Assembly: GCA_021850325.1 (NCBI GenBank) | Contig: JAJZMF010000010.1 | Coordinates: 1-64,000 of the forward strand | Direction: 5' to 3' | From: Actinomycetes bacterium | GTDB taxonomy: Bacteria > Actinomycetota > Acidimicrobiia > Acidimicrobiales > Palsa-688 | DNA: 64,000 nucleotides | In this document: positions 1 to 64,000 of the stretch, piece after piece | Position numbering within the stretch: position 1 is the stretch's first letter | Layout of the letters: every line of letters starts with the position of its first letter | The notes under the pieces: model-generated | What the model saw: the letters and a program-made list of their open reading frames with translations, nothing else | Databases searched by the model: none | Told to the model about the DNA's origin: nothing | Translations under genes and position numbers: made by a program

Positions 1-2837
1 CGGGGGGCCGGGGACTTCCTGACCGCCTTGACCGGTGCCGCCTTCTTGACCGGTGCCGCCTTCTTGGCCACTGGCGCCTTCTTGGCCGGTGCCGCATTCT
101 TGACCGGTGCCACCCTCTTGGCCACTGGCGCCTTCTTGGCCCCGGTGCTCTTGGCCCCGGTGCTCTTGGCGGCGGTGCTCTTGGTTGCCTTCTTGGCTGC
201 AGGCCTGCCCCGGCGCCCCGGCCCTGCCCCTGATGCGGCATCGGCCTCTGCCCGTGCCCTACGTTCAGCGAGCAGCTCCGCCGCACGCTCGATGGTGAGG
301 GCCTCGATGGTGTCACCGCGGCGCAGGGAGGCGTTCACCGTACCGTCGGTGACGTAAGGGCCGAAACGGCCCTCCTTGACCACGACCGCGTTCCCCGTGG
401 CCGGGTCCGGGCCCAGTTCCGCCAGCGGTGCCGCCGCCTGGCGGGAACGTCGTGCCCGCGGCTTGGAGAAGAGCTCGAGTGCCTCGTCCAGGCTCACAGT
501 GAACAACTGGCCCTCGCTCTCGAGCGACCGGTACTCGGTGCCCCGCCGCACGTAGGGCCCATAGCGGCCGTTGTCCGCCACCACTTCCTCCCCCGAGGCC
601 GGGTCCGCGCCTAGGGCCCTGGGGAGCGTCAGCAACCGGAGGGCGTCCGCCAGGTCGATCTCCTCGGGGACCATGCCCGAGAGGAGGGAAGCCGTCCTGG
701 GCTTTGTGCTGAGCTCCTCTGCCCGGCCCAACTGCACGTAGGGCCCGAAGCGGCCGGCGCGGACCAGGACAGGGAGGCCCGTAGCGGGGTCCTGGCCCAG
801 TTCGCGGTCGTTCTTTTCGGGCGGGGGGGCGTCGAGGAGCTCTCTGGCCCGGTCGACGGTGAGCTCGTCGGGAGTGAGGTCGGGGGGTACCGATACCCGC
901 TTTTCGCCGTCGGGGCTCTGCAGGTAGGCGCCGTACTTGCCCACCCGGACCACGATGCCCGAAGCCCCGTCCCCGATGGGGATGGAGTTGACCGCTCGGG
1001 CGTCGATCTCGGCCAGGCGGTCGGTCACCATCTGCTTGAGCCCCATGCCCTCGGCGCCGGCGGGCCCACCCTGGGGACGGCCCTCCGGCGTGCCGAAGTA
1101 GAACCTCGTCAGCCAGGGCAGGGCCTCCCCGCCCCCCCGGGCTATGTCGTCGAGGTCCTCCTCCATCTCGGCCGTGAAGCTGTAGTCGACCAGCCTGCCG
1201 AAGTACTTCTCGAGCAGGCCGACGACGGCAAAACCGGTCCAGGACGGGACGAGGGCGGTCCCCTTCTTCCAGACGTAGTCCCGGGCCTGGATGGTCCCGA
1301 TGATCGTGGCATAGGTCGAAGGGCGCCCGACCCCCAGTTCCTCCAGGGCCTTCACCAGCGACGCCTCGGTGTAACGGGCGGGTGGCTGGGTGCTGTGGCC
1401 CTCGGGTGAAAGCTCCTGGAGCTGCAGCTCCTGGCCCACCGCCAGTGGCGGCAGCCGCACCTCCCGGTCCTCCAGCTGGGCCTCGGGGTCATCAGAACCC
1501 TCGACGTAGGCCCGCAGGAAGCCGGGGAAGCCGATGACCCGCCCGTTGGCGCCGAACTCTGCCTCCTCACCGGCCGAGCTGGTGGCACCGATCCGGGCCT
1601 GGAGGCTCGTGCCCCGCGCATCCGCCATCTGGGAGGCAACCGTCCTCTTCCAGATGAGGTCGTAAAGGCGCAACTGGTCTCCGCGCAACCCGCTGCGCTC
1701 GGGGTGGCGGAACTGTTCCCCCGCCGGCCGGATGGCTTCGTGGGCCTCCTGGGCGTTCTTCACCTTCTTGTCGTAGCGGCGCGGCGACGCCGGCAGGTAC
1801 TCGTCCCCGTACAGCTCCCTCACCGCCCCCCGGGCCGCGTCCAGGGCCTGGTCGGAAAGCGTCGTGCTGTCCGTCCTCATATAGGTGATGTAGCCCGCCT
1901 CGTAGAGGTCCTGCGCCAGGCGCATGGTGGTCGCCGCCGGCAGGCGCAGCTTGCGGCTGGCCTCCTGCTGCAGTGTCGAGGTCATGAACGGAGGGTAGGG
2001 AGACCGCCGCCACGGCTTCTCCTCGGTGCTGCGCACCTCGAAGCGGGCGCCGCCCAGGCGCTCGGCCAGGGCCCGGGCGCCGGCCTCGTCGAGCAGGAGG
2101 ACCCCCTGGCGCGACAGGTTGCCCCCCTCGTCGAAGTCCCGCCCCGACGCCAGGCGGGAGCCGTCGACGCTGGCCAGGAGAGCCGAGAAGCTACCCTCCG
2201 TGGCGCTGAACCGGCCACCGATGTCCCAGTACGAGGCGGCCCGGAACCGCATCCGGGCCCGCTCGCGCTCGACCAGCAACCTTGTGGCCACGGACTGGAC
2301 GCGGCCGGCGGACAGCCTGGGCAGGACCTTGCGCCACAGGACAGGGCTGACCTCGTAGCCGTAGAGACGGTCGAGGATACGCCTCGTCTCCTGGGCGTCG
2401 ACCAACCGCCGGTCTAGCTCGCGCCAGTTCTCGACCGCCCGTTGGATGGCTTCTCTGGTTATCTCATGGAAGACCATCCTCTTGACCGGCACCCGGGGGT
2501 TGAGCACCTCCATCAGGTGCCAGGCGATGGACTCACCCTCGCGGTCCTCGTCTGTCGCCAGGTAGAGCTCGCTGGCGTCCTTCAGCAGCGAACGAAGGCG
2601 GGTTACACGCTCCCTCTTGCCGGGCACCACCACGTAGAGCGGCTTGAAGCCGTTGTCCACGTCCACGCCGAGGCGCGCCCAAGGCTCCCCCTTGAGCGAC
2701 GCCGGTATCTCGTCGGCGTCGCTCGGGAGGTCGCGGATGTGGCCCACCGAGGACTCGACCATGTAGTCGCTGCCCAGGAACCCGGCAATGGTCTTGGCCT
2801 TGGCGGGTGACTCAACGATGACGAGCGGTTTGGCCAT
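1..2837 (-). CDS. topA: DNA topoisomerase I (3' end outside window)
   Basis: Type IA topoisomerase, which relaxes negatively supercoiled DNA by single-strand passage. The TOPRIM domain is at the N-terminus (VIVESPAKAKTIAGFL with its Glu, then DEDREGESIAWHL). The catalytic tyrosine is about residue 319 in ITYMRTDS. C-terminal topoisomerase repeats of the actinobacterial kind follow (FGPYV, YGPYV). The protein then enters a Lys/Ala/Pro-rich basic tail (AAPVKKAAPVK) still open at base 1, so the stop is not visible; about 945 residues are seen. The ATG at 2837 gives MAKPLVIVESPAKAK, the expected family start. It lies 21 nt downstream of hppA on the same strand. Basic tails of this kind in actinobacterial TopA are known to aid DNA binding and processivity. 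Confidence 0.97.
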   Translation of the reverse strand, partial: MAKPLVIVESPAKAKTIAGFLGSDYMVESSVGHIRDLPSDADEIPASLKGEPWARLGVDVDNGFKPLYVVVPGKRERVTRLRSLLKDASELYLATDEDREGESIAWHLMEVLNPRVPVKRMVFHEITREAIQRAVENWRELDRRLVDAQETRRILDRLYGYEVSPVLWRKVLPRLSAGRVQSVATRLLVERERARMRFRAASYWDIGGRFSATEGSFSALLASVDGSRLASGRDFDEGGNLSRQGVLLLDEAGARALAERLGGARFEVRSTEEKPWRRSPYPPFMTSTLQQEASRKLRLPAATTMRLAQDLYEAGYITYMRTDSTTLSDQALDAARGAVRELYGDEYLPASPRRYDKKVKNAQEAHEAIRPAGEQFRHPERSGLRGDQLRLYDLIWKRTVASQMADARGTSLQARIGATSSAGEEAEFGANGRVIGFPGFLRAYVEGSDDPEAQLEDREVRLPPLAVGQELQLQELSPEGHSTQPPARYTEASLVKALEELGVGRPSTYATIIGTIQARDYVWKKGTALVPSWTGFAVVGLLEKYFGRLVDYSFTAEMEEDLDDIARGGGEALPWLTRFYFGTPEGRPQGGPAGAEGMGLKQMVTDRLAEIDARAVNSIPIGDGASGIVVRVGKYGAYLQSPDGEKRVSVPPDLTPDELTVDRARELLDAPPPEKNDRELGQDPATGLPVLVRAGRFGPYVQLGRAEELSTKPRTASLLSGMVPEEIDLADALRLLTLPRALGADPASGEEVVADNGRYGPYVRRGTEYRSLESEGQLFTVSLDEALELFSKPRARRSRQAAAPLAELGPDPATGNAVVVKEGRFGPYVTDGTVNASLRRGDTIEALTIERAAELLAERRARAEADAASGAGPGRRGRPAAKKATKSTAAKSTGAKSTGAKKAPVAKRVAPVKNAAPAKKAPVAKKAAPVKKAAPVKAVRKSPAP
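29..190 (-). repeat. Tandem repeats encoding the Lys/Ala/Pro tail of TopA
   Basis: Imperfect repeats of about 18-21 bp (variants of ttcttgaccggtgccgcc and cttggccccggtgct) lie inside the topA 3' end. They are in frame and encode AAPAKK, APVAKK and STGAKS units, so length changes here would lengthen or shorten the basic tail without breaking the frame. Confidence 0.75.
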
Positions 2838-2858
2838 ACGGTCTGGCTATCCTGCCCC

Positions 2859-5242
<2,384 letters not shown>

Positions 5243-5243
<1 letters not shown>

Positions 5244-5992
5244 CAGAGCTTCTCCTTTATTGCACCGGCCGGCTCCGCCGGCACGGTCGGGCGGGGCCGT
5301 TCGGCACCGCCCGGATCGTCGAAACCGGATTTGACCGCGTGTACACGCACTTGGCGCCCGGCCCTCTCGCCCAGTGCCCGCTCAACCCCCGCTACGCGTA
5401 TGAGCAGCGGGCCGCCGAAGGGCTGCCTGGACAGTACTTCGACCTCAGCCCCCGGGACGAGGCCCATCTCCCCCAGGAACTCGACCATAGCCGGGCCCAC
5501 TGAGCTCGACAAAGCCACAACGGCCCGCTGGCCGGGCTCCAAGTCGTAGAGCTGGGCCAGGGGTGGCAGCCCGTCCGAACCGAGGTCGGGGATGGGGAAC
5601 CCGTGGGGGCAGGTGGACGGCTGGCCCAGGACGTCGTAGAGGCGGTCCTCCACCTCCTGGGGCAGGTCGTGCTCGAAGCGAGGGGCGAGACGGTCGGCCT
5701 CGGCCCATCCGTACCCGAGGAGGTCGGCCAGGAACCTCTCGACCACCCGGTGACGACGGACCACGGCCGCTGCCAGGCGTCCCCCGGTCGGCGTGAGACC
5801 GACCCCACGGTACGGGACGTGCTCGACGAGGCCCTGGGCCACGAGGCGCTTCACCATCGCTGTCGCCGTTGCCGGCGACACGCCGAGCGCTGCGGCCAGG
5901 TCCCCCGTCCTGGCCCATTCCCCCGGGGCCCCGGTGCGACGCCAGATCTCGCGAAGGGCGGCACGCTGCGAACGAGTGAGCTCGCTGTCCAT
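5243..5992 (-). CDS. DtxR-family metal-responsive regulator with altered metal sites
   Basis: 249 residues: N-terminal winged helix (LGVSPATATAMVKRL is the recognition helix region), DtxR dimerisation domain (RRHRVVERFLADLLGY, EHDLPQEVEDRL, CPHGFPIP) and a C-terminal FeoA/SH3-like domain (about residues 150-220). Using the constant +2 offset to Corynebacterium DtxR, His79, Glu83, Glu105 and His106 are kept (H81, E85, E107, H108), but Met10, His98 and Cys102 are replaced by A12, D100 and P104. It may therefore bind another metal or respond weakly. Its stop overlaps the hppA start, so it heads a two-gene unit. A sigma-70-like promoter and a palindrome sit just upstream. The metal and the targets are unknown. 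Confidence 0.88.
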
Positions 5993-6007
5993 GTTCGGTC
6001 GGCTAGC

Positions 6008-6036
6008 AACCTAGGTTTTTGGCCACTGAAAGTCAA
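6008..6036 (-). promoter_or_regulatory. Promoter of the dtxR-like/hppA unit with a palindrome over the -10
   Basis: Read on the minus strand: TTGACT (6031-6036), a 17-bp spacer, TAGGTT (6008-6013). The -10 lies in the perfect palindrome AACCTAGGTT (6008-6017), a plausible autoregulatory operator. The expected start of transcription leaves only a few bases of leader before the ATG at 5992. Confidence 0.6.
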
Positions 6037-6099
6037 TAGGCTCCATGGTGAAACCTGGTTTTAGCCCCAGGCGAGCCGCCCAGGGCGGCCCGGGGGCGC

Positions 6100-6606
6100 T
6101 CAGTGGTCGCCCTTACGGGGCAGCTCGGCCAGGGAGGACACGTCCATGTAGATGGCCCCGGTGTCGTCGCCGTCCATCGGGCCACCGAAAACGGTCATGC
6201 GCACGCACGTACCGGTGTCCTTGCGGATGAAGGCGGCATTGTCGACCAGTGTCCTGATGAGAGGGATCCCCAGGCCCCGTTCGAAGTTGAGGCGCTGCGG
6301 GTCGGTGATGGGAGGAGGGAACTCGAGCCTGTCGGGGTCGAAGCCGGGGCCGGAGTCCTCGATGCTCACCTCCAGGCGGTCCGGGGCCTCCCACACCTCG
6401 ACGTGGACGGGGGCATCGGGGTGAACCACCCGGTTGGCCTCGATGGCATTGGTGCATGCCTCGGACACCGCCAGCTTGAGGTCGTCCACCCGCTCGTCGG
6501 CCAGTGCCCTGCGGGCCGAGGCCACCGATGCCACAAGGAGGCGGACAACGGCGATGTACTCGGGGCTGGAGGGTACGTCGAGCTCCAGGACCAGCGCTCG
6601 CTGCAT
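6100..6606 (-). CDS. Anti-sigma factor kinase, RsbW/SpoIIAB-like
   Basis: 168-residue GHKL-type ATPase. The N box has Glu49 and Asn53 (SEACTNAIEAN), G1 is EDSGPGFD near residue 84, and G2 is RGLGIPLI near 110. RsbW-type proteins hold a sigma factor and phosphorylate their STAS antagonist on Ser. The start is placed at ATG 6606 because an in-frame extension would run into the upstream STAS gene; it lies 26 nt after that gene's stop, implying one operon. No sigma factor or PP2C phosphatase gene is adjacent, so the partner sigma factor is unknown. No strong SD is visible. Confidence 0.85.
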   Translation of the reverse strand: MQRALVLELDVPSSPEYIAVVRLLVASVASARRALADERVDDLKLAVSEACTNAIEANRVVHPDAPVHVEVWEAPDRLEVSIEDSGPGFDPDRLEFPPPITDPQRLNFERGLGIPLIRTLVDNAAFIRKDTGTCVRMTVFGGPMDGDDTGAIYMDVSSLAELPRKGDH

Positions 6607-6632
6607 CGAAGGCCCGTGGTCGCCCGGGGTCG

Positions 6633-6971
6633 CTAGTCGGCTACGGCCTGGTCGACCGTGGCATAGATCGAGAACACCTTGGTCAGCCCGGTGATCTCGA
6701 ACACCTTCAGGATCCTTTGGTGGGTGCACACCAGGGTGAGGTCGCCGTCATGGCTGCGCAACCTCTTGAGGCCGCCCACGAGCACCCCTAGGCCGGTCGA
6801 ATCGAGGAAGTCGACCCCCTCGAGGTCGACCACGATCTGGTGCCTCCCCTGGCTGACCAGCTCGACCAGCTTCTCGCGCAGGCGCGGCGCCGTGTACACG
6901 TCGACCTCGCCCTTGACGGCGAGCACCGTATACGGACGGCGGCTGTCGTCCACCTCCAGACCGAGTTCCAT
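6633..6971 (-). CDS. Anti-anti-sigma factor (STAS domain)
   Basis: 112-residue single STAS domain, the size of RsbV/SpoIIAA. The conserved phosphorylatable serine is Ser58 in [12 protein letters not shown]. In this family the unphosphorylated form binds the RsbW-like kinase and frees its sigma factor. ATG 6971 is preceded by a good SD (GAGGAGGG about 10 nt upstream), which rules out the longer in-frame extension. It is followed at 26 nt by the anti-sigma kinase gene, so the two form a partner-switch pair. Confidence 0.88.
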
Positions 6972-7170
6972 CCGACGGTAACCCTCCTCACCGTGCCTGG
7001 CCGGGCCGATGGCCACGCCACCCCTGACGTGGACACCGTAGCAGCCCGGGCCTGCGTTCACCCGCCTCAGCTCGAGCTCCCGCCAGGACCATACCCCTGG
7101 ACCGGGCCTCAGGCACACGCCCCCGGGCGTGCGGTCGCCGGGCGACCCGCAGCGGGCCGGGCATGCGTGG

Positions 7171-7176
7171 CAGACT
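7171..7176 (+). promoter_or_regulatory. Candidate leaderless -10 (CAGACT) for the HAD gene
   Basis: CAGACT ends 6 nt before GTG 7183. The same hexamer sits 7 nt before the serC ATG at 37517. It is weaker than the TANNNT form used elsewhere in this window. Confidence 0.4.
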
Positions 7177-7182
7177 CCGCTT

Positions 7183-8085
7183 GTGCCAGCTCTGGCCGCG
7201 GCTTTCTTCGACCTCGACAAGACGGTGATCGCAAGAGCCTCGGTGATCGCCTTCTCCCGCCCCTTCTACCGCGAGGGCCTGCTCACCCGGCGCATCCTGG
7301 CCCGCGGGCTGTGGTCCCAGCTGATGTTCCTGCGCTTCGGCGCCCGGGCCCAGGCCCTGGACCGCATGAAGAGCAAAGTGCTGCGGGTCACGGAGGGCTG
7401 GGAGCAGGAGCGGGTGAGACGGGTGGTGTCCGAGACCCTGGCCCAGGTCGTTGCGCCCATCACCTACAGCGAGGCACTGGAGCTGATCGCGGAGCACAAG
7501 GCCGGTGGCCGGCGGGTCTACATAGTCTCGGCCGCCCCGGAGGAGATCGTCGAACCCCTGGCCGGGTACCTCGGTGCGGACGGTGCGATCGGCACCCAGG
7601 CCATGGTCAGGGCCGGCAGGTACACAGGCCAGTTACTGAGCTACTCGTACGGGCCTCACAAGGCCGACCAGATCCGCCGGGTGGCAGAGCGTGACCAGTT
7701 GGACCTCTCGGCCAGCTGGGCTTACAGCGATTCCGCCACTGACGTGCCGATGCTGGAAGCGGTCGGCCACCCGGTGGCCGTGAACCCCGACCGGGCCCTG
7801 CGCCGCATCGCGCGCATGAGGGGTTGGCCGGTCCTGCAGTTCAGTGAGCTCAACCCCGCGGGCCCCCAGGGAGCGGGTGCCGTGAGGCTGGCCGCCGCCG
7901 CAGCCATCGGTTCGGTGGTGCTCGGCGCCACCGCCACCACGGTGTTCAGGGCTCTGGCCCGCCGCCGTCCCGCCAGCTCGGGCAAAGGGCTGGCCCCTCG
8001 TGCTACCACGTTCCCCGCCGAGCAGGCGGCGCGACCGCTGCGTACCGGCGCAACTGGCCGCACCGCCTACTGGCAGAGCCGCTAG
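7183..8085 (+). CDS. HAD-superfamily IB phosphatase (SerB-like) with C-terminal membrane segment
   Basis: About 300 residues. The HAD motif I nucleophile is at the N-terminus (FFDLDKT, Asp10/Asp12), motif II lies in YIVSAAP, the motif III Lys in GPHKADQI, and motif IV acidic residues in [11 protein letters not shown]. This is the subfamily IB pattern of phosphoserine-phosphatase-like enzymes. The C-terminus adds a hydrophobic segment ([19 protein letters not shown]) and a basic tail, so the enzyme may be membrane-anchored. GTG 7183 is chosen because a -10-like CAGACT lies 6 nt upstream and because the family normally starts a few residues before DxDKT. The substrate cannot be told; a phospholipid head group or phosphoserine is possible. 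It is divergent from the STAS gene. Confidence 0.85.
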
Positions 8086-8115
8086 CCGAACTTCGGACGC
8101 CCGCAGGCGCCCCGG

Positions 8116-8193
8116 TCAAGCAGCCTTGAGCTTTTTGGCGGCCAAGAACCCGACACCGACGATGACTGCAAGGAAGAGCAACTTTTTGAGCAT
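8116..8193 (-). CDS. 25-residue single-span microprotein
   Basis: ATG 8193 to TGA 8116 encodes MLKKLLFLAVIVGVG followed by FLAAKKLKAA: one hydrophobic helix flanked by lysines. It resembles the start of short actinobacterial DLW-39-type proteins (MKKLLL...), but lacks their C-terminal part, so that link is tentative. Support for expression is a TACGGT hexamer ending 6 nt before the ATG, the leaderless pattern used by many genes here. It sits between the 3' ends of the HAD gene and the EAL gene. Confidence 0.5.
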   Translation of the reverse strand: MLKKLLFLAVIVGVGFLAAKKLKAA

Positions 8194-8199
8194 GCAGAC

Positions 8200-8205
8200 A
8201 CCGTA
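8200..8205 (-). promoter_or_regulatory. Leaderless -10 (TACGGT) for the 25-residue ORF
   Basis: On the minus strand TACGGT is followed by 6 nt and then ATG 8193. Confidence 0.45.
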
Positions 8206-8225
8206 GCGGCCCTGGCCGCCGGGCG

Positions 8226-11183
8226 CTACCGGCTGCCTGGTCCCTGCTCGGCCAGGAGCAGGGACAGCACGGTCTCGGGTGGTAGCGGGCGGCCCCAGAA
8301 GTGGCCCTGGCCCAGGTCACACCCCAGGCTGCGCAGCAGCTTCAGCTGGTCGACCGTCTCCACACCCTCCGCCACCGTCTGCAGGCCGAAGGAGTGCCCG
8401 AGGCGGACCACGGCATCGACGATGGTGGCGTCCTCGGCGTTGTCCGCCAGGCCGGCCACGAAGCTGCGGTCGATCTTGAGCATGTCGAGGGGGTAACGCC
8501 GCAGGTAGAGCAGCGAAGAGTAGCCGGTCCCGAAGTCGTCGACGGCCAGGCGCACGCCCAGCTCGCGCAGGTCGGCCAGCCTGTTGGCGGCCCCGGAACG
8601 CTCGTCCATGAGGACGCTCTCGGTTATCTCGAGTATCAGGGCTCCCGGAGGCAGGCCACCGTCACGGATGATCCCCGCCATGCGGTCGACCGAAGCCGGC
8701 GAGCGGAGCTGCACGCTGGAGACGTTGACTGCGACGCCGAGCTCGGACAGCTGGCTGTGCTCGTTGCGCCACCTCACCACCTGTTCGCACGCCATCTGCA
8801 GGACCACCTCGCCCAGGGGCACGATGAGGCCGGTCTCCTCGGCCAAGGGCACGAACTCGGCCGGCAGAGCCACCTTGCCCGACGGCCTGACCCATCGCAC
8901 GAGCGCCTCCACCTTCTCCAGGCGGCCGGTCAGGTCCACCACCGGCTGGTAGTACAGGCTCAGCTCGCCCCGCTCCATGGCCCGGCGCAGCTCCGACTCC
9001 GTTTCGAAGTGGGCGATGGAGCGGCGCCGGATCTCAGCGTCGAAGACCTCCGCATGCCCTCCACCGTGTTCTTTGGCGCGGTGCATGGCAGTGCCGGCGT
9101 CCCGCACCAGCGCCTCGGCTTCGACGGCCGCGTCCCGGGCCATGGCGACGCCAACCGCTGCCGAGGCGTAGACCTCACGGGGAGGCCGCTCGCCCAGCAC
9201 GAACGGGGTGGCCAGCACCGCCTCGGTGCGCGCGGCCACGGCCAACGCCTCGCGCTCGTCGTCCAAACCCTCGCAGACCACCACGAACTCGTCTGCTCCC
9301 AGGCGGGCCACGGTGTCCGAGGGCCTGACGACCGAGCGCACCCGCTGGCCGAACTGCACCAGGAACTCGTCACCAGCGGTGTGCCCGATGGAATCGTTGA
9401 TGTGCTTGAACCGGTCCACGTCGATGAAGAGCACAGCCAGCAGGCCCCCTGCCCGGCCCAGGCGCCGCACGGCGCTGCTCAGGCGGTCGAGCAACAGAGC
9501 GCGGTTGGGCAGCCCGGTGAGCGGGTCGAACAGAGCGCTACGGACCAACTGGCCCTCGTAGGCCTTGCGCTCCGAGAGGTCACGCACGAACAGGCGGACC
9601 AGGACCATGCCGTCGTCGACCACCCTCACGGCGGAGACCTCAGCCGGGAAGCGGCGCCCGTCCCTGGTGAGCAGCTCCATCTCCTGGCGGAGCCCTCCCT
9701 CGGCCATGGCAGTGGCCCGGCGCTCGGGCCACCGGGGCCCGGCACCACCCAGGACCTCGGCTACCGGGGCGTCCTGGGGGAAGACCCTGCCGGCCAGGGG
9801 CAGGCCCAGCACCTCGTCCCGGAACCAGCCGAAGAGGGCCTCGGAAGCCGGGTTCCAGTCCGTCACCAGGCCCTCGGCGTCCAAGCCGATGAAGGCGTCC
9901 TGGGACGCCTCCAGTGTGCGCGTCAGCACGCCTTCGGCCCTGAGCCGGGCCGCGACCTCGGCCCGGGCAGCGGTCACATCCGCGCTCGTGCCCGTGACTG
10001 TGGGACAACCCTCCTGGTCGTCGTAACGGGCCCTGGTGTGCAACCAGCGCAGGCGTCCGTCGTCGTCCTGCCAGCGGTACTCGATGTCGAGCACGTCACC
10101 CGCCGAGCGCAGGCCGAGGCGTACGCCCCGGCTGACCGCGTCACGGTCGGCGGGCAGCACGCGGTCCCCGAACACAGGGCAGGCGAGCAGGCCGCTCACC
10201 GGCACGGGGCCGCTGAGCTCGAGGCCCAGCAGGTCGGCCCTCAGGGCGCTGAAGCTGGCGTAAGGGCCCAGGGTTGCCTGCCAGGCCGTCATACGGGCCG
10301 TCTCCAGCGCCAGCTCCAACCGGTCACGCTGAGCCGCCAGCTCGGCCCGACGGGCCCGGGGCTCGGTGACGTCCGCCCGCGTGCCCGTCACCTGGAGCAC
10401 CTCGCCCGTCTCGTCGCACACGGCGCGGCCCTTCACGTGCACCCAACGCTGCGCCTCCGGGCCCGCCCCGCTACGCAGCTCCAGGTCCACTTCGCCCGGG
10501 TCACGGGACCGTAGCGACCGGATGCTCGGCAGCCGCCTCCGGTCGTCGGCGTGGAAGGTCCGCACGAAGTCCCCGTAGGTCATGGTCTGTTCGCTGAAGC
10601 GCGCCGAGCCCGGCGCCTGCTCCTGGAGCGTCACCCGGCCCGAGCGTACGTCGAGCTCCCACACGCCGATACCTGAAGCCTCGATCGCCATCTCGAGCCG
10701 CCGCCGCTGGTGGTCGTGGTCGCCGCTCGCCAGGTCCCGGGCGCCCAAGTCCTCCAGGCGGCCGTAGATCACGAGCGCCCGCCCGTTCCCGTCGCGCACG
10801 GCGCCCAGGGTGACCATGGCCCGCAGGGCACGGCCGTCGGCTCCCTTGTAGGTCCGCAGTGTGGAATAGGTGCCCACCCGGCCTTCGACAAAGGGAGCAA
10901 GCTCCTCGGCTCGCAAGCTGGGGCTCAGGGCAAAGCTGGCCATGGTGCGGCCGACCACGTCGTCCCGCAGGGTGCCCAGCATGGCGCACAACGCCGCGTT
11001 GGCGTCCAGGACGGTGCCGTGGAGGTCGCAGATGTACATGGCCACCGGGCCGTCCCCGAAGAGCCTTGCGTACAGGTCGTCGCGCCCCGGGGCTGCTCCC
11101 CTCCCGTTACCCACGCCGGGGCCGGGCACCGGGCCCTGCTCTGGCACCGGGCCCTGCTCAGGCACCGTGCCCTGCTCAGGCAC
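8226..11183 (-). CDS. PAS-PAS-PAS-PAS-GGDEF-EAL cyclic-di-GMP protein
   Basis: About 985 residues, apparently soluble. Several PAS/PAC modules (e.g. DGPVAMYICDLHGTVLDAN, EASGIGVWELDV, ASQDAFIGLDAEG) precede a diguanylate-cyclase-like domain (FDPLTGLPNR) and an EAL phosphodiesterase domain. The GGDEF signature is degenerate, reading LGADEF. The EAL catalytic motifs are complete: EALVRW, VNVSSVQL, LEITES, DDFGTGYSS, LKIDRSF, AEGVET. So net c-di-GMP breakdown is expected, with the GGDEF part perhaps sensing GTP; this is inference. GTG 11183 overlaps the upstream gene's stop (GTGCCTGA). Further in-frame GTGs occur in each 18-bp repeat that encodes the VPEQGP units, so the exact start is uncertain. 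Confidence 0.9.
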   Translation of the reverse strand: MPEQGTVPEQGPVPEQGPVPGPGVGNGRGAAPGRDDLYARLFGDGPVAMYICDLHGTVLDANAALCAMLGTLRDDVVGRTMASFALSPSLRAEELAPFVEGRVGTYSTLRTYKGADGRALRAMVTLGAVRDGNGRALVIYGRLEDLGARDLASGDHDHQRRRLEMAIEASGIGVWELDVRSGRVTLQEQAPGSARFSEQTMTYGDFVRTFHADDRRRLPSIRSLRSRDPGEVDLELRSGAGPEAQRWVHVKGRAVCDETGEVLQVTGTRADVTEPRARRAELAAQRDRLELALETARMTAWQATLGPYASFSALRADLLGLELSGPVPVSGLLACPVFGDRVLPADRDAVSRGVRLGLRSAGDVLDIEYRWQDDDGRLRWLHTRARYDDQEGCPTVTGTSADVTAARAEVAARLRAEGVLTRTLEASQDAFIGLDAEGLVTDWNPASEALFGWFRDEVLGLPLAGRVFPQDAPVAEVLGGAGPRWPERRATAMAEGGLRQEMELLTRDGRRFPAEVSAVRVVDDGMVLVRLFVRDLSERKAYEGQLVRSALFDPLTGLPNRALLLDRLSSAVRRLGRAGGLLAVLFIDVDRFKHINDSIGHTAGDEFLVQFGQRVRSVVRPSDTVARLGADEFVVVCEGLDDEREALAVAARTEAVLATPFVLGERPPREVYASAAVGVAMARDAAVEAEALVRDAGTAMHRAKEHGGGHAEVFDAEIRRRSIAHFETESELRRAMERGELSLYYQPVVDLTGRLEKVEALVRWVRPSGKVALPAEFVPLAEETGLIVPLGEVVLQMACEQVVRWRNEHSQLSELGVAVNVSSVQLRSPASVDRMAGIIRDGGLPPGALILEITESVLMDERSGAANRLADLRELGVRLAVDDFGTGYSSLLYLRRYPLDMLKIDRSFVAGLADNAEDATIVDAVVRLGHSFGLQTVAEGVETVDQLKLLRSLGCDLGQGHFWGRPLPPETVLSLLLAEQGPGSR

Positions 11184-11188
11184 CGGGG
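11125..11188 (-). repeat. 18-bp tandem repeat at the gene junction
   Basis: Three near-identical 18-bp units (11125-11142, 11143-11160, 11161-11178) plus a partial fourth. Each encodes VPEQG(P/T) at the N-terminus of the EAL protein, carries a possible GTG start, and the two units reading GCCTGA carry a TGA in the upstream gene's frame. Confidence 0.8.
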
Positions 11189-11796
11189 CCCAACGCCTCA
11201 CCGAGCATGAGGCCCTCGACACGGGCCACGGCCGTGGCCGCCAGCTCCGGTGCACCACCGTGGGCAGGAGCGCCCGGTGCCTCGAGCAGCCCGACGAGCA
11301 GGCTCGCGCCCTCCTCCCAGTCCGGTCGCAGGTCGGCCAGCACGAGGTCGAGCGCCCGGGCCACGGGACGGTCGGCCACCGGGGTGCAGGAGGCGCGCCA
11401 GCGACGGTAGGCAACGCTGCACCTGGGCAGCACGGCACGGCTGTACACGGCCACCCGCTCCAGGTCGCTCCCGAGCGCACGCATCGCAGCCAGGACGCCC
11501 TCCGCCCTGTCGTCGGCCGGGCCCACCAGGCCCTCCGGCGGCTGCGGCCCGGCCGGGCCGGGGTAGGCCTGTACAAGGCGGCCCGGCAGGCGGGCGTGCC
11601 ACATCGAGGAGCGCCACGCATGGTGCTGGCTACAGGCATCGAAGTAGACCCGCACCCCGGGCGCCGCGCAGCTGGAGGCCCAGGCACCCACGGCCTCGTA
11701 CAACCGGCGCTCAGCCCATGACCAACGACCGGCCAGCCGGGCGGACTCCTCGATGTTCAGCTGGGGCAGGGCCCGCAGGGGCACTGGCGCGCTCAA
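11176..11796 (-). CDS. Hypothetical helical protein between nadE and the EAL gene
   Basis: 206 residues, not assigned to a named family. It is mainly predicted helical, rich in Ala, Arg and Trp, with no signal peptide or membrane span. A block with paired acidic and His residues (ARLAGRWSWAERRLYEAVG, then CSQHHAW) hints at a four-helix ferritin-like fold, but I cannot confirm metal ligands. TTG 11796 overlaps the nadE stop (TTGA); GTG 11784 is an alternative. Its stop overlaps the GTG of the EAL gene, so nadE, this gene and the EAL gene form one tightly coupled unit. Confidence 0.7.
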   Translation of the reverse strand: MSAPVPLRALPQLNIEESARLAGRWSWAERRLYEAVGAWASSCAAPGVRVYFDACSQHHAWRSSMWHARLPGRLVQAYPGPAGPQPPEGLVGPADDRAEGVLAAMRALGSDLERVAVYSRAVLPRCSVAYRRWRASCTPVADRPVARALDLVLADLRPDWEEGASLLVGLLEAPGAPAHGGAPELAATAVARVEGLMLGEALGPGA

Positions 11797-13502
11797 CGGT
11801 AGGCGTTGGTGATCGGGAGGCGACGGTCGCGGCCGAACGCCTTGGGGCTCACCCGCACGCCGATCGGGCTCTGCCGCCGCTTGTACTCGGCCAGGTCGAC
11901 GAGGCGCACGACCCTCTGCACCACCTGGGCGTCGAAGCCGGCGGCCAGGAGGTCGGCCTGGGTCATGTCACCTTCGACATAGGCCTCCAGGACCGGGTCA
12001 AGCTCCTCGTAGGGAGGCAGGCTGTCGGTGTCCAGTTGGTTCTCCCGGAGCTCGGCCGTGGGCGGCTTGTCGATCACCGCCGGGGGTATGACCTGTCCCC
12101 TGCTGTTGCGCCAACGACAGAGACGGTACACCAGGGTCTTGGGGACATCTTTGATGACAGCGAACCCCCCCGCCGTGTCCCCGTACAGAGTCGAGTAGCC
12201 GACCGCCAGCTCGCTCTTGTTGCCAGTGGTGAGGACCAGCCAACCGAACTTGTTGGACAAGGCCATGAGCACCACCCCACGTAGCCGGCTCTGGACGTTC
12301 TCCTCGGCCAGCCCCGCGACAGTACCAGCAAAGTGCCCAGCCAACATCTCCGAAACGGCGAGGTGGGCGGGTTCGATGGGCACCGCGGTGTAGTGGACGC
12401 CCAACGCGCGCGCCAGCTCTTCTGCGTCCTCGTTGGACGCCCTGCTCGTGTAACGGGTCGGCATCGAGACCCCGTGCACAGCGTCCGGCCCCAGTGCATC
12501 GGCCGCGATCACGGCCACCAGCGAGGAGTCGATACCGCCGGACAGGCCGATCACCACCTCCCGGAAGCCGTTCTTGCGGACGTAATCGCGCGTCCCGAGC
12601 ACGAGGGCGCGGTACACCTCCTCCTCCTCGCCCAGGGGCTCGGCACAGCCGGGGGACCGTCGCGGTGCGGGGCCAGGGTTGCGTGGCCCCGTGCTCACCT
12701 CCACAACGGGGAGCGGCCGCGCCCGACGGCGGCCACGGGGGTCCAGGAGGCGCTTGCGGAAGCTCGGCCCGACCTCCACGTCCACCACCTCGACCAGCTC
12801 CTCGAACTGGGGCAGGCAGGCCACCATCTCGCCCGAGGCGTCGAAGACCATGGACCCGCCGTCGAAGACGAGCTCGTCCTGGCCGCCTACGGCGTTCACG
12901 TAGACCAGCGCACTGGAGGCGTCGGCTGCCCTGGTGGCGAGCATGCGGCGCCGCTCGGCGACCCGCCCCGCGTAGTAGGGCGAGGCGTTGATGTTGAGCA
13001 CGACTTCGGCGCCCGCTGCCGCCTGGGTACTGATAGGCCCACTAGGGTCCCAGGCATCCTCACAAACGGACACGCCGACCCGGGCGCCGCCCACCAGGTA
13101 GAGAGCGGAGGGACGCTCGCCGGGCACGAAGTAGCGCTGCTCGTCGAAGACCGAGTAGTTGGGCAGGGAACGCTTGTGGTAGACGCCCTTCAGCTCGCCC
13201 TGGGCGCACACGGCAGCAGCGTTGTAGAGGTCCATCTGCCGGTCCACGCAGCCGACCACGGCGGCGCAACGCCGGGTGGCAGCCACCACCGAGCTCAGGG
13301 CGTCGAGGCTGTCCGAGATGAACCCTGGCTTGAGCAGCAGGTCCTCTGGTGGGTAGCCGGTCAGCACCAGTTCGGGGAAGACGGCCAGATCGGCGCCGTC
13401 TGCCTCGGCCTGCGCCAGAGCCTCTCCCACCCGCCGAGCGTTGCCCCCCAGGTCCCCGACCACGCTACCCACCTGGCACAGCGCCACCCGCAACCTAGTC
13501 AT
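11793..13502 (-). CDS. nadE: Glutamine-dependent NAD+ synthetase
   Basis: 569 residues. It converts deamido-NAD to NAD+ using ATP and glutamine. The N-terminal nitrilase-type glutaminase domain shows the triad Glu44 (VFPELVLTGYPPEDLL), Lys110 (GVYHKRSLPN) and Cys147 (SVCEDAWDP). The C-terminal synthetase has the PP-loop SGGIDSS at 321-327. This is the two-domain form usual in actinobacteria. ATG 13502 (MTRLRVALCQVG) is supported by TACGCT ending 8 nt upstream, a leaderless arrangement. It is divergent from glnE across only 19 bp and overlaps the next gene by 4 nt. Confidence 0.96.
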   Translation of the reverse strand: MTRLRVALCQVGSVVGDLGGNARRVGEALAQAEADGADLAVFPELVLTGYPPEDLLLKPGFISDSLDALSSVVAATRRCAAVVGCVDRQMDLYNAAAVCAQGELKGVYHKRSLPNYSVFDEQRYFVPGERPSALYLVGGARVGVSVCEDAWDPSGPISTQAAAGAEVVLNINASPYYAGRVAERRRMLATRAADASSALVYVNAVGGQDELVFDGGSMVFDASGEMVACLPQFEELVEVVDVEVGPSFRKRLLDPRGRRRARPLPVVEVSTGPRNPGPAPRRSPGCAEPLGEEEEVYRALVLGTRDYVRKNGFREVVIGLSGGIDSSLVAVIAADALGPDAVHGVSMPTRYTSRASNEDAEELARALGVHYTAVPIEPAHLAVSEMLAGHFAGTVAGLAEENVQSRLRGVVLMALSNKFGWLVLTTGNKSELAVGYSTLYGDTAGGFAVIKDVPKTLVYRLCRWRNSRGQVIPPAVIDKPPTAELRENQLDTDSLPPYEELDPVLEAYVEGDMTQADLLAAGFDAQVVQRVVRLVDLAEYKRRQSPIGVRVSPKAFGRDRRLPITNAYR

Positions 13503-13510
13503 ACCCAAGG

Positions 13511-13516
13511 AGCGTA
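13511..13516 (-). promoter_or_regulatory. Leaderless -10 (TACGCT) for nadE, overlapping the glnE SD
   Basis: TACGCT on the minus strand ends 8 nt before the nadE ATG. On the plus strand AAGGAG at 13507-13512 sits 9 nt before GTG 13522 of glnE, so the two signals share bases. Confidence 0.5.
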
Positions 13517-13521
13517 GGCGG

Positions 13522-16350
13522 GTGGGTGGGCACGGCCCCCTCCATTGGCCGGAGCTTGCGGCCTGCGCCGACCCCCAACGGGCAAGGCTGGGCCTGGAGC
13601 GGTTGTTCGAGGGGGAGCCGGAGCTGGCCGGGAGGCTCGAGGCCGATGCCGCGCTGCGGGCCGACGTGGTGACGGCCATGGCAGCCGGGCCCTTCCTGAC
13701 GAGGATCTGCACCACGGTCCCCGGGGCCGTCGACGTCCTGTCCCGTGGCGGCTCGCCGGTGGCACCCCTCCGGCCCCTGGCCCGCTGGAAGGCCCTCGAG
13801 GTCCTGCGCATCGCCACCCTCGACCTCTCCGGGCGGACGGCCCTGGAACAGGTGGGCCGGTCCCTGGCCGACCTGGCCGACAACCTCCTGCAGGCCGCTG
13901 CGGAGCCCGCCCTGGCCCTGGGTGCGCTGGCCGTAATAGGTATGGGCAAGCTGGGCGCACAGGAGCTCAACTACGGCAGCGACATCGACCTGGTCCTCGT
14001 AGGCGAGGTGCCCCTCGCCGCAGCCCAGCGCTTCGTCGAGGAAGCGCGTACGGCGTGGCGGACAGACCTCGACCTGCGCCCTGAGGGCCGGGCGGGCCCG
14101 TTGCTGCGCAGCCTGCCCTCCTATGAGGCCTACTGGGACCGCTGGGCCCAGACCTGGGAGTTCCAGGCCCTGCTCAAGGTGAGGCCGGTGGCCGGGGACG
14201 CCGAGCTGGGCGGGCGGTTCGTACGGTCAGCCGGTGAGCGGGTGTGGCAACGCCCTTTGGAAGCCGATGACCTGCGGGCGCTGCGGGACATGAAGGCCAG
14301 GGCCGAGCAGATCCTCGGCCGCAAGGGGATGGCCGAGCGCGAGCTCAAGCGGGGCCCGGGGGGCATCCGGGACATCGAGTTCGCGGTACAGCTCCTGCAA
14401 CTGGTGCACGGTCGGTCCGACCCGGCGCTGCGTGCCCCGGCCACCCTCGATGCCCTCGTGGCCCTGGCGGCGGGCGGGTACGTGAGCCAGCGCGACGCTG
14501 ACACCCTGGCCGACGCCTACCGGTTCCTGCGCACGGTCGAGCACCGGCTCCAGCTCTTCGACGACCGCCAGGTCCACTCCCTGCCCGGGGCCAGGCCGGC
14601 GCTGGCCCACCTGGCCCGTGTCATGGGCTACCGGGACAACGCCTCGCTCACCGCCCTCGCCCAGTTCGAGTACGCACTGACCCTGCACCAGGCCGAAGCG
14701 CGGGCTGCCCACGAGCGCATCTTCTTCCGACCGCTGCTCGAAGCCTTCACCGGCCTGCCCCGCTGGCCCGGCTTGGAGGAGCACCAGGCAGGCGGGCCGC
14801 CGGTGGAGGAGCGGACGGGCGATGAGCACCCCGGGCTGCCGCCTGCCCCGGCCGGGCCCGGGGGAGGAGCCCAAGGGCCCGGTGCCGAGCAGGGCCCGCC
14901 GCTCGCACCGGCAGCCGTAGAGGCGCGCCTGGCAGCCTTCGGTTTCTCCGACGCCCGGAGGACCAGGGCCGCGGTCGTCGAGCTCACCCAGGGGCTCTCC
15001 CGGTCCTCGCGCCTCATGCAGCAGATGGTGCCCCTCCTGCTCGACTGGCTGTCGTCCTCACCCGACCCCGACCTGGGCCTGCTCGGCCTCCGGCGCCTGG
15101 CCACCGGCCAGCACCGCCGAGGCCAACTTGTCAGCCTCTTCCGAGACTCCCCCGAGGCGGCCAGGCGCGCCTGCCTGCTGCTCGGTACCGGGCCGGGGTT
15201 CGCCGAGGGCTACGAGCACCACCCTGACCAGCTGGCGCTCCTGGGTGACGGGCCGCCTCCCCTCCCGTCCGCCGGTGACCTGGAGCGACGGGCAGCCGAC
15301 AACATCGCCTGGCGGCAGCCCGAACAGTGGTGGAGGGGGCTGTCCCGCCTGGTCCAGAGCGAGCTGCTGCGCACCCAGGCCCGCGACGTGCTCGGCATCG
15401 ACGATGTGGCAGCCACCGCCCGCTCCGTGACCAACCTGGCCGAGGCCGTGCTCTCGGTGTGCACGAGGACAGTGGTGACGGGCCGCGAGGGCCTGAGCAG
15501 TGACGACCTCCCCGTGGTCGAAGGCCTGGCTGTTGTGGCCATGGGGCGGTTCGGCGGGGCCGACCTCGCCTATGCCAGCGACCTCGATGTCATGGTCGTC
15601 TTCGACGACCGCACGCTAAGCGCGCACAGAGCCGAACGGGCGGCCGAGGAGCTCGTCGCCCTCGTGCACGGCGACACCCCGGTCCACCGGCTCTACGACC
15701 TGGATCTGTCCCTCCGCCCCGAAGGCCGCCAGGGGCCTCTGGCTCGCAGCCTGAAGGCGTTCGAGGCCTACTACAGCCGCTGGGCGCAGGTGTGGGAGCG
15801 CCAAGCCCTCACCCGGGGCCGTTTCGTGGCCGGCGACCCCGATGTGGGACAGCGCTTCGCCCACCTGGCCCGCGAGTTCGTATGGGGCAGGCCGTTCGAC
15901 GAGGGCGACGTGCGCGAGGTGCGCCGTCTCAAAGCACGGGTGGAGCGGGAGAGAGTACCGCCCGGGGAGGACCCGGCCTTCCACCTGAAGCTCGGGCCAG
16001 GGTCCCTCTCGGACGTGGAATGGACGGTACAGCTGCTCCAGCTGAGGTCCTCCGTCCCTGCCGAGGGCACTCTCGAGGCGCTGAGGGCGCTCAGCGCGGC
16101 AGGTGTGGTCGACCCTGCTGACGCCGAGGTCCTGGCCAGCTCCTACCGGTTCTGCGAAGAGGCCCGCAACCGCCTCTACCTCGTCAGGGGACGGGCCGGC
16201 AACTCCCTGCCCCCTCCGGGGCACCAGCTCACCACCCTCGCCCGGAGCCTGGGCACGACCGCCCCGGAGCTGCGCGAGCGCTACCGGATGGTGACCCGCA
16301 GGGCGAGGAGGGTCACCGAACGTCTCTTCTACGGCGCCCCTGGCAGCTGA
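13522..16350 (+). CDS. glnE: Glutamine synthetase adenylyltransferase/deadenylase
   Basis: 942 residues, normal for the bifunctional enzyme that adds and removes AMP on glutamine synthetase. Two nucleotidyltransferase halves are visible. The N-terminal one has GMGKLGAQELNYGSDIDLVL (deadenylase side). The C-terminal one has GRFGGADLAYASDLDVM (adenylylating side), where the usual Gly of GSDxD is Ala while both Asp are kept. Each half also has the RPEG(R/x)xGPL motif. GTG 13522 is chosen because AAGGAG lies 9 nt upstream; longer extensions would run into nadE. It is convergent with fabF. A Pro/Gly-rich linker of about 40 residues (about residues 430-470) separates the halves. Confidence 0.96.
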   Translation: MGGHGPLHWPELAACADPQRARLGLERLFEGEPELAGRLEADAALRADVVTAMAAGPFLTRICTTVPGAVDVLSRGGSPVAPLRPLARWKALEVLRIATLDLSGRTALEQVGRSLADLADNLLQAAAEPALALGALAVIGMGKLGAQELNYGSDIDLVLVGEVPLAAAQRFVEEARTAWRTDLDLRPEGRAGPLLRSLPSYEAYWDRWAQTWEFQALLKVRPVAGDAELGGRFVRSAGERVWQRPLEADDLRALRDMKARAEQILGRKGMAERELKRGPGGIRDIEFAVQLLQLVHGRSDPALRAPATLDALVALAAGGYVSQRDADTLADAYRFLRTVEHRLQLFDDRQVHSLPGARPALAHLARVMGYRDNASLTALAQFEYALTLHQAEARAAHERIFFRPLLEAFTGLPRWPGLEEHQAGGPPVEERTGDEHPGLPPAPAGPGGGAQGPGAEQGPPLAPAAVEARLAAFGFSDARRTRAAVVELTQGLSRSSRLMQQMVPLLLDWLSSSPDPDLGLLGLRRLATGQHRRGQLVSLFRDSPEAARRACLLLGTGPGFAEGYEHHPDQLALLGDGPPPLPSAGDLERRAADNIAWRQPEQWWRGLSRLVQSELLRTQARDVLGIDDVAATARSVTNLAEAVLSVCTRTVVTGREGLSSDDLPVVEGLAVVAMGRFGGADLAYASDLDVMVVFDDRTLSAHRAERAAEELVALVHGDTPVHRLYDLDLSLRPEGRQGPLARSLKAFEAYYSRWAQVWERQALTRGRFVAGDPDVGQRFAHLAREFVWGRPFDEGDVREVRRLKARVERERVPPGEDPAFHLKLGPGSLSDVEWTVQLLQLRSSVPAEGTLEALRALSAAGVVDPADAEVLASSYRFCEEARNRLYLVRGRAGNSLPPPGHQLTTLARSLGTTAPELRERYRMVTRRARRVTERLFYGAPGS

Positions 16351-16396
16351 ACGACAGCCGCCCCAAGCGCTCCGGTCCCTGGCCTGAGCGGGCCGC

Positions 16397-17662
16397 TCAG
16401 TCCCCGGCGGGCGGACGGGCGTCTGCCTCGGGCAGCGGCTGGCCGAAGATCAGCGAGGCGTTGTGACCCCCGAAACCGAGGCTGTTGGTCATGGCGTAAC
16501 GGATATCGGCTTCGCGCGCCACGTTGGGCACGTAGTCGAGGTCGCATGCCGGGTCGGGGGTGTCCAGGTTCATGGTCGGGGGAGCCGTGCCCGTTTGTAC
16601 CGCCAGGATGGCGAACACCGACTCCAGGGCACCGGCAGCACCCAGGGTGTGGCCCGTCATGGACTTGGTGGACGAGACGAGCGGGACCTCGTCCCCGAAC
16701 ACCCGCTTGAGGGCAACGGTCTCCACCCGGTCGTTGGGCGGGGTGGACGTCCCGTGGGCGTTGACGTAGCCGATGTCGCCCGGGAGGATGCCGGCATCCG
16801 CCAGGGCGGCCTCCATGGCCCGCACGGCCCCGTCGCCGGTCGGGTGGGGCTGGGTTATGTGGTACGCGTCAGCCGTCGCCCCGTACCCGACCAGCTCCGC
16901 CAGCACGGGGGCGCCCCGCCGCAGAGCGAACTCCCGCTCCTCGAGCACCAGGGTGGCAGCGGCCTCCCCCAGGACGAAGCCGTCACGGTCCAGGTCGAAT
17001 GGCCGGGACGCCCTCTCGGGCTCGTCGTTGCGGGTGGACAACGCCTTCATGGCTGCGAAGCCCGCGATCCCGACCGGCGTGACGGCTGCCTCGGCCCCGC
17101 CGCAGACCATGGCGTCCGCCCGGCCGAGACGGATGGCGTCGAAAGCCGTGCCCACGGCGTGCGCAGAGGCGGAACAGGCGGTTACCGTGCACAGGTTGTA
17201 ACCCAGGAGCTGCCACTCCATTGCGATCTCCCCGGCTGCCATGTTCGGGATCATCATGGGCACCACGTAGGGGTTGACCCATTCCGGCCCCCTGCTCACC
17301 AGGGTCCTGATCCCGTCCTCGAGGGTCTTGATCCCGCCGATGCCAGAGGCGTAGACGACGCCGATGCGCTCCGCGATCGTGGCCACATCGAGCTTGGAAG
17401 CCTCGATGGCCTCCTTGGTCGCCACCAGTGCCAGTTGGACCACGCGGTCCAGGTGCCGCGCCCGTCGGCGGCCGAAGCTGGCGTCGGGGTCGAAGCCCTC
17501 CACCTCCGCAGCGATCTTGACCGGAGAACTGGAAGCATCGAACGCGCTGATGTGCCGTACCCCGCTGCGGCCGGCGACCACGGCCTGCCAGGTCTGCTCG
17601 ACGTCCAGACCAAGCGGGGTGATCGCCCCCATCCCAGTCACGACCACGCGGCGGTTACCCAT
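16397..17662 (-). CDS. fabF: Beta-ketoacyl-ACP synthase II
   Basis: 421-residue condensing enzyme of fatty-acid elongation. The catalytic triad is Cys163 (TVTACSASAHA), His303 (VNAHGTSTPPND) and His338 (SMTGHTLGAAG). The N-terminus VVVTGMGAITPLG is typical. ATG 17662 has TAGGAT 9 nt upstream. No acpP, fabD or fabH gene is beside it, so it stands apart from a fab operon. It is convergent with glnE and divergent from the small acidic gene at 17785. Confidence 0.95.
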   Translation of the reverse strand: MGNRRVVVTGMGAITPLGLDVEQTWQAVVAGRSGVRHISAFDASSSPVKIAAEVEGFDPDASFGRRRARHLDRVVQLALVATKEAIEASKLDVATIAERIGVVYASGIGGIKTLEDGIRTLVSRGPEWVNPYVVPMMIPNMAAGEIAMEWQLLGYNLCTVTACSASAHAVGTAFDAIRLGRADAMVCGGAEAAVTPVGIAGFAAMKALSTRNDEPERASRPFDLDRDGFVLGEAAATLVLEEREFALRRGAPVLAELVGYGATADAYHITQPHPTGDGAVRAMEAALADAGILPGDIGYVNAHGTSTPPNDRVETVALKRVFGDEVPLVSSTKSMTGHTLGAAGALESVFAILAVQTGTAPPTMNLDTPDPACDLDYVPNVAREADIRYAMTNSLGFGGHNASLIFGQPLPEADARPPAGD

Positions 17663-17771
17663 AGTTGAGGAATCCTAGGGGGCCCAACAGTCCGTCGGGA
17701 GCTTGGCTGGTGGCCGGGCAGGCAGCCCATGTCGCAACCGCGACGGCCGCCTGGGAACTTACGTGGGTGGC

Positions 17772-17777
17772 TAGGTT
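17772..17777 (+). promoter_or_regulatory. Leaderless -10 (TAGGTT) for the 60-residue acidic protein
   Basis: TAGGTT is followed by exactly 7 nt and then ATG 17785, the classical leaderless spacing. Confidence 0.6.
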
Positions 17778-17784
17778 CGGGTAG

Positions 17785-17967
17785 ATGGCAACCACTGACC
17801 CCGAAGTGCCCGAAGCCGACGCCATCGAGCAGTCCCAGGAGGTCTCCCCGACCGACGAGGAAGACGAAGAGACGCCGCTACAGGGACCTGCCTCCATGGA
17901 AGTCCCCGAAGCCGATGCCTTGGAGCAGTCCCAGCCCGTCCCGGGCGACCAGGACGAGAGGCGCTGA
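17785..17967 (+). CDS. 60-residue acidic protein with duplicated VPEADA(I/L)EQSQ motif
   Basis: Unknown function. It is strongly acidic and Gln/Pro-rich, has no hydrophobic segment and is probably disordered. The motif VPEADAIEQSQ near residue 8 recurs as VPEADALEQSQ near residue 39, separated by an acidic linker (TDEEDEETPLQG). Expression is supported by a TAGGTT -10 with 7-nt spacing. It ends 12 nt from the convergent stop of the helicase gene. The repeat looks like a short linear binding motif present twice. The codon use and the promoter argue for a real gene rather than a chance ORF. Confidence 0.7.
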   Translation: MATTDPEVPEADAIEQSQEVSPTDEEDEETPLQGPASMEVPEADALEQSQPVPGDQDERR

Positions 17968-17979
17968 CCGCCCTGCCCC

Positions 17980-20331
17980 TCAAGCCCGCTTGATCGGGGC
18001 CATGTGCAGGCTGAACCGCTTCTCACCAAGACTGGGGAAGCGGATGGTCGCCTCCGCGTCTGCGCCCTGGCCCCGCACATCGATGACCACCCCCTCGCCG
18101 TAACGGGCGTGCACGATGGTCTCGCCCGACCGCAGGCCGAGCGTCTCGGCCCCCGTCCCCTGTACGGGGACATTGGCCCGCCCACGCCGCATGGCCGACT
18201 CCACCATCTGGTCCCGCACCTCGGCACGCGACACCCGTGAGGGGCGGAAAGCCCCGCTGGAACGCACCAGGTGGTCGGGGATCTCGGCAACGAACCGGCT
18301 GGGCGGGTTGTACTGGGCCTCGCCCCACAGGCTCCGGCACCAGGCATAGGACATGTAGAGACGCTCGCGCGCACGGGTGACCCCCACGTAACACAGACGG
18401 CGCTCCTCCTCCAGTTCCTCTGGTTCGCCAAGGGACCTGAGGTGAGGGAACACCCCTTCCTCCATACCCGCCATGAAGACGACGGGGTACTCGAGGCCCT
18501 TCGCCGTGTGAAGGGTCATGAGGGTGACACTGGAACCGTCCTCGTCCACCTCGTCGCTGTCGGCCACCAGGCTCACGTCGGTCAGGAAGTCGGCAAGAGA
18601 CTCGGACCTACGCGCTGCGCCGAGCAGTTCCTCCACGTTCTCCAAGCGGCCTTCCACCTCCAGCTTGCTCGCGCTGTCCCTCTCCAGCTCGGCCAGGTAC
18701 CCTGTGCGGTCGATCACCGCCTGCAGGAGCTCGGCGGGGCCCGCGGGTGGCACCGGAGGCCCGGCCTGTGCCGACGTCACGTCGGTGAGCACTGCAGCGG
18801 CCCGGCCGCCGGCCGCCGACAGCGGAGGGCCGAGAGGTAGGACCATGGCTTCCGCCGGCCCTGTCCCCTCCTGTCCAGCCGCAGCTCCGTCACCTTCGCT
18901 GCCCTGGTGCATGGCCCGCAGGTCGGCCATCAGCTCCAGGAAGCCGGCGATGCCGGACAGGGCCTTGCCCGGCACGCCCGCCTCCTTGGCGTGGGCCAGC
19001 GCCTCGGCGAAGGGGAGCCCCCGGGCACCGGCCCAGGCGTCCAGCTTGGCCAGGCTGGTCTCTCCCACCCCTCGGCGGGGGACATTGAGGACCCGCTTGA
19101 GCGACACCTCGTCCTCGGGGTTGGCTATGGAGTGCAGGTAGGAGAGAAGGTCCTTGACCTCCCGCCGGTCGTAGAAGCGCGCCCCACCGACCACCTTGTA
19201 GGGCACGTTCTGACGCCGCAGCTCCTCCTCTATGGCCCTGCTCTGGGCGTTGGTGCGGTAGAACACGGCGATGTCGCCCCAGCGGTAGCCGTGCCCACGG
19301 CGCAGGTTCACGATCTCACCTGCCATCCAGGCGCCCTCGTCCTCCTCGTCCTCGGCCACGTAGCGCACCAATTGTTCGCCGCCGCCCTGTGCCGTCCACA
19401 GGTTCTTCGGCTTACGCCCTGCGTTGTTGGCGATGACGGCGTTGGCGGCGTCCAAGATCGTCTGCGTCGAGCGGTAGTTCTGGTCGAGCACGACAACCGT
19501 GGCGTCGGGGAATGCCCGTTCGAACTCGAGGATGTTGCGCACGTCGGCCCCCCGCCACCGGTAGATCGACTGGTCCGAGTCACCTACCACGGTCACCTGG
19601 TGGTGGCCACCGGCCAGGGCGAGCACCAGTTCGTTCTGCGCCCGGTTCGTGTCCTGGTACTCGTCCACGAGCAGGTGGGCGAAGCGCTCCCGGTAACGGT
19701 CCAGCACGTCGGGGTGCTTGCGGAAGAGCTGCACCGTGAGCATGAGCAGGTCGTCGAAGTCCATGGCGTTGGCAGCCAGCAACCGCCGTTGGTACTCCTG
19801 GTAGACCTCGGCGATCTTGCGCTCGAAGATCGAACTGCGCCGGGCGTGCTCGGCGTAGGCCACCGCGTCCATGAGCTCGTTCTTGGCCCCGGAGATGGCG
19901 GCATGGACCGCCCGGGGGGGGAACTTCTTGAGGTCCAGGCCGAGCTCGCGTACCACATAGCCCGTGAGGCGCACGGCGTCGGCCTGGTCGTAGATCGTGA
20001 AGGACGGCTGGTAACCGAGCACGGCAGCCTCACGACGGAGGATCCGCACGCAGGCTGCGTGGAACGTGGAAACCCACATGCGCTCCGCTACCCGGCCGAC
20101 CAGGCCCTCGACCCTCTGGCGCATCTCGTCTGCCGCCTTGTTGGTGAAGGTGATGGCCATGATCTCCATGGGAGAGAGGCCCTGCTCCCGCACCAGCCAG
20201 GCGATCCGGTGGGTGAGCACGCGGGTCTTGCCCGAGCCGGCTCCTGCCACCACCAGCAGGGGGCCCGACGGGTGGGTGACAGCCACGAGCTGGGAGGGGT
20301 TGAGCCCCTCCAGGAGCTCCCCGACGCTCAG
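17980..20331 (-). CDS. pcrA: UvrD/PcrA-type ATP-dependent DNA helicase
   Basis: Superfamily 1A 3'-5' helicase for DNA repair and replication restart; 783 residues if started at CTG 20331. Motifs: Walker A VVAGAGSGKT, Ia ITFTNKAADEM, II DEYQDTN, III VVGDSDQSIYRWRGAD, IV NYRSTQTILDAAN, V TLHTAKGLE(Y), VI CYVGVTRARERL. A C-terminal region with FSLHMAPIKRA ends the protein. The conserved Q motif (LLEGLNPSQ) lies upstream of the first canonical start, GTG 20286. No ATG, GTG or TTG occurs in that frame nearby, so CTG 20331, which overlaps the guaB3 stop as CTGA, is the likely start. The middle insertion (about residues 500-560) is low-complexity Ala/Gly/Pro. Confidence 0.93.
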   Translation of the reverse strand: MSVGELLEGLNPSQLVAVTHPSGPLLVVAGAGSGKTRVLTHRIAWLVREQGLSPMEIMAITFTNKAADEMRQRVEGLVGRVAERMWVSTFHAACVRILRREAAVLGYQPSFTIYDQADAVRLTGYVVRELGLDLKKFPPRAVHAAISGAKNELMDAVAYAEHARRSSIFERKIAEVYQEYQRRLLAANAMDFDDLLMLTVQLFRKHPDVLDRYRERFAHLLVDEYQDTNRAQNELVLALAGGHHQVTVVGDSDQSIYRWRGADVRNILEFERAFPDATVVVLDQNYRSTQTILDAANAVIANNAGRKPKNLWTAQGGGEQLVRYVAEDEEDEGAWMAGEIVNLRRGHGYRWGDIAVFYRTNAQSRAIEEELRRQNVPYKVVGGARFYDRREVKDLLSYLHSIANPEDEVSLKRVLNVPRRGVGETSLAKLDAWAGARGLPFAEALAHAKEAGVPGKALSGIAGFLELMADLRAMHQGSEGDGAAAGQEGTGPAEAMVLPLGPPLSAAGGRAAAVLTDVTSAQAGPPVPPAGPAELLQAVIDRTGYLAELERDSASKLEVEGRLENVEELLGAARRSESLADFLTDVSLVADSDEVDEDGSSVTLMTLHTAKGLEYPVVFMAGMEEGVFPHLRSLGEPEELEEERRLCYVGVTRARERLYMSYAWCRSLWGEAQYNPPSRFVAEIPDHLVRSSGAFRPSRVSRAEVRDQMVESAMRRGRANVPVQGTGAETLGLRSGETIVHARYGEGVVIDVRGQGADAEATIRFPSLGEKRFSLHMAPIKRA

Positions 20332-21488
20332 TGGCCCATCCCCACGCGCTGGGCCCGCTGCAGCGACTTGCCCTCGGTCTGCAGAGCGGGCGCGACCATC
20401 ACCTCTGCCTTCTGGAACTCCTTCAGGGTCTCGTAACCACAGGTGGCCATCGAGGTGCGCAGGGCCCCGAAAAGGTTCATACGGCCGTCGTTCTCATGAG
20501 CCGGGCCTACGAGGATCTCGCGCAGGGGCCCGCGCACCTCGGTCTTCACCCTCGCTCCCCGGGGAAGGGTCGGGTGGAAGGTGGCCATTCCCCAGTGATA
20601 GCCGTGACCGGGGGCTTCGCTTGCTGCGGCCAGGGGCGAGCCGAGCATCACGGCGTCGGCACCGCACACGATGGCCTTGGCGATGTCACCGCCGGTTGCC
20701 ATACCGCCGTCGGCGATCACCTGGACGTACACGCCCGTCTCGTCGAGGTGCTGCGCCCGTGCCGCACGGGCGTCGGCGATCGCCGTGGCCTGGGGCACCC
20801 CGATACCCAGCACGCCGCGCGTCGTGCAGGCATGACCGGGGCCGACCCCCACCAGCACCCCGACGGCGCCCGTGCGCATCAGGTGCAGGGCGGCCTGGTA
20901 GGAGGCGCACCCGCCGACGATCACCGGGATCTCGAACTCGCGGATGAAGCGCTTCAGGTTGAGCGGTTCCACCGTCTTCGACACGTGCTCGGCCGAGACC
21001 ACGGTCCCCTGCACGACGAAGAGGTCCAGCTCGGCGGTGACCAGGGCCTTGGCGTACTGGGCCGTACGCTGGGGGGTGAGCGAAGCGCAGGCGACCACGC
21101 CGGCCGCCTTGACCTCGCGGATGCGCTCCACGACGAGCTCGTCCTTGATCGGTTCGGAGTAGATCTGCTGCATGCGCAGCGTGGCCTTGTCCGGCTCCAA
21201 ACGGGCGATCTCCTCCAGGAGCGGCTCGGGGTCCTCGTAGCGGGACCAGAGACCTTCGAGGTTGAGCACCCCGACCCCACCGAGGCGCCCGATCTCGATG
21301 GCGGTGGCCGGGCTCACAACTCCGTCCATGGCGGACGCCATGAGCGGCAGGTCGAAGCGGAAGGCGTCGATCTCCCAGGAGATATCTACATCTTCAGGGT
21401 CACGCGTCCGCCTGCTGGGGACGATCGCGATGTCATCGAACCCATAGGCCCGCCGCCCCGACTTGCCCTTGCCGATCTCGATGTCCAC
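20328..21488 (-). CDS. guaB3: GuaB3-type IMP dehydrogenase-family protein
   Basis: 386 residues, a single TIM-barrel without CBS domains. That is the layout of actinobacterial GuaB3, a paralogue of IMP dehydrogenase; the family's exact reaction is not fixed by sequence. The catalytic-loop region GVGPGHACTTRGVLGIG keeps the Cys-Thr-Thr of IMPDH, and the phosphate-binding VIADGGMATGGDIAKA and VMLGSPLA follow. GTG 21488 begins MDIEIGKGK. It is co-directional with the helicase gene and overlaps its inferred start. The gene for full-length IMPDH (GuaB) is not in this window. Confidence 0.9.
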   Translation of the reverse strand: MDIEIGKGKSGRRAYGFDDIAIVPSRRTRDPEDVDISWEIDAFRFDLPLMASAMDGVVSPATAIEIGRLGGVGVLNLEGLWSRYEDPEPLLEEIARLEPDKATLRMQQIYSEPIKDELVVERIREVKAAGVVACASLTPQRTAQYAKALVTAELDLFVVQGTVVSAEHVSKTVEPLNLKRFIREFEIPVIVGGCASYQAALHLMRTGAVGVLVGVGPGHACTTRGVLGIGVPQATAIADARAARAQHLDETGVYVQVIADGGMATGGDIAKAIVCGADAVMLGSPLAAASEAPGHGYHWGMATFHPTLPRGARVKTEVRGPLREILVGPAHENDGRMNLFGALRTSMATCGYETLKEFQKAEVMVAPALQTEGKSLQRAQRVGMGH

Positions 21489-21571
21489 GGTGCCTGCCTC
21501 TCGTGCGCTCGGGTGCTTAGGCCATTCGAGTCTATTTGGCCCATCTCCTCCGGTGCGCCAGGGCTACCGTC

Positions 21572-21958
21572 TCAGGCGCCGGAGAGGCCGATCGCCATAC
21601 GGCCGGGTCGCTCGCCCCGCACCGCCCCGGCCGACTGGCCGGGCAGCTCGGGTGGCAAGGGCTGGCCGGTGTCACGGTCGGCAGCCATCAGGTAGATGGC
21701 GGACGGCCTGCCCTCGGCCGCGCCCGCAACCTCCGGAGCGGGTGGACCGGCCTGCCCGAGCCTTGGCGCTGGGACCGGCGTCCCGGCTGGAGCCGGCGCG
21801 TGCGCGCGTCCCGCCGCCAGCTCGGCCCGCCGGGTGACCGGTAGCACTGCAGGCAGCGGCCGGTCGTCGGCGCGCGGTGCCGGCTCCAGCGACCCGCCAC
21901 AGCGGGCGCAGGTTGCCCTCTCTCCCTGGTTGGGCACACCACAACGGGGACAGATCAT
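21572..21958 (-). CDS. Small zinc-ribbon protein
   Basis: 128 residues. The N-terminal zinc ribbon is MICPRCG...CARCG (two CxxC knuckles), followed by a long Pro/Ala-rich region that is probably disordered and a C-terminal stretch (SAIYLMAADRDTGQPLPPE). Function unknown. ATG 21958 directly before the ribbon is preferred over an upstream in-frame ATG that would overlap the NUDIX gene. A TACCCT hexamer lies 9 nt upstream. It may act as a protein-protein adaptor; that is inference. Confidence 0.6.
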   Translation of the reverse strand: MICPRCGVPNQGERATCARCGGSLEPAPRADDRPLPAVLPVTRRAELAAGRAHAPAPAGTPVPAPRLGQAGPPAPEVAGAAEGRPSAIYLMAADRDTGQPLPPELPGQSAGAVRGERPGRMAIGLSGA

Positions 21959-22002
21959 GTCACGACCAGGGTACCTGTTCGCGTGGCACAGCGACGCCCA
22001 CC

Positions 22003-22749
22003 TCAACCCTGCGCCCGGCGGCAGAGCACGACGTCCAGCAGCTCGACCAGCATCCGGCCGGTCGCCCCCCAGACCAGCTCATCCGCGGGTGCAGGAAGGT
22101 CGAAGAAGGGGACAGCCCGTAGCGCCACACCACCGGGACCGGCCAGGGGCCACAGCTCCTCATGGAACACCCCCGGGGCGGCCAGGTCGGCGAGCGCCAC
22201 GTCGAAGACCCTCTCCACCTCCTCGCTGCACACATCGAGGGCAGGCCCGGCCGCCCCTTCGTCGCCACCGACGGCGCAGCCCACGAAACAGTGCACCAGG
22301 GCGGTGCTGCTCCGAGTGGTGAGCGGGCCGAGCTCCCCGATGACCTCCACCGTGGCGGGCAGCAGGCCGACCTCCTCCCGCGCCTCGCGCAACGCCGCTC
22401 CCAAGGGCTCCTCGTCCTGGTCGAGACGGCCCCCAGGGAAGCACACCTCGCCGGCATGGTGGCGCAACGACCTGGACCTGCGGGTGAGCACCACCCGGGC
22501 CTGGCCTTGGCGCTCGAAGAGCAGGCAGAGCACGGCCGCAGCCCGGTCGTCCCCCCGGGGCGGGAGCTCGGCGGGGGCAACCCGGCTGGCCGGGCGCCAG
22601 GGGCCACGGGCCCCGCGGCCGGCCTGGAGCGCCAGCCTCACCTCGGAGAGCGGGATGGAGGACCGGGCCTCGGGCGCCAGCTGCTCCCAGGGTGCCGGGT
22701 CTCCCCTCTGGGCACCTGCAGGCCTGGGGACGACCTGCACCACGGTCAC
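22003..22749 (-). CDS. NUDIX hydrolase, CoA-pyrophosphatase type
   Basis: 248 residues. The NUDIX box is complete (GGRLDQDEEPLGAAL then REAREEVGL). It is preceded by LTRRSRSLRHHAGEVCFPGG, the extra signature of the CoA diphosphatase (NudL/UPF0035) group, so hydrolysis of CoA or CoA derivatives to phosphopantetheine and 3',5'-ADP is the likely activity. GTG 22749 has a strong SD (GAGGAGG about 8 nt upstream). This favours it over an in-frame start at 22836, which would overlap the upstream gene. It follows the 71-residue gene by 22 nt. Confidence 0.88.
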   Translation of the reverse strand: MTVVQVVPRPAGAQRGDPAPWEQLAPEARSSIPLSEVRLALQAGRGARGPWRPASRVAPAELPPRGDDRAAAVLCLLFERQGQARVVLTRRSRSLRHHAGEVCFPGGRLDQDEEPLGAALREAREEVGLLPATVEVIGELGPLTTRSSTALVHCFVGCAVGGDEGAAGPALDVCSEEVERVFDVALADLAAPGVFHEELWPLAGPGGVALRAVPFFDLPAPADELVWGATGRMLVELLDVVLCRRAQG

Positions 22750-22771
22750 CTGGGGCCCCTCCTCGGCAGCC

Positions 22772-22987
22772 TCAGACGACAGGTGCCCAGCTGGCGGCGG
22801 CGTCGTCGCCCTCGGGGCCACCGGCCGGACCGGCACCGGGCCCGCCCGCCTCGACGAGGCCCTCCAGGAGCTCCCGCAGGCCTCCGGTCTTCAGGTTCGC
22901 CATGACCCGGCCGGGCGTGACATCTCCCGTCTCCCACTCCATCCAGGCCTGCAGCAGTTTTCGGGGTTCGGGGGGCGGGACTTCCAT
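22772..22987 (-). CDS. Conserved small actinobacterial-type protein, 71 residues
   Basis: Function unknown. The first 45 residues form an amphipathic helical unit (PRKLLQAWMEWETGDVTPG, then LKTGGLRELLEGLVEA), and the rest is a Gly/Ala/Pro-rich tail. The pattern MEVPPPEPRKLLQAWMEWE resembles small hypothetical proteins I associate with actinobacteria, from memory only. TAGGCT ends 7 nt before ATG 22987, a leaderless start. It heads a unit with the NUDIX gene. Confidence 0.65.
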   Translation of the reverse strand: MEVPPPEPRKLLQAWMEWETGDVTPGRVMANLKTGGLRELLEGLVEAGGPGAGPAGGPEGDDAAASWAPVV

Positions 22988-22994
22988 CCGGCTC

Positions 22995-23000
22995 AGCCTA
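22995..23000 (-). promoter_or_regulatory. Leaderless -10 (TAGGCT) for the 71-residue gene
   Basis: TAGGCT on the minus strand, 7 nt, then ATG 22987. Confidence 0.55.
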
Positions 23001-23033
23001 CCGCCCGTTCGGCCGGGCTCGAAGAGCCACCCC

Positions 23034-24782
23034 TCAGCACGCTCTCGGGTCCCAGGGTTCCACCTGGGTCTTGGCGGAGCTGACCGGTGAACCGCCGGGT
23101 GTGGGCACCGTGGTGCTCGTCGTGGTGCTGGCCGAGGTCGAAGGCACCGAAGCCCCGGAGGCCGTCGTGGTCGAGGTGGCTGGGGTTGTCGAGGTGGTCG
23201 AGGTGGTCGTCGTCGAGCTGGAGGTGGAGGTCGGTGCCAGGGTCGTGGTCGTGGTCGGCACGGCCCCGGCCAGGGTGGTCGAGGTGGAGGTACCGGGCAG
23301 GGTGCCCGACCTGACCGACACCACCGAGCCCAGCTGCACCTGTACGGTCCCGGCGGGCACAGCCGGGTCGAGCTGCATCATCACCGAGCCTGACAGGTAC
23401 TTCATCACGTACATGGCACGGGAGATGTCCCGGGTGGAGTGGTAGAGGACCCACGTCTCGGTGGTCGGGGAAGGTACGGTCCCCACCGACTCGCCCGAGA
23501 CGTTCAGGCCGTCCGAGGCCAGGGCCTGACCGGCAGCCAGCGCAGCCTGGTAGCTGCCCGTGATGCTCTGGACGCTCACCGATGAGGGCTTGGCCAGGTT
23601 GGCGAAGACCTCCGGGTCCCAGGCCCTGATGACGTTGTTGTCCACGGGCTGCACGGGGAAGAGCACGTCGCCCATGACGTAGTTGTTGTAGTAGTAGTTG
23701 TTGACGTAGGTGGCGGGCAGCGTGGCCTCGTGCACCGCCCCCACGTTGAGGTTGCGGTAGTGCAGCACGAGCTTGATCATCTCCGGCTTGAGCGCAGGGT
23801 CGACCGTGAGCTGGTCCGCAACCGCGGAGAGGAAGGCGTTCGCCGCGAGCGGGTTGGTCAGGCCCTCCGACTTGGCCCGGTTGAAGAGGATCTTCAGGAA
23901 GGTGTGCGTACGCCCGATGCGGGCCAGGTCGGACAGCGGCTCCTGGGGCCAGTCGTAGCGGGGGGCATTGTCGCCGGGCGGGTCGTACTGCAGGTGCCGG
24001 GCGCGCACGAGCGTTAGCGCCTGCCAGCCGTCCAGGTGCACGCAACCGGTCTTGGGCACCCAGAGGAGGGACTCGGCGTCCCACAGTCGCTCCGGGAAGT
24101 AGACGTTGATCCCGTGCAGGGCGTTCACGGTGTTGATGAAGCCGTTGAAGTTGAGCTCGACGAAGTGGTTGATCGGTATGCCCAGGTCGTCCTGGATGGC
24201 ATTGACCAGGTTGTTGGGCCCATCAGCACCGTTGTTGAGAGCCGCGTCGATCTTCTGGAAGGGGCCCACGGCGCTCCCGGCCGGCATGGGGGCGAACAGG
24301 TCCCGGGGGATGGAGAGGATGGAGGCGGTCCCCGTGGTCGGGTCCAGGTGGAGGACCATCATGATGTCGGCCAGGCTGCCCGAGCCCAAGGACGTGCCGT
24401 ACTGGAGCTGCTGGGCGGGGGTCAGGCCCTGACGGGTCTGGTTGCCGATGAGCAGGATGTTCTCGGGGTGCAGGCCGCTGGCGCCGGGCAGGGCCGTCTG
24501 GGGCGGGCCGCCGGAGCCGACACCTGACAGGCCCGTCGGCGTCTCCCCGCTGCCAGGGAGGGTCTTGATGCCGCCGATCAGGTTGTTGACGTAGACGTAG
24601 GCCGAGCCCATGGCAACGATGCACACGAGCACCAGGGCGTTGACCAGGATGAGCGCCCTACGGGGCCACCGGCGCTTGAGGCGCGCCCTGGCCTTGCGGA
24701 GCTGACGGCCCGTCAGGTCGCGCCCGGCACTGTGCCTGGGTGCGTTTTTGGGCGCCGGGGAAGAAGGGTCTGGGTCGTTCAC
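23034..24782 (-). CDS. LytR-CpsA-Psr (LCP) cell-wall glycopolymer ligase
   Basis: 582 residues: cytoplasmic basic N-terminus, one membrane segment (ALILVNALVLVCIVAMGSAY, about 43-62), extracellular LCP domain and LytR_C region. LCP motifs seen: ADIMMVLHLD (the Asp of the phosphate site), SIPRDLF, and DGWQALTLVRARH with its conserved arginines. The family attaches lipid-linked glycopolymers to peptidoglycan or related acceptors. The C-terminus is a Thr/Ser-rich low-complexity tail of about 70 residues, probably glycosylated or wall-spanning. GTG 24782 is the start; a TAGAGT hexamer lies 12 nt upstream. Confidence 0.93.
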   Translation of the reverse strand: MNDPDPSSPAPKNAPRHSAGRDLTGRQLRKARARLKRRWPRRALILVNALVLVCIVAMGSAYVYVNNLIGGIKTLPGSGETPTGLSGVGSGGPPQTALPGASGLHPENILLIGNQTRQGLTPAQQLQYGTSLGSGSLADIMMVLHLDPTTGTASILSIPRDLFAPMPAGSAVGPFQKIDAALNNGADGPNNLVNAIQDDLGIPINHFVELNFNGFINTVNALHGINVYFPERLWDAESLLWVPKTGCVHLDGWQALTLVRARHLQYDPPGDNAPRYDWPQEPLSDLARIGRTHTFLKILFNRAKSEGLTNPLAANAFLSAVADQLTVDPALKPEMIKLVLHYRNLNVGAVHEATLPATYVNNYYYNNYVMGDVLFPVQPVDNNVIRAWDPEVFANLAKPSSVSVQSITGSYQAALAAGQALASDGLNVSGESVGTVPSPTTETWVLYHSTRDISRAMYVMKYLSGSVMMQLDPAVPAGTVQVQLGSVVSVRSGTLPGTSTSTTLAGAVPTTTTTLAPTSTSSSTTTTSTTSTTPATSTTTASGASVPSTSASTTTSTTVPTPGGSPVSSAKTQVEPWDPRAC

Positions 24783-24889
24783 TGCAATAAGGACACTCTA
24801 GGCCAGGGCCTGGTTCCAGCCGCCTCGGGCCGTCACCGGTCATCACCAGCCAGGTCGGGTCGGAGGCGGAAGGGGGCCCCCCGTACGAC

Positions 24890-24919
24890 GAGAGGCCCGG
24901 CCGAAGGGCCGGGCCTCTC
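24890..24919 (-). terminator. Hairpin after groEL
   Basis: Perfect 13-bp inverted repeat GAGAGGCCCGGCC - gaag - GGCCGGGCCTCTC just past the groEL stop. There is no T-run, as is common for actinobacterial terminators. Confidence 0.75.
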
Positions 24920-24953
24920 CATGGCTCTCTGGCCGCACCGAGCCAGCCTGGGG

Positions 24954-26878
<1,925 letters not shown>

Positions 26879-26926
26879 GATGTCGTCGCCTCCGTAGCAA
26901 TGTTCAAGTACCGGGTTCTCCGGCGG

Positions 26927-26953
26927 TTAGCACTCTGACCGGACGAGTGCTAA
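26927..26953 (-). promoter_or_regulatory. CIRCE operator (HrcA site)
   Basis: Perfect inverted repeat TTAGCACTC - 9 nt - GAGTGCTAA, the consensus binding site of the heat-shock repressor HrcA. It covers the expected transcription start of groES. No hrcA gene is in the window. Confidence 0.96.
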
Positions 26954-26981
26954 AGATAGCGGGCTCCCGGCGCTAGCACAA
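26953..26981 (-). promoter_or_regulatory. groESL promoter
   Basis: Minus strand: TTGTGC (26976-26981), 17-bp spacer, TATCTT (26953-26958). It directly abuts CIRCE so that bound HrcA would block initiation. Confidence 0.75.
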
Positions 26982-27036
26982 ACCTCCCTGGTAACAAGGT
27001 CCCTACGGTCCGCCTCACAGCCCGGCCTCGGGGGCG

Positions 27037-27055
27037 CCGGGGCGACCGGCCCCGG
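27037..27055 (-). terminator. GC-rich hairpin after the S9 peptidase
   Basis: CCGGGGC - gaccg - GCCCCGG, a 7-bp stem just downstream of the peptidase stop at 27077. There is no T-run. Confidence 0.4.
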
Positions 27056-27076
27056 TGGGCCCGGCCCGGTGCCCTC

Positions 27077-29197
27077 CTAGGACAGGGGCTCGGGGGAGGC
27101 GAGGGCGCGGCGCATGAACTCCACTCCGAGCAGGAGCAGGTTCTCGGTCACGTCGGCGGCGCCGGCCACGTGGGTCACGCCGGGGAGCGGGAGCACGCTG
27201 TGGGGCCGTCCGGCCATGAACAGTGCCCGGGAGAGCTCCAAGGTGTGGACGGCGTAGACGTTGTCGTCAGCCAACCCGTGCACCAGCATCAGGGGTCGTC
27301 GCAGCCCCGGTGCGAGGGCCAAGAGCGAGGTGCGCTCGTAGGCCTCCGCCTCCTCGGACGGCAGGCCCATGTAGCGCTCCGTGTAATAGGTGTCGTAGAA
27401 GCGCCAGTCGGTGACCGGGGCACCGGCGATGGCGGCGTGGAACACGTCGGGCCTGGCCAGAACGGCGAGCGCCGCCAGGTAGCCACCAAACGACCAGCCC
27501 TTGATGCCCACCCGGCTGAGGTCCAGTTCGGGCACCTCGGCTGCCACCGCCCGGAGGGCCTCCACCTGGTCGTCGAGCACGGGCCGGGCGAGGTCGCGGT
27601 AGACGGCGTGCTCCCAGGCGGGGCCCCGGCCGGGGGTACCCCGGCCGTCCACCACCACGACGGCAAAACCCTGGTCGGCGGTCCACTGCGCCTCGAGCCA
27701 AAGGGCCCGGGCCGCCATGACCGACTGGTGGCTGGGGCCGCCGTAGGGGGCCATTATCACCGGCAACTTGCCCCCACGGTGCCCCCGGGGCAGGACCACG
27801 CCAGCACTCGAGCCCCGGGGCCCGGCACGCATCATCCGCACCTCGGGCCTGAAGGGCGGCTCATGGCCGAGGTTGCGCACGGGCAAGGCCGGCCGCCCCG
27901 GGGCCCTGACCTCGACCCGGTCCCCTGGCCAGTCCATCGAACGCGACACGACGACGCGCACGGGGCCGTCGCCGAAGGCTGTGCTGACCCCGCCGCACTC
28001 CGTCAGCGGGGCCAGGCCGGTGCCCGGCGACCACTCCCACACCTCGACCACCTCGGGCTCCTGCGATGCAGTGAAAAGAACGGAACTGCCCACGGCGGTG
28101 ACGGCCCGGACCTGCAGGCCGGGCGGCGTGACCGGCTGGCCGTCCACGGTGAGCCGCCATGTCCCCTCGTCCGCCGCCGCCCAGAGCAACCGTCCGTCCC
28201 CGAGCCAGGCCGGTACGCCCTGGGGCCAGCCCACCCAGTGGTCGCTGGCCATGGACGCCACCTCCGTGGTGCGCCCCGTGACCGGGTCGGCCGCCAGCAC
28301 GAGGCAGGCCTTGTGGTCCCGACGCTCCACCAGCAGGAGGGCAGGGCCGCCGGGGCCCCAGTTGACGTCGACCAGATAGGGGTACCTGTCCCGGTCCCAG
28401 CGCAGTTCGGTCCGCTCGGCCGGGCGCTCCGGCGCCAGGTGCCAGAGCGTGACGTCCGCGTCGGCCGAGCCGGCTACGGGGTACCTACGGCTCGTGGGCG
28501 CCACCGATGGCCGGGCCGGGTCCGAGGTCCACCAGGTGGCGACCGGGCCTTCGTCCACCCTGGCCGCCAGCAACGAGGCCGACGTCGGGGACCACCAGAA
28601 ACCCCGCATGCGGCCCATCTCCTCGGCGGCGATGAACTCGGCCTCGCCCCAGCGGGCCCCACCCGCCTCGGCCGCCAGTACCGTCCACTCGGAGCCACCC
28701 TCGGTGGGCACGGTGCACAGACGCCCCTCGGACAGGAACGCCACCCGGGTACCGTCCGGGCTGGGGCGGGGACCGAACACGCCCGGGGGCGAGGGGAGCT
28801 GACGCGGTGGCCCGGAAGGCCCCCCGAGGCGGACGTCGGCCCACCACAGACGACCATCGAGCGCGAAGGCCGCGTGCTCCACCGCCCGGTCGCAGGCATA
28901 GGTGACGATCCCGGCGGCGAGCTCCCGCGCCCGCTCCCGGCGGGCGCGCTCCTCGGGTGGCAGGTCATCGGCACCGGAGGGCACCAGCAGGGCGGGAGCG
29001 GCGACCTCGTGCTCCGCACCGTCCGCCGTGCTCAGGCACCACAGCGCCGTGACCGGGTCGTCACCCGCTCCGGAGCGCAGGAACAGCACCCGTGCGCCGT
29101 CCGGCGACACGGTGAAGCTCCGGGGCACGCCGAGGCTGAACCTGCGCGTACGCGCCTGCTGGCGGGGGAAGGAGAGGGGCTCGTCGCCGGCGACCAT
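27077..29197 (-). CDS. S9-family serine peptidase (dipeptidyl peptidase IV-like)
   Basis: 706 residues. An N-terminal beta-propeller (residues about 20-440) is followed by an alpha/beta-hydrolase domain. Catalytic Ser is Ser569 in GWSFGGY, Asp lies in HGLADDNVY, and His is about residue 676 in PGVTHVAG. An EEMGR sequence in the propeller matches the Glu pair that DPP-IV enzymes use to hold the substrate N-terminus, so dipeptidyl aminopeptidase activity is likely. There is no signal peptide, so it is probably cytoplasmic. ATG 29197 has TAAGGT 8 nt upstream. Confidence 0.9.
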   Translation of the reverse strand: MVAGDEPLSFPRQQARTRRFSLGVPRSFTVSPDGARVLFLRSGAGDDPVTALWCLSTADGAEHEVAAPALLVPSGADDLPPEERARRERARELAAGIVTYACDRAVEHAAFALDGRLWWADVRLGGPSGPPRQLPSPPGVFGPRPSPDGTRVAFLSEGRLCTVPTEGGSEWTVLAAEAGGARWGEAEFIAAEEMGRMRGFWWSPTSASLLAARVDEGPVATWWTSDPARPSVAPTSRRYPVAGSADADVTLWHLAPERPAERTELRWDRDRYPYLVDVNWGPGGPALLLVERRDHKACLVLAADPVTGRTTEVASMASDHWVGWPQGVPAWLGDGRLLWAAADEGTWRLTVDGQPVTPPGLQVRAVTAVGSSVLFTASQEPEVVEVWEWSPGTGLAPLTECGGVSTAFGDGPVRVVVSRSMDWPGDRVEVRAPGRPALPVRNLGHEPPFRPEVRMMRAGPRGSSAGVVLPRGHRGGKLPVIMAPYGGPSHQSVMAARALWLEAQWTADQGFAVVVVDGRGTPGRGPAWEHAVYRDLARPVLDDQVEALRAVAAEVPELDLSRVGIKGWSFGGYLAALAVLARPDVFHAAIAGAPVTDWRFYDTYYTERYMGLPSEEAEAYERTSLLALAPGLRRPLMLVHGLADDNVYAVHTLELSRALFMAGRPHSVLPLPGVTHVAGAADVTENLLLLGVEFMRRALASPEPLS

Positions 29198-29205
29198 GGA
29201 CCTGG

Positions 29206-29211
29206 ACCTTA
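29206..29211 (-). promoter_or_regulatory. Leaderless -10 (TAAGGT) for the S9 peptidase
   Basis: TAAGGT on the minus strand ends 8 nt before ATG 29197. Confidence 0.45.
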
Positions 29212-29220
29212 CCTGTCCGG

Positions 29221-29254
29221 GGCTGTCCCGGGCCCGGGGCTGTCCCGGGCCCGG
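29221..29254. repeat. Two perfect 17-bp tandem copies between tsaD and the S9 gene
   Basis: ggctgtcccgggcccgg occurs twice back to back. Each copy contains a self-complementary cccgggcccggg-like core. Nearby, at about 29264-29284, the GGCCGGCCC/GGGCCGG inverted repeat could be the tsaD terminator. No gene is seen in 29198-29317. Confidence 0.7.
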
Positions 29255-29317
29255 GCGGCCCTGGCGGCCGGCCCGTCGGGCCGGGAGTGCCTGTCGGCCG
29301 GCAGAGCCGACCGGACC

Positions 29318-30328
29318 TCAGACCAGTGGCAGGCGCAGGTTGGGGGCCACCGGGGCGTCCAGGGGGGTCGGGCCGTCGACCCGCAACCGGTAGCAGGCGG
29401 TCGCCCCGATCATGGCGGCATTGTCCGTGCACATGCGCCGCGAAGGTATGAAGGCGGCCAGGCCGTCCTGCTCGCAGACGGCGGAGATCCGTTCCCTCAG
29501 CGCCGTATTGGCCGCCACTCCGCCTCCGATGCAGATCGCTCTCGCACCGACCTCGGCCGCCGCCCGTCGGGTCTTGGCCACCAGCACGTCCACCACTGCT
29601 TCCTGGAAGCTGGCGGCCACGTCGGCCAACCGTGCACCGGGGTGGGAGCGCATGTAGCGCACGACCGAGGTCTTCAGCCCGCTGAAGGAGAAGTCGTAGC
29701 CACGACCGGCGAGGCCCCGGGGAAAGGCCACGGCGTCGGGCGCACCGTCGCGGGCAATGGCCTCGATAGCCGGCCCGCCGGGGTAGCCGAGGCCCAGGAA
29801 CCGGGCCACCTTGTCGAAGGCCTCGCCGGCGGCGTCGTCGATGGTCTCACCCAGCAGCCGGTACTCGATCTGCCCCGCGACCGGGGCGTCGTGCATGCTG
29901 ACCAGCATGGTGTGCCCTCCGGACACCAGGAGCACGACGGTGGGCGAGTGCAGGGCCGGGTCCTCCAGGAAGGCGGCGTGCAGGTGGCCTTCCATGTGGT
30001 TGACCCCGACGAACGGCAGCCCCCAGGCCCATGCGTAGGCCTTGGCAGCGCTGGCGCCCACGAGGAGGGAGCCGACCAGGCCGGGGCCGACCGTGGCGGC
30101 CACGGCGGCGAGGTCCCCCGGGGCGGCACCCGCCTGTTCGAGGGCCTGACTGACCACGGGCCCGACCAGCTCGAGATGCGCTCTGCTGGCGACCTCGGGC
30201 ACCACGCCCCCGAAGGCGGCGTGCAGGTCGGTCTGGCTGCTCACGACGGAGGAGAGTGCCGTCCTGCCGTCCTCCACCACGGCAGCTGCCGTCTCGTCAC
30301 AGGAGGTCTCAATGGCCAGTACCTTCAC
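29318..30328 (-). CDS. tsaD: tRNA threonylcarbamoyladenosine synthase subunit TsaD
   Basis: 336 residues. It transfers threonylcarbamoyl to A37 of ANN-decoding tRNAs, working with TsaB and TsaE. ASKHA ATPase-fold motifs: AIETSCDETAAAVV at the N-terminus, metal-binding His pair NHMEGHLHAA, LLVSGGHT, and the C-terminal SRRMCTDNAAMIG. GTG 30328 (MKVLAIETSCDET) overlaps the end of rimI by 20 nt, which supports coupled translation and rules out the longer in-frame extension. Confidence 0.96.
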   Translation of the reverse strand: MKVLAIETSCDETAAAVVEDGRTALSSVVSSQTDLHAAFGGVVPEVASRAHLELVGPVVSQALEQAGAAPGDLAAVAATVGPGLVGSLLVGASAAKAYAWAWGLPFVGVNHMEGHLHAAFLEDPALHSPTVVLLVSGGHTMLVSMHDAPVAGQIEYRLLGETIDDAAGEAFDKVARFLGLGYPGGPAIEAIARDGAPDAVAFPRGLAGRGYDFSFSGLKTSVVRYMRSHPGARLADVAASFQEAVVDVLVAKTRRAAAEVGARAICIGGGVAANTALRERISAVCEQDGLAAFIPSRRMCTDNAAMIGATACYRLRVDGPTPLDAPVAPNLRLPLV

Positions 30329-30866
30329 CGCGCTCCCGTCCTCGCTCCAGGGCCTCCAGCTCGCCGAGACGTCGTCCCAGCTCCTCCGACCCGACCTCGT
30401 ACAGCCACATGACCAGGGCGTCCTCTCCTGTCTCCGGGTAGTACCCCCGCCGCACGCCGGCAGCCACGAAGCCGAACTTACGGTACATCGCCTGGGCCGC
30501 TTCATTGCCCATGCGCACCTCGAGGGTCATGGAGGCACAGCCCCGACGCCGGGCCTGGCGCACCAGGTGGGCCAGTAGCTGCGAACCCAGCCCCCGGCGG
30601 CGCAGTTCTGGGGTGACGGCGATGTTGGTCACATGAGCCTCGTCGACCACGAACATGAGGCCGCCGTAGCCGACCACCCTGCCTTGGGCCCTCATGACCA
30701 CGTAGTAGCGGTCGGCCCCCTGGGAGAGCTCGCTGTTGAACACCCCGAGAGACCAGGGTTTGGGATGGGCCCGGTGCTCGATGCGCAGCACAGCCGGCAG
30801 GTGGCGTCTACGCATGGGCTCGAAGCCGGGCGCCTCCGCGGGCCTGGTGGCCTCCTCCGAAGTCAC
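30309..30866 (-). CDS. rimI: Ribosomal protein S18-alanine N-acetyltransferase
   Basis: 185-residue GNAT acetyltransferase. The acetyl-CoA loop is VTPELRRRGLGSQLLAHL, and motif B is ASMTLEVRMGNEAAQAMYRKFGF, the RimI-type pattern with NxxAxxxYxKxGF. In many bacteria rimI sits between tsaB and tsaD, as here. GTG 30866 overlaps the tsaB stop (GTGA). Confidence 0.93.
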   Translation of the reverse strand: MTSEEATRPAEAPGFEPMRRRHLPAVLRIEHRAHPKPWSLGVFNSELSQGADRYYVVMRAQGRVVGYGGLMFVVDEAHVTNIAVTPELRRRGLGSQLLAHLVRQARRRGCASMTLEVRMGNEAAQAMYRKFGFVAAGVRRGYYPETGEDALVMWLYEVGSEELGRRLGELEALERGRERGEGTGH

Positions 30867-31576
30867 GGGCCTGGCCGCGGCTCCCCCACGCGGCCGCCCA
30901 CCTGCTCCCAGCCCACCCGGACGTCCGCCTGGCGCAGGTAGAGGGGGTGGGGCGGCGCCGATGGTGCGCCGGTCAGAGCGAGCGCCCTGGCCCCGAGCTC
31001 AGCCACCACGTCCGCCGAGGGCCAGAGGTCAGCCGGGCCCGCCACCTCGGCCACGGTCCCGAGGAGCTCCCGGTAGCGCCAGGCGCCGTCACCGACCGCC
31101 AGGGCCTTGTCCTGACGAGCGCTCAGCGCTTCCACGACGGCGCCCGGGGCCACCACCTCCGGGGCGACGACCGGCTCGAGCCCCGACCCACCTGTGGCGT
31201 ACAGCGCCCAGTAGACCTCACCCCGACGGGCGTCCACCACAGAGGCGACCAGGCCGGGGCAACGCCGGTGCGGGTGGGCGAGGACCTCCAGGCTGGTAAC
31301 CCCCTGGGCGGGCACACCGAGGGCCAGGCTTATCGAGCTTGCTGCGGCCAGCCCCACCCTCAGTCCCGTGAAGAGCCCTGGCCCCACGTCGACCGCCACC
31401 GCCTCGAGGTCGGCGACGGACCTCCCGGCCCGCCTGTGGAGGTCGTCCACCATGGGCATGAGCACCTCGGCGTGCAGTCGACCGCCCACCACGCGGGCCG
31501 ATGCCAGGGGAGCGCCGGCCTCCCAGAGCGCCACGCTGGCACAGGTCGTGGCCGTGTCGATGGCGAGGAGGGTCAT
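30863..31576 (-). CDS. tsaB: tRNA t6A biosynthesis subunit TsaB
   Basis: 237 residues, an inactive ASKHA-fold homologue of TsaD that scaffolds the t6A complex. N-terminus LLAIDTATTCASVALWE, then VDVGPGLFTGLRVGLAAA and VDARRGEVYWALY, which are all family signatures. ATG 31576 overlaps the tsaE stop as ATGA. The long N-terminal in-frame extension is rejected because it would run through tsaE. Confidence 0.94.
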   Translation of the reverse strand: MTLLAIDTATTCASVALWEAGAPLASARVVGGRLHAEVLMPMVDDLHRRAGRSVADLEAVAVDVGPGLFTGLRVGLAAASSISLALGVPAQGVTSLEVLAHPHRRCPGLVASVVDARRGEVYWALYATGGSGLEPVVAPEVVAPGAVVEALSARQDKALAVGDGAWRYRELLGTVAEVAGPADLWPSADVVAELGARALALTGAPSAPPHPLYLRQADVRVGWEQVGGRVGEPRPGP

Positions 31577-32190
31577 CGGGCCCCTCCCTCCCCTCCGCCA
31601 CCGACGGGGTGCATGACCAGGCCTCGGGCGGCAAGGGCGTGTCGCAGGGCCCCGATCCGTCCGGCCCAGCTCTGCCCGGCCGGTGCGATGTAGACCTCCC
31701 GTGGCCCCTCTGCCCCTGGACCGGCTTCCTCGCCCCGCGGCGCCGGCGAGACAGGCGAGAAGTCGACCACCACTCGCAGGCATTCGCGGTCGAGGGCAGG
31801 CGCAGCCCGCTCCCCCCATTCGACCACGGCGGCCGCCCCGTCCTCGACCAGCTCGGGTATGGCCAGGTCGATGGCCTCCTGCAGCTGCTCGAGCCTCCAC
31901 ACGTCGGCGTGCAGCAGGTCGAAGCCCCGATCGGTCCGGTAGCTGTGGACCAGCACGAAGGTCGGGCTCGTCACCGGCCCCGCCACGCCCAGGGCTGAGG
32001 CCAGCCCTTTGGTCAGGGTCGTCTTTCCCGCGCCGAGGTCCCCACCGAGGAGCACGGTGTCACCCGCCCGGAGCACAGTGGCTAACGCCTCCCCGACGAG
32101 CGCCATGGAGACGGCGTCGGGCGCGTCCACGACCAGCTCCACCCCCTGGCCCAGCGCCGCATCGAGGGCGCCGTCGATGGGGGCGCTCAT
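31573..32190 (-). CDS. tsaE: tRNA t6A biosynthesis ATPase TsaE
   Basis: 205 residues. The P-loop LLGGDLGAGKTTLTKG, switch-like TSPTFVLVHSY and the WGER motif (VEWGERAAP) are those of TsaE, the ATPase that resets the TsaBD complex. It is longer than the usual 150-160 residues, with an extra C-terminal region of about 45 residues. ATG 32190 overlaps the udg stop (ATGA), so it is the second gene of a five-gene overlapping operon. Confidence 0.94.
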   Translation of the reverse strand: MSAPIDGALDAALGQGVELVVDAPDAVSMALVGEALATVLRAGDTVLLGGDLGAGKTTLTKGLASALGVAGPVTSPTFVLVHSYRTDRGFDLLHADVWRLEQLQEAIDLAIPELVEDGAAAVVEWGERAAPALDRECLRVVVDFSPVSPAPRGEEAGPGAEGPREVYIAPAGQSWAGRIGALRHALAARGLVMHPVGGGGEGGAR

Positions 32191-32837
32191 CGGCCCGGCT
32201 CCTCGTCCTGCAAGGGGCCGGCCCCCGCCGCCAGGGCCTCCTTGGCCCGGACGAGGTCGGCGCGCATCTGGGCAACCACCTGCCCACCGGCCCGTAAGGC
32301 AGCCGAGGGGTGGAAAGTGGGGACCAACCACCCGGCCCGGTACGGGTAGGAGCGGCCGCGCAACTTGGTGATGCCCTCCGTGGTGCCCAGGAGGAGCCGG
32401 GTGGCGAAGTTGCCCAGGCTCACCACGACCCGCGGGGAGAGCCAGGCCAACTGGTGCTCCAGATAGGGCGAGCACAGCTCTATCTCGTCGGCCAGCGGGT
32501 CACGGTTGCCGGGCGGCCGGCACTTGATGGTGTTGGTGATGTAGAAGTCCTTCCGGGTCAGGCCCATCTCCTCCAGGATGAGCCGGTCGAGCAACTGGCC
32601 CGAGCGGCCCACGAAGGGCAGGCCCTGAAGGTCCTCCTGCTCGCCGGGCGCCTCGCCCACAAAGACCAGGCCCGCCGTGGCGCTGCCCATGCCGAACACG
32701 ACATTGGTGCGCGTGCCGGCCAGACGGCAACGCTTGCACGTGGCGGCCTCTGCCGCCACAGGTGCTATCGCAGACGGGAGCACCCCCGTCGGGGCGACGC
32801 CGCGCAGGGGACTGGTGGACCGGTCGGCTGCTGCCAC
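32187..32837 (-). CDS. Family 4 uracil-DNA glycosylase (4Fe-4S)
   Basis: 216 residues. It removes uracil from DNA. Motif A is VGEAPGEQED and motif B TFHPSAAL. Four Cys of a 4Fe-4S cluster are visible: two in CKRCRLAGTR, one in IKCRPPGN and one in ELCSPYL. GTG 32837 is preceded by TACCCT ending 6 nt upstream, a leaderless start. This makes the glycosylase the first gene of the udg-tsaE-tsaB-rimI-tsaD operon, an unusual pairing of DNA repair with tRNA modification. Confidence 0.93.
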   Translation of the reverse strand: MAAADRSTSPLRGVAPTGVLPSAIAPVAAEAATCKRCRLAGTRTNVVFGMGSATAGLVFVGEAPGEQEDLQGLPFVGRSGQLLDRLILEEMGLTRKDFYITNTIKCRPPGNRDPLADEIELCSPYLEHQLAWLSPRVVVSLGNFATRLLLGTTEGITKLRGRSYPYRAGWLVPTFHPSAALRAGGQVVAQMRADLVRAKEALAAGAGPLQDEEPGR

Positions 32838-32843
32838 AGCAGC

Positions 32844-32849
32844 AGGGTA
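32844..32849 (-). promoter_or_regulatory. Leaderless -10 (TACCCT) for the udg-tsa operon
   Basis: TACCCT on the minus strand, 6 nt, then GTG 32837. Confidence 0.5.
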
Positions 32850-32923
32850 GCGGCTGGCTCGCAGGAGGCCCGACCGGCCCGCCGGGGCAGTGCACGGACC
32901 TGGTGCCGGCCCCTGGGCGGCGC

Positions 32924-33475
32924 TCAGCGGCGGGCCAGACGAGCGAGCAGCAGCGCGGTCATGACGGCCGCAGCGCCGCCGAGCACAGCCAACGCCGGGC
33001 CGCTCCTCCAGCCGGCGAGGCCGACCTCGCCCACACCCCAGGCCAGAGGCAGCGACACCCCGACCGTGGCCAGCACCGTGAGGGCCCGGCGGGCAGGTAC
33101 CCCCGGGGGCCACCGGGCAGGCAGGGCCAGGTCTGCCGCCAGCGCGTCGAGCTCGACGGAGAGCACGAGCAGGCAACCGAAGGCGGCATCGGGCAGGACC
33201 GAGGTCGGTGGGCCGGGCCGGCCGGCCAGGAACACCAGTCCCAACAAGCCGGCACCGGCGACGGACAGGGCGGGCCGGCTGGCCAGCGCCCCCGCACCGG
33301 CCAGCACCAGCGCTGCCGCCACCGGTAGGACCAGGGCACCCGCAAGGGCGGGCCGCTGGGCCAGCGCCCAGGCGGCAGCGAGCAACCAGCAGGGCGCGCT
33401 CGCTGCCACCAGAGCCATGTACCCCGAGCGCCCCCGGGCCCGTTGCCGCCCCCCCGCCCGTGGCCACCCCCTCAT
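32924..33475 (-). CDS. Hypothetical multi-span membrane protein
   Basis: 183 residues with about five hydrophobic segments and no recognised motif; Ala/Leu/Gly-rich with a basic start (MRGWPRAGGRQRARGRSG). ATG 33475 overlaps the stop of the DUF58 gene (ATGA), so it is the last gene of the DUF4129-membrane-MoxR-DUF58 operon. It probably serves the same membrane or wall process; the function is unknown. Confidence 0.75.
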   Translation of the reverse strand: MRGWPRAGGRQRARGRSGYMALVAASAPCWLLAAAWALAQRPALAGALVLPVAAALVLAGAGALASRPALSVAGAGLLGLVFLAGRPGPPTSVLPDAAFGCLLVLSVELDALAADLALPARWPPGVPARRALTVLATVGVSLPLAWGVGEVGLAGWRSGPALAVLGGAAAVMTALLLARLARR

Positions 33476-34821
33476 CGCAGCCGCGCCCCACGGGGCACAG
33501 CGGCCAGCTCCTCCAGGGCCTCGGCCAGCGGCCTCCCCTGTCGCCACACCACCGTCGGAGCACCGGCCCGCCGTAGCGCCGCCCGGTTGGCTTCCCGGGT
33601 GAGCAACCAGAGCTGTTCGGCCACGGCGCCGAGGCGGGGGCTGAGGGGTGCCCGGCCGACCGGGGGCTCCACCTCCAGCACGACCAGGTCCAGGCCCCGG
33701 TCGACCAGGTCCACCATGGCCGGGACCGATGAGACACCCTCCAGGGTCGTGAGGGCCACGAGGAGCGAAGCGGGAGGGACGGTCCGGGGTGGCAGCACGT
33801 CGAGGCCACGGTAGACGGCGCTCTCGGCGACCTCTGTGCCGAGCAGGGCGTCGACGACTGCGTACCACTGCCGTTCCCCCAGCCCGGGCCGGAGCCACCG
33901 CAACCAGCCCCCGAACTTGACCAGCCCCACCCGGTCCCGCTGCCCGAGGTAGGACTCGGCCAGGGCACATGCGGCCGTCACCGCCCGGTCCAGGGACGAG
34001 CCGTCGAAGGTGTCCAGCAGCAGGACCACGTCCGCACCCTGGTAGGGGTGGCGCTCGTAACTGGCCAGCTGACGGTGACGGGCCCAGGCCCTCCAGTTGA
34101 CGTCCCTTGCCCGGTCGCCGGCCCGGTAGGGCCTCACCCCGGCCAGCTCATAGCCCTGCCCCTTGGCCCGGGACACGTGCGCACCCCACGGCAGCACGAG
34201 CCGTTGGGGCAGGACGAGCCGTCGCAGCACCTCCGGGCGGGGGTAGACGGCGACCGGGCCCGGGAGGGCGAGCTCGCCCCCGGCCACCATGGCCCCCAGG
34301 TAGGAACTGGCCTGCCACACGACCGTCCCCGCCTGGTGCTTGCCCCATCGTCGGGCCACCAGCGCCGTGCAGTGCTCGCTCCGGCCGCCGGGCCCGAGCT
34401 CCAACCCGACCGCCGCGGACCGGGGCCGGGGCACGGTCCCGGGGCCCGGCCCGGACGGGGCGAAGCCGGGGCCGGGCCGGGTGTTGAAGAGCACGTAGGC
34501 CCGACCTGGTGCCGACTCGACGCTGACCAGCACCTCGAGCTCCTCGCCCTCGCTCAGCCGGCTACGGTCGCACGTCACGCCGAGGGACACCTGGGGCCGG
34601 GGCGCGGCCAGGCCCACGGCAACGAGCACGACGAAAGGGACGGCCATGGCAACCACCCCCGGGCTCCCGGTCACCAGGGCCACCGCGCAGGCAGCCACGG
34701 CCAGGGCCACGTAGGACGTGCTCTTGGGCGAGGGCCTCCAGTCGGGCGCAGGCCCGGGCGCAGGCACCGCCGTCAGCCACCGGGGCCACCCTCCCGCTCC
34801 AGCCACGCGGCCCGTCCCCAC
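33472..34821 (-). CDS. DUF58 (VWA-like) protein
   Basis: 449 residues. Two N-terminal hydrophobic segments (about 35-72) anchor it; a beta-rich middle follows, then the DUF58 core YRAGDRARDVNWRAWAR. After that comes ADVVLLLDTFDGSS, which resembles a partial MIDAS site of von Willebrand factor A domains. DUF58 proteins are the standard partners of MoxR ATPases. GTG 34821 lies 6 nt after the moxR stop. Exact role unknown. Confidence 0.88.
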   Translation of the reverse strand: MGTGRVAGAGGWPRWLTAVPAPGPAPDWRPSPKSTSYVALAVAACAVALVTGSPGVVAMAVPFVVLVAVGLAAPRPQVSLGVTCDRSRLSEGEELEVLVSVESAPGRAYVLFNTRPGPGFAPSGPGPGTVPRPRSAAVGLELGPGGRSEHCTALVARRWGKHQAGTVVWQASSYLGAMVAGGELALPGPVAVYPRPEVLRRLVLPQRLVLPWGAHVSRAKGQGYELAGVRPYRAGDRARDVNWRAWARHRQLASYERHPYQGADVVLLLDTFDGSSLDRAVTAACALAESYLGQRDRVGLVKFGGWLRWLRPGLGERQWYAVVDALLGTEVAESAVYRGLDVLPPRTVPPASLLVALTTLEGVSSVPAMVDLVDRGLDLVVLEVEPPVGRAPLSPRLGAVAEQLWLLTREANRAALRRAGAPTVVWRQGRPLAEALEELAAVPRGARLR

Positions 34822-34827
34822 CCGTGC

Positions 34828-35973
34828 CTAGCCCGGGACGCCGGGCCGCAAGCGCTCCGCGCCCGTCCCGTCCACCGCTCGGCGCTGCCCATCACGGCCC
34901 GTCGGCCCCCCCGTGAGGCCGACAGGCGGGTCGTCCCCCCCGCTGCCCGCTGCCGGGACGGGCACCTCGTTCAGGCAGGCCGAGACGACAGGTTCGGGAC
35001 GCTCGCCCCGCGCCCAGAGGTCGGGGCGGAGCCTGAGCCGGTGAGCCAGGACCGGCACCGCGACCGCCTTGACGTCCTCGGGCACCACATAGTCCCGGCC
35101 CCGCAGCACGGCCCAGGCCCTGGCCAGGAGCATCAAGGCCAGTGAACCACGGGGGCTGGCGCCGATCTCGACCGCCGGCTGGGCCCTCGTCGCCGCCACC
35201 AGGGCGACGATGTAGCGCCCGATGGCCTCGGAAACATGGACGTTCTCCAGGGACGACTGGACGGCCTGGAGCTCCCCGGGTGCGAGCACCGGGCGGACGA
35301 TCGGCTCGTCCTCCCCGCGGGCCAACCGGCGGGCGAGCACCTCCCACTCGGCCTCGTCACCGGGGTAGCCCACCGATGTCCGCAACATGAACCGGTCCAG
35401 CTGGGCCTCGGGCAGGGGGTAGGTGCCCTCCAGCTCGATCGGGTTCTGCGTCGCGATGACCAGGAACGGCCTGTCCAGTTGTCGCGTCTCGCCATCGACG
35501 GTGACCTGGCGCTCCTGCATGGCCTCCAGGAGGGCCGACTGGGTCCGCGGGGAAGCCCGGTTGACCTCGTCGGCCAGCAGGAGGTTGGCGAAGACAGGGC
35601 CGGGCTGGAACCTGAACCTGGTTGTGGCCTGGTCGAACACGGAGGAACCCGTGATGTCGGCGGGCATGAGGTCGGGCGTGAACTGTGCCCGCGAGTAACG
35701 CACCCCGAGGGCGGTCGCGAACGAGCGGGCCATCAGGGTCTTGCCCAGCCCGGGGAAGTCCTCGAGCAGGACGTGCCCGTTGGCCATGAAGCCCGCCAGG
35801 ACGAGCTCCAGCACGCTCCGCTTGCCTACAACCGCCCGCTCCACCTCCTCCAGGACGGCGGCGGCCCTGACGGTCACCTCCGAGGGTGCCAGCGCGGGCG
35901 GCGCGGAGCACGGCGCCTCCGGCCCGTCCGTCGGGCCCGGGGCCGGGGCCGGTGCCGGTGAAAGAGCGCTCAC
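34828..35973 (-). CDS. MoxR-family AAA+ ATPase (first copy)
   Basis: 381 residues. Walker A is LEDFPGLGKT near residue 75, Walker B LLLADEVNRASP, sensor 1 VIATQNPIELEGTYPLPEAQLDRF. These are typical of MoxR proper, thought to be a chaperone acting on membrane-associated VWA partners. The Pro/Ala-rich N-terminus (about 30 residues) and the C-terminal 35 residues are low complexity. It overlaps the preceding two-span protein gene (GTGA) and is followed by its DUF58 partner. Confidence 0.93.
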   Translation of the reverse strand: MSALSPAPAPAPGPTDGPEAPCSAPPALAPSEVTVRAAAVLEEVERAVVGKRSVLELVLAGFMANGHVLLEDFPGLGKTLMARSFATALGVRYSRAQFTPDLMPADITGSSVFDQATTRFRFQPGPVFANLLLADEVNRASPRTQSALLEAMQERQVTVDGETRQLDRPFLVIATQNPIELEGTYPLPEAQLDRFMLRTSVGYPGDEAEWEVLARRLARGEDEPIVRPVLAPGELQAVQSSLENVHVSEAIGRYIVALVAATRAQPAVEIGASPRGSLALMLLARAWAVLRGRDYVVPEDVKAVAVPVLAHRLRLRPDLWARGERPEPVVSACLNEVPVPAAGSGGDDPPVGLTGGPTGRDGQRRAVDGTGAERLRPGVPG

Positions 35974-36491
35974 AATGACCGCAGGTCCGTCACGAGAGCC
36001 TCGAGAGCGTCGACGGACAGGGGTGCCCCGGCTCCGGGCCGGCCGTCGCCCGGGCCCAGTAACTCCAGCACCCGCCCGGCTGCTCCGCTCGTCCCCGCTG
36101 GCCCGTCACCGGCCCCGGCTCCGGCCGGCCCCAGGCGCTGCTCCAGAACGGGCCCGAGGAGGTGGGCCAGCCGCTCCCGGCCGTCCACCAGCGCCACGGG
36201 CATGGTCGCTTGACGCACGACCAACTCTACGTACTGCAGGCGGGGCGGCCTGGGCAGGGCCGGCAGCTCCTCGGGTCGCACCAGTGCCTCGAGGCGGGGC
36301 CTGCGCCTCGAGGTCGGCCAGATCAGGGGGCCGGCGAGGGCGACCACAAAGCCCGCACCCAGGCCGGCCCCGGCTCTCGCCGCCACGCCCGGGCCCACCA
36401 GGCCCAGGGCCGACATGCCCCAGCAGGCGGCAGCCGTAGCGGCCACCGTGGGCACAAGGGCGACCAGGCGCCCTGCACCGGGCCTGCTCAC
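35970..36491 (-). CDS. Hypothetical two-span membrane protein of the MoxR operon
   Basis: 173 residues. Two adjacent hydrophobic segments (about residues 12-60) are followed by a soluble Arg/Pro/Gly-rich region with LVRPEELPALPRPPRLQYVELV. No family recognised. GTG 36491 overlaps the DUF4129 stop, and its own stop overlaps moxR, so it must be expressed with them. Confidence 0.7.
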   Translation of the reverse strand: MSRPGAGRLVALVPTVAATAAACWGMSALGLVGPGVAARAGAGLGAGFVVALAGPLIWPTSRRRPRLEALVRPEELPALPRPPRLQYVELVVRQATMPVALVDGRERLAHLLGPVLEQRLGPAGAGAGDGPAGTSGAAGRVLELLGPGDGRPGAGAPLSVDALEALVTDLRSL

Positions 36492-37414
36492 GCCCCCGTC
36501 CCGACAAGGTCCTGGCCCCCGGCCGGCCGGGACGTTTTCGGTACGCCGGTCAGCTGCTCGCGCAGGGAGGTCAGAGCCGAGATGGCCTGCCACTTCATCT
36601 CCGGCCCGCAGGGGCTCGGGCTGAAACGGGCCTGCTCGAAGAGGCGGGCCAGGTCCGATGCCGTCCCGGCGCTCGCCCCCAGGCCGCCGAGCACCCTCCC
36701 CAGGTGCTCGAACGCCGCCTCCCAGGGCTGCCTACCGAGGCCGGCGCCCGCCATCCAGGCTTCCATGTGGGCATATGCCCCGATGACCGCCGAACGGGCA
36801 TCGGGCTCGGCCGCCAGTGCCGCGAGCGAGAGCTCGAGGACCTCCAGCGCCGGGCCCACCTCCGGCCGCTCGCCCTCGCCGCCTTCGGCAACGGGCACCG
36901 GCCCGACGGCCGACGACGGGCGCCACCCGGTCTTCGGTCGCCAGGTGCGCCACACCAGGAACAGCACGGCCACCGCCACGCCGGCGACGAAGGCCGGCCA
37001 CCCCGGGCCCGCAGGCTGGTGCAAGTGGGAGAGGCCGCTCGGCACAACCGGCAGCGGCGCACCGAGCGCGCTGGCCGGTGGGCGGTGCCGGCGGCGGGCC
37101 AGCACCACGAAGAGGGCGAACGCCCCCAGTGACAGGGCGGCCCCCAACGCCAGAGCCGGCAGGTGCATGGGCGACCGGGAGGAGCCACGCCCTACGCGTT
37201 CGGGGCGCTGCAGGAGGCCGCTGAGCAGCTCCCAGATGGCCAGCACGCAGGCTGCGGTCGCCGCTGCAGCCACGACGTCCAGCACCGGGCGGGGGACGCC
37301 CACCACCGGGCTGCGGCCGCCGGCCGGCGTCGGGCCGGGCCCGGCCGCCGCCGCCACCACGGCGAGCAGGACCAGTAGTGCCGCCACCACCCCAGGCCCC
37401 CTCAGCCGTGCCAT
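36488..37414 (-). CDS. DUF4129-like membrane protein
   Basis: 308 residues: an N-terminal signal-like segment (VVAALLVLLAVVAAAAG), two or three further spans and a C-terminal cytoplasmic helical domain. That domain has AYAHMEAWMAGAGLGRQPWE, the YxxMExxLxxxGxxRxxxxTPxE-like signature of DUF4129. Such genes accompany MoxR/DUF58, often with a transglutaminase gene that is absent here. ATG 37414 is chosen at the hydrophobic N-terminus; longer in-frame extensions would overlap serC antisense. It is the first gene of the operon. Confidence 0.82.
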   Translation of the reverse strand: MARLRGPGVVAALLVLLAVVAAAAGPGPTPAGGRSPVVGVPRPVLDVVAAAATAACVLAIWELLSGLLQRPERVGRGSSRSPMHLPALALGAALSLGAFALFVVLARRRHRPPASALGAPLPVVPSGLSHLHQPAGPGWPAFVAGVAVAVLFLVWRTWRPKTGWRPSSAVGPVPVAEGGEGERPEVGPALEVLELSLAALAAEPDARSAVIGAYAHMEAWMAGAGLGRQPWEAAFEHLGRVLGGLGASAGTASDLARLFEQARFSPSPCGPEMKWQAISALTSLREQLTGVPKTSRPAGGQDLVGTGA

Positions 37415-37503
37415 TCCCCCATCTTCTCCCCGTGCCGGCGCCCGGGCCAGAGCGCTGCCCGGCCGGGTGGCCCCGGGGTGCCGCAACCCGCCCGGGGTGC
37501 TGG

Positions 37504-37509
37504 CAGACT
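37504..37509 (+). promoter_or_regulatory. Candidate leaderless -10 (CAGACT) for serC
   Basis: CAGACT, then exactly 7 nt, then ATG 37517. The rest of the 37415-37516 intergenic region holds no recognisable gene. Confidence 0.45.
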
Positions 37510-37516
37510 GGCGGGC

Positions 37517-38650
37517 ATGGCTGACAGCACACCAGACATCCGCATCCCGGCGCAGCTCCTCCCAGCGGACGGGCGGTTCGGCAGCGGGCCGTCCAAGGTG
37601 AGGCCTGCGGCCCTCGAGTCCCTGTCGGGCCCGGCGGGCAAGGTCATCGGGACCAGCCACCGTCAGAAGCCGGTGCGCGACGTGGTGGGCAGGTTGCGCA
37701 GCGGGCTGGCAGAGATGTTCGAGCTCCCGGACGGCTATGAGGTCGTCCTGGGCAACGGCGGGACAACCGCCTTCTGGGACGCTGCCACCTACTGCCTTGT
37801 CGACAGGCAAAGCCAGCACCTGCGGTTCGGGGAGTTCTCCGCCAAGTTCGCCGCTGCCGTTGAGGCTGCCCCCTGGCTGGAGAGCCCGGACTGCATCGAC
37901 AGCCCCACGGGCACCCACCCCGAGGTCGAAGCCAGAGCGGGCATCGACCTGTACGCCATCACCCAGAACGAGACCTCGACCGGGGTCATGATGGATGTAC
38001 GCAGGCCGAGAGGGGCGGACCAGGGCGCCCTGGTGGCCGTTGACGCCACCTCGGCAGCCGGCGGGTTGCGCGTCGACCCGTCACAGTTCGACGTCTACTA
38101 CTTCGCCCCCCAGAAGAGCCTGGCCTCAGACGGGGGCCTGTGGTTGGCGTTCATGTCACCGGCCGCGTTGACGAGGTTGGAACGGACCAGGGCCTCGGGG
38201 CGCTTCGTGCCCGCCTTCCTCGACCTTTCCCTCGCCGTGGACAACAGCCGGATGGACCAGACCTACAACACCCCGGCGCTGGTCACGCTGCTGCTCGCTC
38301 TCGACCAGCTCGAGTGGGCGACGGCCAACGGCGGCCTGGAGCAGATGTGCAGGCGCTGCGACCGTTCGGCCGAGGTCCTCTACGGGTGGGCAGAGTCGAG
38401 CAACTTCGCAGCGCCTTTCGTCGCCAAGCCCGATGAGCGCTCGCACACCGTGGGCACCATCGACTTCTCCGACGACGTCGACGCCGCGACCGTCGCCCGG
38501 GTGCTACGGGCCAACGGCGTCGTCGACACCGAGCCCTACCGCCGCCTCGGGCGCAACCAACTGCGCATCGCCATGTACCCTGCCGTCGACCCCGAGGACG
38601 TGGAGGCTCTCACCGCCTGCATCGACCACGTGGTGCACGCCCTGGCCTGA
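37517..38650 (+). CDS. serC: Phosphoserine aminotransferase
   Basis: 377 residues, the actinobacterial-type SerC of serine (and possibly pyridoxal phosphate) synthesis. N-terminal signature FGSGPSKVRPAALESL, the aromatic-rich PLP pocket GNGGTTAFWDAA, and the Schiff-base lysine in YYFAPQKSLASDGG. ATG 37517 (MADSTPDIRIP) is preferred over upstream in-frame codons because of the 7-nt spacing to CAGACT. It is convergent with alr. Confidence 0.95.
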   Translation: MADSTPDIRIPAQLLPADGRFGSGPSKVRPAALESLSGPAGKVIGTSHRQKPVRDVVGRLRSGLAEMFELPDGYEVVLGNGGTTAFWDAATYCLVDRQSQHLRFGEFSAKFAAAVEAAPWLESPDCIDSPTGTHPEVEARAGIDLYAITQNETSTGVMMDVRRPRGADQGALVAVDATSAAGGLRVDPSQFDVYYFAPQKSLASDGGLWLAFMSPAALTRLERTRASGRFVPAFLDLSLAVDNSRMDQTYNTPALVTLLLALDQLEWATANGGLEQMCRRCDRSAEVLYGWAESSNFAAPFVAKPDERSHTVGTIDFSDDVDAATVARVLRANGVVDTEPYRRLGRNQLRIAMYPAVDPEDVEALTACIDHVVHALA

Positions 38651-38678
38651 GGGCCCGGCCCACCGGAGCCGACCCGGC

Positions 38679-39872
38679 TCAGACGTACACGCGGGGCAGC
38701 CGTGGGGAGAGGCCACAGGTCACCTCGTAGGCGATGGTACCCAAGCGTGATGCCCAGTCCCAGGCCGTGACCTCCTGGTCGCCCTGTCTTCCGAGCAGGA
38801 CCACCTCGTCCCCGGCCCGGACCGTCGACCCGGGCCCGCAGTCCACCATTATCTGGTCCATGGTCACGGTCCCTGCGATGGGCCGGCGCCCACCCCCGAC
38901 AAGGACCTCCCCCCCCACCACCACCAACCGGGGGGGTACCCCGTCCGCGTAACCCAGGGGCACGGTGGCGATGACGGAGCGCTCCGCGACCTCGTAGCGC
39001 AGGCCGTACGACACCCGCTCACCCGCGCCTACCTGCTTGGCGAAGGAGACCTCAGCCTTCAACGAGAGCACGGGCTGGAGGGCTCCGACCTCGGGCCGCC
39101 CAGCCACGAGAGGGCCGGGAGCCAGCCCGTAGACGGCTATGCCGGGGCGGACCATGGAGAACCGGGCACCCGGGTGGCACAGGGCAGCGGCCGAGTTGGC
39201 CGCGTGGACCAGGGGGGGGTCGACGCCCTCCGACCGCAGGCGCCCGACGGCCCGGCCGAAGCGCTCCAACTGGGCGGGCGTGTAGTCGTTGCCGGGCTCG
39301 TCGGCCACCGCCAGGTGGGTGAACACCCCCTCCAGGTGGAGCTCGGAGCTCGAGGCCACGCGGCGTGCCAGGTCGAGGAAGGTGCCCTCGTCGGCACCCA
39401 CCCGGTGCATGCCCGTGTCCAGTTTGAGGTGAACACGCGGCCGTCCACCCGGGCCCGACCGGGCCGCGTCGACCAGGGCGGCCAACCCCCGTTCGGTGTA
39501 GATGCTCGCCGTCAGGCCGTCCTCGACCACCAGGCGCATGGCTTGGGCGGGAGGCTCGGACAGGACCAGGACCGGGGTTGTGATACCGGCCTGCCTCAGC
39601 TCGTGGCCCTCCTCGGCCAATGCCACACCAAGGTAGGACGCACCACCTTCGATGGCCGCCCGGGCCACCTGGACCGCTCCGTGGCCATAGCCGTCCGCCT
39701 TGACCACGGCGCACACCCGGGCCGGGGCCACCACACGGGCAATGTGCGCCACGTTGGCCGTCACCCGGGCCAGGTCGACCTCCAGCCACGCCGGCCGCAG
39801 CCAGCCGGCCACGCGCCTGGCTGGGGCAAGGTCGCCCTGAGACCGGCCGGTGGCCGGGCTCGGCCGGCTCAC
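38679..39872 (-). CDS. alr: Alanine racemase
   Basis: 397 residues. It supplies D-Ala for peptidoglycan. The PLP lysine lies in AVVKADGYGHG; the catalytic tyrosine loop of the partner subunit is GERVSYGLRYEV. TVPLGYADGVPPRL and GTVTMDQIMVD are further family motifs. GTG 39872 overlaps the nnrD stop (GTGA), the best start. It is the last gene of the minus-strand glmM-glmS-acpS-nnrD-alr run, the common actinobacterial order. Confidence 0.96.
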   Translation of the reverse strand: MSRPSPATGRSQGDLAPARRVAGWLRPAWLEVDLARVTANVAHIARVVAPARVCAVVKADGYGHGAVQVARAAIEGGASYLGVALAEEGHELRQAGITTPVLVLSEPPAQAMRLVVEDGLTASIYTERGLAALVDAARSGPGGRPRVHLKLDTGMHRVGADEGTFLDLARRVASSSELHLEGVFTHLAVADEPGNDYTPAQLERFGRAVGRLRSEGVDPPLVHAANSAAALCHPGARFSMVRPGIAVYGLAPGPLVAGRPEVGALQPVLSLKAEVSFAKQVGAGERVSYGLRYEVAERSVIATVPLGYADGVPPRLVVVGGEVLVGGGRRPIAGTVTMDQIMVDCGPGSTVRAGDEVVLLGRQGDQEVTAWDWASRLGTIAYEVTCGLSPRLPRVYV

Positions 39873-41287
39873 CTCGGCACACCCGAGAGCCACCGGGCCA
39901 CCAGGTCGGGCAGGTCGCCCGCCACCAGGCCCTCGGCAAAGCCGCCCGCCGCCGCTCGCCCGTGGACATGCGCCGCCAGTCCCGCCGCCTCGAAGGCGGG
40001 GGCCCCCCGCGCCATGAAGGCCCCGATCATCCCGGCCAGGACGTCACCCGTGCCGGCGGTGGCCAGGCGGGGACCGCCCGTTGTGGCTATCAACGCCCTC
40101 CCGTCGGGAGCAGCGACCACGGTGGTCGAGCCCTTGAAGAGGACCACGGCGCCGCTCCGGGCCGCCGCCCGGCGCGCCTCTCCCAACCGGTCGGGGCCAG
40201 GCGTCCTGCCGAGGAGCCGCGAGAGCTCGCCCAGGTGCGGTGTTACCACGGTAGGTGCACTGCGGCGGGCCACCACCGAAGCCAGGTTGTCAAGTGAGCC
40301 AAAGGCGTTGAGGCCGTCGGCGTCCACGACCGCAGGCACACCGGCGCCCAAGAGCAGGCGGGCCACCTCGCCCCCGGCCTGCTCGCCCCCGGCCTGCTCA
40401 CCCCCGGCCCGCTCTCCCCCGGCCAGAGCGCCCAGGCCCGGGCCCACCACGAGGGCCCGGAAGCGCCCGAGCCCGGCCAGCACGGGGGCATGCCAGCCCG
40501 AGGCGGGCACCGGGAGGTGCACCAGCTCGCCCGGCGGGAGGGCGCCCGGGAGCACGCCCGGCATGGACAGGCGGACATAGCCGGCACCGGAACGCATCGC
40601 TGCCCTGCTCACCAGCCAGGGGGCCCCGGTCATGCCGGGGGAGCCGGCCACGACCTGCACCGCGCTCTGCCACTTGTGCGCTTCACGCGGACGCCCGGGT
40701 AAAAGCCGTGCCACATCGGCGTCCTCCAAGGCCCAGCACGTAGCGGCCCGGGAGGCCAACCCGTCGAGGCCGATGCCCGCCAGGGTGACCTCGCCGGCCA
40801 GCTCAGGCCCCCGTCCGAGCAGGAGCCCGGGCTTGAGCGCGGCGAAGGTCACCGTCGCCACCGCGCTGAGGGCCCCTCCGTCGGGTGGGACCTCGCCGGT
40901 CAGGCCGTCCAGGCCCGAGGGGATGTCGACCGCCAGCGTCCTGCAGCTCACAGAGGGGGGGAGGTAGGCACGGCGCAGGCCCGTGCCATAGGCGGCATCG
41001 ACGACCAGGTCGGCCGCGCCGAGCTCCTCGCCCGCGCCGAGCTCGCCTGCGGCCCGTACCACGACATCGGCCCCCCGGGCGGCGAGAAGCTCGGCTGCCA
41101 CCCGGCCGTCGGCACCGTTGTTGCCTCGTCCGGCCACCACCACCACCCGGCGGCGGAACGCTCCCCCCATGAGCTCCACAGCCCGGGCGGCCACAGCAGC
41201 ACCCGCTCTGCCGATGAGCACTTCCGCCGGCTCCGGAGCGCTGCGGTCCAGCGCCGCCATCTCCTCGGGGGGGACAACAGGGATCAC
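39869..41287 (-). CDS. nnrD: Bifunctional NAD(P)H-hydrate epimerase/ADP-dependent dehydratase
   Basis: 472 residues. It repairs hydrated NAD(P)H. The N-terminal YjeF epimerase domain has GRGNNGADGRVAAELL and the acidic LVVDAAYGTGL. The C-terminal ribokinase-like dehydratase has TGGPRLATAGTGDVLAGMIG. GTG 41287 overlaps the acpS stop (GTGA) and begins MIPVVPPEEM. A 15-bp tandem repeat adds AGGEQ units inside the dehydratase domain, in a likely surface loop. Confidence 0.94.
   Translation of the reverse strand: MIPVVPPEEMAALDRSAPEPAEVLIGRAGAAVAARAVELMGGAFRRRVVVVAGRGNNGADGRVAAELLAARGADVVVRAAGELGAGEELGAADLVVDAAYGTGLRRAYLPPSVSCRTLAVDIPSGLDGLTGEVPPDGGALSAVATVTFAALKPGLLLGRGPELAGEVTLAGIGLDGLASRAATCWALEDADVARLLPGRPREAHKWQSAVQVVAGSPGMTGAPWLVSRAAMRSGAGYVRLSMPGVLPGALPPGELVHLPVPASGWHAPVLAGLGRFRALVVGPGLGALAGGERAGGEQAGGEQAGGEVARLLLGAGVPAVVDADGLNAFGSLDNLASVVARRSAPTVVTPHLGELSRLLGRTPGPDRLGEARRAAARSGAVVLFKGSTTVVAAPDGRALIATTGGPRLATAGTGDVLAGMIGAFMARGAPAFEAAGLAAHVHGRAAAGGFAEGLVAGDLPDLVARWLSGVPR
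40368..40427 (-). repeat. 15-bp tandem repeat inside nnrD
   Basis: Four imperfect in-frame copies of tcgcccccggcctgc encode repeated AGGEQ units (ERAGGEQAGGEQAGGEV). They are flanked by conserved domain sequence and so probably form a tolerated loop. Confidence 0.75.
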
Positions 41288-41673
41288 GACAATGCCAACA
41301 CGACGGCGGCGGCCATGGTTGCAGTATGGGTCAGCGAGACCAGCCACGACCCCACGAGCCGTTCGGCCGCGAGGGCCCCGGCGTCCCCCGACAACGCCAG
41401 CTCCGGGGCCCCCCCGGGCAACCGCCGGACCTCAACGTCCCGGAAAGCGAACCTCCCCAGGCCGACGCCGAGCGCCTTCATGACGGCCTCTTTGGCCGCG
41501 AAGCGGGCCGCCAGGGAGGGTACGGGGTCGGCCAGGCTTGCCGCGTACCCCTGCTCGGCCTCGGTGAACAACCTGTGGTACATGGAAGGACGACGGCCGA
41601 GCACGGTCCGGAAGCGGGCGATGTCCACCATGTCCACTCCCAGGCCCACAGGGGTGGGGCGGGTCACGGCCAC
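41284..41673 (-). CDS. acpS: Holo-ACP synthase
   Basis: 129 residues. It transfers phosphopantetheine from CoA to acyl carrier protein. Motifs: LGVDMVDIARF with the Mg-binding Asp, and RFAAKEAVMKALG with Glu and Lys. GTG 41673 lies 4 nt after the glmS stop; later in-frame GTGs are possible starts. Its stop overlaps nnrD. Confidence 0.93.
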   Translation of the reverse strand: MAVTRPTPVGLGVDMVDIARFRTVLGRRPSMYHRLFTEAEQGYAASLADPVPSLAARFAAKEAVMKALGVGLGRFAFRDVEVRRLPGGAPELALSGDAGALAAERLVGSWLVSLTHTATMAAAVVLALS

Positions 41674-41677
41674 CCCC

Positions 41678-44600
41678 TCACGCCCCGGGTGACGCCCAGT
41701 GGCGTGCCAGCACTGCCACCGGCTCGGTGAGCAGGTCGAGCATCCCCACCCGGCCCAGGACGGTGTCGTCGAACCCGGGGCAGGCCTCCGTCACCGCATC
41801 GACCAAGGCGGCGTAACGGCCCTGGTAGCCCTCCAGGACAGCGCGGGCCACACCGGCAGGCAGGGGACCGGCGAAGCGGACATGGAGCAGGGTGATGCCT
41901 GCGACCTTGCCGTCCGGCACCTCGGGGATGATCACGCCGGTCCTGCCGTCGTAGAGGCTCTTGAACACGGTGACCTGCCTCTGCTGCGCCGCCCTGTGCT
42001 TCGTGCCCCTGAGCACGGGGTCGGTCACAGAACGTGAGACCAGGCCCTGAGCCACGCCCCCCTGGGCCAGCACCCTCAACCGGGCGCCGCTGAGCGCCGC
42101 CTGAGGCACCCCCTCGTCCGGCTCGACCCGGTAGCGCGTGTAACCGAGGACGCTGTGCACGGCAGGGGCCAGGGCGGCCAGTGAACGTAGTGCCCGGTAG
42201 CCGAGAGCTGCGCTCGACGCCCCGGCCGCCAGGGCCTGCGCCACCAGGGGTGAGCCCAGGAGCTCGTCCTCGCTGCGTGAGGTCCCCACCGTGACCGTCT
42301 TTGCCTGGTGCTTGATGGCATCGACGGGACGCGCCAGCTCGTCCACCGCCCGGCTCAGGGCGGCCAGCAGGTCGCCGGCGAGGGCATCGGGCGTGCCCAG
42401 CCTCCCCGTCTCGGCCTCGTAGCCCTCCACCGGCAACGTGCCGGTGGCATAGTGGGCCAGGGCCACCAGCCGGGCGACCGCCGAGGCGCTGAGGTGCCCG
42501 TCGTACGCCCCGGCGAGCATGCCGTCCAGGGCGGGCGCGAGCACGGACGACAGAGGCGGCCCGAGCGCCCCGGCCGGTCCTTCGCCCTCCAGGAGGGCCC
42601 GCGCCTCGCGCAGCGGCCGGGCCAGGGCGTCGATCGCCAGCGCGGCCTCGTAACCGAACAGGTGGCCCACCATCGCCGCCAGCACGAAAGCGAGCTCCGG
42701 ATGGCACTCGGGCACGCTCACCAGGTCCACGTCAGCGTCGAAGGCGCCCCGCTGGGCTTCGCTCACGATGACCACGGGAGCCGCCTTGTGCGCCTTCAGG
42801 ATGCCCACCTCCTTCACCAGGTCCGGGAGGTTGGGGCCTCCGGCGCCCGCCGCGCACACGATCACCAGCGGTTCGGCCGACAGGTCGATGTGCTTCTTGT
42901 CCTCGACGGTGTCCAGGGCGATCGCCTTGTAACAGAGCTCCGAGAGCTTTATGCGGATCTCGGCTGCCGCGACGTGGTCGGGCCCGCTGCCGGCCACCGC
43001 CCAGTTGCGCCGCGAGGGTGCGAGCAGGGCTGCCAGCCGGCCGATCTCGGCCCGCTTGGCGAGCACGGCGGACATGAGCCCAGGGAGCTCGCGCAACGCG
43101 GCAAGCACTGCCTGACGGTCGCTGCCGCGGCCCGGCGCGACCTGGGAGGCGAGGGCGGCCGCCAGAAGGTGGCCGGCCGCGACCTGGGAGTAGAAGGCCT
43201 TGGTGGAAGCCACCGACATCTCCACGTCCCGCCCGTCCGAGGTGTAGATCACCCCATCGGACTTCTGGACCAGGTCGCTCTGACGGCGGTTGACGATCGA
43301 CACCACGAAGGCGCCCCTCCCCCGGACCAGGTCCACGGCGCGGTTGGTGTCGGTGGTGGTCCCGGACTGGCTGACCGCCACCACAAGGGCCCCGGACATG
43401 TCGTCGGGCAGGCCCCTCCCGTCGGGGCCCCAGCCCGAGAGCTCGCTGGCGGGCATGCAGGTGACAGTGGCCCCGGGCAGTGCCCGGCCGATGGCGGAGG
43501 CGACCGCCCGGGCCGCCACCGCAGCCGTCCCCTGGCCGACCGTCACCACGTCGTGGATCCTCCCCGCCGCAAGAGCGGCGCGCAGGGCCGGGCCCAACGC
43601 ACCGTCGCCCAGGTGCACCGCATAGGCGCCAGGGCGGCCGACCAGCTTGCCCCTCAGGGTCTTGCGCACCGAGAGGGGCGCCTCGGAGATCTCCTTCAGC
43701 AGGAAGTGGGGGAAACCCTGGCGGTCGATGTCGCGGGTCGTCACCTCGGCCGGGCAGAGCTCCTCCCGGGCCATCGGGACCAGCGCACCGTCTCCACGGG
43801 AGACCAGGACGCCGTCCGGCTCCCCGGCCAGCGCCTGGTCCAACTGCACCAGCTGGCCCGTACCGCTGCCGTCCATGCGGAGGTAGCTTGCCGCCTCTTC
43901 GACCAGGCCGTAGGGCTCGCTCGCCACCACGAACGCGTCCTCGGCCAGGCCGACGCCCAGGCCCTGGCCGCTGCCCCTCAGGGCCAGCAGGAGGTGCCCC
44001 GGCTGGTCCGCGAGGTTGACGGCGATGCCCACCGAGCCCGCGAACCGGCGCACGGAGCGAGCAAGGGCTTCCGGGCCCGGGGCGCCGCGCTCCATGTACC
44101 GGGCGACCATCGCCGGCACGAGCTTGGCGTCGGTGGTCACCTCGGCCGGGAAGGACATCCCCTCCTCGGCAACCAGCTGGGCATGGTTGTCGATGTCGCC
44201 GTTCAGCACGCCGACGGCGTAGGGGGCCGGCCCTCCCCTGGGCCTCCCCCCGGCCTGCTCCGAGTTGAGGGGGTGCGCGTTCGGTTCGGACACCAGGCCG
44301 ACGCTGGCCCAACGGGTGTGAGCGAGCACGGTGGCCCGGACCTCGGGCGAGCGCAGCACCCTGGCGAGGAGCGGGTCGCCGGCCAGCGCCTGGCGGAGCG
44401 CCCGCACGTTGTCACCCAGTTCCCCGATCTCGGCCGCCGCCTTGTAGACCATCGAGAGGCAGTTGCCGACGCGGCGCACCGAGCCCGATGCAAAAAGCTC
44501 GTCCTCGTCCCTGCCCAGGAGAACCCGGCCTGCCTCTTCGCCCGACAGCCCGTCCAGGCCGTGGTCCCAGACCATCAGGTGCAAGCCGGCCGAATCGCGG

Positions 44601-45136
44601 CCCCGCACCTCGAGACGGTCCAACGACCTGAGCGCCACATGGCACGACCAGAGCACACCGAGAGCGGCCCGGTGCGGCACCCGTCCCAGGCCCAGGGGGC
44701 CCACCAGCTCGGCCACCGAACGGGCGGCCCCGGCACGGTCGGCGCCCAGCGCCCACAGGACGTCCCGCAAGCCGACCAGGGCGGCGTTCAGATCCTCCGG
44801 CCCCGAGCCCTGGTCGACGAGGGCTCCGTCCCCGTCCAGGGCTGCTTCGTAGCTGTCCAGGCGACGGCCGAGGTCCTCGACGAGGGCACCCAGCGCAGGG
44901 CAGAGCCAGTCGTGGGCGAGCATCGCCTCCAGCCCCGGCACCCCGCGCAGCTCCCGGTCCAGCTCGGCCAGTACAGCCGTCCCGGCCCTCACCGCCAGGT
45001 GGGCGGACGGCCCCGGCCGGCCGCTGAGGACCGCTACCAGGGGCTCCCGGGCCCTTCCGAGCAGCTCACGCAGAGCCGCCTCCGACGGCGCCGGGCGCCG
45101 GGCGGGACGGGCGAGCACGGCCGCAATGCCACACAT
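41678..45136 (-). CDS. glmS: Giant GlmS-type glutamine-fructose-6-phosphate aminotransferase
   Basis: 1152 residues against about 600 for normal GlmS. ATG 45136 gives MCGIAAV, exposing the catalytic Cys after Met removal, and TACCCT lies 8 nt upstream. The glutaminase domain continues only at residue 171 (LEVRGRDSAG), after an extra helical block of about 160 residues, and keeps HTRW (273-276), NAHP (286-289), NGD (312-314) and TTD (334-336). SIS1 has FPHFLLKEI, SQSGTTTDT (589-597) and SVASTK. SIS2 keeps Glu733 (KLSELCYK), KH at 748-749 and the sugar-binding Lys946 in QAKTVTV, where E. coli GlmS ends. About 200 further residues follow. The position beside glmM supports glucosamine-6-phosphate synthesis. 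Confidence 0.88.
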   Translation of the reverse strand: MCGIAAVLARPARRPAPSEAALRELLGRAREPLVAVLSGRPGPSAHLAVRAGTAVLAELDRELRGVPGLEAMLAHDWLCPALGALVEDLGRRLDSYEAALDGDGALVDQGSGPEDLNAALVGLRDVLWALGADRAGAARSVAELVGPLGLGRVPHRAALGVLWSCHVALRSLDRLEVRGRDSAGLHLMVWDHGLDGLSGEEAGRVLLGRDEDELFASGSVRRVGNCLSMVYKAAAEIGELGDNVRALRQALAGDPLLARVLRSPEVRATVLAHTRWASVGLVSEPNAHPLNSEQAGGRPRGGPAPYAVGVLNGDIDNHAQLVAEEGMSFPAEVTTDAKLVPAMVARYMERGAPGPEALARSVRRFAGSVGIAVNLADQPGHLLLALRGSGQGLGVGLAEDAFVVASEPYGLVEEAASYLRMDGSGTGQLVQLDQALAGEPDGVLVSRGDGALVPMAREELCPAEVTTRDIDRQGFPHFLLKEISEAPLSVRKTLRGKLVGRPGAYAVHLGDGALGPALRAALAAGRIHDVVTVGQGTAAVAARAVASAIGRALPGATVTCMPASELSGWGPDGRGLPDDMSGALVVAVSQSGTTTDTNRAVDLVRGRGAFVVSIVNRRQSDLVQKSDGVIYTSDGRDVEMSVASTKAFYSQVAAGHLLAAALASQVAPGRGSDRQAVLAALRELPGLMSAVLAKRAEIGRLAALLAPSRRNWAVAGSGPDHVAAAEIRIKLSELCYKAIALDTVEDKKHIDLSAEPLVIVCAAGAGGPNLPDLVKEVGILKAHKAAPVVIVSEAQRGAFDADVDLVSVPECHPELAFVLAAMVGHLFGYEAALAIDALARPLREARALLEGEGPAGALGPPLSSVLAPALDGMLAGAYDGHLSASAVARLVALAHYATGTLPVEGYEAETGRLGTPDALAGDLLAALSRAVDELARPVDAIKHQAKTVTVGTSRSEDELLGSPLVAQALAAGASSAALGYRALRSLAALAPAVHSVLGYTRYRVEPDEGVPQAALSGARLRVLAQGGVAQGLVSRSVTDPVLRGTKHRAAQQRQVTVFKSLYDGRTGVIIPEVPDGKVAGITLLHVRFAGPLPAGVARAVLEGYQGRYAALVDAVTEACPGFDDTVLGRVGMLDLLTEPVAVLARHWASPGA

Positions 45137-45144
45137 GCCCATGA

Positions 45145-45150
45145 AGGGTA
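45145..45150 (-). promoter_or_regulatory. Leaderless -10 (TACCCT) for glmS
   Basis: TACCCT on the minus strand ends 8 nt before ATG 45136. This supports the MCGIAAV start over the in-frame ATG 6 nt upstream. Confidence 0.45.
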
Positions 45151-45203
45151 ACGGCCCCGCAGGACCGGGACGCGGGTACCGCTCACAGCGACCCTGGGCC
45201 CGC

Positions 45204-46580
45204 TCAGCCCTGGCCGGGCCCCCCCAGGGCGCCGTGCAGAGCGGCGACGAGGAGCTCCGCCATCGCACCGGCGTGGGCCTCGGAACGCGCCTCGACCATC
45301 ACCCTCACCAGCGGCTCCGTCCCGCTCGGGCGCAGGACGACGCGCCCGTCGGCCCCCAGCTCGGCCTCCGCCCTGGCGACGGCCTCCCAGACCTGTTCGG
45401 CCGAGCCCAGTGCGTCCCTGCGGGCGACCCTCACGTTGCGCAGGACCTGGGGGAAGCGCTGCATGGCGGAGGCGGCCAGCTCGTGCAGAGGGGCACCCCG
45501 ACGACGGGCCAGGTCCGCCAGGAGGAGGCCCGAGAGCACGCCGTCCCCCGTCGTGGCCAGTGAGCGGAAGACTATGTGGCCGCTCTGCTCGCCGCCCAGG
45601 CACCAGCCGTTGGCGTCCAGGGCCTCCAGGACGTAGCGGTCACCCACGCCCACGGTGTGCACCTTGACCCCGAGGTCCTCCATGGCCCTGTGGAAGCCCA
45701 GGTTGGTCATCACGGTGACCACGACGGTCCCGCCCGCCAGCACCCCCCGCTCATGCATGTCCGCCGCGAACAGGGCCAGTATCCGGTCGCCGTCCACGAC
45801 CTGGCCGTCAGCGGACACCGCTATGACCCGGTCCGCGTCGCCGTCAAAGGCGAGCCCCAGCTCGGCCCGGTTGGCCCGTACCGCTTCCACCAGCGCCGCC
45901 GGGTCGGTCGACCCGCACCTGCGGTTGATGTTCGTACCGTCCGGGCCCCGCCCCAGGACGGCGGCCAGCTCGGCGCCCGCCGCCCGGAACACATCCGGGG
46001 CGCTGCGGTGAGCCGCTCCGTTCGCGCAGTCGAGCACGACCCGCAGCCCTGCCAGGTCCCGGCCCTCCAGGCAGCTCACGAGGCGCTCCTCGTACCGGCG
46101 CAGAGCGTCGGGGCCCGATGAGAAGCAGCCGACATCAGAGCCCCGCCGGCCCGACCCGGCCCGGGCCCCCGGCCCGGCACCGAGGATGAGCTCCAGCTCC
46201 GCCTCCAGCATCTCCTCGGTGCGGTCGGGCAGCTTCAGCCCGCCCGGGAGGAAGAACTTGATGCCGTTGTCCTCATAGGGGTTGTGCGAGGCGGAGATGA
46301 CCGCCGCTGCGGCTCCTTCGTCCGCCGCCAGGTAGGCGACAGCGGGAGTCGGCACAACGCCGAGGTCCACCACGTCCACGCCCTCGGAGGCCAGGCCGGC
46401 CGAGAGGGCGGCCTGCAGCAGGGGCCCTGACCACCGCGTGTCCCGTCCGACCAGGAAGCGGCTGCGGCCCCGGCCGGCGCTCACGAGCACACGTGCCGCG
46501 GCCCGCCCAAGGGCCAAAGCGAGCTCAGGTGTCAGCTCGTCGTTTGCGGAACCACGGATACCGTCGGTCCCGAACCTCAT
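45204..46580 (-). CDS. glmM: Phosphoglucosamine mutase
   Basis: 458 residues. It converts glucosamine-6-P to glucosamine-1-P for UDP-GlcNAc. N-terminal FGTDGIRGSAN, active phosphoserine loop ISASHNPYEDNGIKFF, Mg loop AFDGDADRVIAV, sugar loop GGEQSGHIVF and phosphate loop LRPSGTEPLVRVM are all intact. ATG 46580 has a GAGG SD. It lies 34 nt after rpsI and 67 nt before glmS, so the substrate and product enzymes are adjacent. Confidence 0.97.
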   Translation of the reverse strand: MRFGTDGIRGSANDELTPELALALGRAAARVLVSAGRGRSRFLVGRDTRWSGPLLQAALSAGLASEGVDVVDLGVVPTPAVAYLAADEGAAAAVISASHNPYEDNGIKFFLPGGLKLPDRTEEMLEAELELILGAGPGARAGSGRRGSDVGCFSSGPDALRRYEERLVSCLEGRDLAGLRVVLDCANGAAHRSAPDVFRAAGAELAAVLGRGPDGTNINRRCGSTDPAALVEAVRANRAELGLAFDGDADRVIAVSADGQVVDGDRILALFAADMHERGVLAGGTVVVTVMTNLGFHRAMEDLGVKVHTVGVGDRYVLEALDANGWCLGGEQSGHIVFRSLATTGDGVLSGLLLADLARRRGAPLHELAASAMQRFPQVLRNVRVARRDALGSAEQVWEAVARAEAELGADGRVVLRPSGTEPLVRVMVEARSEAHAGAMAELLVAALHGALGGPGQG

Positions 46581-46614
46581 CGGCTACCTCGCTGCCGGAC
46601 GGTCCACCGCAGCG

Positions 46615-47007
46615 TCAGCGCTTGGAGTACTGAGGAGCCTTGCGGGCCTTCTTGAGCCCGTACTTCTTCTGCTCCTTCTCGCGGGGGTCACGGGTGAGGA
46701 AGCCGGCACGCTTGAGGGGGGCGCGCAGCTCCGGCTCGAGCTCGGCCAGTGCCCTCGCGATGCCGAGGCGCAGGGCGCCGGCCTGACCGGACACCCCACC
46801 CCCGTCCAGAGTGGCGTCGACCATGAACTCGCCGGCCTTGTCGACCACCCTCAAGGGCTCGGTCAGCACCATGCGGTGGGTCGCCGACGGGAAGTAGTCC
46901 TCCACCGGGCGGCCGTTGACCACGATCGCGCCGTCACCAGGACGGAGACGAACGCGCGCGATGGCGGCCTTACGCCTGCCTGTCGACTGGACTAGCGGTT
47001 TGGGCAC
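46615..47007 (-). CDS. rpsI: 30S ribosomal protein S9
   Basis: 130 residues, standard length. [17 protein letters not shown] near the N-terminus, [29 protein letters not shown] and the basic end [12 protein letters not shown] that reaches the P-site tRNA. GTG 47007 is preceded by GAGGAG about 9 nt upstream. It follows rplM by 77 nt, the usual rplM-rpsI pair. Confidence 0.98.
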
Positions 47008-47084
47008 TGCCGTCTTCTCCTCTTCGTGCCTTGCCTGTCAGGGGTTCGGGGCGACGCCCGGTCGAACCTGTCCTGGCCTGGTGC

Positions 47085-47537
47085 TCAGGCCACCCGGTGG
47101 GCCGAGTGGTCCAACGCCCAGGGCTTGGGGGACTGCCCAGCATGCTTGTGCTCGGGGCCGGCGTAGACCTTGAGCTTGCCGATCATCTGGCGGCCGAGGG
47201 GGCCCTTGGGGAGCATGCCCTTGACCGCGATACGGATGAGCTCCTCCGGGCGGTCGGCAAGGAGCTCGCTGTAGGAGCGGGCCTTGATGCCGCCGGGATA
47301 GCCCGAGTAGCGGTAGTGGAACTTCTTCTGGCCCTTGTCAGAGGACAGCACGGTCTTGGCCGCATTGACCACGACCACGTAGTCACCGGTGTCCATGTGG
47401 GGGGCGAAGGTAGCCTTGTGCTTGCCACGCAGCAACCGGGCCACCTCGGACGCGAGCCGGCCGAGAACGGCACCGTCGGCGTCGACCTGGTACCAGTCGT
47501 GCCCGACTTCGGAGGCTTTGGGAGAGTAAGTACGCAC
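47085..47537 (-). CDS. rplM: 50S ribosomal protein L13
   Basis: 150 residues. Family signatures: WYQVDADGAVLGRLASEVAR, GDYVVVVNAAK, and LPKGPLGRQMIGKLKVYAG. GTG 47537 begins MRTYSPK. A good -10 (TATGAT, 47547-47552) lies 9 nt upstream, so the leader is nearly absent. It starts the run of minus-strand genes towards alr. Confidence 0.98.
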   Translation of the reverse strand: MRTYSPKASEVGHDWYQVDADGAVLGRLASEVARLLRGKHKATFAPHMDTGDYVVVVNAAKTVLSSDKGQKKFHYRYSGYPGGIKARSYSELLADRPEELIRIAVKGMLPKGPLGRQMIGKLKVYAGPEHKHAGQSPKPWALDHSAHRVA

Positions 47538-47546
47538 GGGCCCACC

Positions 47547-47552
47547 ATCATA
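47547..47552 (-). promoter_or_regulatory. -10 element (TATGAT) of rplM-rpsI
   Basis: TATGAT ends 9 nt before GTG 47537, giving a leader of about 2 nt. No clear -35. The rest of 47553-47708 is GC-rich with no gene seen. Confidence 0.5.
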
Positions 47553-47708
47553 CCGGGCCTCTCCCGGCTTGGCCAGCCGGCCACGTCATGCCCCCCGGAG
47601 GCCTTCGCACAGGCACCTCGGGCGCCTCACCGCCCGGGCCCGGGCCACGGCGCCCCCAACGCGGAGGAGGGAGCCCGACGGCACGGGTTGAGCCACGGCG
47701 GCCCCGGT

Positions 47709-47738
47709 TTGTTAGGTGGGCCATGCCCGACCTAATTT
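47709..47738 (+). promoter_or_regulatory. Promoter of the cytochrome oxidase genes
   Basis: TTGTTA (47709-47714), 18-bp spacer, TAATTT (47733-47738), then 7 nt to GTG 47746: a leaderless start with a recognisable -35. Confidence 0.65.
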
Positions 47739-47745
47739 GATCGCA

Positions 47746-48509
47746 GTGCACGACCTGTTCGCCTCCGTAATCCGCTGGGGTTCCCCCAACGGGATCACGT
47801 CACAGTCCAAGAACCTGACGTTCCTCTGGTCGTTGACGTACTACATCGCCCTCCCCCTGGGCGCGATCGTCGTGGGCCTCATCCTCTGGTCCGCCATCCG
47901 CTACCGGGAGAAGCCCGGCCAGGAGCGCATCCCTCGCCAGGTCCAGTACCACATACCCCTCGAGGCCCTGTACACGGTCGTGCCGATCGTGCTCGTCGTC
48001 GTGCTGTTCGTCTTCGTTTACCGGGCCGAGAACCGCATCGACAACGTGAGCAAGGACCCGGCCCTGGTGGTGAGGGTGGACGCCTTCCAGTGGGGCTGGA
48101 AGTTCACCTACCCGACCGGCTACCAGGTGATCGGCAGCGTGGCCACCGAGCCCAGCATCAACAGCCCGGACCTGCCCGTGCTCACCCTGCCCGCGGGTGA
48201 GACGGTCCAGGTCAACCTGTTCAGCGACGACGTCAACCACTCGTTCTATGTCCCGGCCTTCCTGTTCAAGAGGGACGCCATCCAGGGCATCAACAACTCC
48301 TTCGACGTGAACATCGACCCCGGGGTCGCCGGTCAGCGCTTCATCGGTGAGTGCACCCAGTTCTGCGGGCTCTACCACCCCTACATGCGCTTCTGGCTGC
48401 AGGTGATGCCGAAGGCCCAGTTCGGGACGTGGCTGGCCACCCACCATGGCATCACGACCAACGCCAGTGCCGCGGTCGCCCCGCTGCCTAAGCATGGAGG
48501 TAGGACCAA

Positions 48510-48513
<4 letters not shown>
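47746..48513 (+). CDS. ctaC: Cytochrome c oxidase subunit II
   Basis: 255 residues. It carries the CuA centre that accepts electrons from cytochrome c. Two membrane helices (about 30-50 and 72-92) are followed by the periplasmic cupredoxin domain. CuA ligands: His165 (DVNHSFYVP), Cys203, Cys207, His211 and Met214 ([14 protein letters not shown]). GTG 47746 fits the leaderless promoter; an in-frame start at 47716 lies upstream of the -10 and is rejected. No fused cytochrome c domain. It overlaps ctaD by 4 nt (GTGA). Confidence 0.96.
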
Positions 48514-50338
<1,825 letters not shown>

Positions 50339-50342
<4 letters not shown>

Positions 50343-50728
50343 AGCACGAATGGCGGCTGGCCCTCGGGACGGCTGTGTTCCTGAGCGCGATCAGCCTCGT
50401 CTACTGGGTGTGGAGCGGCGAGTGGTCGGGCACCATCATGCTCGGCTTCGGAGGGGCTGCCTACGCCATCATGTTCGGCTTCCTGCTCCTGACGTTCCTG
50501 CGCCGCAAGGGCATCCCCCGCTCGGAGGACAGGCCTGACGCCACCCAGGAGGAGGGCGCAGGGGAGATCGGCTTCTTCCCTGCCAACAGCATCTGGCCGG
50601 CCGCGATGGGCCTGGGCGCCGTCTTCTTCGCCATAGGCCTGGCCTTCGGCAAGTGGTTCTGGATCATGGGCGCCATCCTGCTGGTCGGGGCCATCATCGG
50701 CTTCGCCGTGGAGGCCGAGTCCCGCTGA
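50339..50728 (+). CDS. ctaF: Cytochrome c oxidase subunit IV (actinobacterial CtaF)
   Basis: 129 residues. N- and C-terminal hairpins of two hydrophobic helices each are joined by a polar loop ([24 protein letters not shown]). The layout and the place after ctaD match CtaF, the small subunit of the actinobacterial cytochrome bc1-aa3 supercomplex. ATG 50339 overlaps the ctaD stop (ATGA). Its 3' end overlaps the convergent DUF167 gene by 35 bp. Confidence 0.92.
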
Positions 50729-51059
50729 GCTCGGCCGGGGCGCTCGGGCCCCCGGCCGCCCCGATGAGGGCCGCCCTCAGCCGGCTCTCGGCCTCGGCCA
50801 GAGAGATGCCCCTGACGACCACCCGCTTGTCCCGGCCCCGTTGACCGGCCACGAGGCCCACCTCGCGCCGGTTCACGCCCAGCACGTCGGCCACCAGGTC
50901 CAGGACAGCCCGGTTGGCCCTGCCCCCCTCGGGGACCTCGCGCACCCTGAGCTTGACCTTCCCGCCGAACAGACCGGACAGAGCCGTGGTCGGCGCCCCG
51001 GGCTGGACGTGCACGGCCAACGACACCCCGTCCGCCGTGGCGCTCAGAGCTCCCGACAC
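50694..51059 (-). CDS. DUF167 (YggU) family protein
   Basis: About 121 residues. The DUF167 core is clear: VHVQPGAPTTALSGLFGGK, LRVREVPEGGRANRAVLDLV and the C-terminal VAGQRGRDKRVVVRG. Function of the family is unknown; it is small, soluble and widely conserved. GTG 51059 is the most likely start because the frame further upstream overlaps the flavoprotein gene. It lies 43 nt after that gene's stop. The tail beyond about residue 90 is Ala/Pro/Arg-rich. Confidence 0.82.
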   Translation of the reverse strand: MSGALSATADGVSLAVHVQPGAPTTALSGLFGGKVKLRVREVPEGGRANRAVLDLVADVLGVNRREVGLVAGQRGRDKRVVVRGISLAEAESRLRAALIGAAGGPSAPAELSGTRPPRRSR

Positions 51060-51102
51060 CTCGTCGGAGGGGGCTTGCCCGCCCTGTGGCCCCTCGGCGC
51101 TC

Positions 51103-52470
51103 CTACTCTGCCGCGTCGGCCAGGGCCTCTGACAACGAGGGGTGGACCAGGCAGCTCTCAACCAGGTCGGCAACCTTGAGGCCGGCCGTGACGGCCAGGG
51201 CGATCACCGAGATGAGCTCTGCGGCCTGGTTGCCCACCACACAGCCACCGAGCACGACCCCCGTGGCCGGGTCCGAGATGATCTTCACGAAACCCCGGGG
51301 GTCGTCGTTGATCAGGGCCTTGGCCGAAGCACCGAAGGGCACCTTGGTCACCCTGATCTTCCGGCCGGTGGCAAAAGCCTCCGCCTCGGCCAGGCCGACG
51401 TCTGCGATCTCGGGCTCGGTGAAAACAGCCGAGGCAGCCTTGTCGTAGTCGATGTGACGGTGCTCGCGGGTGTGCAGGCCCATGATGTGCTCAGCCACCT
51501 TGCGGCCCTGCATCGATGCCACTGAGGACAGTGGCAGCTTGCCGCACACGTCCCCCGCGGCGTAGATGTGGGGCACGTTGGTCTGGCAGTGGTGGTTGAC
51601 GGTCACGTAGCCCCACTTGTCCACCGTCACTCCTGCCGCCTCCAGGCCGAGCCGGTCGGAGTTGGGGATGGAGCCCACGGCGATCAGCACGTGGCTCCCG
51701 GCCACCGTCCGCCCGTCGTCACAATGGACGACGATCCCCTGGGGCGTGCGCTCGACCCCCTCGGCACGGGCACCCTTGTACAGCTGGACCCCACGTCGGA
51801 GCAGCTCGTCCTCCAGAGCGGCGGCCACCTCCGCGTCCTTGTGCGGCAGGACGTGCTGGCGGCTGACGATGAGGCTCACCTTGGAACCGAGGGAGCTGAA
51901 CATGTGGACGAACTCGACGCCCGTCACGCCCGAGCCGACAACGACCAGGTGCTCGGGCACCTCGGGCGGTGGGTAGGCCTGACGCGTGGTGAGGACGCGC
52001 TCGCCGTCGGGCTCGGCCCACTCGGGCAGCCGTGGACGGCTCCCGGTCGCCACCACGATGGCGTCGGCTCTCAGCACCCCCTCGCCCCCGTCAGCCAGAC
52101 GGACCGCAACCGTGTGGGCGCCTGTCAGGCGGCCCTCTCCCCTCAGGGTGCGGACTCCCTGAGAGGCCAGAAGGTCTTCCACCGAGCCCTGGAGGCGGGA
52201 CGTGACCTGCTCGATCCGGCGCCGCAGCGCCGCCGCGTCGACCGAAGCGGCCTGGCTGCCCCCGCTGAGGCCGAGCCCGGCCATCCTCCTGGAGAAGCTG
52301 AGGGCACCGGCAGTGGCGATCATTGCCTTGGACGGGATGCAGTCCCAGAGGTGGGCGGCGCCGCCTACGACCTGGTCCTCCACCAGGGTCACCTCGGCGC
52401 CCAGGCTGGCAGCGCGGCTGGCCACCTGGTTGCCGGCCGGGCCGCCACCGACGACTACGACATGGGTCAC
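51103..52470 (-). CDS. Flavoprotein disulfide reductase family, LpdA-like, without the redox disulfide
   Basis: 455 residues. FAD-binding GGGPAGNQVASRAASLG, NAD(P)-binding VVVGSGVTGVEFVHMFSSLG, and IYAAGDVCGKLPLSSVA are those of lipoamide-dehydrogenase-like enzymes. The usual redox motif GGTCLNxGCIPSK reads GGAAHLWDCIPSK, so the first cysteine is gone and only Cys44 remains. This matches the mycobacterial LpdA (Rv3303c) type, which acts as an NAD(P)H-quinone reductase rather than on a disulfide. Unlike Rv3303c, as I recall it, the C-terminal HPSLSE His-Glu pair is kept. GTG 52470 lies 10 nt after pspA. Confidence 0.88.
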   Translation of the reverse strand: MTHVVVVGGGPAGNQVASRAASLGAEVTLVEDQVVGGAAHLWDCIPSKAMIATAGALSFSRRMAGLGLSGGSQAASVDAAALRRRIEQVTSRLQGSVEDLLASQGVRTLRGEGRLTGAHTVAVRLADGGEGVLRADAIVVATGSRPRLPEWAEPDGERVLTTRQAYPPPEVPEHLVVVGSGVTGVEFVHMFSSLGSKVSLIVSRQHVLPHKDAEVAAALEDELLRRGVQLYKGARAEGVERTPQGIVVHCDDGRTVAGSHVLIAVGSIPNSDRLGLEAAGVTVDKWGYVTVNHHCQTNVPHIYAAGDVCGKLPLSSVASMQGRKVAEHIMGLHTREHRHIDYDKAASAVFTEPEIADVGLAEAEAFATGRKIRVTKVPFGASAKALINDDPRGFVKIISDPATGVVLGGCVVGNQAAELISVIALAVTAGLKVADLVESCLVHPSLSEALADAAE

Positions 52471-52480
52471 CTGGGGCCGC

Positions 52481-53356
52481 TCAGCTCTCTGCCGGGGGCA
52501 CCGGTGCCTGCAGCCCCTCGACGGAGGCGCCTGCCCCGGGAGGCGCGGGCTGCACCGCCTCCTCCGCCTCCACAGTCGCCCTGTCGAGGACGCCCTGGGC
52601 ACCCCCCGGCAAGGCGGCCGAACTGCCCGGGCCCGCCGGCAGGCCCATTTGGGACCTCAGCATGTCGAGGCGCTGCTGTGCCTCGATGTTCACGCTCGCC
52701 TGCTCGATCTCCATCATGCGGCCTTCCACGCTCTGGCCGGCCAGCTCCGCCGTACCGAGCGCCTTGGCGTACTGCTGCTCGATCTTCTGGCGCACATCGT
52801 CGAAGGTGGGGACGTCCTGGCCCACCGTCTGGGACAGGCTGGCCATGGCCGTGTTGAGCTGCTGCTGCATCCGGGCCTGGTCGAGCTGGGAGAGCAGCTT
52901 CTGGCGCTCGGCGAGCTTCTGCTGCAGGGCGTTGGCGTTCTGCTGCACCGCAGCCTTTGCCTGCTGGGCCGCTTGAGTGGACTGGAGGTGCATCGTCTTC
53001 AGGTCGTCGACCCGCTTCTCGGTCGCGATCAGCCGGTTCGCGAAGGCCTCGGCGGTCTGGTTGTACTCGGTGGCCTTGGCGGCGTCCCCTCGGGCTGCGG
53101 CGTCGTTGGCCATCTGGAGGGCCTGGCGCGTAGAGGTGCTGATCTTCTCCAGCTCCTGCATCGACCGGTTGAGCTGGAGCTCGGTCTGCTTCTGGTTGGC
53201 GATGACGCTCGCCGCCTGCTCGACGAGCCGACGGTGCTGGTCCTGGGCCTCCGCCATGGCCTGCTCCAGTTGGACCTTGGGGTCGGCCGTCTCCTCCAGC
53301 CGGCCAGAGAGCTTCGCTACCAGGTACTTCCACCTGCGGCGTAGGACTTTCCACAT
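52481..53356 (-). CDS. pspA: PspA/IM30 membrane-stress protein
   Basis: 291 residues, almost wholly coiled coil (about 25-230), with the short amphipathic N-terminal helix (MWKVLRRRWKYLVAKLSG) that binds membranes in the PspA/Vipp1 family. The C-terminus is a Pro/Ala-rich tail. ATG 53356 is preferred over ATG 53365 because TAGCAT ends exactly 7 nt before it. It is likely co-transcribed with the flavoprotein gene 10 nt downstream. No PspBC or PspF is present, as expected for actinobacteria. Confidence 0.92.
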   Translation of the reverse strand: MWKVLRRRWKYLVAKLSGRLEETADPKVQLEQAMAEAQDQHRRLVEQAASVIANQKQTELQLNRSMQELEKISTSTRQALQMANDAAARGDAAKATEYNQTAEAFANRLIATEKRVDDLKTMHLQSTQAAQQAKAAVQQNANALQQKLAERQKLLSQLDQARMQQQLNTAMASLSQTVGQDVPTFDDVRQKIEQQYAKALGTAELAGQSVEGRMMEIEQASVNIEAQQRLDMLRSQMGLPAGPGSSAALPGGAQGVLDRATVEAEEAVQPAPPGAGASVEGLQAPVPPAES

Positions 53357-53363
53357 GCCTCGC

Positions 53364-53369
53364 ATGCTA
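53364..53369 (-). promoter_or_regulatory. Leaderless -10 (TAGCAT) for pspA
   Basis: TAGCAT on the minus strand, 7 nt, then ATG 53356. This decides between two nearby ATGs. Confidence 0.55.
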
Positions 53370-53389
53370 CGCCCGCGACCTCGCCGGGG

Positions 53390-54181
53390 CTACCCGGGCC
53401 CACCCGGGCCGCCGGGCCGGCTCTCCCGGCGCGCCTCGTCCATGGCGCTCACCAGTGAGCCGACGGCCGAAGTGAGGGCGTCCAGCGCTTCGGCGGCCGG
53501 GCCGGGCGACGCCAGCAGGCGCCCGCACATGGTCGCCAACTGCTCGAGCTCCTCCACCAGAGCGCTCAGTCGGCCCGACAGCTCGTCTGCTGCCTGCTGG
53601 GCACCGTGCAGGGACCGGAGCTCGGCCGCCAGTAGCTCCTCGCGCCCCTGCAGGGCCGTTCGGTCCGGCCTGGCACCGGCACCGGCACCGGCACCGGCAC
53701 CGAGGGCGCTCTGTACGTCCTCCAGCGCAGAGGCCACCTGCTGCAACCGGTCCCCGGGGGCCAGGGAGGCGCCCGTGCGGGCCATTCCCCACTGCTCCTC
53801 TACCGCCGCCGCAGCCATGGCGCCGGCCCGGGACACCTGGTCGGCCAGGGGACCGGGCGGGCAGTCCCGGGCGAACTGCTGGAGCTGCGCGCGTGCCCGA
53901 AGTGCTCTCGCCGTGAGGGACCGCCAGGGTTCGGGCACCGCCCATGGGTCCACCCGGGCCTCACGACGCAGGGCACGGCTGCGCCGGAGCGACCTTCGTC
54001 GCATGTAGGCCCAGCCCAGCCGGGCCCCGTAGGCGGCCACGCCCAGCGCCGCCGCCACCGGCAGGCCGAGATGAGCTGCCTCCCCCACCGCCACGCCGGC
54101 CCCTGCTGCGACGATGGCGCTCGGGGACGCTGCCGCCCGGGCCACGCTCGGTAGCCGGTTGTCGGGCCGCTTGTCCAGCAC
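53390..54181 (-). CDS. Hypothetical membrane/coiled-coil protein upstream of pspA
   Basis: 263 residues, no family recognised. An N-terminal hydrophobic hairpin (SAIVAAGAGVAVG ... LPVAAALGVAAYGARLGWAY) is followed by an Arg-rich stretch and a long helical, probably coiled-coil region (e.g. LEDVQSALG, ELSGRLSALVEELEQLATM), then a Gly/Pro tail. GTG 54181 has TAGCCT 7 nt upstream. It is 33 nt before pspA on the same strand, so a membrane partner of PspA is plausible but unproven. Confidence 0.72.
   Translation of the reverse strand: MLDKRPDNRLPSVARAAASPSAIVAAGAGVAVGEAAHLGLPVAAALGVAAYGARLGWAYMRRRSLRRSRALRREARVDPWAVPEPWRSLTARALRARAQLQQFARDCPPGPLADQVSRAGAMAAAAVEEQWGMARTGASLAPGDRLQQVASALEDVQSALGAGAGAGAGARPDRTALQGREELLAAELRSLHGAQQAADELSGRLSALVEELEQLATMCGRLLASPGPAAEALDALTSAVGSLVSAMDEARRESRPGGPGGPG
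53672..53701. repeat. (GGCACC)5 simple repeat
   Basis: Five perfect hexamers inside the gene at 53390-54181, encoding alternating Gly-Ala in frame. Copy number could vary by slippage without frameshift. Confidence 0.85.
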
Positions 54182-54188
54182 GGCCCCG

Positions 54189-54194
54189 AGGCTA
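54189..54194 (-). promoter_or_regulatory. Leaderless -10 (TAGCCT) for the coiled-coil gene
   Basis: TAGCCT on the minus strand, 7 nt, then GTG 54181. Confidence 0.5.
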
Positions 54195-54291
54195 GAGCGC
54201 CCCTGGCTGCCGCGGCCGCCACCCGGGCGGGCCCGGGCACCGTTTGCGTGACCGGCGTGCCGTGGTAGACAGGGCCGGTAGAGCAGTCCCG

Positions 54292-56643
54292 ATGTCGCCT
54301 CACCTCCTGACCATCCCGGCTGCCGGGGTTTTTCCGCGGTCTCGCGCCGCTGGCGCGCACGGCCGCAGGGGCGTACGGGGCCAGGTCCGCGTCCACGGCA
54401 TGCTCATCCCGCTCCTGTTCGCCGGTCTGCCTGTCACCACGGCGGCCCCGTCGGCACCAGGTAGCGGGTGGGCCCCTCGGTCCACTGCCCCGGGACAGGG
54501 CGTTTCCGTGTACGGGCCGGGCCCGCGCTTCGTCCAACGCTGGGTGCAGGGGCCGTTCCCGGGTGACCAGGGCGCGCCCATCGCCCTTTCCTCGCCGGTG
54601 CCGGCCACCCTCGACCCCTCCGGACCGGCCGTCGTCGTGGGTGACCGCTCAGGGTACCTGTACGCGTTCCACCTCGACGACGGCTCGACCGTGCCCGGTT
54701 GGCCCGTCTACGACGGGGGAGCGCCCATCGACTCGACCCCCTCGGTGGCAGATCTCGGGGGCTCCGCCTTGGGCACCGTGTTCGTGGGTGAGGGCAACGC
54801 GTCCCACTACGGCACCGGCGGTTACGAGGCCTTCGGCCCGACCGGTCTCGCTCTCTGGCGTGCCCAGGTGGGCGAGCCGGCCAGCGACGCCCATCCCGCC
54901 TATGCCGTTCAGGCCTCGCTCACCGTCACCGACCTGCAGGGCACACCGGCGGTGTTCGCCGGTTCGCTGGGCCAGGAGGCCTACGCCCTCAACGCGTCGA
55001 GCGGCGCCACCCTGCCCGGCTTCCCCTTCTTCAGCGCCGACAGCGTGTTCTCCACCGCTGCTGCTGCCGACCTCTACGGCAACGGCGCAACCGAGCTCGT
55101 GCTGGGAGGGGCGTCCACCCGGGGCTTCGCCCTGGGACAGGGGTACCACAGCGGTGGCCACCTCCGGGTCCTCAGCGCCACCGGCTCGCTCGTGTGCCAC
55201 CACGACCTGGACCAGGAGGTCGACTCCTCTCCCGCCGTCGGGCCCTTCCTGAGCGGTGGGACGCTCGGAGTGGTGGTCGGGACGGGTTCGTTCTACTCCC
55301 AGGCCACGGACAGCAACATGGTCTACGCCTTCGGCACGCACTGCAACCCCGTGTGGTCGGCCCGGCTCGACGGCTTCACCGGCTCGGGCCCCGCACTGGC
55401 GGACCTGACGGGCAACGGCCAACTGGACGTGGTCGAGGGCACCGACAACGGAGCGGCCGGTTCGGTATGGGCCCTGGACGGGGCCGACGGCAGCGCTCTC
55501 TGGCACGTCTTCGTGGGCGGGAGGGTGATAGGCGGCGTGGTCACGGCCGACCTGAGCGGTCACGGCTACCAGGACGTGCTGGTCCCGACCACCCAGGGGG
55601 TCTACGTGCTGGACGGGCGCAACGGCTTCCTCCTGGCGGTGCTCGCGCCCCACGACGGGTTCCAGGGCTCCCCCCTGGTCACCGACGACGCCGATGGGCT
55701 CGCCGGGGTCACCGTCGCCGGTTACACGGGTGCCAACGAGGGTGTGGTCGCCCACTACGAGGTACTGCACAGCAACGGGGCGGCGGCGGTGGGACCGGGT
55801 GCCTGGCCCATGTTCCACCACGACCCGCAGCTGTCGGGCACCACGGGGACGACAGGGGGCCCCACCCTGCCCGCCTGCGACGTACCCTCGGCTGCCGAGC
55901 CCGGCTACCAGGTGGCGTCCGCTGACGGCAGCGTGAGCAGTTTCGGGCAGCCGGCATGTGGCTCTGCTGCAGACGTGACCGCAGGTACGACGGCCGTGGC
56001 CATCACCATGTCCCCCGCCGTCGGTGGCTACTGGATGGCGTTGGCCGATGGGGCGGTGCTCGCCTTCGGCGCCGCCCGGGACCTCGGCTCCCTCGCGGGC
56101 CGGCGCCTGGCGGCGCCCGTGACAGCCATGGCGGCCACCCCCGACGGCAACGGCTACTGGTTGGCGTCAGCCGACGGTGGCGTCTTCGCTTTCGGCGACG
56201 CCGCGTACATGGGCTCACCGGGACCGGCAGGGGGCAGGACGGTCGCCGTCATCTCCAGCCCCGACGGCCAGGGCTACCTGGTCGTGACCGCCGACGGCGC
56301 CGTCCACCCCTACGGCGACGCCCGCTACCACGGCTCCATGGCAGGGCGCGCCCTCACCGCTCCCATCGTCGCCGCCGCTGAGGACCCCGCCACGGGCGGT
56401 TACTGGCTCCTCGGAGCCGACGGCGGCGTCTTCGCTTTCGGTGCGCCCTACGAAGGTGCCGCCACCTCATCAGCAAGGGGTGGGCGCATGGTGGCTATCG
56501 CGGCGACCGCGGACGGCCGGGGGTACTGGGTGGCGTCGCAGGACGGAGCTGTGCTCGCCTTCGGCGACGCCCCCTTCCTGGGCTCCGTCCCGGCCCGGGG
56601 AGAACCGGGCGCGGTGACGGCGATGGCCGGCAGCGCCGGCTGA
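54292..56643 (+). CDS. Secreted propeller protein with GYW...DGGVFAFGDA repeats
   Basis: About 783 residues from ATG 54292; ATG 54400 (MLIPLLFAGLPVTTAAP, a short signal peptide) is an equally good start. Residues to about 540 form FG-GAP/PQQ-like propeller repeats (e.g. VADLGGSALGTVFVG, LADLTGNGQLDVVEG, TADLSGHGYQDVLVP). A Cys-flanked linker then leads to six C-terminal repeats of about 40 residues of the type GYWLASADGGVFAFGDAAYMGS. This second repeat is frequent in surface proteins of Acidimicrobiia; its ligand is unknown. Likely an exported binding or adhesion protein; no catalytic residues recognised. Confidence 0.82.
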   Translation: MSPHLLTIPAAGVFPRSRAAGAHGRRGVRGQVRVHGMLIPLLFAGLPVTTAAPSAPGSGWAPRSTAPGQGVSVYGPGPRFVQRWVQGPFPGDQGAPIALSSPVPATLDPSGPAVVVGDRSGYLYAFHLDDGSTVPGWPVYDGGAPIDSTPSVADLGGSALGTVFVGEGNASHYGTGGYEAFGPTGLALWRAQVGEPASDAHPAYAVQASLTVTDLQGTPAVFAGSLGQEAYALNASSGATLPGFPFFSADSVFSTAAAADLYGNGATELVLGGASTRGFALGQGYHSGGHLRVLSATGSLVCHHDLDQEVDSSPAVGPFLSGGTLGVVVGTGSFYSQATDSNMVYAFGTHCNPVWSARLDGFTGSGPALADLTGNGQLDVVEGTDNGAAGSVWALDGADGSALWHVFVGGRVIGGVVTADLSGHGYQDVLVPTTQGVYVLDGRNGFLLAVLAPHDGFQGSPLVTDDADGLAGVTVAGYTGANEGVVAHYEVLHSNGAAAVGPGAWPMFHHDPQLSGTTGTTGGPTLPACDVPSAAEPGYQVASADGSVSSFGQPACGSAADVTAGTTAVAITMSPAVGGYWMALADGAVLAFGAARDLGSLAGRRLAAPVTAMAATPDGNGYWLASADGGVFAFGDAAYMGSPGPAGGRTVAVISSPDGQGYLVVTADGAVHPYGDARYHGSMAGRALTAPIVAAAEDPATGGYWLLGADGGVFAFGAPYEGAATSSARGGRMVAIAATADGRGYWVASQDGAVLAFGDAPFLGSVPARGEPGAVTAMAGSAG
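55903..56625 (+). repeat. Six repeats encoding GYW...DGxVxxFGDA units
   Basis: Protein-level repeat with core G-Y-W-x-A-x-x-D-G-x-V-x-A-F-G-D-A followed by YxGS. The first copy is degenerate (GYQVASADGSVSSFG). Confidence 0.8.
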
Positions 56644-56655
56644 ACCCAGTGGCGC

Positions 56656-56661
56656 TAGTCT
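56656..56661 (+). promoter_or_regulatory. Leaderless -10 (TAGTCT) for proA
   Basis: TAGTCT ends 5 nt before ATG 56667. It lies downstream of the alternative GTG at 56649, which is therefore unlikely. Confidence 0.45.
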
Positions 56662-56666
56662 CGGCC

Positions 56667-57908
56667 ATGACCTCCGTGAGCGAACTCGGGCGGCGGGCCA
56701 AGACGGCCAGCCGGGCACTCGCCACAGCGTCCACAGCTGCCAAGGACGCCGCCCTCCTGGCAGCGGCCGACCTGATCGAGCAGAACGTCGGCTCCTTGCT
56801 GAGCGCCAATGCCCGGGACGTGGAACGCGCCCTGGCCGAGGGCGTGACAACGACCGTCGTTGACAGGTTGCGCCTGAGCGAGGCCCGCGTCGGCTCCATG
56901 GCGTCCGGCCTACGCCAGGTGGCAGGCCTGCGGGACCCGGTGGGAGAGGTCACCGAGGGCTGGACGAGGCCCAACGGGCTGCGCATCGAAAAGGTCCGGG
57001 TGCCCCTCGGGGTGGTCGCCATCATCTACGAGAACCGGCCCAACGTCACGAGCGACGCAGCCGGGTTGTGCGTCAAAGCAGGTAACGCGGCCTTCCTGCG
57101 CGGTAGCTCGACAGCCATCGAGTCCAACCGTGCGGTGGCAGCACTGCTGCGGGAGGGCGCCGCCAAGGCCGGGCTGCCCGAGGACTGCGTCGTACTGGTG
57201 GAGGACACCAGTTACGGGTCGGCCCGCGAGTTCATGCGCCTGCGCGACGTCGTCGACTGCCTCATACCCCGGGGAGGGCCCTCGCTCATCCAGGCTGTCC
57301 GCGACAACGCCACGGTGCCCTACGTGATAGACGGCGACGGTAACTGCCACGTGTACGTCGACGCATCGGCAGACCTGGACATGGCGCTGTCCATCCTGGT
57401 CAACGGCAAGATGCAGAGACCGAGCGTGTGCAACGCGACCGAGTCCCTGGTGGTGCACGCCGACGTGGCGGCGGACTTCCTGCCCCGGGCCGCCCGTGCC
57501 CTCGAGGGTGTGCGCCTCGTCGGCGACGACGTGGCGCGCGCCCTGGTGGAGGGCATGGAGCAGGCGACCGAGGAGGACTGGGGCCGCGAGTACCTCGGGC
57601 TGGCGCTCAGCGTCCGGGTGGTCGACGACCTCGATGCCGCCATCGCCCACGTGCAGCGTTACAGCAGCGGTCACACCGAGGCCATCGTGACCCGCGACCT
57701 GCTGGCCGCGCAGAGGTTCACCAGGGAGGTCGACGCGGCTGCGGTCATGGTCAACGCGTCGACCCGCTTCACCGACGGGGAGCAGTTCGGCTTCGGGGCC
57801 GAGATCGGCATAAGCACCCAGAAGCTCCATGCCCGTGGGCCCATGGGCCTGCGTGAGCTGACCACGACCAAGTACATCGTCACCGGCGAGGGCCAGATCC
57901 GCAGCTGA
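56667..57908 (+). CDS. proA: Gamma-glutamyl phosphate reductase
   Basis: 413 residues. It makes glutamate-5-semialdehyde for proline. Aldehyde-dehydrogenase fold with PLGVVAIIYENRPNVTSDAA, the AAFLRGSS nucleotide region and the catalytic cysteine in KMQRPSVCNATESLVVH. C-terminus has FGAEIGISTQKLHARGPMGL. ATG 56667 fits the leaderless -10. proB is not adjacent. The adjoining MoxR gene starts 56 nt later from its own promoter. Confidence 0.97.
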   Translation: MTSVSELGRRAKTASRALATASTAAKDAALLAAADLIEQNVGSLLSANARDVERALAEGVTTTVVDRLRLSEARVGSMASGLRQVAGLRDPVGEVTEGWTRPNGLRIEKVRVPLGVVAIIYENRPNVTSDAAGLCVKAGNAAFLRGSSTAIESNRAVAALLREGAAKAGLPEDCVVLVEDTSYGSAREFMRLRDVVDCLIPRGGPSLIQAVRDNATVPYVIDGDGNCHVYVDASADLDMALSILVNGKMQRPSVCNATESLVVHADVAADFLPRAARALEGVRLVGDDVARALVEGMEQATEEDWGREYLGLALSVRVVDDLDAAIAHVQRYSSGHTEAIVTRDLLAAQRFTREVDAAAVMVNASTRFTDGEQFGFGAEIGISTQKLHARGPMGLRELTTTKYIVTGEGQIRS

Positions 57909-57951
57909 AGGCCGGCCTCCCGCCGGTGGGCGAGGTACCCGGGGCCCCACC

Positions 57952-57957
57952 TAACAT
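57952..57957 (+). promoter_or_regulatory. Leaderless -10 (TAACAT) for the second moxR
   Basis: TAACAT, exactly 7 nt, then ATG 57965. This favours that ATG over the one at 57956 and a GTG at 57926. Confidence 0.6.
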
Positions 57958-57964
57958 GGCCGGG

Positions 57965-58861
57965 ATGACAGCGCAGGAGCCGACCAGCCCCCACTTCTCG
58001 AGCCCTCAGGCCGTGACCGAAGGCTTGAAGGCGGTGGGCTACCTGGCCGACGAAGCCATTTCGTCCGTCGTCTTCCTGGCCGAGCGCCTCGGCAAACCGG
58101 TGCTCGTCGAAGGGCCGGCCGGGACCGGCAAGACACAACTGGCCAAGTCGGTGGCGGAGATGACCGGAGCCAGGCTGGTCCGCCTGCAGTGCTACGAGGG
58201 GCTCGACGAGTCCAAGGCCCTGTACGAGTGGAACTACAAGAAGCAGTTGCTGCGCATACAGGCCGAGCAGGTCGCGGCCCAGGACGAGACCTGGGACCAG
58301 CTCGAACAGGACATCTTCTCCGAACCGTTCCTCATGGCCCGGCCCCTGCTGGAGGCCATCAGGGCGACAGAGCCGGTCGTGCTGCTGGTGGACGAGGTGG
58401 ACAGGGTGGAGGTCGAGACCGAGGCCCTCCTGCTGGAGGTGCTGTCGGAGTACCAGGTCTCGGTCCCCGAGATGGGCACCGTCAAGGCGACCCGTGTGCC
58501 CATGGTCGTGCTCACCTCGAACAACACCCGCGAGCTCTCCGAAGCCCTGAAGCGCCGCTGCCTCTTCCTGCACCTCGACTACCCCGACGCCCAGCGCGAG
58601 CGCGAGATCGTCCTGGCCAAGGTCCCCGGCATCCGGGAGGACCTGGCAGACCAGGTGGTGCGCACGGTCCAACTGCTCCGTGGCCTGGAGCTGAAGAAGG
58701 CCCCCTCGGTCTCCGAGACCCTCGACTGGGCCCGGACGCTGCTCCTGCTCGGGGTGTCTGAGCTCGAACCCGCCGTCGCCACCCGCACGCTCAATGTGCT
58801 GCTCAAGTACAGGGCCGACATCGAACGCGCCGAGCGGCACCTGGCGGGAGCAGCGAGCTGA
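57965..58861 (+). CDS. MoxR-type AAA+ ATPase paired with a CoxE-like VWA protein
   Basis: 298 residues. Walker A GPAGTGKT (50-57), Walker B VVLLVDEVDR, sensor 1 VVLTSNNTRELS, arginine finger region ALKRRCLFLHLDYP. The CYEGLDESKALYEWNYKKQL stretch is typical of the CoxD/APE2220-like subgroup that works with CoxE-type VWA proteins, not of the first MoxR at 34828. No cox (CO dehydrogenase) structural genes are near. It is followed at 14 nt by its VWA partner. Confidence 0.92.
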   Translation: MTAQEPTSPHFSSPQAVTEGLKAVGYLADEAISSVVFLAERLGKPVLVEGPAGTGKTQLAKSVAEMTGARLVRLQCYEGLDESKALYEWNYKKQLLRIQAEQVAAQDETWDQLEQDIFSEPFLMARPLLEAIRATEPVVLLVDEVDRVEVETEALLLEVLSEYQVSVPEMGTVKATRVPMVVLTSNNTRELSEALKRRCLFLHLDYPDAQREREIVLAKVPGIREDLADQVVRTVQLLRGLELKKAPSVSETLDWARTLLLLGVSELEPAVATRTLNVLLKYRADIERAERHLAGAAS

Positions 58862-58875
58862 TCGCACCGGCGGCC

Positions 58876-60285
58876 ATGGCAGCTCAACGCGAGGCTCACG
58901 AGGTCGCCGGGGGCCTGCTGACCACGCTGGCCCGGCTCGTCGACGAGCTGAGAGCGGCGGGCGTCCCCGTCAGTACCACGGAAGTCGTTGACGCCACCGA
59001 GGCCCTGCGGCACCTGCCCCTCGAGGACAGGCCGGCGCTCAAAGCCGGCCTCGGGGCGGCGCTGGTGAAGCAGGAGGGCCACCTGAAGACCTTCGGCACC
59101 CTGTTCGAGCTGTTCTTCTCCCTGCAGCCGGGGCTGGTGGAGGACGGCGGGGAGGGCGCAGGCATGGGGACGGCACAGGAGGGCAGCGCTGAGCCGAGCT
59201 CCTCCGAGCTCGCCCAGATGGCGCTGGACGCCATGCTGAGGGGGGACGCCCAGTTGATGAAGGCGCTGGCCCGGGCCGCCGTCCAACGCTACGCGGGCAT
59301 GGAGCCAGGTCGGCCAGTGGGCGGGAGCTACTACGCCTTCAGGGCCCTGCGCCAGCTCCAGGTGGACGCCCTTCTCGCCCGTCTGCTCGCCCAGGCCCAG
59401 GAGACGGGCGGCCTGGCGGGTATGGCCGAGGCGGACGAGTACCGCCGCCGCCTGCAACAGCTCCGCCACGAGGTCGAGTCCGAGGTCAACCGCAGGCTAG
59501 TCGCGGACAGGGGTGCCCCGGCCGTGGCCCGGGCCGTGAGGCGGCCGCTGCCCGAGGACGTCGACTTCATGCACCTGGGCCATGACGAACTGGCCGCCCT
59601 GCAGCGCAACATCCAACCCCTGGCCCGCAAGCTCGCCGTCCACCTGGCCCACAAGCGCAGGAGAGGGCACCAGGGCCGCCTCGACTTCAGGGCGACCATG
59701 AGGAGGTCGCTGGCAACAGGAGGCGTCCCCGTCGAACCACGTTTCAAAGCGCCCCACCGGTCCAAGCCCGAGCTGTGGGCCCTGGCCGACATCTCGGGTT
59801 CGGTGGCTGCTTTTGCCCGGTTCACCCTGCAACTGGTCTACGCCCTGTCCTCCCAGTTCTCACGTACCAGGGCCTTCGCCTTCATCGACGGGGTGGACGA
59901 GGTGACGGACCTCCTGAGAGGTGCTCCCGACATGGCGGCGGCCGTCCACAACATCAACACCCAGGCCGACGTGATCTGGACCGAGGGCCATTCCGACTAC
60001 GGGCACGCCTTGAGCGACTTCGTGGCCCGGTGGGGCCGTGACCTGACGCCGCGCGCCACGGTGCTGGTGCTCGGGGACGCCCGCAACAACTACCACCAGG
60101 TCGAGAGCTGGGCGGTGGCGGAGATAGGCGGGCGCGCCCGCCAGGTGTGGTGGTTGAACCCCGAGCCGCGGGCCTACTGGGACACCGGCGACTCGGTCCT
60201 GGCCCAGTACGCGGTCCACTGCACGGGTGTCGAGGAGTGCCGCAACCTGCGCCAGCTACGCCGGTTCGTCGAGCAGCTGCCCTGA
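58876..60285 (+). CDS. CoxE-like von Willebrand factor A protein
   Basis: 469 residues. The N-terminal helical half ends in a basic region (RKLAVHLAHKRRRGHQGRLD). The C-terminal VWA domain has the MIDAS motif DISGSV in LWALADISGSVAAF, then the metal-site Thr region VIWTEGHSDYGHAL. Members bind and are remodelled by the neighbouring MoxR ATPase, often to insert metals or mature membrane enzymes; the target here is unknown. ATG 58876 is 14 nt after moxR. Confidence 0.9.
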   Translation: MAAQREAHEVAGGLLTTLARLVDELRAAGVPVSTTEVVDATEALRHLPLEDRPALKAGLGAALVKQEGHLKTFGTLFELFFSLQPGLVEDGGEGAGMGTAQEGSAEPSSSELAQMALDAMLRGDAQLMKALARAAVQRYAGMEPGRPVGGSYYAFRALRQLQVDALLARLLAQAQETGGLAGMAEADEYRRRLQQLRHEVESEVNRRLVADRGAPAVARAVRRPLPEDVDFMHLGHDELAALQRNIQPLARKLAVHLAHKRRRGHQGRLDFRATMRRSLATGGVPVEPRFKAPHRSKPELWALADISGSVAAFARFTLQLVYALSSQFSRTRAFAFIDGVDEVTDLLRGAPDMAAAVHNINTQADVIWTEGHSDYGHALSDFVARWGRDLTPRATVLVLGDARNNYHQVESWAVAEIGGRARQVWWLNPEPRAYWDTGDSVLAQYAVHCTGVEECRNLRQLRRFVEQLP

Positions 60286-60306
60286 TCCGGACCGGCCACA
60301 GAGGGC

Positions 60307-60337
60307 TACCCTGGTCACAGACCCCCAGCGCAGGAGG
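60307..60337 (+). promoter_or_regulatory. -10 and SD of the SPFH gene
   Basis: TACCCT at 60307-60312, and AGGAGG at 60332-60337 ending 10 nt before ATG 60348. Unlike most starts here, this gene has a conventional leader. The SD rules out the longer in-frame start at 60147, which would overlap the VWA gene. Confidence 0.55.
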
Positions 60338-60347
60338 CCCGCCAGCG

Positions 60348-61601
60348 ATGGTCCTCGCCAGTCGTGAGTTCATAGCCGTACCGGACGACCGTAAGAACCA
60401 GATCGTCTTCAAGTGGCCCGACGTCAGGATCCGCAAGTACACCAGGGCCATCGTGGACGCCGATGAGGTGGCGCTCTTCATCAGCACGGGCCAGGTCGTG
60501 GGGACCATGGGGCCCGGTCGCCACCAGGTGGACGCTGACGAGATGCCCTTCCTGGGGGCCCTCATCGACCTCGCCACCGGCGGCAACGCCTACCGTGCCG
60601 AGCTCTACTTCGTGGGCACCCGCGAGTACCCCGGCTTCACGTTCGGCGGGCGTATAGACGACGTGCAGGACCCCCAGACAGGGATGATCGTCACGCTGCG
60701 GGTCTACGGCGACTACTCCCTGCAGGTCAAGGACCCTGCCTCTCTCATAACCAACCTGGTGGGCACGGTAGACGTCACGGACAACGGCCTGGTGGCCGGC
60801 TGGGTGAGCGACCAGTTGCTGAAGGTCATGCGCACCGAGGTGACCACCCAGGTGGTCCGCAACGGCTGGCCGGTCCTCGGGCTCTCCGCCTACACCCCGG
60901 ACATCGAAAGGGCCGTCCTGCAGGCAGCCAATGCCGCACTGGCCAGCTACGGCGTGGGGCTGGTCCGCATGGGCAACTTCGACCTGAACCTGTCCGAGGC
61001 GGACTCGGCCCAGCTGAAGGGACTGGCCAAGGACACTGCCTACAGCCGCCTGGCTGGAGGCTTCAACCGCTATGCCGCCGGCGAGATGGCACTGGGGGCA
61101 GGCCAGGGGATGGCCCAGGGCGGAGGAGCTGACGGCGGCGCGTTCCTGGCGGCCGGGCTCGGGTTGGGCGGACAGCTCTCCGGGGCCTACGGCCCTCAGG
61201 GCCAGGGCGGTGAGCCAGGCCCGGTGCCTCCGCCGGCTCCCGGCTTTGCCGGAGGCGGGCCTGGTTACGCCGCCTCGCCGGGAGAGGCCGCTGCGCCTCA
61301 GGCGCCTCCGGCAGCCGGTGCACCCAGCTGCCCCAACTGTCACGCCGGAGCGCCGCAGGGAGCCCGCTTCTGCCCCTCCTGCGGGTCCCCGCTGCCCACC
61401 CCGGCCCACTGCGAGGCGTGCGGCCACGACAACCCGCCCTCGGCGCGCTTCTGCGCCAACTGTGGACAAGCGCTCTCGGCCCAGCCCGCCCACTGCCCCT
61501 CCTGTGGGGCAGAGGTCGCACCAGGCCAGCGGTTCTGTGCGTCGTGCGGCGCAGCCGTCCCGCCCCCCACCCAGGGAGGCGAGGGGGCCGGCCAGGAATA
61601 G
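60348..61601 (+). CDS. SPFH-domain protein with C-terminal zinc ribbons (YdjI-like)
   Basis: 417 residues. The SPFH/band-7-like core (about 1-265) starts SREFIAVPDDRKNQIVFKWPD and is of the virion-core/YdjI type. A Gly/Pro-rich linker follows, then three pairs of CxxC knuckles (CPNCHAG/FCPSCGSP, CEACGHDN/FCANCGQA, CPSCGAEV/FCASCGAA). In Bacillus subtilis the similar YdjI acts with the PspA homologue YdjF in membrane stress, and here pspA lies 7 kb away. No membrane span, so peripheral. Confidence 0.9.
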   Translation: MVLASREFIAVPDDRKNQIVFKWPDVRIRKYTRAIVDADEVALFISTGQVVGTMGPGRHQVDADEMPFLGALIDLATGGNAYRAELYFVGTREYPGFTFGGRIDDVQDPQTGMIVTLRVYGDYSLQVKDPASLITNLVGTVDVTDNGLVAGWVSDQLLKVMRTEVTTQVVRNGWPVLGLSAYTPDIERAVLQAANAALASYGVGLVRMGNFDLNLSEADSAQLKGLAKDTAYSRLAGGFNRYAAGEMALGAGQGMAQGGGADGGAFLAAGLGLGGQLSGAYGPQGQGGEPGPVPPPAPGFAGGGPGYAASPGEAAAPQAPPAAGAPSCPNCHAGAPQGARFCPSCGSPLPTPAHCEACGHDNPPSARFCANCGQALSAQPAHCPSCGAEVAPGQRFCASCGAAVPPPTQGGEGAGQE

Positions 61602-61658
61602 CTTTGGCCAAGCGGCCCGGCCCGGGGCAGACAGTCGGCGCAGGAACGGAGGAGAGCG

Positions 61659-62846
61659 ATGTACGCCAGAGGTAGCTCACTGGCGTTTGTAGTGGTGATG
61701 CTGGTCATGCTGGTGGTCCGTTACCAACTGATGGCCGGCCGGCGGCGTAGGCGTTGGGGCGCGGGGCCGAGGGGCCCCTGGGGCTCCCCGGGTGGGGGCA
61801 CATGGAGGGGAGGAGGGCCGTGGGGCGGTCGCCAGGCTCGTCCACCCGCTACCGGCTGGCCCGGCAGCTCACCCCAGGGGGGTGCTGGACGACCATGGTC
61901 CCCGGGCCGCAGCTCCCCGCAAGCGGGCCCCGTGGCCCAACCGTCCCCCGTGCTCCTGCCCGACGACGACCGGGGTGCCCCCGGGCCTGCGGCCGGTGGC
62001 AACTGGAGCGCCGGTGGTGGGAGCACTGGTGGCGGCCCTGCCGGGGGTGGTTGGGCTTCTCCGGCACCGCGAGACGATGCGGCCGTCCCGGCCGGGCCGG
62101 GCCGCGGCGCCGGCGCCCGACTGGCCAACGCCCCGGCCCCCTGGCCCGGGGCACCGGTGCCCGGGGGCGGGGCGTCAGTGGGGGGGGCACCCGACTGGCG
62201 GGACGACCCCCGGCCTGCTTCCGAGAGCATCCCTGCCGAGCTGTTCCCCGTCGAGCACGCCCGGCAGGTACAGGCCGCCCACCCTCTGGACCAGGGGCTG
62301 GCCGCCATACGCGCCCACGACCCCGGCTTCGACCTCGAACAGTTCGTGCAGCGGGCGCAGCAGGTCTTCTTCCAGGTGCAGCAGGCATGGTCCGAGCGTG
62401 ACCCGGGGGCGAGCCGGCGGGTCATGGCAGACGGCCTCTGGCAGGCCCAGCGTTCCCAGGTCGAGGCCTACCGCGATGCGCACCGGCGGAACGTCGTCGA
62501 GAACCTGACCGTGTCCAACATCTGGCCGGTCGGCGCCAGCTGCTCGGGCGGCTTCGACGTCGTCACCGTCCGCGTGGTGGCCGCCTGTGCCGACTACGAC
62601 GTCGACGACCGCTCCGGCCAGGTGCTGCGAGGCAGCTCAGAGGTGGCCCAGTTCGCCGAGGACTGGACCTTCCAGCGTTCGTCCTCGACGACCACCAAGG
62701 CGGGGGGCACGACCATGGGCAGCCGGTGCCCCAACTGCGGCGCACCGCTGGACGTCGATGTCGACGGGACCTGCCACTTCTGCCACGTCCCGATCATGTC
62801 CGGCCAGTACGACTGGGTACTGGCCCGGATATCCCAGGTCGGCTAG
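61659..62846 (+). CDS. Tim44-like domain protein with zinc ribbon
   Basis: 395 residues. One N-terminal membrane segment (SLAFVVVMLVMLVVRYQLMA) is followed by an Arg/Gly-rich stretch and a long Pro/Gly-rich linker to about residue 185. A Tim44/MBA1-type domain follows (FDLEQFVQRAQQVFFQVQQAW, then EDWTFQRS), and a C-terminal zinc ribbon CPNCGAPLDVDVDGTCHFCH. Tim44-like domains bind membranes or client proteins. ATG 61659 has SD GGAGGA. It follows the SPFH gene by 57 nt and probably works with it. Confidence 0.87.
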   Translation: MYARGSSLAFVVVMLVMLVVRYQLMAGRRRRRWGAGPRGPWGSPGGGTWRGGGPWGGRQARPPATGWPGSSPQGGAGRPWSPGRSSPQAGPVAQPSPVLLPDDDRGAPGPAAGGNWSAGGGSTGGGPAGGGWASPAPRDDAAVPAGPGRGAGARLANAPAPWPGAPVPGGGASVGGAPDWRDDPRPASESIPAELFPVEHARQVQAAHPLDQGLAAIRAHDPGFDLEQFVQRAQQVFFQVQQAWSERDPGASRRVMADGLWQAQRSQVEAYRDAHRRNVVENLTVSNIWPVGASCSGGFDVVTVRVVAACADYDVDDRSGQVLRGSSEVAQFAEDWTFQRSSSTTTKAGGTTMGSRCPNCGAPLDVDVDGTCHFCHVPIMSGQYDWVLARISQVG

Positions 62847-64000
62847 CCGGTCGCCGCCGGCTCAACCGTGGCCAGCCCGACCCGGGCGAGCTCCGTGCGC
62901 AGGGCATAGGCCAGCATCTCGTTGTACACGGTGAGCACCGTGTAGCCGTAGGCGGGGTTGCTCGCCCACACGCCGGAGAGGGCCATCCAGGTCCGGCAAC
63001 AACCCTGGACGCCCACCGGTGCCCTGCTGCCCACGACAGGGACGGGTGTGGCATAGGCGCTCAGGAGCAACTGCTGGCTCAGCACGCCGGCCATGGCCGA
63101 GGGGAACCTCCAGCCGTGCTTGCAATGGTCGCACGCACCGATCCCGGCGAAGTTGTTGTAGGACGCCGGGTCCTGGCCGTGCACGGGGAAGGAGAAGTAG
63201 CCGGTCTCCACCACCGCCTGGGCGAAGGCGACGTCCCCACGCACCCCGGTGGCCAAGGACGCCTTCAGGTAGTCCGTGACGAGCTGGACCATGGGGACGC
63301 TCACCGTTGCCCTGGCACCGGTGCTGGCGAACCAGCCTTCGATCTGGGCCGCCGTCAGCACCGAAGGCCCGAGGACCGTGGGCCCCTGTCCTGCCAGGGC
63401 ACCGAGCACGGCACGCACGCGCTGAGCGGGTGCGCTCAGTACGACCGCCGGCCTGAGCGGGCCTGCCGCCGTACCCGGCCCGGCCGGGGGGACGGTGGTG
63501 GGTGCCGCCCCTGCGGTCGTCGTCGTCACCGCCGGCACAAGGGCACCGATCCCCGCCGGGACCACCGCCGGGCTGAGCTCCGGCACCGGGGGAGGCCCTT
63601 CCGGGAAGACGGCGAAGCTGCTGGCGCCGCTCGACAGGTCACCTCGGACCACTACCACCCGGTGCTTGGGCGGACGGTGCGGTCGCAGGCCCCCCTCCCT
63701 CGCGGCCAGCGCCTCCACCGGGCCCGTCGGGGCCTGACCGGCCACCGTGGCCCAGGTCCGGGCCAGGTCGAGGTCGTGCCTGGACAATGCCACCTGGGCC
63801 TGGGCACCCTGCAGCCTTTGCCGACGAGCGCGGCTCACGGCCCAGGCCCTGGCCACTGCCACCTCGGCCCGGGCCGTTCGCGCCCGGGCCAGCGCCAGTG
63901 CCGAGCGGGCGACCCGTAGGCCGGCGATGGTGTCCGAGGCCGCCATGTCACCCAGTTGCAGCACCTCGACCTGTCTCTCCTGAGCCTCGAGGCTCGTGCC
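62843..64000 (-). CDS. Glucosaminidase-like protein (5' end outside window)
   Basis: 385 residues visible, open at base 64000. The N-terminal part is Ala/Arg-rich and helical (coiled-coil-like, e.g. ARARTARAEVAVARAWAV), then a Pro/Thr-rich linker, then a peptidoglycan N-acetylglucosaminidase domain of the GH73/FlgJ type. The probable catalytic Glu lies in FAQAVVETGYFSF, with NNFAGIGACDHC and CCRTWMALSGVWASNPAYG downstream. Presumably exported; the signal peptide would lie outside the window. Its TAG stop is shared base-for-base with the convergent Tim44 gene in the palindrome CTAG. Confidence 0.85.
   Translation of the reverse strand, partial: GTSLEAQERQVEVLQLGDMAASDTIAGLRVARSALALARARTARAEVAVARAWAVSRARRQRLQGAQAQVALSRHDLDLARTWATVAGQAPTGPVEALAAREGGLRPHRPPKHRVVVVRGDLSSGASSFAVFPEGPPPVPELSPAVVPAGIGALVPAVTTTTAGAAPTTVPPAGPGTAAGPLRPAVVLSAPAQRVRAVLGALAGQGPTVLGPSVLTAAQIEGWFASTGARATVSVPMVQLVTDYLKASLATGVRGDVAFAQAVVETGYFSFPVHGQDPASYNNFAGIGACDHCKHGWRFPSAMAGVLSQQLLLSAYATPVPVVGSRAPVGVQGCCRTWMALSGVWASNPAYGYTVLTVYNEMLAYALRTELARVGLATVEPAATG

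Follow-up and report, generated by a model that had tools for sequence, protein, structure and literature searches.

A conserved small acidic protein with a duplicated motif in actinobacteria and its possible link to fatty-acid synthesis

A small gene family near fatty-acid-synthesis genes

Positions 17785 to 17967 of the window, by which we mean the entire 64,000-nt stretch of DNA that we analyzed, are a real gene. It encodes an acidic protein of 60 amino acids that contains the same motif twice and has relatives across much of its phylum. Because these genes are often beside genes for fatty-acid synthesis, a role there is worth testing. From the conservation of the protein, its architecture, the selection on it, and its recurring neighborhood, we infer that it may be a bivalent, disordered motif protein, made from a probably leaderless gene, that modulates fatty-acid synthesis: its motifs would together grip a dimeric partner from that pathway or its control. 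We give this reading a probability of roughly 0.37. We came to the connection with fatty-acid synthesis after the fact and had not predicted it; the neighborhood yields a direct hypothesis that is cheap to test.

Small, disordered proteins with short motifs are a known kind. What appears to be new is this family, how widely it is distributed, and its pairing with fasR: we found no papers on the small gene in the open-licence PMC literature, including by its motif peptides, and no paper there for the guessed locus tag Rv3202A.

The gene and its repeat

The gene is on the forward strand, from an ATG at 17785-17787 to a TGA at 17965-17967, and its translation is MATTDPEVPEADAIEQSQEVSPTDEEDEETPLQGPASMEVPEADALEQSQPVPGDQDERR. 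It is alone on this strand, between a divergent fabF and a convergent pcrA. The fabF gene (16397-17662, reverse strand) encodes beta-ketoacyl-ACP synthase II and scores 587.3 bits against TIGR03150 (cut-off, 493.75). The pcrA/uvrD-type helicase gene (17980-20286, reverse strand) scores 894.7 bits against TIGR01073, which is just below the cut-off of 911.2; its stop codon and that of the small gene are 12 nt apart.

The two copies of the motif are VPEADAIEQSQ (residues 8-18; 17806-17838) and VPEADALEQSQ (residues 40-50; 17902-17934), which are identical at 10 of 11 residues. At the DNA level, the repeat spans 36 nt, of which 32 are identical. In 5,000 shuffled proteins, the best internal match between 11-mers was 8 of 11 or less, so the repeat is beyond chance. 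The copies are joined by an acidic, variable linker (residues 19-39; 17839-17901). After the second copy comes an acidic tail, PVPGDQDERR (17935-17964); the family form of this tail is an acidic run and then YR or RR at the extreme C terminus. A preliminary description of this DNA had reported a twice-repeated 11-residue motif with an acidic linker, as well as a TAGGTT box 7 nt before the ATG, and rereading the window bore out both.

AlphaFold, run with 17 sequences, predicts helices at residues 10-17 and 42-48, which correspond to the two motifs, and a lower-confidence coil for the linker (mean pLDDT of 74; pTM of 0.25). The predicted structure thus has no overall fold; a flexible chain carries the two short helices.

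A probable leaderless start

The TAGGTT box (17772-17777, forward strand) resembles a -10 element (TANNNT), and the spacer to the ATG is 17778-17784. Across 13 members from the Acidimicrobiia, including the window gene, TANNNT occurs 6-10 nt before the start in 11, and a Shine-Dalgarno match was found upstream of none of the 13; the window gene has the box and lacks the match. The background is low: within the window, just 0.38% of positions have TANNNT at this distance, as do 13 of 1,163 ATG triplets. Given these frequencies, a leaderless start is well supported by the sequence, and the gene is probably leaderless, as the preliminary description had proposed. We found no match to promoter or terminator consensus sequences within 17600-18050.

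According to excerpts of PMC4633059, nearly one-quarter of mycobacterial transcripts are leaderless. The leaderless small proteins in those excerpts are similar to the window gene: they are encoded by small ORFs with a -10-like box before the ATG and no Shine-Dalgarno sequence. Compared to what the excerpts describe, the PEADALEQ family differs in having a defined motif and a phylum-wide distribution, and about half of its curated members (42 of 83) instead show a Shine-Dalgarno-like match.

fabF also looks leaderless: TAGGAT (complement of 17672-17677) is 9 nt before its ATG, in the region 17660-17700, and lies within a block that is nearly invariant across six relatives.

Conservation and spread of the family

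In nine pairs of close relatives, dN/dS was 0.16 to 0.35, which indicates purifying selection on the protein. The view of the preliminary description that this is a distinct small protein is supported. With the window protein as the query, 14 of 61 genomes (counting its own) had matches at E < 1e-4, and same-genus relatives were found at E = 1e-14 from the single sequence. The protein matches profile A2 at E = 8.3e-20, but it is itself a row of that profile. When we scanned 84,980 species genomes with an alignment of 17 relatives, we obtained 64 loci, including representatives of Streptomyces, Mycobacterium, Nocardia, Arthrobacter, Micromonospora, Thermobifida, Nocardiopsis, and Leucobacter. 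Loci L022 to L085 were found by motif pattern, so motif conservation is biased there. The preliminary description had named a lack of homologues with the conserved motif as grounds for rejecting it; such homologues exist. Two matches were in metagenome-assembled genomes labeled as Thermoanaerobacterales and Acidobacteria, and these genomes may be mislabeled or the contigs in question foreign.

Profile searches identified the family in 16 of 32 genomes of the window's family, at least 25 of 296 genomes of its class, at least 65 of 396 genomes of the phylum, and no fewer than 112 of the 197 genomes sampled from the class that contains Streptomyces; the last three are lower bounds because only some of the first-look candidates were scored in these large searches. 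The family was also found in 46 of 59 genomes of Mycobacterium. (This genus was assigned from genome G428, whose locus matches a region of Mycobacterium sp. E796 at 100%; similarly, genome G364 was assigned to Streptomyces because its small, FasR-like, and hydrolase genes match those of a Streptomyces locus, with up to 93% identity.) A gene that is present in 60 of 61 sampled genomes of Streptomyces, and across much of the phylum, lacks a Pfam or NCBIfam model among the 11 members that we scanned: the window protein had no matches at E ≤ 10, and 10 diverse members gave just sub-threshold noise. A sequence search of the PDB also gave just noise. Using tblastn, we found no match to a Streptomyces member in plasmids or to the window protein in phages.

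The motif consensus is [ED][VA]P-E-A-D-[AV]-[LIV]-E-Q, in which D and Q hardly vary, in part by construction, since a pattern was used to find or count the loci. The family can be defined by at least one [EDP]xDxx[ED]Q near the C terminus of a small acidic protein; the window protein has two. We curated 83 members, with start codons chosen by hand; some of these come from records that overlap because two collections contain the same genome. By a loose pattern, 59 of them have two copies of the motif, 20 have three, and 4 have one, so the range of copy numbers that the preliminary description had suggested looking for does occur. Three-motif members include proteins from Arthrobacter, Micromonospora, and others (L033, L055, L063, L072, L076, L094, and L099). 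In a group of mycobacterial paralogues (seven loci), which are not near fasR, the second motif is changed and ends with ADWQEQ or similar.

The curated members (5,872 residues) are 32% aspartate plus glutamate and 0.26% lysine, with no cysteine, and 69 of the 83 have no lysine at all. If the last six residues are left out, the ratio of lysine to arginine is 14:249 in the members versus 1563:6187 in 168 neighboring ORFs (P = 2e-11, Fisher's test), although this control is rough because those ORFs are simply open frames that carry no annotation and have relatives at other loci. The C terminus is acidic and ends with YR in 37 of 58 members of a profile-found set from the Actinomycetes. This set covers 58 of 60 places, as no family-like protein was read at the other two, and 9 of the 58 have no motif by the pattern that we used.

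Pairing with fasR

In loci from Streptomyces, Thermobifida, Bailinhaonella, Jiangellaceae, and Nocardiopsis-like bacteria, the small gene is just upstream of a TetR-family gene. The best PDB matches for this neighbor are 6o6p (E = 6e-56) and 6o6n (E = 2e-53), which excerpts of PMC7382501 identify as FasR from M. tuberculosis. In that organism, again according to these excerpts, FasR activates fas-acpS, and long acyl-CoA disrupts the binding of FasR to DNA. We describe the Streptomyces neighbor as FasR-like because its best PDB matches are FasR, but its score against the NCBIfam model for FasR (NF053731, its sole NCBIfam match) is 266.8 bits, which is under the cut-off of 330.

To quantify the pairing, we considered the 62 genomes that were among both the 112 with a small-gene match and the 105 with a FasR match, and took the best match of each in every genome. 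In 47 of these genomes, from 10 families, the small gene is directly upstream of the orthologue of fasR (Rv3208, the TetR-type activator of fas-acpS) and on the same strand, with 18 to 475 nt between the matches. This includes all 11 of the Streptomycetaceae. In 4 of the other 15 genomes, the small gene is 2 to 5 kb upstream of fasR on the same strand, and in 11, it is elsewhere. Outside the 62, small-gene matches without a FasR match were found in genomes G815, G825, and G834 and, weakly, in G550. FasR-like genes are present in 105 of 118 genomes of the class. Forty-three of the 105 have no detected small gene, and at least one of these is a missed copy: when we inspected seven FasR loci at which no small gene had been detected immediately beside fasR, one hid a missed copy (G805).

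The window's lineage is different. We found no clear FasR in the window's genome, where the best TetR match is at E = 7e-11 over 75 residues, and the small gene is flanked by fabF and pcrA instead of being paired with fasR. Within the window's family, a FasR match at E ≤ 1e-40 occurs in 1 of 32 genomes, whose assembly is 7% contaminated. Similarly, in G815, G825, and G834, the small gene is beside moeZ, and there is no FasR match at E ≤ 1e-45. Because the window's genome and family lack a clear FasR, and these three genomes keep the gene without one, FasR cannot be the sole partner.

At loci L211, L213, and L232, the small gene is still divergent from moeZ, and FasR was not found in those genomes. 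One member of the window's family, genome G022, has a second copy linked to fasR (loci L156 and L197), which we at first took as a sign that the pair predates the classes. We dropped this reading because G022 is the 7%-contaminated genome and the sole one of the 32 with FasR; the contig is probably foreign to G022.

Other neighbors

At the loci of nine relatives, as in the window, the small gene and fabF are adjacent and divergently oriented. We looked for a shared fabF operator and found none: an alignment of six intergenic regions has no conserved box that is common to the fabF and small-gene promoters. In mycobacteria, two paralogues, from two genomes, are directly upstream of fabH. The FabH in question scores above the cut-off for its family, and its closest solved entries are 1m1m and 1hzp, which are also FabH. 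Other mycobacterial paralogues adjoin a gene from the mycolic-acid cyclopropane synthase family. Many members have unrelated neighbors, such as fructose-bisphosphate aldolase, formaldehyde dehydrogenase, phosphoribosyltransferase, menD, or glycosyltransferases, with several of these names read from the sequence and not from a database match. The links to fasR, fabF, and fabH are absent from the preliminary description.

Condensing enzymes are homodimers. Because genes for them adjoin the small gene in two separate lineages, these enzymes might be what the contexts have in common, which we view as a lead.

Possible roles of the protein

In the reading that we prefer, each motif would fold as a short amphipathic helix on meeting its partner, and the two copies would each grip one subunit of a homodimer. 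The partner would belong to fatty-acid synthesis or its control: it might be FasR, or a condensing enzyme, for instance FabF or FabH. Many Actinomycetes would produce the small protein from the fasR locus, and the window's lineage would do so from a locus linked to fabF. The preliminary description had suggested that the two copies of the motif bridge or tether two copies of a partner. This is plausible, as two predicted helices and a flexible linker fit bivalent binding, and the partners that we name are candidates. A more specific idea, which we consider quite improbable, is that the two PEADALEQ helices bind dimeric condensing enzymes, as well as FasR in those genomes that have it, and that they may do so as mimics of the acidic helix by which acyl carrier protein is recognized. 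If this held, actinobacteria would have an overlooked and widespread layer of control, in which one lysine-poor protein would sense the fatty-acid machinery or restrain it. The recognition helix of acyl carrier protein is short and acidic, and the motif gene adjoins genes for condensing enzymes; but the phosphopantetheine site of acyl carrier protein is DSL, which is absent from the motif.

The pairing across 10 families could instead mean that the protein is primarily a partner of FasR, with one motif helix for each FasR subunit, and that it alters DNA binding as a co-regulator or as an acidic mimic of DNA. Its strong acidity (a net charge of -0.27 per residue) is consistent with this, and two motifs would suit a dimer. 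However, the gene persists without FasR, both in the window's family and in the three genomes where it is beside moeZ, and FasR often occurs without a detected small gene, although at least one such case is a missed copy. We consider a primary role with FasR to be unlikely. Retention of the gene near moeZ where FasR is missing, the great diversity of contexts outside the fasR pair, and the lack of an operator in common with fabF might rather suggest that the protein acts elsewhere, for instance as a stress hydrophilin or with RNA polymerase or another housekeeping complex. Its fasR, fabF, and fabH neighbors would then reflect old gene order and chance. This is a serious alternative, if a somewhat unlikely one: it would need to account for three different fatty-acid-synthesis neighbors in separate lineages and for a fasR pair that spans so many families.

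We considered two further explanations. The protein might be an adaptor linked to proteolysis, or be Pup-like, with lysine avoided so as to escape pupylation and with the conserved C-terminal DDYR as a handle. Pup is also an acidic, disordered, actinobacterial protein of about 60 residues, and the scarcity of lysine relative to the neighboring ORFs and the conservation of the extreme C terminus fit this explanation. But Pup ends with GGE or GGQ, while the window protein ends with DERR and the family mostly with YR or RR; the window protein also differs from Pup in its two repeated motifs and its near lack of lysine. Furthermore, no proteasome genes were recognized among the neighbors, and the scarcity of lysine may follow from an acidic composition in GC-rich genomes. 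We therefore view a role in proteolysis as very unlikely, and the earlier suggestion of a degradation tag is unsupported. Finally, as the short ORF precedes fasR in many genomes, it might be a regulatory leader, whose translation, and not its product, controls the next gene. This is highly improbable given the purifying selection on the protein, and the motif is conserved even where no same-strand gene is directly downstream, as in the window.

Follow-up and report, generated by a model that had tools for sequence, protein, structure and literature searches.

A 1152-residue GlmS variant with a predicted PAS-like C-terminal module in Acidimicrobiia-type actinobacteria

The window, a stretch of 64,000 nucleotides from the start of contig JAJZMF010000010.1 (assembly GCA_021850325.1), carries a gene for a GlmS-type protein of 1152 amino acids on the reverse strand. 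It lies between glmM and acpS, as a reading of the sequence alone had already placed it. Its ATG puts the cysteine at position 2 of the open reading frame (Cys is residue 2 before removal of Met). The added segments of this long form were delimited by alignment to E. coli GlmS. The locus comprises the following features:

45204..46580, minus strand: glmM, pathway and operon partner, upstream
41678..45136, minus strand: whole gene of the 1152-aa long GlmS, ATG at 45136, stop at 41678-41680; relatives align
45110..45136, minus strand: residues 1-9, N-terminal strand with the nucleophile Cys (MCGI); Cys in 36 of 36 long forms
44657..45109, minus strand: added segment 1, residues 10-160 (151 aa), predicted helical bundle between glutaminase strand 1 and helix 1
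44468..44569, minus strand: added segment 2, residues 190-223 (34 aa), within the glutaminase domain
44354..44404, minus strand: added segment 3, residues 245-261 (17 aa), within the glutaminase domain
43904..44353, minus strand: glutaminase core, residues 262-411 (HTRWAS, NAHP, NGD, TTD)
42635..43741, minus strand: isomerase region, residues 466-834, two SIS domains (SQSGTTTDT, SVASTK, E733, H749)
42329..42634, minus strand: added segment 4, residues 835-936 (102 aa), helical extension ahead of the C-tail
42284..42328, minus strand: C-tail, residues 937-951 (PVDAIKHQAKTVTVG), with catalytic Lys946; 14 of 15 positions invariant
41681..42283, minus strand: added segment 5, residues 952-1152 (201 aa), autonomous C-terminal domain (C-domain), predicted PAS-order fold, pLDDT 95
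41284..41673, minus strand: acpS, start 4 bases past the glmS stop

Besides these five added segments, two short extra stretches were seen in the alignment. The sequence-only reading had described three extra segments. All three were confirmed; the inserts 190-223 and 245-261 in the glutaminase domain had been overlooked. Searched alone, as had been proposed, the added segments gave no convincing match to Pfam or PDB sequence families, and for residues 835-936 no PDB family was matched. Among about 300-400 genomes of the phylum no stand-alone copy was convincing, with weak matches near the threshold; the segments were convincingly found only inside long GlmS. Among long forms the isomerase region has a mean pairwise identity of 0.68, compared with 0.56 in the C-domain and 0.35 in the N-terminal insert. 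The N-terminal insert is weakly conserved (6 of 151 residues invariant), and its predicted helical bundle looks like a scaffold or an oligomer contact.

From at least 574 relatives confirmed in a scan of the collection, the best 80 were retained. These share 47-67% identity, nearly all complete ones have a length of about 1115-1190 aa, and 70 full-length relatives align end to end. Because 80 relatives of this identity were fetched, most of them matching over the full length, the long GlmS is not a product of chance or frameshift. The idea of a gene-model or assembly artefact, in which neighbouring frames were fused, could draw on the fact that GC-rich DNA yields long spurious frames, such as the 947-aa open frame antisense to glmS (42308-45151, plus strand), itself most likely a high-GC by-product and no gene. 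No supporting evidence for such a fusion was found, and it is refuted by the 80 independent relatives, which are nearly all equal in length and include single-contig genomes; its probability is practically nil. No Rfam match to a glmS ribozyme or another known RNA was obtained at 36-50 kb of the window. Tandem repeats of 15, 18 and 54 bases are located at 27-184, the very start of the window.

All GlmS motifs named in the sequence-only reading were located: MCGIA, HTRW (273-276), NGD (312-314) and TTD (334-336) in the glutaminase domain, and SQSGTTTDT (589-597), SVASTK (641-646), E733, K748-H749 and K946 for the isomerase. The active sites of 36 long forms were compared with those of 17 standard ones in E. 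coli numbering. The glutaminase residues Cys1, R26, R73, W74, H86, N98, G99 and D123 are invariant in 36 of 36 long forms. The same holds for the sugar-phosphate and catalytic residues S347, Q348, S349, T352, K485, E488, H504 and K603. Departures common to the long forms are T76>S, H77>V/I/M, H97>L/V, C300>Q, S303>A and E608>G; S303>A occurs also in 7 of the 17 standard forms, and T302>S was found once among the 36 long forms. Most relatives start with MCG[IV], the displayed exceptions being VCGI or LCGI; the record of relative L007 is cut before the start and hence lacks this motif. The chain end VTVE is absent, E608 corresponding to G951, which is followed by 201 more residues. The most conserved stretch of the whole protein is the C-tail 937-951 with the catalytic lysine.

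In the core, 158 of 593 aligned residues (27%) are identical to E. coli GlmS. Pfam detects SIS and GATase_6 domains. The best curated matches are NF001484 with 210 bits (cut-off 381 bits) and TIGR01135 glmS with 199 bits, and the equivalog cut-off of the latter (418 bits) is thus not reached. In a sample of 100 genomes of the class, the other long forms scored 130-237 bits on TIGR01135 and the standard forms 649-816 bits. Since the curated models score the long form well below cut-off, genomes with it can seem to lack GlmS. Compared with standard GlmS (TIGR01135/NF001484; E. coli 1jxa, 2j6h), the long form has the same N-terminal Cys glutaminase with two SIS domains, the same catalytic residues, the same operon slot in the class and the same overall fold of the model. 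It differs in length (1152 vs. about 609 aa), in the 27% core identity and the scores below the curated cut-off, in the five added segments, in the missing VTVE end and in the replacement of T76, H77, H97, C300 and S303. NagB-II deaminases (NF046059) also possess SIS domains, and the window's genome codes for a related protein at another locus; they comprise about 330-350 aa without the glutaminase domain that the long form has. On NF046059 the long GlmS reached 51 bits, far from the cut-off of 430 bits.

The gene order rplM-rpsI-glmM-[GlmS]-acpS-nnr-alr was found at most of the sampled loci, for standard and long forms alike. Within the 100 genomes of the class, 46 contain the long form and 52 the standard GlmS; no genome has both. 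The two genomes with neither form (G050, G091) are each more than 90% complete, and assembly gaps are the probable cause. By family, the sample divides into 16 purely standard and 16 purely long families, none being mixed. The chance probability of no overlap in 98 genomes is near 5e-29 if the relatedness of the genomes is ignored. In the tree of the neighbouring genes (locus tree), about three changes of GlmS type suffice. Because independent replacements are so few, the mutual exclusion partly reflects shared ancestry, and the honest reading is that of few replacements, each complete, rather than of 98 independent draws.

Outside the class the long form was seen in four families (f40, f47, f67, f70). 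In f70 it is located elsewhere in the genome, and f70 genomes are without the standard form. As to its genomic role, the long form is the sole GlmS, next to glmM at most sampled loci, and two relatives that possess both forms are exceptions. In the complete genome of Aquihabitans sp. G128 (L034/L183), the long form occupies the canonical slot, and a standard glmS of 604 aa lies outside the canonical operon (C1:1478722-1480530). This two-copy state offers a natural system for comparing both forms. The second exception is the MAG G140, which may be contaminated. Four records (L012, L055, L056, L066) are titled Acidobacteriota or Bifidobacterium breve and show an Acidimicrobiia-type long gene with corresponding neighbours; their titles are probably mislabelled.

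In the window's genome (95% complete) the long GlmS is the only GATase-SIS protein, and the search for a second standard glmS, a finding that would have spoken against the sequence-only reading, found none. Two other proteins match the GlmS profile strongly, PurF and a NagB-II-like SIS protein of 349 aa (L002 1480-2529, genome contig C39). The gene of the latter is flanked by a GntR-type regulator and by a NagA-like gene, together an amino-sugar catabolic cluster; these three names are our reading of the translations. As a general alternative source of glucosamine-6-phosphate (GlcN6P), the SIS-only protein was rejected: it was unseen in the other long-form genomes among the matches listed for the 100-genome sample. 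The genome also encodes MurA, which scores above its cut-off, and a GlmU-like protein, which scores slightly below; both show that the organism needs GlcN6P.

In a tree of the core regions the long forms constitute one fully supported group outside standard GlmS. A very long, saturated branch separates them from all standard enzymes, and E. coli GlmS is placed among the standard actinobacterial ones. The earlier suggestion of a distinct GlmS lineage is therefore borne out by the supported clade, the single GATase-SIS protein of the genome, the mutual exclusion in 100 genomes and the shared locus. The built-in modules for regulation or oligomerisation that were suggested along with it are putative. 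Judged from these sequences, the long form may either descend from an ancient lineage, by which the standard gene was displaced in situ, or have undergone drastic acceleration of its evolution; the first is favoured.

The full-length protein was modelled with a mean pLDDT of 87 and a pTM of 0.80. The best-matching solved structures are those of human GFAT-1 and full-length E. coli GlmS, and superposition of the model on the latter (2j6h) gives a TM score of 0.74 by target length. Residues 835-936 lengthen the last SIS helix of the model and then add further helices; the N-terminal insert is purely helical. The C-domain (201 residues) folded alone with a pLDDT of 95.3 and a pTM of 0.90, and it directly follows the nearly invariant tail with the catalytic Lys946. 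Its predicted order is helix, b, b, a, a, a, b, b, b, then helices. PAS domains have the strand/helix order bb-aaa-bbb, and this order is present in the C-domain as modelled. Invariant residues of the domain are R954, the R1001-equivalent region, R1035, K1046, D1063, R1065, R1107 and E1117.

The structure search with the C-domain gave no match below E 1e-3 (TMq up to 0.47). The top hit, though weak, was the large glutamate dehydrogenase L-GDH180 of Mycobacterium (E 2.8e-3, probability 0.99), and the remaining fold matches were mostly PAS, GAF, LOV and chemoreceptor ligand-binding domains. A Pfam search of the domain yielded no family and no PAS profile match. Hence, the term "PAS-like" stands here for a predicted fold and not for a family assignment. 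L-GDH180 (7JSR) contains PAS-type and ACT-like domains, which are proposed metabolite sensors (PMC8175468). It shares no sequence homology with the C-domain, has another catalytic core and carries its sensor domains N-terminally. Homology of the C-domain to the sensor region of L-GDH was considered and rejected, as the profile comparison was negative and showed no sequence kinship.

Considering sequence, genome and locus together, from which the activity is inferred, we regard it as highly likely that the long form serves as the housekeeping glucosamine-6-phosphate synthase, with normal chemistry, both in this organism and in a deep GlmS lineage of Acidimicrobiia-type actinobacteria. The N-terminal Cys would take NH3 from glutamine, the NH3 would be channelled from the glutaminase to the SIS domains, and there fructose-6-phosphate would be converted to glucosamine-6-phosphate for peptidoglycan, as in normal GlmS. 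The added segments would make the enzyme a larger assembly. In E. coli GlmS the C-tail with the catalytic Lys helps to line the ammonia channel. Binding of a ligand to the PAS-like C-domain might move or order this tail and so tune the coupling of the two sites; for this step we see nearly even chances. As a guess, the ligand could be an end product, for example UDP-GlcNAc, or a metabolite reflecting nitrogen status, and metabolite control through the C-tail is plausible. The best explanation of the whole, to which we assign a probability of roughly 0.65, is a housekeeping long GlmS whose C-domain may tune the enzyme through the C-tail.

Eukaryotic GFAT-1 is likewise a GATase-SIS enzyme exceeding the bacterial size. 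It is subject to feedback inhibition by UDP-GlcNAc, and the inhibitor site is located in the isomerase domain, helped by the interdomain linker (PMC7000685). The added segments of the long form are placed elsewhere. For an outside regulator the situation is as follows. In Bacillus, GlmR/YvcK regulates GlmS from outside. As a general rule, a replacement of GlmR/YvcK by the long form was rejected: 15 of 46 genomes with the long form and 10 of 52 with the standard form lack the regulator (Fisher p 0.17). As it is not consistently lost, its role was not simply absorbed by the long form. All sampled members of four long-form families (f2, f4, f7, f12) lack a GlmR/YvcK homologue, unlike most of the class.

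The added segments could instead serve only as scaffolding of a working GlmS, for a larger oligomer, for stability or for docking of GlmM or wall enzymes, without a regulatory ligand. The poor conservation and the purely helical model of the N-terminal insert fit this explanation, and so does the weakness of the PAS-like matches. The C-domain, however, is well conserved, with invariant charged residues, and its strands and helices follow one another as in a sensor fold; we consider pure scaffolding a real possibility that falls somewhat short of an even chance. That the enzyme acts on another substrate, forming another amino sugar or catalysing another amination while GlcN6P comes from a reversed NagB-II reaction or from salvage, appears quite improbable. 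The residues of the fructose-6-phosphate site are kept, the long form and standard GlmS exclude each other at an identical operon position, and among the matches listed for 100 genomes, the window's genome is the only one with the long form to show the SIS-only protein. These observations outweigh the low core identity and the very long branch from all standard GlmS, the NagB-II-like protein in the window's genome and the two genomes with both forms (G128, G140), which would agree with a different substrate.

For the origin of the long form, an ordinary Acidimicrobiia GlmS that acquired the added segments in situ and then changed very rapidly has to be weighed against an ancient displacing lineage. 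In-place modification is the simplest explanation of the shared operon slot, and the saturated branch leaves room for fast evolution. All long forms, however, fall outside a group in which even E. coli GlmS joins the standard actinobacterial enzymes, and the TIGR01135 scores of standard and long forms are far apart; we therefore regard an in-place origin as unlikely. The displacing lineage remains our favoured interpretation.

No description of a long GlmS was found in the searchable literature outside subscription journals, and the protein is real and apparently undescribed. It is very probably the GlmS of these organisms, and we would describe it as a new long GlmS variant outside the curated equivalog with a predicted PAS-like C-terminal module. 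Other bacteria exert feedback on GlmS through RNAs or separate proteins. The module might tentatively represent the first known PAS-like allosteric sensor on the catalytic C-tail of GlmS, and thus a built-in feedback on the entry into cell-wall synthesis. Amino-sugar synthesis for the cell wall begins with GlmS, a drug target that is usually regarded as having a single conserved layout of about 600 residues. Of the families sampled in this class of abundant, little-studied actinobacteria, about half have a design with some 1150 residues instead. Should the C-domain prove to be a sensor, one could directly test whether the ammonia channel is controlled via the C-tail.
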